30,125 bases of DNA from a virus. Under the pieces are notes generated by a model. The model saw nothing but the letters and a program-made list of their open reading frames with translations, did no database searches and was not told where the DNA came from. The DNA lies in the IMG/VR virus record IMGVR_UViG_3300007539_000124, positions 1 through 30,125 of that record; one strand, given 5' to 3'. The position numbers and the translations under genes were made by a program. Every line of letters starts with the position of its first letter. The stretch's first letter is position 1. This document shows, piece by piece, positions 1 through 30,125 of the stretch.

Positions 1-1164
1 GACGCCCACAGTGCGGAACGCGTTGTTCACGTCAGACAGGACAGGAGTCATCTGCGCCGACTCAATGTTGGCCATACGGATCTGGTCGAGTTCAATGTCG
101 CCGACATCCTGCACCTTGCGGCCCAGCATCGTCTGCACACCGCCCAACATCTCAGCTGCCTGCCGGATCGCCGGGATGTCGCTTGTGTAGATGCGAACAA
201 GCGGGGAGAATAGCCGACGCACGTCGACGCCGGCTATCTTGACAGAACCGCCGGCAACTCTTCCTGGCGTCGGTGCGCCTTTGATCTTGCCATCTACGAT
301 CTGCACCGCAGCGCGCTTCTGTACATTCTGTGTTGTCGACGTCACGAGATCGGACGCCTCGGCCATTGCTTTTTGTTCCGGCGATGGTCGCCAGTTCATG
401 TCGATCTTTGGCATGCCGTCGGTCAGCACTTTGTTGAATCCGCCACCGATCAGCGCGGCGAGTGCAAGTGACGTCACGTCGAACTCGCGTGTGCCTGTCG
501 TGTCAGCTGTCCCCGCCGCCGCTTGGATGCCTGCATCAAGCGCTGCCTCACCGGCCGCACCGAACATGAACGGCCGCGCTGCTGCGAACTGCTGCACGCG
601 GTTCACGCTTTGGCCTGCCTTGACCGCTGCGCTTGCTCGCGTCGAAGTCGCTAGAATGCCGGCACCGCCGATCAGGTAGGTCGACAGAGTTGCTGGGTCA
701 GCGATAGCAGCCGTCAGGTTAGCACCAGGGCCGACCTGCTGCATGTCTTTTGCTCGACGACCAAGGAACTCAGCGTACGTCTCCAGCTGGTCGTCAGCGA
801 GAAACTGAGCCGCGTTGTGCAGGTTGTCGGTCATGTCGCCCATCGGGACGCTGTACGTTTTGAGCAGCTCGTCCACACGATCGCCGTCGTAGGGCTGCGC
901 AATGTCGAAGACGCGGTTGATTGCTCGCTTTGCTGTCAGCTCGCGGAACAGCGCCTTCTCTCTAATGTTTGCAGCGTACGCCTCCCGGTCACCAGTCAGC
1001 GCCGCACCAGCCTGATCAATGAAGCTCGGCTCAGCAAAGAAGCGCATGAGGTCACCTGTTGTGCCGTACCGGACTCCAGTGCCGTACCCTGCCGCGAACG
1101 GCATGTACTCTGGAGCGGACGTTACGACCGCTGTGTCCTCTGTGTAGTTCTCAATGTCTACCAC
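1..1164 (-). CDS. Internal virion protein, gp16-like, N-terminal part (cut by window edge)
   Basis: An open frame on the minus strand starts with GTG at 1164 and runs off the left edge with no stop, giving 388 visible codons. A GGGAGGT ribosome site lies 8 bases upstream, and the start is only 2 bases past the stop of the gp15-like gene. I translated it by hand. It begins V-V-D-I-E-N-Y-T and is rich in Ala and Gly, with a hydrophobic stretch near residues 155-175 (LIGGAGILATSTRA). I see no catalytic motif in the visible part, including no clear transglycosylase motif. The identification as the gp16-type ejection protein rests on position: last of the gp13-gp14-gp15 series and apparently long. 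In T7 this protein leaves the capsid to form the trans-periplasmic ejection channel. Confidence 0.7.
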   Translation of the reverse strand, partial: MVDIENYTEDTAVVTSAPEYMPFAAGYGTGVRYGTTGDLMRFFAEPSFIDQAGAALTGDREAYAANIREKALFRELTAKRAINRVFDIAQPYDGDRVDELLKTYSVPMGDMTDNLHNAAQFLADDQLETYAEFLGRRAKDMQQVGPGANLTAAIADPATLSTYLIGGAGILATSTRASAAVKAGQSVNRVQQFAAARPFMFGAAGEAALDAGIQAAAGTADTTGTREFDVTSLALAALIGGGFNKVLTDGMPKIDMNWRPSPEQKAMAEASDLVTSTTQNVQKRAAVQIVDGKIKGAPTPGRVAGGSVKIAGVDVRRLFSPLVRIYTSDIPAIRQAAEMLGGVQTMLGRKVQDVGDIELDQIRMANIESAQMTPVLSDVNNAFRTVGV

Positions 1165-1166
1165 TA

Positions 1167-4100
1167 TCAGTCACCTCCCAAGATAGTCAGCTGTTCATCA
1201 GCCTGGCCCAGCTTCCACGCTGGCACGACGGTCGCTGTGTGAAAGAACGCTGACTGGAAGTCAGTGCTGTTCGGAGGGGCGTACCCGATGTCGCCATCCA
1301 TGCGCAGCTCGATGCTCGTGGCACCGCTGTACTTGTCCTCGTACGGCAGCATGTATGCGATTGACCCGTGGCTATCGTCGAAGTCGCGATTGCGCGTATC
1401 GATCGACAGGAAGTCATCAGCGTCGACTGGAAAGTCCTGTGACGTGCCATCAGCAAACGTAGCAGTGACTGCCATGGCCCCGCGCACGTTGCGGATGTCC
1501 CACGTTTGGCCACCCAGACCTTCGACAAGAAAGTGTGTCGTCCTGCCCTGCATCGCCGTGTTGTTTGGCCGGCTAAAGTTGACAGCCTGCAACGGTATTG
1601 CACCACCAACAACTCGAGTACGGAACCGCCCAAGAGGTGCAAGATTACCGAAGCTGTCTCGGTAGAGCATTGCCTCACCGTCAGCGCGAGACAGGCTAAA
1701 GCCGTCACTATTGATTGTTATGTCGATGCCGGCAGCGTTCTGCTCGATGTTCTTCAGCTCTACGCCAGCTGCGCCGAACAGGTCGGCATGCATACGTGCT
1801 CCAAGAGCTGCAGCGCCTTTCATGCTGTCTTTGTCGAGACCGTACGTGGCCATTGTCAGGTCGCGGATGTTGTCGGTGCTCTTAACGCTGACCTTCTCGG
1901 CGAACAGACCGATCACGTTCACGCCCTTCATCATCTGATCTACAGTGATTTCACCGGCAAACGCACGGGTCGCTGTCCCGCCACCTAGCAAGCTGTCGCC
2001 CAAAGCACCATACAACTCGCGTGGCGCGGACCGTGCAGCCAGCTTGTCGATCTGCTTTTGGATTGCGTCTGGGTTATCTGGCTTGGCAAGGATGGTGTCG
2101 AGGTTAGAGCTAATCGCTAGCACTGCTTCGAATCGCGCATCGTTTACGCCCAAGGAGCCGATTGCCTGCTCGACAGTAGCGATATGATCACTGGTGATTG
2201 CGCCGCTAATCAGCATATTGCCGAACTGGCGCTGTGCCACTGAGAAGCTCTGAGGCGAAAGCGCTAGGATCTGCAGCTCGGGGTTACCAGCAAAGTCTAC
2301 ATATGGCGCGCCAAACTGCTTGCTGTAACTGACAAGACGCTCGACGGTAGCGATCGTGTCTGTCGTGACCTCACCGTCGCGCACCGTCTCAGCAAACACC
2401 TGCGCTAGCAGACCTTCACCGAAGCCATTCCGCTTAGCAAGTGTGATCGCTGCAGCCAACGCGTTGTGTCCGTTTTGATCGCCAGCAGTGATTGCATCGA
2501 GGGCCGGCAAGATCTGCTCACGGATCAGTGCGTTCTGCTTGTTGGTCTTCTGTGTAGCCACCTCGCTTGAGGTCATGCGGTACTCTTCGTTGTAGTACAG
2601 AGTGCCGTTGGTGACCGTAGCTGTTCCCTTCGTGTCGCGGACAGGTTCGTAAGGGCTGCTGTCGATCTTCGACTGAGCCGAGTTGTAACGCGTTGCCGCC
2701 TTCTTCGTAGCGTTCAACAGGTCTTCTTGCTCGTCGATGCTCATCAAGCCTTCGCTTTGTTGCATCGTTTGCATCATTGAAAGTGTGAACTGCTTGATTT
2801 GCTCTGGGTCTTCAGTCTGATCCAGTGTCAGCTCAAACGCCTTCAGTGTGTTACCGACACGGTTGTCGGAGTCAGCCTTAACGAGACTAGCAATGCGATC
2901 TGCCATTGCATCATCGACACCTACAAACGCGTTTGCTTGATACAAAGCATCCAGCGCGGCTGTGAGGTTTGCTGCGTTCTCGATGTTAGCAACGGTTGCG
3001 CCAGACGCTGCTGCCTGTCCCTGCGCCATCTCGACGTTGCTGACAAACGTCGATGCAATCTCTTCTGGAGCTAGGCCAGTCTTTTCTACCTCTTCACGGT
3101 AGACCTGTGCCAACACTTCAGCGTCTGCCTCGGGAGATCCAGCTTGGAACTCAGCGACATTGTTTATCGCGCTGCTTGCTGCAAAGGCACGCTTGCTCTC
3201 TGCAAAAGCTTTCCCTCGTTCTGCTGCAAACGTAGTGAACGCGCTTGTCTGCATCAGAGCGTCTGCTGAGTTTACTGAGGCGATGATGCCCTGATCGAAG
3301 CCTTCTTTGCCACCAGCTTCTGCAAACTGGCTAGCTAAGCTGTCGAGGAAGTCATCCGTACTGATACCTAACAGAGCGCTGTCGCTCATGTTCTTGTAGC
3401 TCTCAGCTAGCGCTTGATCGGTAATGTCACGCGAGGCTTCGTACTGTGCCATCTGGTTAGCGCGGTCCGCTCCTTCAGCAAGGATCATTGCCTTCTCTAG
3501 GGCAAATGCGTTGTCGCGTGAGACGGCTTCCATAATACGCGAGCGGTTCTCTTCACCGATGCCACGGTCAGCCAGCACTTGGTTCAGCAGTGACGTGCGC
3601 TTGGCGTTCATCGCCATCGTGTACTGAACGGATTCCGCTGCGCTATATTCCTTGATGTTATCGGCCATGTTGCTGTTGAACAGCTCTGGGATCCACGCGT
3701 AGGGCGTGCCACCTTTTTTGCCCCAGTAGTTGCCACCGCCCTTGGCTGTGCCGACAGTGTCGAGGTGCAGAGCGTTACCACCCATGTATCCCTCGCCGCC
3801 GCCGATGCCGACAATACCTAGACCGCGTGCAACCTGGGCGAACTTGATGGCGCGGGGGTCACTGCCGTCGACCGGAATGATCTTGCCCGTTGCTTGGTCA
3901 ATCAGATGCACGTCCGCTGCGTTACCGTGGTCGTGGCGCTGGGTGCCTGTGCGCTGGCCACCCTCGTCAATCCCTGGCTGACCACCGCTGAACACACGGA
4001 CCTCGAGGCCTGTCTGTGCAGCTGCGCTACTCAGGATACCGTACAGCTCATCATCGAGTGGCTTGTTACGGATAGCCTCTTCGTGGGCCATCGTCACCTT

Positions 4101-4526
4101 GCCAGCGCTTGTCCCGACAAACACATCTGTGCCGTAGACAGGCAGGCCTTGCTCCATCCGCAGCTGGTCGAGCTGGATCTGCTGGCTGATGTCGTCGTTG
4201 ACAGCTTTGAAAGCTTCCATTGTGTCGGCGTAGTTGTCACGCGCCTGAGTCAGCGCGAAGTCCTGCTCCATCTTGTACAGCTTGAAGGCGTTCTCCTGCT
4301 CTTGCAGCTGCAGGTTCTGCTCCATCTTCATCATCTGCAGTTGGTTACGGCGTGCCTGCACAGCTGTGTTTGCAAGGTCTTGAATAGGACCGCGTAGGTT
4401 GCCGATGGCGCTTGCTAGTTTTGACAGTGCTTGGCTCTCTCTGTTGTCGAGGAGCGGCCGGTAGTAACTGTCGATCATCTTTGTCGGGGCTGCGTTAGGC
4501 CGCACTGGCCGGATGTATTCCACCAT
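1167..4526 (-). CDS. Internal virion protein, gp15-like, with an M15-type peptidase domain
   Basis: This 1119-residue protein sits where T7 gene 15 lies, between gp14-like and gp16-like genes. Residues about 50-125 are Gln/Met/Glu-rich and predicted helical. At residues 198-205 it has HDHGNAAD, which fits the HxxGxAxD zinc motif of M15 D,D-/L,D-carboxypeptidases, and HLD at 254-256 could give the third ligand (H198, D205, H254). The rest is a long Ala-rich, mostly helical chain without recognised domains. T7 gp15 (747 residues) has no such enzyme; in T7 the murein-cutting activity is in gp16. The likely role is local peptidoglycan cutting during DNA ejection, with the rest forming the ejection core. 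ATG overlaps the gp14-like stop as TAATG. The peptidase match is by motif only. Confidence 0.82.
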   Translation of the reverse strand: MVEYIRPVRPNAAPTKMIDSYYRPLLDNRESQALSKLASAIGNLRGPIQDLANTAVQARRNQLQMMKMEQNLQLQEQENAFKLYKMEQDFALTQARDNYADTMEAFKAVNDDISQQIQLDQLRMEQGLPVYGTDVFVGTSAGKVTMAHEEAIRNKPLDDELYGILSSAAAQTGLEVRVFSGGQPGIDEGGQRTGTQRHDHGNAADVHLIDQATGKIIPVDGSDPRAIKFAQVARGLGIVGIGGGEGYMGGNALHLDTVGTAKGGGNYWGKKGGTPYAWIPELFNSNMADNIKEYSAAESVQYTMAMNAKRTSLLNQVLADRGIGEENRSRIMEAVSRDNAFALEKAMILAEGADRANQMAQYEASRDITDQALAESYKNMSDSALLGISTDDFLDSLASQFAEAGGKEGFDQGIIASVNSADALMQTSAFTTFAAERGKAFAESKRAFAASSAINNVAEFQAGSPEADAEVLAQVYREEVEKTGLAPEEIASTFVSNVEMAQGQAAASGATVANIENAANLTAALDALYQANAFVGVDDAMADRIASLVKADSDNRVGNTLKAFELTLDQTEDPEQIKQFTLSMMQTMQQSEGLMSIDEQEDLLNATKKAATRYNSAQSKIDSSPYEPVRDTKGTATVTNGTLYYNEEYRMTSSEVATQKTNKQNALIREQILPALDAITAGDQNGHNALAAAITLAKRNGFGEGLLAQVFAETVRDGEVTTDTIATVERLVSYSKQFGAPYVDFAGNPELQILALSPQSFSVAQRQFGNMLISGAITSDHIATVEQAIGSLGVNDARFEAVLAISSNLDTILAKPDNPDAIQKQIDKLAARSAPRELYGALGDSLLGGGTATRAFAGEITVDQMMKGVNVIGLFAEKVSVKSTDNIRDLTMATYGLDKDSMKGAAALGARMHADLFGAAGVELKNIEQNAAGIDITINSDGFSLSRADGEAMLYRDSFGNLAPLGRFRTRVVGGAIPLQAVNFSRPNNTAMQGRTTHFLVEGLGGQTWDIRNVRGAMAVTATFADGTSQDFPVDADDFLSIDTRNRDFDDSHGSIAYMLPYEDKYSGATSIELRMDGDIGYAPPNSTDFQSAFFHTATVVPAWKLGQADEQLTILGGD

Positions 4527-5197
4527 TATCGATATTGCCCCATCAGATAGCTGTGTCTCTGGTCAAAGAAGTTCATCTGCGCCTGACCGAACTGCATGCT
4601 CTGATCGAAACTGCGCTGCTGGTAGCTCATTTGAGCGTTGATCATCTGGTTGCTTTGCATCGTCTTTGTGAACGAGCTGAAGGAGCTAATCAGTCCGCCA
4701 AGTGCGGTAAGGTTTACAGCTGCTAGCTCAGCTGGACTGACGCGTCCTTGCGGTACACTCGCGACACGCGCTCTGTAGTCGTAAGCCGCCTGCGTCTTTG
4801 CATCATTGTTGTACTCGAGAAGCATTGCGCGACGGTGTGCAAGACGACCGAGGTTTCGGTTACTGACTTGGCTGATCGCGCCGTAAGTCTCTGTCACGCT
4901 TCGACCAGTCCGACCCGCCGACGCGTTCATTGCGCGTGTCTGGGCCATGACGTCACGTGCTTGCATCGTCTGGTCGAACGCGGCCATCTGCGTCTCCCGA
5001 ACCTGCTCAACCGTCTGCTTGTCGATCTGCTGCTGAGCGATGTCGAATGCCTCGCCGGCCAGCTGCTTGTTGGCATCGTACTGGCGCTGCTGTTCAGCGG
5101 CGCGCTCGTAGATCGCCTGTCGTTGTACGTTAGCCTGGGCAATGCTCAGCCCAGCGTTCATCACGGGACCGATGAGGCCCATGGCGGCAGTACACAT
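4526..5197 (-). CDS. Internal virion protein A, gp14-like
   Basis: 223 residues starting M-C-T-A-A, like the M-C-W-A-A start of T7 gp14 (196 residues). The first 20 residues are hydrophobic (AAMGLIGPVMNAGLSIAQA). They are followed by a long Gln/Ala-rich helical region (residues about 25-100), a second hydrophobic patch near 165-180 (LTALGGLISS) and a Gln/Met/Phe-rich tail. In T7 this protein is part of the internal core, and after ejection it forms a pore in the outer membrane. An AGGAG site precedes the ATG by 7 bases. The ATG directly follows the TAG of the gp13-like gene, and the stop overlaps the next start as TAATG, so the virion genes are translationally coupled. Confidence 0.85.
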   Translation of the reverse strand: MCTAAMGLIGPVMNAGLSIAQANVQRQAIYERAAEQQRQYDANKQLAGEAFDIAQQQIDKQTVEQVRETQMAAFDQTMQARDVMAQTRAMNASAGRTGRSVTETYGAISQVSNRNLGRLAHRRAMLLEYNNDAKTQAAYDYRARVASVPQGRVSPAELAAVNLTALGGLISSFSSFTKTMQSNQMINAQMSYQQRSFDQSMQFGQAQMNFFDQRHSYLMGQYR

Positions 5198-5665
5198 CTA
5201 TTGTCTCCTGATGGTAAATTCAAAGAAATCGAAGCCGTTGATCTTGATTGGCGACGGTGCGAACGATGCGCCGACCCACTTGAGCCATTGTTGGTGCACA
5301 GTGTTCTCGACATCGACGACGTTGTAGAAGATGTCGTAGCCGCTTTCGTCGAACATCAGCTCGAGAACGGACTTAGCCTTTCGCAAAAACTGCACAGGCT
5401 TTTCGCTGATCCGGTCCGTACCGACCAGCCAAGGGATTCCGATCCCCACAGCACTAGAATCCGCGACCCCGGCAACTGCCACAGGCGTCGTGCCAGACTC
5501 CAAGCCGACCAATGTAAACCGAGAATTACGAGCACTCTCGACCACTGCTCGTATAGCGTCGTTACTGTCAGTGATGCGGCATGCCTCACGTTTGTCTGCC
5601 TCTCGTAAGTTGTGCGCTACGTGTTCTATGTGGTGATGGTCGGCCATCGTCACCGTGATCGTCAC
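5198..5665 (-). CDS. gp13-like internal virion/GNAT-fold protein
   Basis: I place the start at GTG 5665, four bases after the tail tube B stop, giving 155 residues beginning V-T-I-T-V-T-M-A-D. A second possible start is the ATG six codons later (M-A-D-H-H-H). The upstream ATG that would extend it lies inside the preceding gene. The protein has a GNAT-like layout: an N-terminal NLREADKREA helix, a central GIPWLVGTD strand region and a C-terminal NTVHQQWLKWVGASF helix. The last of these aligns with NTSHIRFLKTIGAVF in T7 gp13. T7 gp13 is needed for correct virion assembly; whether this protein has any acyltransferase activity cannot be told from sequence. It is co-transcribed with the other internal virion genes. 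Confidence 0.75.
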   Translation of the reverse strand: MTITVTMADHHHIEHVAHNLREADKREACRITDSNDAIRAVVESARNSRFTLVGLESGTTPVAVAGVADSSAVGIGIPWLVGTDRISEKPVQFLRKAKSVLELMFDESGYDIFYNVVDVENTVHQQWLKWVGASFAPSPIKINGFDFFEFTIRRQ

Positions 5666-5669
5666 CCCA

Positions 5670-8600
5670 TCACCCCCGCAGCGTCTTAGGTGCAATGAAG
5701 CCTTCCCACTCGATCGTGGTCAGCGTCGATGGGAACGGCTGGCTGTTGCGGAACTTGATGCTCACTCGGTCGTTCTTTGCCATGATCGGGAATCGGAACG
5801 AGCCGGTGTCGAACGACAGTTGCCCGAGTGCGTCAGTGCTGTCACCGAACGTCAGGCTGTTAAACTGCCGCGTTGTCTTTTGTCGCCCGTTTGGCTCGAC
5901 ATCGATGGCAAACCCCGCCGTGTCGTCATAGGTCACGGTCGCGTATCGAAGCTGCAGCCGGCTGTCGCTTCGACCGACAGTGGTCTGACCAGGCTTGTAG
6001 TAGATAGGCGAAAGGTCGAACTCAAAGTCGTAGGTCAAACCGACTGTAAACGATGGCTGATCTGTCAGATCCAGCGTCTGTGTCAGTGCATTTGTTTGCT
6101 CGTAGTCGTGGCGACCGAAGACAGTCAGGTACGTGTTGCTAGCCGTTGTGTCGAGGATCGCGTTGAGCGCATCAGCTGTCGTCTGTGATGGTGCAGCTAA
6201 GAATGCCTGAGTCCGGGTCGTCAGCTCAGCGACAGTCCCACCGGCCAGCGGATTGATCTTCAAGTTCGAGGCCGCAATGAATGGCATTGCCGTGCCGTAG
6301 TCGTCAGCACCAGATCGCAGCCCGACAAGCCTCGTCGACGTCGTGCGATAAGGCAGCTCAATCGTCGTGCTGTCTGTGCCAAGAGGCAGGCCCGTGACGG
6401 CGGCGTTGGTCTCGTCAGTTCTCAGTCCGACAACAGATGGACACTGACTGCGATTTACTCGCATGTCGAGCAAGATAGGGAACGCGGTCGACGACACACT
6501 GGTAATCTCTTCGATCTTTGTCCGTACTATGTACGATCTCGTACTCATTGTACCATACGTCGGAGCAGTCGCACCAGCTGCCAGTTCCAGTGAGGCAACG
6601 TAGTCAGGTGTCGTGATCGACAGGATCTGTACAAGGTAATCGTCGATAAAGCTGAATCCGACAAGCTTGGTGTCTGTGTTGTACGACCACTTTGACCATG
6701 CGCTCTGTAGCCGTTGGCCCTCGTTTTTGTAGTACTTGTAGACGTAGATGCTGTTCAGCTCGTTTGACGAAGCAGCACACAGCAGCTCCTTCTTCGTACT
6801 CACCGCCATGTTGAACACGCCAGTTGGGATGTACCGTGGAGCTTGGCCGGTCACCTCGTTGGTCTCGATGATGTCGGTGTCGTATTCGGCCACCATCTCG
6901 CGGACGGTGGTGAAGTTAAGGTTGTCTTGAGCGAAGTAGATCGTGTTGCCAGCGTTGATCGGCTGCACGGTTGGCGACACAGCAAACGCGGTAGACTGCT
7001 GAATCGATACGGTGTTGGGCGACAGTGCTGTACCGGACACGAGCTTGAACTGCGCTCGGTCCGACATCACCATCAGCGTATCGGCAAATGACACTGCGTT
7101 CTTCAGGATGTCGATCCGGCCAGTGGACATACCGATGTCGATCCGGTCGTCATCAAGAAGCTGGATAACCGTCTTGCGGAAGAAGTTGGCCGTAGTTCCG
7201 AACTCATTGGCTCCCGACATGATCACGTTCTCGTCCGACAAGAAACCGAGACGCCCCTTGTAGACAAAGATGTCGTTGATCTTGTTGCCAATGAAGCTTG
7301 GCACACGGTTTGATTCTTCGTCGCCGACCACACGTGCTGCGTATTGGTGTGGGCCTACCTCGAAGTACGGCGTACCGTCGTTGCGAAACTTGCGTTTAAT
7401 CGTGTGAGGCATTGTGTCGTCATCGATGATGTATGGCACCGCATAGGTCTCGACGTATTCACCATCGACACCAATGACATAGTAAGTTCCGTCGCCTTCA
7501 CCGACACCGCCCACGCTGATCACTCGTCCGTTTGCTGCCTCTGGTGGCAGATCTTCAAAGGTCGTCACTGTGCCAGCTGCGTTCTTGGTCAGGCTGAATC
7601 CTGCGCCGTCAGCCACGAGGATGCGCAGCTCTTCGTCGGTAACACCAACTGTGTAGTTCGCACCGTCGTGCGCGATCTGGATCAGGTCGTTGATGATGTC
7701 GAGTGTTGCGGACGGCCAAGTTGTTCCAGCCGGCGCAGCATTCCAGTACACGTAATTGAGTAGCGGGTCGGTTCCAAGTGTAGCGTTTGCATTGAACGGC
7801 AAGTAAATGTCGGCGGTGCTGTCAGTGCGGCTTACTGTAATGTCACGGTAGCCGCCAACACCGTCGCTGATCTCAATAGTGCCGACGCTGTTGACGCGCA
7901 GGTCGTTCACTATTGTGCGTGTCTGGCCGTCAACAGTGGAGCTGTAGCCACTGTAGTCTTTAGCGTCTGGGCGTACAACACGGAAGGTCAAGGTAGAGCC
8001 GCTCGACGTGATGTCATCAAGGCCATAGTACGGCCCGACAAAGCATTTTCGCAGGTCGTCGTCCGTCATGTACCCGTCTGTCGTGGCAAGTACTGTTGCC
8101 TGCTCATACCAAATGGAGCCAAGGTTGTTACCAGCGTTGCCAGGAATAGCAGGAACCGGTCCAAACTCAGCGACGAAGTCGCCCTGCGTAGCACCACTAC
8201 TGTAGAACGGGTAGCGCTCGGCGTGATCTGCAAAGCGGCTGACCTCATAGCGGCGCAGATACTGATGGACAGTTGCGCTAGTAAGAGAGGTATTGGGATT
8301 CGCCCCGCCTGTAGTGCTTAAAAACGTAGCCACGACCTGGTCAGTGCTTGCTGTACTAATACTGCTGGCTTGTTTGGCAAGACCCATGAGAATGTTAGCG
8401 TCGTTGCTGAAGCCAATCACAAAGTCGCCAGTGCCGTCGGTCTTACCTTGGCTAAAGTACAGGGTGCGATATCCAGCTGACCCGCTCGTCTTAATGGAGT
8501 TGTCCACCTTACGACCACCTTTAGATCCGCCTCTGTCAGCGTCGTACTCAAGCTGTGGGAACGCTGCGAAATGATAGTCGTTGAAGTCCGCCCCGGTGCT

Positions 8601-9053
8601 GCCAGAAGCAGTAACATTACGGTTCAGAATGAATGTCGTGTCGGCTACTGTGATGAACCGTAGGTCGTTTGCAAAGTCAGTCAGTACACCGCCGTTACCG
8701 TCGCTCGTTAGGTAGCTCGGCAGCGTGCCGCCGACATACTCGACTTCGATCGCGTCAGCTGTATCGGCGTCGAACGCCTTTATGCCATTGCTGTCGGCAA
8801 CGAGGACGTATCGCTCGACAGCGTCACGGTCGATCCAATGTACAGCGGCCCTGTCGCCAAACGACAGATCTGCCGTGCTGCCAAAGGCGTTCATCTCGCC
8901 GACAAACTCAGCGGCGTGTCGCTTCTGTAGTCCTGAGACGGGCGAGGCAAACGCGTTCACCAGTTCGTTGGCGGTGTTGCTGAAGCGCAGGTTCTCGGCC
9001 TGCTGGCTTACACCTCCGATGAGGTTGGCAATCGTGTCGCTGATCAGTGGCAT
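5670..9053 (-). CDS. Tail tubular protein B (nozzle), gp12-like, enlarged
   Basis: 1127 residues, against about 794 in T7 gp12. The N-terminus is diagnostic: MPLISDTIANLIGGVSQQ followed by GLQKRHAAEF, matching T7 MALISQSIKNLKGGISQQ and GLQKRPP. Later sections contain KINDIFVYKGRLGFLSDENV and MSDRAQFKL, both typical of the nozzle family. The C-terminal third ends in a beta-rich segment (NDRVSIKFRNS, EWEGFI). The protein forms the lower, hexameric end of the short tail through which DNA leaves. The extra ~330 residues suggest added beta domains along the nozzle, perhaps for receptor contact or fibre attachment. It sits 5 bases after the gp11-like stop. Confidence 0.95.
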   Translation of the reverse strand: MPLISDTIANLIGGVSQQAENLRFSNTANELVNAFASPVSGLQKRHAAEFVGEMNAFGSTADLSFGDRAAVHWIDRDAVERYVLVADSNGIKAFDADTADAIEVEYVGGTLPSYLTSDGNGGVLTDFANDLRFITVADTTFILNRNVTASGSTGADFNDYHFAAFPQLEYDADRGGSKGGRKVDNSIKTSGSAGYRTLYFSQGKTDGTGDFVIGFSNDANILMGLAKQASSISTASTDQVVATFLSTTGGANPNTSLTSATVHQYLRRYEVSRFADHAERYPFYSSGATQGDFVAEFGPVPAIPGNAGNNLGSIWYEQATVLATTDGYMTDDDLRKCFVGPYYGLDDITSSGSTLTFRVVRPDAKDYSGYSSTVDGQTRTIVNDLRVNSVGTIEISDGVGGYRDITVSRTDSTADIYLPFNANATLGTDPLLNYVYWNAAPAGTTWPSATLDIINDLIQIAHDGANYTVGVTDEELRILVADGAGFSLTKNAAGTVTTFEDLPPEAANGRVISVGGVGEGDGTYYVIGVDGEYVETYAVPYIIDDDTMPHTIKRKFRNDGTPYFEVGPHQYAARVVGDEESNRVPSFIGNKINDIFVYKGRLGFLSDENVIMSGANEFGTTANFFRKTVIQLLDDDRIDIGMSTGRIDILKNAVSFADTLMVMSDRAQFKLVSGTALSPNTVSIQQSTAFAVSPTVQPINAGNTIYFAQDNLNFTTVREMVAEYDTDIIETNEVTGQAPRYIPTGVFNMAVSTKKELLCAASSNELNSIYVYKYYKNEGQRLQSAWSKWSYNTDTKLVGFSFIDDYLVQILSITTPDYVASLELAAGATAPTYGTMSTRSYIVRTKIEEITSVSSTAFPILLDMRVNRSQCPSVVGLRTDETNAAVTGLPLGTDSTTIELPYRTTSTRLVGLRSGADDYGTAMPFIAASNLKINPLAGGTVAELTTRTQAFLAAPSQTTADALNAILDTTASNTYLTVFGRHDYEQTNALTQTLDLTDQPSFTVGLTYDFEFDLSPIYYKPGQTTVGRSDSRLQLRYATVTYDDTAGFAIDVEPNGRQKTTRQFNSLTFGDSTDALGQLSFDTGSFRFPIMAKNDRVSIKFRNSQPFPSTLTTIEWEGFIAPKTLRG

Positions 9054-9058
9054 GTCAA

Positions 9059-9661
9059 TTAGCTCCCTGTGAAGCCGTAACGATTGATGATGCGCTGGGC
9101 GCTGAAGCTACCGCTGAGCGCGTTGTAGCCGCCGACCTTTGCCTCTTCGTTCAGCATGTCGGAGTAAGCCTTGAACTCGTCGATGCGGTCCATCTGGCTC
9201 AGCCGGTCGGAGCTGATCATCCGCTCTTGGAACATACGCGCTGACCGCAGAGTCACGTACCGGCGTGCGACCTCTGGCATCTCATCGAACGGCAACGCAA
9301 TGGTGACGTCGCAGGTGATGTCGTGGTCAAACTCATACGAGTGGCTTCCGCGATTGTAGAGGTATCGGCCCCGCTGCACGACAGCGAGCATTGAGTCAGC
9401 TCCGCTGGGCGCGATCCGCATGATGTTGGGTGCGAGCACAATGCGCTTCTCGATGTTGCGCTTGAGCTTCATTTGAATGTCGGTATTCCAGTGCCAGCTC
9501 TGGGTCTGAGTCTCACGCGTCACACTGTCGAGGATCGACTCAGCCATTGCGGCGTCAATGACCTGCTCATCTTCTAAGCTAGCGACCGGGGTTTCACCGA
9601 TGTTAGTCAGCATGACGTTGACCGCTTGAAGCTTGGTCGTAGCCGTCACGAAATCGGTCAT
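9059..9661 (-). CDS. Tail tubular protein A (gatekeeper/adaptor), gp11-like
   Basis: 200 residues, close to T7 gp11 (196). Family hallmarks are visible: the start TTKLQAVNVMLTNIGETPV, then AESILDSVTRETQTQSWHWNTD, which corresponds to the conserved tryptophan-containing region of gp11. The C-terminal helices include RRYVTLRSARMFQERM. It forms the dodecameric ring joining portal and nozzle. The ATG at 9661 follows GGAGAC about 5 bases upstream. The 70-bp gap before it, after the capsid gene, holds a perfect 8-bp hairpin and is one of the few real gaps in the virion operon. Confidence 0.93.
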   Translation of the reverse strand: MTDFVTATTKLQAVNVMLTNIGETPVASLEDEQVIDAAMAESILDSVTRETQTQSWHWNTDIQMKLKRNIEKRIVLAPNIMRIAPSGADSMLAVVQRGRYLYNRGSHSYEFDHDITCDVTIALPFDEMPEVARRYVTLRSARMFQERMISSDRLSQMDRIDEFKAYSDMLNEEAKVGGYNALSGSFSAQRIINRYGFTGS

Positions 9662-9695
9662 GTCGTCATGTCTCCGTATTGGTTGGGGTAGAGGT

Positions 9696-9722
9696 GTGGT
9701 GGCCCAGCATGTGAGCCACCAC
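9696..9722 (-). terminator. Hairpin between capsid and gp11-like genes (possible T-phi analogue)
   Basis: Arms GTGGTGGC (9696-9703) and GCCACCAC (9715-9722) form a perfect 8-bp stem with an 11-base loop. The hairpin starts 10 bases past the capsid stop, exactly where T7 carries its late terminator T-phi. On the minus-strand transcript it is followed by ACCTCTACCCC, not a U run. A partial terminator, an RNase processing site or an mRNA-end stabiliser are therefore all possible. Confidence 0.4.
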
Positions 9723-9731
9723 GTGTGTCAC

Positions 9732-10748
9732 TTAGGACAGGGTGTCGTTCACACCGTCGGTCTTGATGCCGATGATACATTCTGGGCGCAACACGCCGTG
9801 GCCGACTGCCATCTTGCTGACCATCAGTACACCTTGGCGGCGGATGTCGTACTCAGACTCGGTCGACATACCGAACGAGCCAAGCTGGACAGTGCCAAGC
9901 GCTTCTGGATGCATGATCAGAGCCTGCATCGTCGACATGTCCGCGTCGTACTTGGAGCGGAAGTCGATCGAGGTAGCGCTGTGGTCAGCCTGCATGTTGT
10001 TGGTCTTGATGACCGACATACCGGCAATCTTGAACAGCGTGCCCTGGGAGAAGTCACCGTTGTTCGCGACGAAGTCACGGTTGAGGATCTTATCCTGTGC
10101 GAGCAGGCCGTAGTATACGGTCGGCGACACGTAGACGTAGCGGTCAGACTCAGGGACGTTCTTCTCGTCGAGCTTGCGCGCCGCCACGTAGATCTGGTCA
10201 ACCAGTTCTGCGAAGGTCGGGGTCGCATCCATGGTGATGGACTCAGCAACGCCTTGGTCTGCAATCGCTGAAGATGGAGCCAGCGCTTCAGCACCAGCGA
10301 CAGCAAACAGGTTGCGGTCGTAGGTCTGAGCAAGGGCGTCACCCATCTCGCGAGAGAACGAGGACCGAACATCGTAGTGGTTCATGGCTTCGTTGAAGTT
10401 GCTGATGAACGTCGACGCAAGCAGCACGTCATCAATTTGAATGATGCGCTCATCCTGCTTGATGTTCGAGCCGGTGATCTCCGTGCCGGGTACGTGGTAC
10501 GCAGCAGTCGTCTTACCGATTGCGTTGAACACTGCCGAACGACCAGACTGGATCGTGCGGATACGGGTTTTGTCGCGCAGTACGGTCTGCGCCATGAAGC
10601 GAGCTTGGACCTCGCCACTGAACACCTTGAGAAACAGCTCGTTGTTGGCTGCAAACTGGGTGGCGTTGACGGAGCTTTCATCCGCCGCAGGGCTGGAGTA
10701 GGTGCCTGCATTCTTAATACCGAGATAGCTCGGAGTAGCGTTAGCCAT
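9732..10748 (-). CDS. Major capsid protein, gp10-like
   Basis: 338 residues, near the 345 of T7 gp10A. It has the HK97-fold T7 capsid signature, with NNELFLKVFSGEVQARFM early, then RTIQSGRSAVFNAIGKTTA and an extended YHVPGTEI loop. It forms the icosahedral shell. The start is ATG 10748 with a strong AGGAGG site 5 bases upstream. It ends with TAA and shows no obvious slippery site or downstream extension for a gp10B-type product. It is preceded by a 102-bp gap, the place where T7-like phages usually have a strong promoter. It is followed by the hairpin at 9696-9722. Confidence 0.97.
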   Translation of the reverse strand: MANATPSYLGIKNAGTYSSPAADESSVNATQFAANNELFLKVFSGEVQARFMAQTVLRDKTRIRTIQSGRSAVFNAIGKTTAAYHVPGTEITGSNIKQDERIIQIDDVLLASTFISNFNEAMNHYDVRSSFSREMGDALAQTYDRNLFAVAGAEALAPSSAIADQGVAESITMDATPTFAELVDQIYVAARKLDEKNVPESDRYVYVSPTVYYGLLAQDKILNRDFVANNGDFSQGTLFKIAGMSVIKTNNMQADHSATSIDFRSKYDADMSTMQALIMHPEALGTVQLGSFGMSTESEYDIRRQGVLMVSKMAVGHGVLRPECIIGIKTDGVNDTLS

Positions 10749-10813
10749 TGTGGCCTCCTAATAGAACTACATAAGGGGGAAATGACTGTGACTCAGCTGA
10801 CCTTCTTGGTTGT

Positions 10814-10829
10814 CCGACAGGCACGTCGG
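10814..10829 (-). other. Small hairpin in the gap upstream of the capsid gene
   Basis: The 102-bp gap 10749-10850 between the lysis cassette and capsid contains CCGAC (10814-10818) and GTCGG (10825-10829), a 5-bp stem with a 6-base loop. One wobble pair (T13-G30 in local numbering) could extend it. No U run follows. The same gap holds the capsid ribosome site (AGGAGG). I expect the main late promoter for the phage polymerase to lie here, but I cannot define its consensus by eye. Confidence 0.3.
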
Positions 10830-10850
10830 GCCGTTGCGGTTAGGGTTGTC

Positions 10851-11051
10851 TCAGTTGCACCAATCTGCGCGTGCCAGGTTAGATCCGTACACCTGACGTA
10901 ACGTCTGGTCGGTATCTGCCGCACTTGCGTAGATCGGTAGCCAGGATGCGCAGACAGCTCGATCAATCTCTGAGCCATCCACGCTCGTGCAGCTCGCGAC
11001 GAAGATCGCGCTCACTGACAGTGTGAGAAAGGTGGCGAGCCGCTTGGGCAT
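10851..11051 (-). CDS. Small lipoprotein, outer-membrane spanin (Rz1-like) candidate
   Basis: 66 residues from ATG 11051, which has AAAGGG 4 bases upstream; in-frame codons further upstream look like read-through of the overlapping genes. Residues 1-21 read MPKRLATFLTLSVSAIFVASC, a signal peptide with a clear lipobox (V-A-S-C), so the mature protein should be lipidated on Cys21. The mature part is only 46 residues with two further cysteines. The gene is nested: its first 89 bases overlap, in another frame, the end of the membrane gene at 10963-11187. A membrane protein overlapped by a small lipoprotein just after an endolysin is the usual two-component spanin layout that fuses inner and outer membranes at lysis. 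It lacks the proline-rich stretch of classical Rz1, so the role is inferred from position and lipobox. Confidence 0.65.
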   Translation of the reverse strand: MPKRLATFLTLSVSAIFVASCTSVDGSEIDRAVCASWLPIYASAADTDQTLRQVYGSNLARADWCN

Positions 11052-11187
11052 TGTACCCTTTCTCCGTAAAGTGTTTTGCAAGTCGTTTGCGTTCATTGGT
11101 TCTCGCCTGCGTTGTACTGATGATATACGCGACAGCCGCCAAGCCGATCGCAACGCTGAAGACAATGCGCTTGATGTCGTCAAACAT
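10963..11187 (-). CDS. Single-pass membrane protein, inner-membrane spanin (Rz-like) candidate
   Basis: 74 residues from ATG 11187, placed one base after the endolysin TGA, with AAAGGA about 10 bases upstream. An earlier TTG at 11217 is possible but lies inside the endolysin gene. Residues 8-24 (IVFSVAIGLAAVAYIIS) form one transmembrane helix. The rest is charged and helical (QARTNERKRLAKHF, ERDLRRELHERG), as expected for a periplasmic coiled coil. It is short for an i-spanin. A class III (pin-type) holin is the main alternative, since no other holin is obvious. The lipoprotein overlapping its 3' end supports the spanin reading. Confidence 0.55.
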   Translation of the reverse strand: MFDDIKRIVFSVAIGLAAVAYIISTTQARTNERKRLAKHFTEKGYNAQAARHLSHTVSERDLRRELHERGWLRD

Positions 11188-11188
11188 C

Positions 11189-11935
11189 TCATCGGCGTCC
11201 TTTCTGCCAATCGTCAAACCGCACAGCGATCAGGTAGACCGCCACTGCAGCAACCGCTAAGCCGGCCACCCACAGGTGGTTCTCGACAAACGTAGCTGCC
11301 TGCTCCAACGGACCGATCACAGGCGCAACTGCTGTGACTGTCCCGACAACACCCAGCGCACCGGCTGCTCGAACCGTCCGACTCTCTGTGATGTCTGCAC
11401 GTGGTTTGCTTACTGGTGACGAGAACAGCTCAGCCTCACTGGCACGGCGCTTGTTGAGGCCTTCGTGCTCTTTGCCGCCGGCCTTGTTCCATCGATAGAA
11501 CTGCTCGGTTGCCAGCACACGTTGGCCACGGTTGAGAAGACGCAGCAGCGTGCTGTCCTTAAACGCACCGACACCCACGTTGTAGACAAACGACACGAGC
11601 GCATCGAACTCGTTCTGGTTCAGCTCGACGGTGACGTGCTTGTTCACTGCCTTCTCGTAGGTGCCTATCGTCGTTTCGAACATCTTGATGACGTCCGCCT
11701 GGCTGTAGACCTGGCCGACCTCCAAGCCTTTGACGTCATACGTCGTCGTCCCGAAACCCACCGTAGGGATCGGCTTCGTTGCAATCGGGTCCGCATAAAC
11801 TTTCAAGTACTTGTCTGGGATGTTGTCGTAACCGCCGGGATACCAAACGTAACCGTCTCGGGTTTGGAGCGAGGTACTCGCCTCGTAGAAGGCGATGAGC
11901 GCAAGGCCGCGCTCACTCAACCGTTTCTTCATCAT
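11189..11935 (-). CDS. Endolysin, GH24 lysozyme with C-terminal membrane segment
   Basis: 248 residues. The lysozyme domain (residues about 5-165) shows the GH24 triad: E18 (LIAFYEAS), D49 (VYADPIAT) and T58 (IPTVGFGTT). It also has NEFDALVSFVYNVGVGAF and RRASEAELF. Between E18 and D49 there are about 22 residues more than the usual E-8-D spacing. The C-terminal third has a hydrophobic patch at about 190-207 (AAGALGVVGTVTAVAPVI) and a convincing transmembrane helix near 222-240 (LWVAGLAVAAVAVYLIAV), then a basic tail. The enzyme cuts peptidoglycan at lysis. The tail would anchor it to the inner membrane. No T7-type amidase (gp3.5) was found in the replication block, so this is the only lysis enzyme in view. 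Its position between scaffold and capsid is unusual. Confidence 0.9.
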   Translation of the reverse strand: MMKKRLSERGLALIAFYEASTSLQTRDGYVWYPGGYDNIPDKYLKVYADPIATKPIPTVGFGTTTYDVKGLEVGQVYSQADVIKMFETTIGTYEKAVNKHVTVELNQNEFDALVSFVYNVGVGAFKDSTLLRLLNRGQRVLATEQFYRWNKAGGKEHEGLNKRRASEAELFSSPVSKPRADITESRTVRAAGALGVVGTVTAVAPVIGPLEQAATFVENHLWVAGLAVAAVAVYLIAVRFDDWQKGRR

Positions 11936-11941
11936 TGTCCG

Positions 11942-12733
11942 TTACCTCATGTTGCCGATTTTGCGCTCGACATCACTGCGGTATGCGTCGTCAGATTTGT
12001 ACCGAGGATCGTTGATGGCCTCGAGCATCTCTGCGGTAGATCTGAAACCCTCGGGGCCAGACCGTACGCCACCAATCGTCCGCTGTGGTTCTGTCGAGCC
12101 AACCGTGCGGTCGTAGTCAGTGGAGATCATCGCCATGGCCATGCGCGTTTGGCTGTAGTCGCCGCTGTTCAACATACCGTTCAGACGTTCAATCATGTTG
12201 TCGTCGTAGTGGTCTGCTGCCCAGTTCTGCATGGCACCGACACGATCATCGCCGCCAAATTCCTGCACGATTGCCGAGCGGTTCGATTCAGCCTCGCGAA
12301 TACGCATGTCGCGGACAGCCTCAACGGTCTCTCGTGGGATACCCGCTGCAGCCAAGGCGTCGAACGTCGCGTCGGACAACTGTCCGGTCGACATAAACTC
12401 TTGCTCTGCTGATCCAATCAGGCCGTCGACAGCGGGAGTGGGAGAAACCTCCTCGCTCTCCGACGCTTGCTCGGGTTCGGGTTCGCCACTACTGAGTTTC
12501 CGTTCAAGTTCCGCATAGCTCTTCGCCATGTCTTCTGGACTGTTGAACTTCTCCGGCAACCATGCAGGCCGCTCTGCCGCCTGTGGCTGCTCAGACGTCT
12601 GAGCGGGTTCGGATTCGACAGCTTCGTCCTTGGGCAGGTGGCCCTCTTCAACGAGCTTGTCGTAAGATTCCTGCAGCGTCGGTTCAGCGACATCGCCGTC
12701 GAGCGGCAGGGTCATTTGATCAGTGTCAGCCAT
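11942..12733 (-). CDS. Capsid assembly scaffolding protein, gp9-like
   Basis: 263 residues, acidic, and rich in Glu, Pro, Ala and Gln in the first 100 (PTLQESYDKLVEEGHLPKDE; many EP/SE repeats). Within it is PEKFNSPEDMAKSYAELERKL, the conserved motif of T7-like scaffold proteins. The C-terminal half is predicted helical and ends YKSDDAYRSDVERKIGNMR, the typical capsid-binding end of the family. It directs procapsid assembly and leaves before DNA packaging. The gene follows the portal gene by 10 bases, as in T7, but the next gene is the endolysin instead of the capsid gene. Confidence 0.9.
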   Translation of the reverse strand: MADTDQMTLPLDGDVAEPTLQESYDKLVEEGHLPKDEAVESEPAQTSEQPQAAERPAWLPEKFNSPEDMAKSYAELERKLSSGEPEPEQASESEEVSPTPAVDGLIGSAEQEFMSTGQLSDATFDALAAAGIPRETVEAVRDMRIREAESNRSAIVQEFGGDDRVGAMQNWAADHYDDNMIERLNGMLNSGDYSQTRMAMAMISTDYDRTVGSTEPQRTIGGVRSGPEGFRSTAEMLEAINDPRYKSDDAYRSDVERKIGNMR

Positions 12734-12743
12734 TAGTCTTCAC

Positions 12744-14279
12744 TCACTGTTGTTGCTGGTTAGCGTCGGCGACAGCCTTTACCGCTTGCGGAGCTGCGCT
12801 CTGTGCAATCGACGCGAGTTGCTGTTGTTGTTGAGCCTCGAGCTGGGCCTGCTGTTCCATCGCAAGCTGCTCGCGGGTTTTGACGAGACCGCCCATGTCG
12901 ATGCCGAGGCTGGCACCCGTGCGGATAATGAACTCGTCGACGTTCATGTACGTGTCGAGCACGCCAGGGCCGAGAGATCCGACGACCTGCATGAACTGCA
13001 TGAGGTTGTTGAGGTCGTTGCCTCGGCCGAGAGCGGCAGTGCCGGTCACGATGCTCGGCTTGATCACACCATCAGGCAGCGATGGCAGGCGTTTCTGTCG
13101 CTGCATACGCTCCATCAGGCGCTTGACCAGTGGCAGCTGCAGTGTCTGCGACAAGTTACTGTACAGGCCACCCAGGCTTGCCTCGAGGGCGTTGGCCAAC
13201 AGGGTCAGCTCAGTGCTCGTCACACGCTCAGCGTCACGCTGGATGCTGTCGTACAACATGAACGCCTGTGCTAGCCGCTGCTCGATCCGCTGGGCCGCAT
13301 TAGCTGCGACTGCCATGTCGGCCTGCTTCTGCACCTGCAGTGTCGAGACGTCTGCTGCATTGCCGGACTTGAAGTCGCCCGACTCAGCCTCCGCCAGATC
13401 CTGCATACGCGTCACGCCGTTCGGCTGCACCAAGAATACTACCTTGGATGCTGCAGCGCTGGCCTCGAGGATTGCTCTCGACAGTCCTTCCAGACTGATC
13501 AGGTCACCGAGGTACTCCTCGACGTAGCCCCGGCCGTAACTTTCAGCGTCGATCGTGTTCCAGCGGAGTGCGAGCATCGGGCCTTTGTCGATTGGCCAGC
13601 TGCCCTCGCTGCCGGGAATCATGACTCCGTTGTCGAGTTCTTGGTAGAGACGCCAGCGCTTGCCATCGCGGAAATACTTGGTGTAGATTTCGACATCTTC
13701 ACCATCTTTGTGGTCGGTGATGAGGGCTGCGACGTCCGGCTCTAGGGTTGCAGGACTGACGGATTCCTTGATGGTGATGTCGAGGAGGTTTCCGTCTGCG
13801 TCACGGGACACGACATAACGATCGAGTCCGTATACGCGAGTTCCGCCAGAGGCTGGCAGGTAGATCAAACAGTTGCCGCTGATGATCAGATGCTTGAGAG
13901 CTTCGAAGAGCGGGGCGCGCAGGCCCGACTGCTCAACCTCTTCCATGACTGCTCGTTCGATTGCCGACAAGCCAGCTTCGATCTCACCACGTGCGTCTGG
14001 CCGCTGGGCCAGCTCAGCTGCTTCGAAGTCGCTGAGAGTAAGACGAAAGAAGGGGGTGTTCGGGGGCAGCAGGCTGAGAAGAAGCCGAGCTGCCAAGTAG
14101 TTCACGCCACGCGCACCGATGCCCTGATACGGGGTCGGGAGCCGGGAACTGTATGTATGTCCCGCTGGGGGAACTACTGAGGGGAGGGTAAGTTTTGCAC
14201 ACTCTCGAGCGCGTTCGAGGTAGGTCTCTCGTGTCGCTGCGAGCTTCTCATAGCGTGACGCACAGGTCACGCCGTGCAT
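12744..14279 (-). CDS. Portal protein (head-tail connector), gp8-like
   Basis: 511 residues, close to T7 gp8 (536). Family features include an N-terminal helical region with RYEKLAATRETYLERARECA, then SRLPTPYQGIGARGVNYLAARLLLSLLPPNTPFFRL, and RAVMEEVEQSGLRAPLFEAL. Other features are a central stem/clip region with LDRYVVSRDADGNLLDI and a C-terminal helical barrel ending in a Gln-rich tail (EAQQQQQLASIAQSA). It forms the dodecameric vertex through which DNA enters and leaves, and it should bind the terminase encoded outside this window. The ATG overlaps the upstream stop as TAATG. Confidence 0.95.
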   Translation of the reverse strand: MHGVTCASRYEKLAATRETYLERARECAKLTLPSVVPPAGHTYSSRLPTPYQGIGARGVNYLAARLLLSLLPPNTPFFRLTLSDFEAAELAQRPDARGEIEAGLSAIERAVMEEVEQSGLRAPLFEALKHLIISGNCLIYLPASGGTRVYGLDRYVVSRDADGNLLDITIKESVSPATLEPDVAALITDHKDGEDVEIYTKYFRDGKRWRLYQELDNGVMIPGSEGSWPIDKGPMLALRWNTIDAESYGRGYVEEYLGDLISLEGLSRAILEASAAASKVVFLVQPNGVTRMQDLAEAESGDFKSGNAADVSTLQVQKQADMAVAANAAQRIEQRLAQAFMLYDSIQRDAERVTSTELTLLANALEASLGGLYSNLSQTLQLPLVKRLMERMQRQKRLPSLPDGVIKPSIVTGTAALGRGNDLNNLMQFMQVVGSLGPGVLDTYMNVDEFIIRTGASLGIDMGGLVKTREQLAMEQQAQLEAQQQQQLASIAQSAAPQAVKAVADANQQQQ

Positions 14280-14548
14280 TACTTCTGTGCGCCTGTGTTG
14301 ACGCCCATGCCACCGCCGGTATTGACGCTTGGCATGCTAACTTTTGCGTTGGATGGACGGGCGATACGGAGCGCACGTGCGCCGCCGCTTTCACTACCGT
14401 ACGGGTCTTTGAGTCGCGCCTTCTGCTTAGCCCGAGCAGCTTTTGCAGGTGCCGCTTGAGCAAGGGTTGGTGGTGTCGGTGTTGGCGCTGGAGCCTCGAC
14501 AATGATAGGCGCTGGTGGCGGGGGTGCCGGCTGGTTCCCTAGACACAT
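14279..14548 (-). CDS. Small virion-associated protein, gp7.3-like
   Basis: 89 residues just before the portal gene, the position of T7 gene 7.3. It starts M-C-L-G-N-Q, has a Pro/Ala-rich spacer (residues 7-35), a basic helical patch (KAARAKQKARLKDPYG) and a Gly/Asn-rich end (NTGGGMGVNTG). T7 gp7.3 has the same design, with a basic Ala-rich body and a C-terminal SGGGINI, and is a tail-assembly/host-range factor present in virions. AAGGA lies 7 bases before the ATG. The match rests on composition, size and position, not on clear residue identity. Confidence 0.6.
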   Translation of the reverse strand: MCLGNQPAPPPPAPIIVEAPAPTPTPPTLAQAAPAKAARAKQKARLKDPYGSESGGARALRIARPSNAKVSMPSVNTGGGMGVNTGAQK

Positions 14549-14550
14549 AG

Positions 14551-14757
14551 TCAGATCCTTAGAATGTTGTTGTTTTGTTCTTCGAAGATTGATTGAAGAT
14601 GCCTGACAACGCCCACTGCACCGACAGATAGCCAGATCTGCCGGTCAGTTTCGTCGACGTTTGGGACGCGGTCAGGGTATCGCTCGAGCAAGTACTCGAG
14701 CAATTCCTTGGTGACGATCGGTGTCGGAGCCGGCGGCTTGTCGGTTAGATCCCGCAT
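14551..14757 (-). CDS. Conserved small phage protein of unknown function
   Basis: 68 residues. After a Pro-rich start (TDKPPAPTPIV) it is helical: KELLEYLLERYPDRVPN, then LSVGAVGVVRHLQSIFEEQ. Small acidic proteins of this shape are common just upstream of the portal gene in T7-like marine phages, but I know of no proven role. Its ATG lies inside the last codons of the reductase gene (13-base overlap), and its stop is 2 bases before the gp7.3-like start, so it bridges the nucleotide-metabolism and structural blocks. Confidence 0.7.
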   Translation of the reverse strand: MRDLTDKPPAPTPIVTKELLEYLLERYPDRVPNVDETDRQIWLSVGAVGVVRHLQSIFEEQNNNILRI

Positions 14758-16409
14758 GAGCCACCAGTTCCGCTGATGTCACAAATGTCGTGGGTTTCGA
14801 CGAACGTCTCGCCCTCGAACTTCTTTGCCTCGCTGTAGGGGACGCTCGTCAATGGCTGACCACCACGCGACCCGTCGGCATACACCGTCATTCCGCGCAG
14901 TCGTGGCGCATAGCGTGCGAACAGGTCGACATAGGTATCGACACTATCCTCGTTGTTCAGCTCAGTCCCCCAAGCAGGAAGGTTAATGGTCGAGCTGATG
15001 GACTGGTCGACATAGTCTTGGATGTCAGCTTGGAACTTGACTCGGCGCTCTGGCTCAGCGGCAAGATCAAGGGCTGACTCAACAGACTCAGGCTCGACAC
15101 CGTACTTGTCGATCATCTCCTGCGCAGCACTGTCGATCACGTACTGGTATCGCCACTCAGTACCGCCAACAAGGTAGCGGCGCTTGTAGGCTGTCGCAAA
15201 GATTGGCTCGATGCCTGTTGTCGTGCCGGCCAGGATACCGATGGTGCCAGTCGGAGCGATGGCGCGTACGCCCCACGGCCTGTTGACACCGAGGTAGGCA
15301 GCAAAGCTGGTCGCTGTCGACTCACTCTCGCCTTTCCAAACGCCCAGCCACTGGTGCAGCTCGGGTGTCACTTCGTACTTGTAACCACGCTGGATCAGCC
15401 ACTCGTGGATTCCCATGAGGCCAAGGCCGAGTCTGCGCGTCTTAGCTCGTGTCTCCCACACTTTGAAGTAGGGCAAGTCTGCGCGCTCTGTTCCACAAAG
15501 TAGAAACTTGGTGGTCAGCTGCACGACATCCTTCAGTTCTTCCAAACTTTCGATCCGACTCAGGTTGACACTGCTCAGATTGCAGCAATCCGAGTCTTCG
15601 CTCGACGTCACCTCTGTGCACGCATTGCGAAGCGTCTCGTTCTCTTTGTCGTAGAAGTTGAAACTGAATCCCGGCTCACTGGTTCGCAGCGCTTGGGCCA
15701 CGTTCTTGCGGAATACAGGGCCAGGATCGCCGGTCTTGTAGTAGTCGATCAGCCACTTGGTGTCGTAGTTGACGCTGATGTTTGTCATGTCGAGTGGCGC
15801 TGGCCAGTTGAAGTCGTCCTGCTTCAGATCCCACAGTGTCTTGTCGGTGCCGGGAACGGGCATGTTCTCCCAGTCCTTCGCCACCAAGAAGTCCATGACG
15901 TCGCCGTGTGCGTGATTGAGGCTGGCATAGATGGCGCTGCGTCGTGATCCGCCTTGCATGACACGTCGGCCGATCTCGTTGATCATCGTCATCTTTGGAA
16001 TCGGGCCGCTAGCAGTTCCACCTGTGCGCTCGATCGGTGACCCGGCTGGTCGATACACGGAGTAGTCCACCCCGATACCCCCGCCCGTCATCAAACAGCT
16101 CTCGGATTTCCACGAGAGATTCGCCCAGTCCTCTCTAGAGTCTTCTTCGGCTTTCAGAAGGTAGCAGTTGTTGAAGAACTTGTTGGGTCGTCCGCCGTAG
16201 TAAATGTAACGACCACCGAACAGCACCTTCATGTTGATGGCGTACTGGGTCAGCTGCTCCTTCTCGTCAGCTGTCATCAGGTCACGGCATACATCCTCGA
16301 CGACAATCGCCACGCGGTCGGCCCATGTCTCATTAGGATCAGCGCGGTATTTCTGGTTGAAGATGTCTTCTGAGAAGGAGTTACGAAAGTAGGTGTTTGG
16401 CTTGCTCAT
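14745..16409 (-). CDS. nrdJ: Class II (adenosylcobalamin-dependent) ribonucleotide reductase
   Basis: 554 residues. It reduces ribonucleotides to deoxyribonucleotides for phage DNA synthesis. Visible motifs are GGGIGVDYSVYRP (109-121), the active-site N-x-C-x-E at N262/C264/E266, and redox-pair candidates C82 (NNCYLL) and C275 or C276 (CCNLSSVNL). The phosphate loop is APTGTIG (385-391) followed by GTTTGIEPIFA. C543 and C552 near the C-terminus fit the tail cysteines that re-reduce the active site. No small-subunit (NrdB) or activase (NrdG) gene is nearby and no glycyl-radical motif is present. Both facts, with the short length, point to the B12-dependent class. The likely electron donor is the CPWC redoxin at 17712-17942. 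Its ATG overlaps the MazG-like stop by 4 bases. Confidence 0.9.
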   Translation of the reverse strand: MSKPNTYFRNSFSEDIFNQKYRADPNETWADRVAIVVEDVCRDLMTADEKEQLTQYAINMKVLFGGRYIYYGGRPNKFFNNCYLLKAEEDSREDWANLSWKSESCLMTGGGIGVDYSVYRPAGSPIERTGGTASGPIPKMTMINEIGRRVMQGGSRRSAIYASLNHAHGDVMDFLVAKDWENMPVPGTDKTLWDLKQDDFNWPAPLDMTNISVNYDTKWLIDYYKTGDPGPVFRKNVAQALRTSEPGFSFNFYDKENETLRNACTEVTSSEDSDCCNLSSVNLSRIESLEELKDVVQLTTKFLLCGTERADLPYFKVWETRAKTRRLGLGLMGIHEWLIQRGYKYEVTPELHQWLGVWKGESESTATSFAAYLGVNRPWGVRAIAPTGTIGILAGTTTGIEPIFATAYKRRYLVGGTEWRYQYVIDSAAQEMIDKYGVEPESVESALDLAAEPERRVKFQADIQDYVDQSISSTINLPAWGTELNNEDSVDTYVDLFARYAPRLRGMTVYADGSRGGQPLTSVPYSEAKKFEGETFVETHDICDISGTGGSCGI

Positions 16410-16801
16410 GCGGCATCTCCCCGTACCAGCGGGGTCAGATCCACCGGCTTATAGTCTTTTGGTTTCGTGACTTTGCCGTTGTCCTTGTCGACGGCTCCGG
16501 TGACCTTCGTCATGTTGTTGTCGTGTACGGCAGCGTACGCATCAATGCACACGTCGGGCTTGAAGAACACGACACCTGCACCCAGCGTCACGTACAGCAG
16601 ATCACACATCTCCTTGAGGGCGTGTGCTTTGTTCTCGTTAGTCGGCTTGTGGTGCGCCTTGTGCATCGCCTCGGTCAGTTCTAGGAACTCCTCAGTAATC
16701 AGACGCAGGCGCAGGGCCACAGTGTCAGCATCGCTGAACAAGCCTTCGCCGTTGTGGATTTGCCCGGCAGCTTTTGCGAAGCCGTTGACTGTATCAAACA
16801 T
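16406..16801 (-). CDS. MazG-like nucleotide pyrophosphohydrolase
   Basis: 131 residues from ATG 16801. A GGGAGG site 9 bases upstream supports this start over the longer frame to 16825. The all-alpha NTP pyrophosphatase signature is present: EExxE at E37/E38/E41 (ITEEFLELTEA), then ExxD at E64/D67 (LKEMCDLLY), which bind Mg2+. A later segment, HDNNMTKV, followed by DNGKVTKPKDYKPVDL, is typical of the phage MazG/HisE-like group. It should hydrolyse (d)NTPs to monophosphates, adjusting pools or removing modified nucleotides. It overlaps the genes on both sides by a few bases, within the nucleotide-metabolism block. Confidence 0.85.
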   Translation of the reverse strand: MFDTVNGFAKAAGQIHNGEGLFSDADTVALRLRLITEEFLELTEAMHKAHHKPTNENKAHALKEMCDLLYVTLGAGVVFFKPDVCIDAYAAVHDNNMTKVTGAVDKDNGKVTKPKDYKPVDLTPLVRGDAA

Positions 16802-17021
16802 CAGCTGCGACCTCCCGCTCGACACGGCTAATCAGCTCCTCAAGATACCACTTGGCCTTCTCGAGATCCTGTGTCGGGTTGGTCGGATTCTTGTAGGGGA
16901 AACGCGTTACATACTTGATGATGTTGCCGGCTTCATAGCCCATATCCCAGCTGGCGATGTAGGAATAGGCACTAATGCCTTTCGTATAGTGTTTTGGGTT
17001 TATTGGATCGTCGGTGTCCAT
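16794..17021 (-). CDS. DUF3310 protein (nucleotide kinase-associated domain)
   Basis: 75 residues covering one DUF3310/SaV-like domain: INPKHYTKG at 7-15, then YIASWDMGYEAGNIIKYVTRF and LEKAKWYLEELI. The same domain occurs in T7 gp1.7, a nucleotide kinase, and in many phage proteins next to dNTP genes. On its own it may help nucleotide metabolism, but no activity is proven from sequence. GGAG lies 8 bases before the ATG. It overlaps the end of the exonuclease gene by 22 bases and the MazG-like start by 8. Confidence 0.85.
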   Translation of the reverse strand: MDTDDPINPKHYTKGISAYSYIASWDMGYEAGNIIKYVTRFPYKNPTNPTQDLEKAKWYLEELISRVEREVAADV

Positions 17022-17734
17022 AGGTGGATCTCCCCTTCAGTGTAGTCAGATGGATGTAGAATGCGTGCGAGCTGGGCCATGACGATTGCGTCAGCTTCGC
17101 CTTGGCCGCTCTTGTTGTATGCGTTGACGACAACAGGCCACATGTCCTCGACCGTTGGCTCGACATCCTCAAGGAGACGCTCAGCTCTGACCTTGCCGAT
17201 TCCTCGGCAACCTGGGTAGTTGTCCGCTGGGTCGCCTGTCAGCACCTGAGTCATCCAGTTGCGCAGCGCTTGCGCCTCGCTGATGTCGATGATGTCGCCG
17301 GTGTCGAGGTCAACGTGCAGACCGGGTATGGTCCGCATGTCTTTGTCGATCGACCAGATCACAGTGCCGGGGCCGCTGTTAATCCCGATGACGTCGTCGC
17401 CCTCGAGGTCTTCAAGCCATGTTGCACTGTACTTGTCGACCGCGTGCTCGCGCAGGAAACTGTAGGCCATCGGCCGGTCGCCTTTCCGATTTGCCTTGTA
17501 GTCGGCGTAAAGTGTTTTCCGAAAGTTGGTCGGGGCGGACAGCGCAAAGAACATCTCGTCCGCCTCCGTCATGTCGCGGATCTGCTCGACAAGATGGTCG
17601 AAGATCGCGCAGGCCTCACCGACGCTGACCGACGGGAACAACACTAGGTCGTCACCGTGGTCAGCCTCCATGATGGTGGTCGCAGCGTTGGCTGCTTGGT
17701 ACACGAGGACGTCAGTGTCCACTAAGCACTTCAT
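17000..17734 (-). CDS. 5'-3' exonuclease, T7 gp6-like (FEN family)
   Basis: 244 residues from ATG 17734 (MKCLVDTD); AAGG lies 8 bases upstream. FEN-type metal ligands are visible: D6 and D8 (VDTDVL), the LEDLEGDD cluster near 108-115, SIDKDM near 129-134 and LTGDPADN near 165-172. The last is followed by the helix-hairpin-helix YPGCRGIGKVRAERLL. KTLYADYKANRKGDRP matches the basic helical arch. It degrades host DNA to mononucleotides and removes RNA primers, feeding the MazG and reductase steps encoded next to it. Its start overlaps the redoxin stop by 23 bases. Confidence 0.92.
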   Translation of the reverse strand: MKCLVDTDVLVYQAANAATTIMEADHGDDLVLFPSVSVGEACAIFDHLVEQIRDMTEADEMFFALSAPTNFRKTLYADYKANRKGDRPMAYSFLREHAVDKYSATWLEDLEGDDVIGINSGPGTVIWSIDKDMRTIPGLHVDLDTGDIIDISEAQALRNWMTQVLTGDPADNYPGCRGIGKVRAERLLEDVEPTVEDMWPVVVNAYNKSGQGEADAIVMAQLARILHPSDYTEGEIHLWTPTIQ

Positions 17735-17942
17735 GTTCAAAACCTTGGTAAGTCCGTGCCTTCCCCATAGGTACGATAATTGGAACAGTACGCCAGCCTA
17801 CACGTTTGAGTGCAGTTTTGGCAAGGTCGTCGTCGGTGATGTCGACCTCGACAAACTGAAAACCCTGGCGAGTCATGAAGTCCTTCGCCTTGTCACACCA
17901 AGGACAGTCGCGCTTGCTAATCAGCACGTAGCTATTTGTCAT
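17712..17942 (-). CDS. Glutaredoxin/NrdH-like redoxin
   Basis: 76 residues with the thioredoxin-fold glutaredoxin pattern: YVLISKRDCPWCDKAK with the redox pair C13/C16, the cis-proline loop TVPIIV near 52-57, and a C-terminal GFEHE helix. It is the size of NrdH/Grx proteins. Given the reductase three genes downstream, it most likely donates electrons to that enzyme's C-terminal cysteines. A role with the PP-loop protein two genes upstream is also possible. The ATG overlaps the stop of the small basic protein gene as AATGA. Confidence 0.9.
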   Translation of the reverse strand: MTNSYVLISKRDCPWCDKAKDFMTRQGFQFVEVDITDDDLAKTALKRVGWRTVPIIVPMGKARTYQGFEHEVLSGH

Positions 17943-18079
17943 TTCTTACCCTTCTTCGGTGCAAAGCCTCCAGTCTTTGACTTCATCTTGGCGTAGGTCT
18001 TGTCGCTCACGGTGCTGTCCGCCTTGCTGCGCGACGTGCCTGCTTTCTTCCGGTCATTCATGTTCTTGTACAACGACAT
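17939..18079 (-). CDS. Small basic conserved phage protein (46 residues)
   Basis: ATG 18079 has AAAGGA 6 bases upstream and the frame stops at TGA 17939, overlapping the redoxin ATG. The product starts MSLYKNMNDRKKAGTSRSK and ends GFAPKKGKK; it is very Lys/Arg/Ser-rich. Short proteins with the same pattern (MSLY, RKKAGTSR, a K-rich end) are widespread in podoviruses and siphoviruses close to DNA polymerase, exonuclease or similar genes. No function is known to me. The charge suggests nucleic-acid binding. Confidence 0.85.
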   Translation of the reverse strand: MSLYKNMNDRKKAGTSRSKADSTVSDKTYAKMKSKTGGFAPKKGKK

Positions 18080-18090
18080 TGGTAGTCCTT

Positions 18091-18852
18091 TCAGTCTGTA
18101 AAACAGCCGCACCCCGACAAGTCGAACTCGTCTTGTATGTCGGCTTCGGTGTTGAGTACGGTATCGTACTCATTAAGAGTCAAGTAAGCGGTCTCATTGT
18201 TCCGGCGGTGGCGCAAAAAGGGGCGCGCTGTTTCACCGATAGCTTTCATTGCATCGTCCATCTTTGCAGCGTGGTATTTGTACCTGTCAGGGAATACGTC
18301 ACGCAGCAGAGCGAACTGCTTCTTTCCTGCTTTCACGCAGAAGCCACCACAGTTGTTGTGCGTAAAGCCAAGATCATAAAGGCGCGGCTTTGTGATGTCG
18401 TACTCTGCGAGAATGCTATCATACTGAGGTCGCCACACGTTCAACTCATTCAACAAGCTAATCACTGGGCGTGGGTGCCAGCGCTGCGCTGCTCTTTCTA
18501 AGCGATCGCTTTCTGACCAATCCATTCCTAGTACGAGCGGCTCATCGATTGCAGCATTTTCAGCTAGCCAGTTTTGAATCGGTTTAGTCTTTAACTCAGT
18601 GCTGCAGTGCGCAGTGCGAGTGTTACCGATGTACTTCCTGTCGACAAAGACTTCCCAAGGATCGCGGCCATCACGAAGATAAGTGATAGGCACATCTACT
18701 GCTTTCGCAACATCTTCAATGAAACGATACAGGTCTTCATCTTCAATCAAGGTATCCGCAAACAGTAACGTAAACTCGAGTCCAGCTTTGTGTGCTGCAA
18801 GTGCAGTCACTGCGCTGCCAAGTCCACCGCTAAAAGATATGTGGTGACGCAT
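18091..18852 (-). CDS. PAPS reductase-family PP-loop protein with clustered cysteines
   Basis: 253 residues from ATG 18852, overlapping the DNA polymerase TGA as TGATG, with GGAG 8 bases upstream. The PP-loop SFSGGLGSAVT (6-16) and LLFADTLIEDEDLYRFI place it in the N-type ATP-pyrophosphatase/PAPS reductase superfamily, which activates substrates with ATP. C83 (HCSTELKTKPI), C168 and C172 (HNNCGGFCVKAGKKQF) and C248/C250 (SGCGC) could bind an iron-sulphur cluster or zinc, as in DndC-like enzymes. The substrate is unknown; sulphur assimilation, tRNA or DNA modification are all open. The gene is poorer in G+C than its neighbours: the 60 bases from 18541 have 24 G/C, against 35 in the 60 bases from 19441 in the polymerase. 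This hints at separate acquisition. Confidence 0.85.
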   Translation of the reverse strand: MRHHISFSGGLGSAVTALAAHKAGLEFTLLFADTLIEDEDLYRFIEDVAKAVDVPITYLRDGRDPWEVFVDRKYIGNTRTAHCSTELKTKPIQNWLAENAAIDEPLVLGMDWSESDRLERAAQRWHPRPVISLLNELNVWRPQYDSILAEYDITKPRLYDLGFTHNNCGGFCVKAGKKQFALLRDVFPDRYKYHAAKMDDAMKAIGETARPFLRHRRNNETAYLTLNEYDTVLNTEADIQDEFDLSGCGCFTD

Positions 18853-20627
18853 CAGTGGCTCTCCGACCAATCCGGTCCAGTCTGGGTGCCGCACGTCATG
18901 GTGACGCGCAGGTTGTAGATTCGGCAGGCTTCGGCGAGCGCTGCCTTAATAACTCCCGAGACAAACTCGGTGTGGGCGGGAGCGCAGTCGATCTGGATCT
19001 CGTCGTGCACGTACATGACGAGGTCAGCTGGCACAGGTGTGACGCGTAGCTTCTCGACAATGAGCGATGCCCACTGTTTGCCGACGATCGATGTCGACGA
19101 CTGGATCAGATAGTTGAGCGCCTTGAACGTACCGGCACACGGGATCCAGCGTCCGTCGAGAGCTGTGAAGCCGCCGTCCTTTTTGACTCGGGCCTGTACG
19201 TCACTGATCAGCTTGTCGAGTGCCGGGAACGCCTCCATCAGGTCAGCTCGAATCTGGCTACCTGGCCGGCCTGTGATCTCACCAAGCAGCTTGTCACCGC
19301 TGCCGTACAACAGGGCAAAGATCGTGCGTTTGCCTGTCTGTCGATCGACACCCATAGCGTCAGCGTTTGACTGGTGGATGTCACCTTCGGTCAGCATCGC
19401 AGCATAGGCACCGCCGTCATACGCGGCCATGTAGTGGGCCAGCAGCATTAACTCGGCTTTGTCGAGGTCAGCTGCCAGCAGAACACGACCAGGGCTGGCA
19501 GTGAAACACTTGCGACACTCCCGCCCGTAGGCTCCGTGAACGGATGGCACCTGCTGGAGGTTTGGGTTTCGGCTGCTGGTGCGCGACGTGGCGGCACTGT
19601 TGGGTATGACCTGTGCGTGCACACGTCCGCCTCGGTCAGCCTCGAGCCAGCTGTCGAGCAGGCCTAAGCGCTTTTGTACTGTGAACTGCTCGGCGAACAG
19701 CTTGGCGCTGGGGAACTTGTCGGCAATCTTGAGCAGCACCTGCTCGTCGATCTTGGCTTGCCCTGACGTCTCGGTAAACTCGGTCGGCACCCAGCCCTCG
19801 CTGCGGAGCACGCGCTCGATGTGCTGACGGGAGCCGGGGTTGAGCACGACATACTTCACCTTGGTGTACGGACAGCCCTCGGTAACCTCTGGCCGGTTCT
19901 TGTACTTGGCACTGCGCTTAGGTGTGACGACCGGGCCGTCCTGCTCGTACCAGCCGCCGTACTTGTCGGTCAGCTCAGCCGACAGCTCATCCTGCCGATG
20001 CAGTAGCAGTGCACGAAGACGCTCGGCGTGCTCGGTGTCGAACGCGAAGCCAACCTGCTCCATGTCGTGACAGACCTGGGCGAATCTGTGCTCGAGATCA
20101 ACAGCCCTGCTGTTCAGCGCAAGTGCCACCATCTGGTGCCACAGCTTCACAGTCACCCGCACGTCTTGCATGCAGTAGTCTTCCAGCTCCTGCGACCAGC
20201 CATCTGTCCACTCGCCAGTGAACTCTCCCTTGTGCAGGCCAAGGCGGATTCCGTGAGCGCCAAGTGAGTGCGAGCCGTTGAACATGCGGGGTCCGTACTG
20301 GCGCAGGCCTACCTTACCAAAGCGAGCGTAGTCGCGTTCTCGCAGATCCGGCCATGCCAGCCGGCTGAGCACGAGGGTGTCGCGCACAAGCGGCGGCATC
20401 CAATCAGAGTGCAGCTTGCGGATCACAGCGATGTCGAAGTTGATGCCGTTGTGGGCGACGATAGTCTCGGCGTTCGACAACAGACGTAGGCCACGCTCGA
20501 CGTGCTCAGGCTTGAAAGCAAACTCCTCGCCGGTGTCGCAGTCGATGATACAGAGCGAGGTGATGGTTGTTACTTCGTCGAGCAGACCATCGGTTTCGAT
20601 GTCGAAGGCGAGCGTCCTTAGCGACAT
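18852..20627 (-). CDS. DNA polymerase, family A, T7 gp5-like
   Basis: 591 residues. The 3'-5' exonuclease domain is intact: D9/E11 (FDIETDG), D65 (AHNGINFDIAVI) and D155 (YCMQDVRVT). The polymerase motifs are A (AADLDKAELMLLAHYM, D387), B (RQTGKRTIFALLYGSGD) and C (YVHDEIQI, H541-D542-E543). TSRTSSRNPNLQQVPS corresponds to the T7 GRATHAFPNLAQIP region. At 704 residues, T7 gp5 is longer. The stretch matching its thioredoxin-binding segment (KYGGWYEQ to GCPYTKVKYV, about 217-262) is present but about 30 residues shorter. It is the replicative enzyme. GAGGT lies 6 bases before ATG. It overlaps both neighbours by a few bases. Confidence 0.96.
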   Translation of the reverse strand: MSLRTLAFDIETDGLLDEVTTITSLCIIDCDTGEEFAFKPEHVERGLRLLSNAETIVAHNGINFDIAVIRKLHSDWMPPLVRDTLVLSRLAWPDLRERDYARFGKVGLRQYGPRMFNGSHSLGAHGIRLGLHKGEFTGEWTDGWSQELEDYCMQDVRVTVKLWHQMVALALNSRAVDLEHRFAQVCHDMEQVGFAFDTEHAERLRALLLHRQDELSAELTDKYGGWYEQDGPVVTPKRSAKYKNRPEVTEGCPYTKVKYVVLNPGSRQHIERVLRSEGWVPTEFTETSGQAKIDEQVLLKIADKFPSAKLFAEQFTVQKRLGLLDSWLEADRGGRVHAQVIPNSAATSRTSSRNPNLQQVPSVHGAYGRECRKCFTASPGRVLLAADLDKAELMLLAHYMAAYDGGAYAAMLTEGDIHQSNADAMGVDRQTGKRTIFALLYGSGDKLLGEITGRPGSQIRADLMEAFPALDKLISDVQARVKKDGGFTALDGRWIPCAGTFKALNYLIQSSTSIVGKQWASLIVEKLRVTPVPADLVMYVHDEIQIDCAPAHTEFVSGVIKAALAEACRIYNLRVTMTCGTQTGPDWSESH

Positions 20628-21046
20628 TGTGATACCTCGCTAGGTGGCACCAGGTCAGCTCGATAGTAGCGCTTACGCCGTGGCCCGACACGCGGCTCCG
20701 GTGCCATCTTCACACCGACCACCTCGATGCCTGCTTCACGCAGCACACCGACATAATTACTGTTGCGGTTTCCAAGGGCGCGCAGGTCGAGGGCAGTCAG
20801 GCCGATGCCCATACCAAGTAGAAACTTGGCTGCGTCGATCCATGGGTAGGACGTGTCAGTCCAGTCCAGTCGGCGTATAGTGTTCTGTACGATAGCGTAC
20901 GCATCCTGCCACTTTGGATCACGGTCAGCTCGTACAACCAGCCACTCGGCTAGGTCATACAGGTGATCAAAAGTCAGCTCGGAATGTGTCGTGGCGTTCT
21001 TCCAAGCAACCGGTCTGTCGATTGAAATAGATAGAGCCTGCGTCAT
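20618..21046 (-). CDS. Unknown protein between primase-helicase and polymerase, possible winged helix
   Basis: 142 residues; ATG 21046 has GGGGAGA 6 bases upstream. It overlaps the end of the primase-helicase gene by 80 bases and the polymerase start by 10. The N-terminal half is helical (TFDHLYDLAEWLVVRADRD, DAYAIVQNTIRRLDW). The C-terminal half (LTALDLRALGNRNSNYVGVL, GIEVVGV, then RKRYYRADLV) looks like a compact helix-turn-helix with a basic wing, as in small DNA-binding domains. I do not recognise the family. A replication-accessory or DNA-binding role is inferred only from shape and position. Confidence 0.72.
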   Translation of the reverse strand: MTQALSISIDRPVAWKNATTHSELTFDHLYDLAEWLVVRADRDPKWQDAYAIVQNTIRRLDWTDTSYPWIDAAKFLLGMGIGLTALDLRALGNRNSNYVGVLREAGIEVVGVKMAPEPRVGPRRKRYYRADLVPPSEVSQCR

Positions 21047-22652
21047 GTGACGTCTCCCCAGTGTATCTGTTTTTCATGATGTTCACGCGCACGACATTGG
21101 GGATCGGATCCCCGTTCTCGTCGCTAGCGCGCTCGAGGCCAATCACTGCGTCTGACAGTGCGGCCGGTGCACCGGAGCCACGTATGTCAGACAGGCTCAG
21201 ACTTGCTGTGCCGCTGCTGTGGTCTCCGGTGCTCGGCTTGCGGGTGTGCGCAACCATGATCACACCCGTGCCTGTCCGCTCGACAATCTTTGAGCGAATG
21301 TCGGTGCAGATCGCATCGATAATCCGACGCTCATCCAAGTGCTGCTGGTTCATGCCCAGTGTTGTCGCCATCGTGATGTGATCGAGGACGATGAAGTCAC
21401 ACTTGCAGCCGGCTGCGAGCCACGACATGCGAGCGAGCAGCCCCTCGGCATCAGTCGAGCCGAAGTGATCGTAGAGCCAGAGGCCGTCGTTGGCGCTGAT
21501 CTTGCGCAGCTCGTCCTTCTGCTCCTCGGTAGTCATGCACTTGCTGTCCATCACCAACGGCTTACCGGCAGACATACCGATCAGTGCACGCAGCGTGCGC
21601 CGATTGGATTCCTCGAGCATGACCATGCCGCAGCGCAGCCCGTGATCCTTCACGAGTGACAGCGCCAGCGTACGACAAAGCGTGCTCTTTCCTACGCCCG
21701 TGCCGGCAGTGACAGTGATCAGCTCCCGGCGTAGACCACGCAGCAGATCCTGCAGTGCAGCGAACGGGAACGGCACGCCATCGTCGTCGGGCTGGTCGAG
21801 CAGGTGCTCTAGCTCGGATGCGCTGTAGATACCGCTCGGTCGCCACGACGGAGCTGACTCGATCAGATCCGACAGTGCCTTGCTGTTGTCGTTGATGCGG
21901 ACGTCGCTGGCATCTTTGCGGCCGCTGGGCCAAGACACGCAGCGCACCTCGATGTCTCGGTGGCTCATGCACAGGCTGCTGCAGAGTGTCTCTGCTGCTC
22001 GACGTCCTTGCTCGTCACCATCGGTAGCGACAATGACTGTGTCGAACGACGTCAGGTACGACCAAGACGCCTCGTCAGCCAGCACCTTGTCGACAGACTG
22101 AGCGCCACCAGGAAGACTGACAGCGTGCAGCTTCGTAGCTGACCTGACGGTGATTGCGTCGACCTCTCCCTCGGTCACGACAATAGTGTTGTTGTACTGG
22201 TTGGACTTCGGAACGACGTGACGGCCGTACAAACCTGACGTGACAGGCTGGCCCTGCCAGTAGAAGCGCTTGTCCGGCGTGCGCACCTTCGTGCCAGTCC
22301 AGTTGCCATGCGTGTCAAAGTAGTGTGCGAGGTGGTTGCCGGACTCGTCGATCTCGTACTCGTACTTGCGGAGGACGTCGAGGTCGCTCAGCTCTCGCTC
22401 TCTGATTCGCTGGACTTGCCCCTTCGGCCTTTTCGACTGTACCGCAGCTTGCTTGGGACGACTCTCTTGCGCAGGTGCTGTGAACGCAGGCTCTTGGCCA
22501 GCGGGTTGCGCTTGGTCTTCGGCGGCGGGTCGGCTTGTACGGCAGCTGAAGCAATACCGCGAACCGTCTGACCGCACAGCTGCACCATCGCTACTACCGC
22601 AGAGGTCACACTCCACGTGCGTCTCGACAAACTCATCTTTGTGATCACCCAT
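20967..22652 (-). CDS. Primase-helicase, T7 gp4-like
   Basis: 561 residues, like T7 gp4A (566). In order: a zinc ribbon with C15/C18 and C34/C37 (ECDLCGS, YCFSCR), and a Pro/Gln-rich linker. Then the TOPRIM primase core with E161 (VVTEGEVDAI) and D211/D213 (ATDGDEQGRR), and the ring helicase domain with Walker A GTGVGKST (317-324), Walker B near FIVLDHITMATT and VIMVAHTRKP. The protein ends DTFRADF; a C-terminal Phe after acidic residues is how T7 gp4 binds the polymerase. AGGA lies 5 bases before ATG and the endonuclease stop is 2 bases upstream. It primes lagging strands and unwinds the fork. Confidence 0.95.
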   Translation of the reverse strand: MGDHKDEFVETHVECDLCGSSDGAAVRSDGSRYCFSCRTSRPAAEDQAQPAGQEPAFTAPAQESRPKQAAVQSKRPKGQVQRIRERELSDLDVLRKYEYEIDESGNHLAHYFDTHGNWTGTKVRTPDKRFYWQGQPVTSGLYGRHVVPKSNQYNNTIVVTEGEVDAITVRSATKLHAVSLPGGAQSVDKVLADEASWSYLTSFDTVIVATDGDEQGRRAAETLCSSLCMSHRDIEVRCVSWPSGRKDASDVRINDNSKALSDLIESAPSWRPSGIYSASELEHLLDQPDDDGVPFPFAALQDLLRGLRRELITVTAGTGVGKSTLCRTLALSLVKDHGLRCGMVMLEESNRRTLRALIGMSAGKPLVMDSKCMTTEEQKDELRKISANDGLWLYDHFGSTDAEGLLARMSWLAAGCKCDFIVLDHITMATTLGMNQQHLDERRIIDAICTDIRSKIVERTGTGVIMVAHTRKPSTGDHSSGTASLSLSDIRGSGAPAALSDAVIGLERASDENGDPIPNVVRVNIMKNRYTGETSHDAGSIYFNRQTGCLEERHDTFRADF

Positions 22653-22654
22653 GT

Positions 22655-23101
22655 TTATCCTGTCAGCCAGCTGTCAGGGACTGTGCCGTGGCACCAGCGG
22701 AAGCCGTGTTTGTCGGCCCAGTCCTTGCAAGTTTTCTTGGTTTTGCCTGCGCGTGCGTTGGGTGACTGGAAGATGAAGCGAATGTCCAAGTCAGTCTGCC
22801 GCTTGAGCAGCACGTGCTTAGCCATTGCGTCACCATCCAGCCTACCTTTGGCCTCACACAGGATGGTGTGGCCGTCTGGCCTGACGATCACGAAGTCAGG
22901 GTTGTAGACGTGGTTGGTTGCCGGCTTGATGTAAGCGACCCGATCACTCGGGCGCTCATACCGGAAGTCAATGCCGCGTCTACAAAGATCCTCGCAGATG
23001 CGCTCTTCGAACCGCGAGCGAAATGCCTTGATCTTACCTTCCTGATCGCACAGGCCAGCCGGATTAGAACTCCGCTTGGCGTGATACCTCAACGTCGGCA
23101 C
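22655..23101 (-). CDS. Endonuclease I (Holliday junction resolvase), T7 gp3-like
   Basis: I choose GTG 23101, giving 148 residues (V-P-T-L-R-Y-H-A-K-R), essentially the length of T7 gp3 (149). The ATG at 23146 would add 15 residues lying inside the SSB gene. Catalytic residues match T7 E20, D55, E65 and K67: FRSRFEERI, YNPDFVIVRPDG and LCEAKG. Also aligned are HVYNPDF with T7 HTYTPDF and LDIRFIFQSPNA with LDIRIVFSSS. It cuts branched DNA before packaging and helps break down host DNA. It overlaps the SSB 3' end by 38 bases. Neither start has a strong ribosome site. Confidence 0.88.
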   Translation of the reverse strand: MPTLRYHAKRSSNPAGLCDQEGKIKAFRSRFEERICEDLCRRGIDFRYERPSDRVAYIKPATNHVYNPDFVIVRPDGHTILCEAKGRLDGDAMAKHVLLKRQTDLDIRFIFQSPNARAGKTKKTCKDWADKHGFRWCHGTVPDSWLTG

Positions 23102-23639
23102 CCCCGTCGTACACGAAGCCGTCCTCGACCTCGAACCCTGGCCCACCAGACTCGCCTTCGCTCAGCTCGAGAACCTGCACCTCTTTGACCTGGTGCTGCA
23201 TGTAGTGGGTTCCTTGGTGTTCAGTCGCACGCATGTTGATCTTGACGTTGAGTCGTGACCCCATGCGAATGATCAACCGCTCGGTGATCAGGTTGAGCTT
23301 GGTGTCCCAGATCTTCGGGGTCGACCAGTCAGCGACACGCTTGGTGTCGAGCTTGATGATCGTGTGTGGTTCGCCCCACAGGTCACGCTCAAAGATGTAC
23401 TTCGACATGTCACTGCCCCACGATTCGTGAAGCGCACGAATTTGCGGAGCGTACTCATTCTCATAGCGCTTTGTCGGGATGGCGACAGCAACCTTGTAGT
23501 GGTCGAACTTCGCCTCTTGGAGGTCAGTGAAGCAGCTGTCCTCTTGGCTGTTGTAGGTGCGGACATCACGGAGGGTCATGATGTGCGAGTCATTAATGGA
23601 TTGAAACTGTTTCAGAGAAGTCATGTGCAATGCTTTCAT
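23064..23639 (-). CDS. Single-stranded DNA-binding protein, T7 gp2.5-like
   Basis: 191 residues from ATG 23639; a start five codons later (ATG 23624) is as likely, and neither has a strong ribosome site. Frames reaching 23696 would overlap the upstream gene further. The core resembles gp2.5: KFDHYKVAVAIPTKR, RMGSRLNVKINMRA and VQVLELSEGE line up with T7 GVYKVDLTIPNK, GGGSKLKVKYSL and VMLVELATFGGG. The tail is acidic (SEGESGGPGFEVEDGF) and ends in Phe, the signature by which gp2.5 touches the polymerase and primase-helicase. It coats ssDNA and promotes annealing. Identity is low, so the call relies on fold landmarks, tail and position before endonuclease I. Confidence 0.75.
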   Translation of the reverse strand: MKALHMTSLKQFQSINDSHIMTLRDVRTYNSQEDSCFTDLQEAKFDHYKVAVAIPTKRYENEYAPQIRALHESWGSDMSKYIFERDLWGEPHTIIKLDTKRVADWSTPKIWDTKLNLITERLIIRMGSRLNVKINMRATEHQGTHYMQHQVKEVQVLELSEGESGGPGFEVEDGFVYDGGADVEVSRQAEF

Positions 23640-23871
23640 AGTAGTCCGCGAGTAGGCGGAACAGGGAGTAGATTTCGTCGGGGTCGAGTTCGACAATCAA
23701 TGCGCCCTCGGCTTTGTCGTCGAACTCTTCGATCGTCATGGATTCATCTAGGCTGTCGACGATCGCCTCGGTGTAAAAGTGCAGGTAGCCGTCAGCGAAC
23801 CTGCCGAGAAGGTCGGGACTTAGTTCGAACAGCTCGACGCTTAGGTTTTGGTGGCTCTGGTGTCGGGTCAT
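23593..23871 (-). CDS. Acidic small protein of unknown function
   Basis: 92 residues from ATG 23871, chosen because AAGGA lies 5 bases upstream. It is acidic and helical: LFELSPDLLGRFADGYLHFY, ESMTIEEFDDKAEG, LDPDEIYSLFRLLADYYESIAHDF. I recognise no family. It overlaps the upstream cysteine protein by 80 bases and the SSB by up to 47, an unusually dense arrangement. Its position between RNA polymerase and SSB is where T7 carries small inhibitors of host functions, so a host-takeover role is possible but unproven. Confidence 0.65.
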   Translation of the reverse strand: MTRHQSHQNLSVELFELSPDLLGRFADGYLHFYTEAIVDSLDESMTIEEFDDKAEGALIVELDPDEIYSLFRLLADYYESIAHDFSETVSIH

Positions 23872-24058
23872 GTGATTCCTTTGGGGGAGGAGGTGGAGCT
23901 GGTCGCTCGACATACTCTCCGCACCAGTAAGCCGGATGAACGGCCGCGATCTCTGGGTAGCGATGACAGCTGTGTCGAACAAAAGCGCCAGGTCCAGCCT
24001 GTGACTGCACGTAGAACAGGCAGGAATTGCACTGCCGATCAGGCGAAGAAGTAGTCAC
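23792..24058 (-). CDS. Small Cys/His protein with a basic Pro-rich tail
   Basis: 88 residues from GTG 24058, preceded by AGGAGG with 9 bases of spacing. The start overlaps the end of the RNA polymerase gene by 20 bases. The N-terminal part has C10-x2-C13 (QCNSCLFY), then HSCHRYPE and WCGEYV, a pattern common in small phage proteins of unknown role and likely to bind zinc or an iron-sulphur cluster. The second half is Pro-rich (PAPPPPPKE, PTPEPPKPKRR) and strongly basic. The longer frame reaching 24184 reads into the polymerase gene and is not supported. Function unknown. Confidence 0.7.
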   Translation of the reverse strand: MTTSSPDRQCNSCLFYVQSQAGPGAFVRHSCHRYPEIAAVHPAYWCGEYVERPAPPPPPKESHDPTPEPPKPKRRAVRTKSRPSRQVR

Positions 24059-26609
24059 TGTTGCGGACCTCCTCGATATTGAAGTTGCCACGGCTTGGTG
24101 GTGCCGGGATGTCTGCGCCTGCCAGCTGCGCACTGAATGTCTCGGCCAAGCTGGCCAGCAAGTCAGTGCTGTAGGTGTCGACAAACGCGCTCTTGAGTGG
24201 GCCGTCCGGTGCTAACAACGCTGCGCGTGCGTTGACGTGGACACCGAATGAGTCATGGATCGCGACCCAGTCGTTAATCGGATCTGCCGTTGTGCACCCG
24301 TTCACGATCGTCTGTGCGAGGATCGACGAGTCCAGACTGTGAATCAGGTTCGGTGCGATGCTGTTCTGCATACGCGTCCGAGCCAGCTGATCGGTCTGGC
24401 GGCGTAGTTGTGGGCTGAAGATCGCACCGTTGAATGCAGTCTTCACTCGATACGGTTCGCTGTGCCACTCAGCCTGCTTGACCGGCGCACCTGTAGGCGT
24501 CACCCACGAGAGCGGAGTGTTGGACTCGACAGCCAGAGCAGCGATCTTTCGCAGCCACTGCTGGACCTGTACTGGTCGGGTCAGTGTACCCTCAAGTGCG
24601 TCCCACAGGAGGTTGTTGATGAACCGAGCGTACCGTTTGACGTCAGGGTAGGGCGGCTCAGCACCGTCTTTGATGTCGGCGTGGATGGCGTTGTGGATGT
24701 TGTCGTTGGTGGCCCAGCGTGTCCCGCTGTATGGCATCACCATCACGACGTTCTTTGCCCATGCGCGTGGAATACCGTGACGCTCGAGTGCCAGCGACAT
24801 CTCATAGTCCCGGTCATCGATCGACAAGCCAGTGCCTAGCTCGACCGCCTTGTCTCGGATAGCTGTGTAGATGTCGGCCGGGATCGGGTCATCCGACAGG
24901 CACACTGACTCGCAGGTTGTCGGGTCGAGTGTGAGACCACCGAAGTTCTGTAGGCCGTTGCACTTACCGTCGACGTAGCTGATGAGCCGGGACGTGAAGC
25001 CAAGACCAATCGCGTCGAACTGTGCCAGCTCAGTGCACGCACGCAGCGCCTGCCATGGGTCATCAAACTTCCACAGCCAGTCGAGGTTCTGCTGCCAATT
25101 CGTACCGTAGCCGACAAGTTCTTGCTTGTGCTTCTCGACCCAATCAATCCTGTCCTCTAGCGTACCTTTGTCAGCTCCGCAGGCACCCGCAACCGTGAGG
25201 TACAGGGACTGGACAGCCTCGTCGCTAGCGATCGGCTCGCCTCGGTGGAACTGGATCAGACCACGGGCCAGGTCTTGCCCCTGCGGCTGCAGGTAGGGCG
25301 GCACGTAGTACATACGCCAACGATGGTCGGCCTTGGTCGGCAGGTAGAAGGGACCGGGGTAGCGATTGGCTAGGCTGCAGATCTTGAGGAACCCGAAGCG
25401 ACGACCGAATGCTTTGTTATTGTGGGCGTGGACGTGTGCTCGCTCCCGGTTCAGCTGACGTGCCAGCTCCTCGTTTGCCCAGTCCGCTGGGTCGTTCGGT
25501 GCTGGCAGCTCCCGCAGCGCTGGGTAGTCGCCGGTGTCCAGCTCCTTGTCGCGGACGTACTCTGCCGCCTCAAGGACGTCACGGTTGATCTCGAACGGTG
25601 TCGACTGCAGGGCGTTCATGGCGCGCACGTTGGTGCGTGCGTCAATCCGGTCGTGTGGGTTCTCTTTGTGGTGCCTCTCGAGTTCGATCAGGTAAGCAGG
25701 TGTGCTGCGCTTGATGATACCGTAGGGTGCGACGGATCCAGACCAGTAACCACCGCCGAACAGGTTGGACTCGACAGACCACATGCGAGGATGCACGAGT
25801 GTCGGCATGTAGCTGGTGAACAGCTCCTCAAACTTGCTGACGGTGCGCTCGATCAGTGCGCCCATGTGCTGGGTCACGCCGAGGCAGCGGCTGGTCCGGT
25901 GTCCCTCTCGATGTGTGTACTCGACAAAGAACGGACCTGTCTGTCGGATCACGTCCAACAAAGTGATGCCGATCTGCGTCTGGGCTTTAGTCTCGAGCTG
26001 CTCGAGGGTGTCGTCACCTCGGACAAGGGAGCGTGCTTGCTTGATCTGGATCTCGGTGCGGTACGCCTCTCGACGCCACGTGTCTTCGATCTGCTCTGCT
26101 GTCTTGCTGTGCGCAGCTGACCAAAGCGACCAGTGATACTCGTCAGCGACACGACGGCCAACGTGAGCAGCGATCGTGCTCAGCTTGGCGTGCTTGTGTG
26201 CGCCCGACAACATAGGGACAAGATTGAAGACAGTGCGGAGGGCGGTGAACATGACGGCGTCGGCCCCCAAGACATCAACCACGGTGACTAGGTGAGAATC
26301 ACCGACAGCGTGCTGACCTGGAAGGCCGACTCCGTTCTCGATGCGATCCATGAGATGGCTGGAAGCCTCTCGGAGGATCGATCGAATCACGTGACGGGTC
26401 GGGGTCGCATCTGCTTGCCGACCTAGTTCAACCATACGCTGGACCTGACGCTTGGCGCGGGAGGTTCCCTCTTCTGCCATCCGCTCTGAGTTTCGCAGCT
26501 CAGTTAACATCGCGCCGTCAACGTGGTGGGGAGATTCAACGGCGCTGTCGGGATACGCATCAGGCGTGCGTGGGTTAGTGTCACGTGTCGTACTGGGTAC
26601 GTTAACCAT
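24039..26609 (-). CDS. Single-subunit DNA-dependent RNA polymerase, T7 gp1-like
   Basis: 856 residues (T7: 883). Catalytic residues are visible: D547 in SYVDGKCNGLQNFGG (T7 D537), R615 and K619 with Y627 in IPRAWAKNVVMVMPYSG (T7 R627, K631, Y639), and H785/D786 in IHDSFG (T7 H811/D812). NSIAPNLIHSLDSS matches T7 SGIAPNFVHSQDGS. The C-terminus YFFA resembles T7 DFAFA. The N-terminal 90 residues align loosely with the T7 promoter-binding region. The specificity loop (about 705-745) differs from T7, so its promoters should differ too. It transcribes middle and late genes. The gene begins about 70 bp inside the attP segment, and the ATG has only a weak ribosome site (GAGA). Confidence 0.96.
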   Translation of the reverse strand: MVNVPSTTRDTNPRTPDAYPDSAVESPHHVDGAMLTELRNSERMAEEGTSRAKRQVQRMVELGRQADATPTRHVIRSILREASSHLMDRIENGVGLPGQHAVGDSHLVTVVDVLGADAVMFTALRTVFNLVPMLSGAHKHAKLSTIAAHVGRRVADEYHWSLWSAAHSKTAEQIEDTWRREAYRTEIQIKQARSLVRGDDTLEQLETKAQTQIGITLLDVIRQTGPFFVEYTHREGHRTSRCLGVTQHMGALIERTVSKFEELFTSYMPTLVHPRMWSVESNLFGGGYWSGSVAPYGIIKRSTPAYLIELERHHKENPHDRIDARTNVRAMNALQSTPFEINRDVLEAAEYVRDKELDTGDYPALRELPAPNDPADWANEELARQLNRERAHVHAHNNKAFGRRFGFLKICSLANRYPGPFYLPTKADHRWRMYYVPPYLQPQGQDLARGLIQFHRGEPIASDEAVQSLYLTVAGACGADKGTLEDRIDWVEKHKQELVGYGTNWQQNLDWLWKFDDPWQALRACTELAQFDAIGLGFTSRLISYVDGKCNGLQNFGGLTLDPTTCESVCLSDDPIPADIYTAIRDKAVELGTGLSIDDRDYEMSLALERHGIPRAWAKNVVMVMPYSGTRWATNDNIHNAIHADIKDGAEPPYPDVKRYARFINNLLWDALEGTLTRPVQVQQWLRKIAALAVESNTPLSWVTPTGAPVKQAEWHSEPYRVKTAFNGAIFSPQLRRQTDQLARTRMQNSIAPNLIHSLDSSILAQTIVNGCTTADPINDWVAIHDSFGVHVNARAALLAPDGPLKSAFVDTYSTDLLASLAETFSAQLAGADIPAPPSRGNFNIEEVRNSDYFFA

Positions 26610-26631
26610 AATAAACTATCTCACTGGTCTG

Positions 26632-26651
26632 GCAACGGAAAGTTACGTTGC
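26632..26651. repeat. Inverted repeat in the RNA polymerase leader
   Basis: GCAACG (26632-26637) and CGTTGC (26646-26651) are perfect 6-base arms around an 8-base spacer, 23 bases upstream of the polymerase start. Read on the minus strand, TTGACG, close to a sigma-70 -35 box, overlaps the right arm (about 26650-26655). I see no matching -10 box at 16-18 bases. An operator, an integrase site or an mRNA hairpin near the polymerase ribosome site are all possible. Confidence 0.35.
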
Positions 26652-26677
26652 GTCAAATTTAAAAGTGAGATTCGGGA

Positions 26678-26727
26678 GTGCATTCGTAATGCGTGGGTCG
26701 GGTGTTCGAGTCACCTTACCAGCACCA
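26678..26727 (+). other. attP core: 3' half of a tRNA-Thr(CGT)
   Basis: Fifty bases fold as the 3' part of a tRNA. Anticodon stem GTGCA/TGCGT (26678-26682, 26690-26694) encloses loop TTCGTAA, with anticodon CGT. Next come a 5-base variable region, T-arm GGGTG-TTCGAGT-CACCT (26700-26716), acceptor strand TACCAGC, discriminator A and CCA (26725-26727). GCATTCGTAATGCG is identical to the same part of E. coli thrW. No D-arm or 5' acceptor strand lies upstream, so this is not a working tRNA gene. Next to a tyrosine integrase, a 3' tRNA fragment is the classical attP identity segment. It predicts a host tRNA-Thr with acceptor 5' strand GCTGGTA. Confidence 0.88.
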
Positions 26728-26744
26728 CTTTTCTGTGGCGCTTC

Positions 26745-26763
26745 AGCGCGTTACGGGCGCGCT
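26745..26763. repeat. GC-rich inverted repeat beside attP
   Basis: AGCGCG (26745-26750) and CGCGCT (26758-26763) are perfect arms around a 7-base spacer, 17 bases beyond the CCA of the tRNA-like segment. On the minus-strand RNA a second hairpin, GCGCCAC/GTGGTGC with one wobble pair, covers about 26722-26741. Neither is followed by a U run. They may mark integrase or accessory-factor binding, or slow transcription leaving the integrase gene. Confidence 0.3.
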
Positions 26764-26778
26764 CCCAAATCTCTGTGT

Positions 26779-26817
26779 GTACTGTAACGGTACGGTACTA
26801 CTGTCTCGTAACAGTAC
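26779..26817. promoter_or_regulatory. Inverted-repeat site between integrase stop and attP
   Basis: GTACTGTAACG (26779-26789) and CGTAACAGTAC (26807-26817) are 11-base arms with one mismatch, 17 bases apart. The spacer contains a tandem ACGGT. The heptamers CTGTAAC and ACAGTAC both recur in the 95-bp gap before the MarR-like gene (28244-28250 and 28227-28233). The site suits either an operator for the nearby regulator or integrase arm-type sites. Confidence 0.45.
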
Positions 26818-26824
26818 TGGCTAA

Positions 26825-27841
26825 TTAAACATTATGCGCACGGCTGTCAAGCGCCTTGCGCAGATCGTGGGCCGACTCGATGTGCTCGTATCGAGAGACC
26901 ATGGCGTAGCTATTCCACCCACCCCAAGCCTTCAGCTGCGGCAAGGTGAATCCATCTTGAGCCAAGCGCGTCATGCACGTGTGCCGCAGACTGTGCGGCG
27001 TGAAGTCCTCGTCGGACGACAATCCCATGTCATGCTTCACAGCGTTCCATCGACGATAGAAGACTTTATGAGATGTTAATATGTCGAACGGACCAGACTC
27101 ATGGCCCCGCTCAGTCCACGCGTCATCGAGTGCGTCACGCACAGGCTGACGCAGAGGGATCGTGCGCGGCTTGTTTGACTTGGTCTTACGGAACACGACA
27201 GCATCATCCTCGACATCGACCCAGCGCAGCTGAGCGGTCTCGGTGTATCGACTGCCGAGGTACAACAGCGCTGTGGCGAACTGGCCGTACACGCTGCCGT
27301 GCTCGGTCAGGCCAGCGATCAGGCGATCGCACTCGTCACGTGTGAACACACGATCACGCTGCCGGCCGGTCCCCTTATGTCGGTAGATCGGTGGCTTGGT
27401 GATCATGCCTCGCTGGCTAGCCCACGACATGATTTTGTTGAACTTGCTAAGCCGGTGATTGATGGTCGAGGCTGATTTGCCATCGGCGTGCAGCGCATCG
27501 GCCATCTGAATAAGATCCTGCTCCGTGATTGTGTCGATCGGCATCGGGCCGAACCACTCGCACAGCTTGGTCACGTTGGTGCCGATGGCTGCGCGATCAC
27601 GGTTGCCGGCAAAGACGACCGGGACAGCGAGCTTGGCCACGTCGGCGAACGTCGTGGCTGGCTCGGTTGATTCCATGTCGGGTTCTTTACCTAGTCGGAC
27701 GGACTGACGGGCGCTTGCCTGCCAAGCCAGGGCGGCGTCAAGAGTCGGGAACTCGCTGACTAACCGCCGATATAACTTCTTGGTCAGCCGACCAGCGCTC
27801 AAATGCTCAAGCGGTGTGTTGACGGACACGTATTTCTGCAT
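26825..27841 (-). CDS. int: Tyrosine recombinase (phage integrase)
   Basis: 338 residues from ATG 27841, with GGGGAGA 9 bases upstream; the frame extends further but into the MarR-like gene. The catalytic set is complete: R198 (LLYLGSRYTETAQLRW), K221 (FRKTKSNKPRTIPL), H283 and R286 (TPHSLRHTCM), W309 in the second His/Trp position (KAWGGWNSYAMVSRY) and nucleophile Y318. Residues about 65-150 form the SAM-like core-binding domain (ITEQDLIQMADAL, STINHRLSKFNKIMSWA). It should integrate the phage at a host tRNA-Thr gene through the attP segment 100 bp downstream. The start is 4 bases after the MarR-like stop, so the two are probably co-transcribed. Confidence 0.95.
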   Translation of the reverse strand: MQKYVSVNTPLEHLSAGRLTKKLYRRLVSEFPTLDAALAWQASARQSVRLGKEPDMESTEPATTFADVAKLAVPVVFAGNRDRAAIGTNVTKLCEWFGPMPIDTITEQDLIQMADALHADGKSASTINHRLSKFNKIMSWASQRGMITKPPIYRHKGTGRQRDRVFTRDECDRLIAGLTEHGSVYGQFATALLYLGSRYTETAQLRWVDVEDDAVVFRKTKSNKPRTIPLRQPVRDALDDAWTERGHESGPFDILTSHKVFYRRWNAVKHDMGLSSDEDFTPHSLRHTCMTRLAQDGFTLPQLKAWGGWNSYAMVSRYEHIESAHDLRKALDSRAHNV

Positions 27842-27845
27842 CGTT

Positions 27846-28208
27846 CTATGTCTCCCCTGTTGATGAGAACAAAGAGCGAACGAACATGCCGCCCTTTGGA
27901 GTGAAACGCAAGTCAGTAAACCGACGATTGTCGAGGTTCTGACTCGTCTGGATGAATCCCTTACCGACAACACCGCTGGCGCTGTGCTGCGACCAGTAGG
28001 TCACGGCACGGCTGACCGACGCGTGTGTGATGGGCAAGGTGTCGACAAGATCTGACTGCCGCGCCGTGTTCGTCTCGTCACGTGCCATCAAGTAGGCAGT
28101 TTCGACGATCGCCATCATGGATGGCAAACTAATGCGGTAATCAACGGTCGCGAACGTGGCGAGCTGACGACGTAGTGTGTCGATCTCGCGAAGCATTTCT
28201 GGTCTCAC
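27846..28208 (-). CDS. MarR-like winged-helix transcription regulator
   Basis: 120 residues from GTG 28208, with AGGGAGA 7 bases upstream. The pattern is MarR-like. An N-terminal helix is followed by SLPSMMAIVETAYLMARDE. The helix-turn-helix is ARQSDLVDTLPITHASVSRAVTYWSQ, and the wing is IQTSQNLDNRRFTDLRFTPKGG, with the D-x-R-R then T-x-K-G ending of the family. It lies directly upstream of, and probably in one operon with, the integrase, which makes it the best candidate for lysogeny control. The short palindromes in its own 5' gap are possible operators. I cannot tell whether it represses the integrase, the early genes or host genes. Confidence 0.75.
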   Translation of the reverse strand: MRPEMLREIDTLRRQLATFATVDYRISLPSMMAIVETAYLMARDETNTARQSDLVDTLPITHASVSRAVTYWSQHSASGVVGKGFIQTSQNLDNRRFTDLRFTPKGGMFVRSLFSSTGET

Positions 28209-28222
28209 AGCGAATCTCCCTT

Positions 28223-28260
28223 CTGTACAGTACCATTACGTCCCTGTAACCGTTTCGGTT
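28223..28260. promoter_or_regulatory. Palindromes in the gap before the MarR-like gene
   Basis: The 95-bp gap 28209-28303 is the only clear gap in the early block. It contains the perfect 8-base palindrome CTGTACAG (28223-28230) and the inverted repeat AACCG-TTT-CGGTT (28248-28260). Both lie just upstream of the MarR-like GTG. ACAGTAC and CTGTAAC here are shared with the inverted repeat next to attP. It is likely a promoter/operator for the regulator-integrase pair. No convincing -35/-10 pair stands out. Confidence 0.45.
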
Positions 28261-28303
28261 GGGGAACGCAATGGCTACCGCACTAGTTAAGGCAAGATTC
28301 TCA

Positions 28304-28402
28304 CTATCCTGCGGCCCACCCGTGGAACATCAGGATGAGCAGGAGCCAAGCGCCGAGGCACACGACACAGGTCAGGACGTGCTCGTTATTGAAGTGTCGC
28401 AT
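28304..28402 (-). CDS. 32-residue membrane peptide
   Basis: ATG 28402 has GAGGTGG 6 bases upstream. The product is a short polar start (MRHFNNEH), one hydrophobic helix (residues 9-27, including VVCLGAWLLLILMF) and a short end. It overlaps the upstream gene by 17 bases in another frame. The much longer frame that contains it (to 28780) is a shadow of that gene. Such peptides may act as small membrane inhibitors or superinfection-exclusion factors; its early position argues against a holin. No family is recognised. Confidence 0.6.
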   Translation of the reverse strand: MRHFNNEHVLTCVVCLGAWLLLILMFHGWAAG

Positions 28403-28718
28403 GCTCGGCCACCTCATCGTGCAACGGCTGGATCCAGTGCAACATGCGAACACACTGGTCGTATCGATCCCGTGCGTACGCAGCTGACAGCTCGTCACGT
28501 GCCGTCTCGTTGGCACGCTGGCTGACGTCGAAGTGCCACGCCATGGCTGTGCGCAGTGACTCGACAACAAGATCCAGCTCGTCCCGGCTGACGTTGATGC
28601 CGATGCGGTCGGTCGTGCGCTCTCGGCCAGTGCAGGAACGTGGCTTGTAGCGCCACGCGTTTGTCTGGTCGGTGCCGTAGGTGGTCTGGCGCTTGCTGCG
28701 GTTACTCTTGTCGGACAT
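28386..28718 (-). CDS. Early protein of unknown function (110 residues)
   Basis: ATG 28718 with GGGAGA 8 bases upstream; the longer frame to 28784 reads into the next gene. The first 45 residues are basic and Ser/Thr-rich (MSDKSNRSKRQTTYG, YKPRSCTGRERTTD). The rest is helical: SRDELDLVVESLRTAMAWHF, ETARDELSAAYARDRYDQCV, MLHWIQPLHDEVAEHA, so a two- or three-helix bundle is likely. I do not recognise it. It belongs to the early operon. Confidence 0.7.
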   Translation of the reverse strand: MSDKSNRSKRQTTYGTDQTNAWRYKPRSCTGRERTTDRIGINVSRDELDLVVESLRTAMAWHFDVSQRANETARDELSAAYARDRYDQCVRMLHWIQPLHDEVAEHATLQ

Positions 28719-28749
28719 GTATTGTTCTCCCTTATGTGTGTTCGACAGA

Positions 28750-29127
28750 TCAGGTTGCGGTGCCGCACGGATACGCCCACGCAAATGCGAGCGGTGCGAC
28801 GACCTCGAGGATGGCCTTGTCGTTGTCCACCAAGTCGGCGGTAACGAGATAGGCGACGAGGATCTGGCGGGTCAGCTCGACGTCCGACATCGGATCGTGA
28901 GCGCCGCAGATCAGTGGCTGTGCTCCGCTGGTAGACGCCAGCGAGCCAGTGATTGCGCCGTTGACTAGGCCGCTGATGTACAGCCAGATCGCTGTGTCAG
29001 GCGGCGACGTCTCGAGCATGTCGATCCACAGGCCTGGCGGCAGGTGCCGGGGCGGCGACGGATCGGCGACGGCAGGGGCGACAGCCAGGGCGAGGGACGC
29101 ACTAGCGGCGAGCAATAGGCGGCGCAT
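28750..29127 (-). CDS. Secreted early protein, Rap1a/Tai-like
   Basis: 125 residues. MRRLLLAASASLALAVAPAVA is a textbook Sec signal peptide with cleavage predicted after A21 (A-V-A). The mature part has the look of Rap1a/Tai immunity proteins: WLYISGLVNGAITGSL, a first cysteine (PLICGAHD), a helix LTRQILVAYLVTADLVDND, and AILEVVAPLAFAWAYPCG ending in the typical A-x-P-C. A C94-C121 type disulphide is likely. In bacteria such proteins neutralise periplasmic amidase toxins. In an early phage gene, protection of the envelope or superinfection exclusion is a reasonable guess. GAGGGAG lies 9 bases before ATG. Family assignment is by pattern only. Confidence 0.72.
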   Translation of the reverse strand: MRRLLLAASASLALAVAPAVADPSPPRHLPPGLWIDMLETSPPDTAIWLYISGLVNGAITGSLASTSGAQPLICGAHDPMSDVELTRQILVAYLVTADLVDNDKAILEVVAPLAFAWAYPCGTAT

Positions 29128-29365
29128 GGGTTGGCACTCCCTCGACGACGAGGCGCTTGTGCTGGCGCATGACCAGATCCACGAGCGTGTCTCGTGCTGC
29201 GGTCACGGCCTGCTGGCGCGTCAGTTGAAAGTGCGCTGCCGCCTCCGGGAACGAGTCGAACAGCTTGGAGTCAGACCATTGCCGGCTCTCGTTACGCCAG
29301 TGACTGACGACCTCGATGGTCACAGCGACGTCGACGCCTGCGCGGCGGATTACTTTGTGGTGCAT
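29102..29365 (-). CDS. Early protein of unknown function (87 residues)
   Basis: ATG 29365, preceded by AAAGGA at about 10 bases; the frame to 29554 lies inside the next gene. It starts MHHKVIRRAGVDVAVTIEVV (a basic beta hairpin). It continues with SFPEAAAHFQLTRQQAVTAARDTLVDLVMRQ, which could be a helical DNA- or protein-binding unit. It overlaps both neighbours by 16-26 bases. Not recognised. Confidence 0.65.
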   Translation of the reverse strand: MHHKVIRRAGVDVAVTIEVVSHWRNESRQWSDSKLFDSFPEAAAHFQLTRQQAVTAARDTLVDLVMRQHKRLVVEGVPTHAPPIARR

Positions 29366-29718
29366 AGTTGCTTGATCCTTTCGGGGAACTCGGGGTTGAG
29401 GATGAGGGTGCGCAGAGGGGCCGACAGATCTGCCAGCACTCGGCGATTGACGGAGCGGCGTTGCGCTCGGGAGCAGCTCATGTCGACGACAGCGACGGGA
29501 TCGACAAAGACCTCCGTGCCGTCGACGTGGAGGGTGGCGACGATCGCCTCCCACCTGTCAGCTGTGATGTTGTAAGTTGGCTCGAGCCATACGTCGTAGG
29601 CGTACGGCACGCCGTGGCCCCAACGCTGGAGCGCGAAGATCCAGTCAGGCAGACCGGACAGGTCAGCGTCGGGGTGGCGCTTGGGTCGGCGACGTGCGCG
29701 ATCAGGTCCACGGCCCAT
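29350..29718 (-). CDS. Early protein of unknown function (122 residues)
   Basis: ATG 29718 follows the TAG of the upstream gene without a gap; the ribosome site (GGGA) is weak, so it probably depends on coupled translation. The N-terminus is very basic (DRARRRPKRHPDAD). Then come LPDWIFALQRWGHGVPYAYDVWLEPTYN, a beta-rich middle (WEAIVATLHVDGTEVFVDP) and a helical end (RAQRRSVNRRVLADLSAPLR). No known family. Small basic early proteins in T7-like phages often bind host enzymes or DNA. Confidence 0.65.
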   Translation of the reverse strand: MGRGPDRARRRPKRHPDADLSGLPDWIFALQRWGHGVPYAYDVWLEPTYNITADRWEAIVATLHVDGTEVFVDPVAVVDMSCSRAQRRSVNRRVLADLSAPLRTLILNPEFPERIKQLCTTK

Positions 29719-30084
29719 CTAGTCGGCGTCCCAGTGCCAGAAGTCATAGACCTCTGTCATAAAGTCCGACATGGCATCGGCGCGAACAGAAGCCCAGATC
29801 ATGCCGGTACGCTTGGAACGGATATCACCGAAGCGTTCTTGCGCACGTTTGTCTTTGTCGGAAACCCCATCGCTCATTGTAACGGCAACAGGTTCGGATG
29901 ACTTTTCGTCCCACGGATCTGGCGATGCCAATAGCGCAGTCAGCTCCTTGGCAGCTTCGTCTATGTCTTTGAGTTCTCTGCGATGTAGCGCCTCGACCCA
30001 GTACATTAGACGCTTAGCGGTTTCCCGCTCAAGCTTCATCGTGACGTGTGTCTTTGTGACCTTGATAGTTTCAACCATGTCCAT
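29719..30084 (-). CDS. Early protein of unknown function (121 residues)
   Basis: ATG 30084 with GGGAGA 8 bases upstream. Mostly helical: VTMKLERETAKRLMYWVEAL, DEAAKELTALLASPDPWDE, KDKRAQERFGDIRSKR, then a Trp/Asp-rich end (EVYDFWHWDAD). No family recognised. It is the first complete gene of the early block in this window. The 41 bases to its right hold only its ribosome site and nothing else I can name. Confidence 0.68.
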   Translation of the reverse strand: MDMVETIKVTKTHVTMKLERETAKRLMYWVEALHRRELKDIDEAAKELTALLASPDPWDEKSSEPVAVTMSDGVSDKDKRAQERFGDIRSKRTGMIWASVRADAMSDFMTEVYDFWHWDAD

Positions 30085-30125
30085 TGGTTTGATCTCCCGT
30101 TAGTTGATGATGAATGTCGTGACAA

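Follow-up and report, generated by a model that had tools for sequence, protein, structure and literature searches.

Marine T7-like phages that integrate at an attP site derived from a tRNA gene, lying beside their own integrase gene, are already established. In the T7-like cyanophages P-SSP7 and S-TIP37, integration into a tRNA gene at attP was demonstrated by PCR, and deletions of the integrase gene and of attP showed that they are needed, although lysogeny was not found even in these integrating cyanophages (PMC8776855). Further precedents for integrating T7-like phages are LUZ100 (PMC10134795) and the roseophages (PMC11092137), and the assignment of a host from metagenomic data through identity between an att site and a tRNA gene also has a precedent (PMC3861242).

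How does the locus examined here compare with these systems? It belongs to a 30,125-base viral record, a 30-kb fragment (hereafter the window). The layout of P-SSP7, in which a regulator, an integrase, a tRNA-derived attP and the RNA polymerase follow one another, is that of the window, and the same order, with a MarR-like regulator, is found in the pelagiphages HTVC019P, HTVC109P, HTVC120P and Bylgja (Autographiviridae), in several of which an inverted repeat brackets the attP region, as in the window. The pelagiphages differ in having SAR11 hosts and RNA polymerases less than 60% identical. The roseobacter phages CRP-804, CRP-118 and CRP-171 (Autographiviridae) share the regulator-integrase-RNA polymerase layout (PMC11092137), but the gap between their integrase and RNA polymerase genes lacks a recognisable tRNA-Thr half; CRP-804 is among the top RNA polymerase matches in the phage collection, at approximately 28%. 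New in the window are its target tRNA, its host lineage and its polarity. For P-SSP7 and S-TIP37 the target is tRNA-Leu, whereas the window carries a tRNA-Thr piece, and the hosts differ. Moreover, P-SSP7, P-SSP3, HTVC109P, HTVC120P and Bylgja, read by eye, have a 5′ half in the sense of the integrase gene (a tRNA-Leu half in HTVC109P and a half with a TCT anticodon in HTVC120P and Bylgja), whereas the window has a 3′ half antisense to the integrase gene. In P-SSP7, a promoter-like sequence is visible upstream of the tRNA half, as expression of the tRNA after integration would need.

Results

A half tRNA between the RNA polymerase and integrase genes

The proposed attP lies between the gene for a T7-type RNA polymerase and the integrase gene, whose stop codon is approximately 100 bp away (Table 1). 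The sequence-only reading had described positions 26678-26727 as an attP site built from the 3′ half of a tRNA-Thr(CGT), and all of the tRNA parts that it had named can be read directly in this segment, from which the D-arm and the 5′ acceptor strand are absent. A complete tRNA was ruled out, in that ARAGORN found none in the window and the Rfam tRNA model gave the half tRNA 16.5 bits against a 29-bit cut-off, and this only by bridging a 45-base gap. An Rfam miRNA match was discarded, its score being far under its cut-off. The identity of the half tRNA stood from position 26680 onward only: because the host anticodon 5′ stem is ACGCA and that of the window GTGCA, the GT at 26678-26679 (AC in the host) is phage-specific and the core starts at 26680, not at 26678.

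Table 1. Features of the proposed integration locus in the window
Feature	Position	Strand	Sequence or evidence
T7-type single-subunit RNA polymerase	24039..26609	-	phrog_414, E 6e-159; PF00940, E 1.9e-61
Promoter-like element ahead of the RNA polymerase gene, between attP and that gene	26608..26635	-	TTGCCA-16-TATTAT
Left arm of imperfect inverted repeat	26667..26678	+	GAGATTCGGGAG; 11/12 complementary to 26762-26773
Anticodon 5′ stem	26678-26682		GTGCA; direct reading
Proposed attP core	26680..26733	+	Host tRNA-Thr(CGT) 3′ half, exact, plus at most 6 bp past CCA
Anticodon loop, putative 7-bp crossover region	26683-26689	+	TTCGTAA; CGT anticodon at 26685-26687
Anticodon 3′ stem	26690-26694		TGCGT; direct reading
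Variable region	26695-26699		GGGTC; direct reading
T-stem	26700-26704		GGGTG; direct reading
T-loop	26705-26711		TTCGAGT; direct reading
T-stem	26712-26716		CACCT; direct reading
Acceptor strand	26717-26723		TACCAGC; direct reading
Discriminator	26724		A; direct reading
CCA	26725-26727		CCA; direct reading
Right arm of inverted repeat	26762..26773	+	CTCCCAAATCTC
Tyrosine integrase	26825..27973	-	PF00589, E 7e-20; PHROG 1, E 2.6e-40
Small regulator upstream of the integrase gene	27846..28208	-	phrog_9665 transcriptional regulator, E 6.6e-8

The adjoining tyrosine integrase had been called complete, and both the domain match and the intact catalytic motifs (Arg, HSLRH, GGW and YEH) agree with this. 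As listed, its open reading frame begins within the regulator gene (region 27839-27973); the true start is likely to be the ATG at about 27841, directly after the regulator stop. The small regulator occupies the place of the MarR-like gene of the relatives, and its homologues adjoin the integrase gene in the viral contigs L045, L061, L007, L013 and L017. Together with the RNA polymerase, genes for a primase/helicase, PolA, an exonuclease, a head-tail connector, a scaffold, a major head protein, and tail and internal virion proteins give the window a gene complement of T7 type. As in temperate T7-like phages (former Autographiviridae), the regulator and integrase genes lie upstream of the RNA polymerase gene, in the order of CRP-804, HTVC019P and P-SSP7. 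Elements of the TTGCCA-16-TATTAT kind are also visible in contigs L002 and L061. Repeats of the type GTACTGTWAC were noticed at 26781-26820, beside the integrase stop, and at 28220-28250, upstream of the regulator gene; those near the integrase gene are conserved in L002 and L061, and the repeats are candidate operator or excisionase sites common to both places.

The complete gene in a family of marine Alphaproteobacteria

An exact-match scan of 84,980 GTDB species genomes with one 41-bp pattern, which admits both the core of the window and its variant in L061, returned seven places in only four genomes, all of them marine alphaproteobacterial metagenome-assembled genomes (MAGs). Complete tRNA-Thr(CGT) genes, which read GCTGGTATAGCTCAGTTGGTAGAGCAACGCATTCGTAATGCGTGGGTCGGGTGTTCGAGTCACCTTACCAGCACCA, are among these places, so that the host gene with an equal 3′ half that the sequence-only reading proposed to look for does exist. 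The four genomes, deposited as Geminicoccus sp., Rhodospirillaceae bacterium and uncultured Alphaproteobacteria, fall into one GTDB family, represented by six genomes. Exact identity to the window is longest for L055, where it extends past the CCA (54 bp, 26680-26733), followed by L054, L058 and L060 (51 bp, 26680-26730) and L059 (48 bp, 26680-26727). Because complete tRNA-Thr(CGT) genes of four MAGs match it exactly over 48-54 bp, the half tRNA is no chance resemblance, and it has the exact identity to one end of a host tRNA gene that distinguishes a tRNA-derived attP. The acceptor strand TACCAGC of the half tRNA was also expected to serve as a handle for the host, and the matches of the core are indeed confined to this one family. 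The restriction of the matching gene to one small group of uncultured ocean bacteria makes these the likely hosts, the MAGs being incomplete and open to mis-binning.

Related viral contigs

The identical core, between different flanks, is carried by viral contigs L007, L013, L017, L031, L045, L049 and L050. Some of these are near-copies (L007 and L049 are 96% identical; L013, L031 and L050 approximately 93% or more), and at least four distinguishable viral types carry the core besides the window. Their integrases range in identity to that of the window from 55% (L045) down to 35-37%, and in all of them the half tRNA lies between the RNA polymerase and integrase genes, with the small regulator following the integrase. 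Contigs L061 and L062 (integrase 72%) have a variant tRNA-Thr(CGT) half in the same place. In the phage collection no record carries the window core; only partial tRNA matches of 33-37 bp were obtained, in faecal contigs.

The closest integrase relative, L002 (integrase 80%, RNA polymerase 90%), nevertheless lacks the tRNA piece at this place. Instead, its region 1200-1320 contains TACGCA-TTTGCCG-TGCGTA followed by unrelated sequence, so that the half-sites resemble those of the window and the overlap and identity block differ, as if these two had been swapped for another target. When its target was sought in the four host-family genomes and in 385 genomes of the class, the matches were short and chance-like, none exceeding 39 bp, and the L002 core was not found in other viral contigs.

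An occupied site, and a possible second one, in host MAGs

The integration of a related phage has left a trace in the SP156 MAG. Its contig L059 contains a complete tRNA gene (848-923), an insert of approximately 3.8 kb and a partly degraded half tRNA (4712-4763), beyond which the contig is again homologous to the host flank of L054. Immediately to the left of the half tRNA, the DNA is approximately 86% identical to the phages L007 and L017 (the match spans 166 bp and includes the half tRNA); its translation, MIAIDKRDDEAQRTDSAST, agrees with the N-termini of their RNA polymerases. Judged by its sequence, this junction is the attR that would be expected from the model set out below, left by a related phage. 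The remainder of the island is not phage-like; by eye, the open reading frames of L059:848-4764 are methyltransferase-like, flippase-like and ATP-grasp-like, with the phage RNA polymerase N-terminus at the end.

A second occupied site is suggested, not proved, by two contigs of the MED756 MAG. In L057, 404 bp of foreign DNA lead into a half tRNA and then into a host flank 99% identical to L056, and L055 stops nine bases past an intact tRNA, where it reads CTTTTC, as in the phages, versus CTTCTT in the host flank. Restoration of the tRNA gene with both attL and attR in the host is seen for the decayed relative in L059 and in part for L057/L055, not for the phage of the window. The search for prophages of this type in the host, which the sequence-only reading had proposed, thus yielded a decayed relative and no complete prophage like that expected of the window: neither the four host genomes nor 11 genomes of their order contained a prophage with this integrase (integrase matches in other genomes of the order were weak, 24-31% identity), and no viral contig joining a complete host tRNA to phage DNA was found.

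Discussion

Probable integration into tRNA-Thr(CGT)

Very probably, 26680-26733 forms the core of the attP through which a temperate T7-like podovirus integrates into the host tRNA-Thr(CGT) gene, by a crossover in the anticodon loop. The exact host genes, the conserved position between the RNA polymerase and integrase genes and the occupied site of a relative all favour the target originally named. In tRNA integration of the anticodon-loop class, which is the usual one, strands are exchanged in the loop and the anticodon stem supplies the core half-sites. The block of identity to the host is on the side of the integrase in each phage of the group, and it breaks off within 1-4 bases upstream of the anticodon loop, which fits a crossover in the 7-bp loop. 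The integrase would recombine the attP core with the chromosomal tRNA-Thr(CGT) gene of the marine alphaproteobacterium, with the two halves of the anticodon stem acting as its core-type binding sites and its arm sites lying in the flanking phage DNA. The 3′ half brought in by the phage, anticodon loop through CCA, would take the place of the displaced host 3′ half, so that the tRNA would stay intact at attL, with the integrase gene beside it. At the opposite end of the prophage, beside attR, would lie the RNA polymerase gene, still preceded by its own promoter-like element.

Might the half tRNA instead be a fragment captured by imprecise excision or recombination, which no longer serves integration? 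The absence of the tRNA piece in L002, beside an 80%-identical integrase, would fit such a history, as would the failure to find an intact prophage in the genomes of the host family and order or in viral contigs. Nevertheless, a captured fragment would be expected to drift, whereas several divergent viral types share at least 41 bp of the core without a mismatch, it always occupies the same place beside the integrase gene and always breaks at the anticodon loop, and the neighbouring integrase is intact. We therefore regard capture as very unlikely. A still smaller probability attaches to the idea that the element is a functional or decoy phage RNA, derived from or antisense to the tRNA, and not a recombination site: the integrase-sense strand does fold very stably (z -6.6), but the 5′ half is absent, ARAGORN and Rfam gave no hit and only a sub-threshold score, and the element is present as occupied-site junctions in host MAGs.

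Identification of the half tRNA as a probable attP assigns a likely host, at the level of sequence, to a group of uncultured marine T7-like phages, and the tRNA-Thr junctions are a ready marker for measuring integration by the group in metagenomes. It is also a further indication that integration by T7-like phages, which were long deemed lytic, is common in ocean bacteria other than SAR11, cyanobacteria and Roseobacter.

Possible roles of the inverted repeat

The imperfect repeat, which brackets the core in most of the relatives as well, is significant in a shuffle test in the window, L002 and L013 and weaker in the other phages of the group; among cultured relatives it is significant in HTVC019P and borderline in HTVC109P, Bylgja and S28C10, and the test yielded nothing in P-SSP7 and most roseophages. 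Within the group, arms of the same phage score 17-26 for pairing and swapped arms mostly 10-16, most phages matching best within the phage; only swaps between near relatives, and a number of those with L007, L049 and L061, depart from this. The likeliest role of the repeat is that of paired integrase or excisionase arm sites.

A role as an RNA attenuator is possible. With attP functioning as proposed, the repeat might form an RNA stem attenuating read-through from the integrase into the RNA polymerase gene, and because integration separates the two arms, only the unintegrated genome would have the stem. Consistent with this, the arms vary from phage to phage although the two arms of one phage usually match, the fold is strong (region 26640-26800 on the minus, integrase-sense strand, -62.2 kcal/mol, z -6.6), and LUZ100 has a terminator directly after its integrase gene (PMC10134795). 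The same arms, however, would be expected of inverted integrase or excisionase sites, the stem is followed by a weak T-rich tail in the window and by none in L007, and some cultured relatives have no significant repeat; we consequently hold the attenuator to be rather improbable. Equally doubtful, taken as a whole, is a wider scheme in which several T7-like lineages, with integrases down to 35% identical, use one tRNA-Thr(CGT) 3′ half in one uncultured family of marine Alphaproteobacteria. In this scheme, lineage-specific inverted arms, forming a stem only when unintegrated, would make the state of the RNA polymerase gene depend on integration, and L002 would have exchanged its overlap and identity block but retained the core half-sites.

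Elsewhere in the window, we noted auxiliary metabolic genes for a ribonucleotide reductase large subunit and a PAPS-reductase-like protein (14745-16409 and 18091-18894), and, among the virion genes, an open reading frame of 1119 amino acids (1167-4526) that has no PHROG match.
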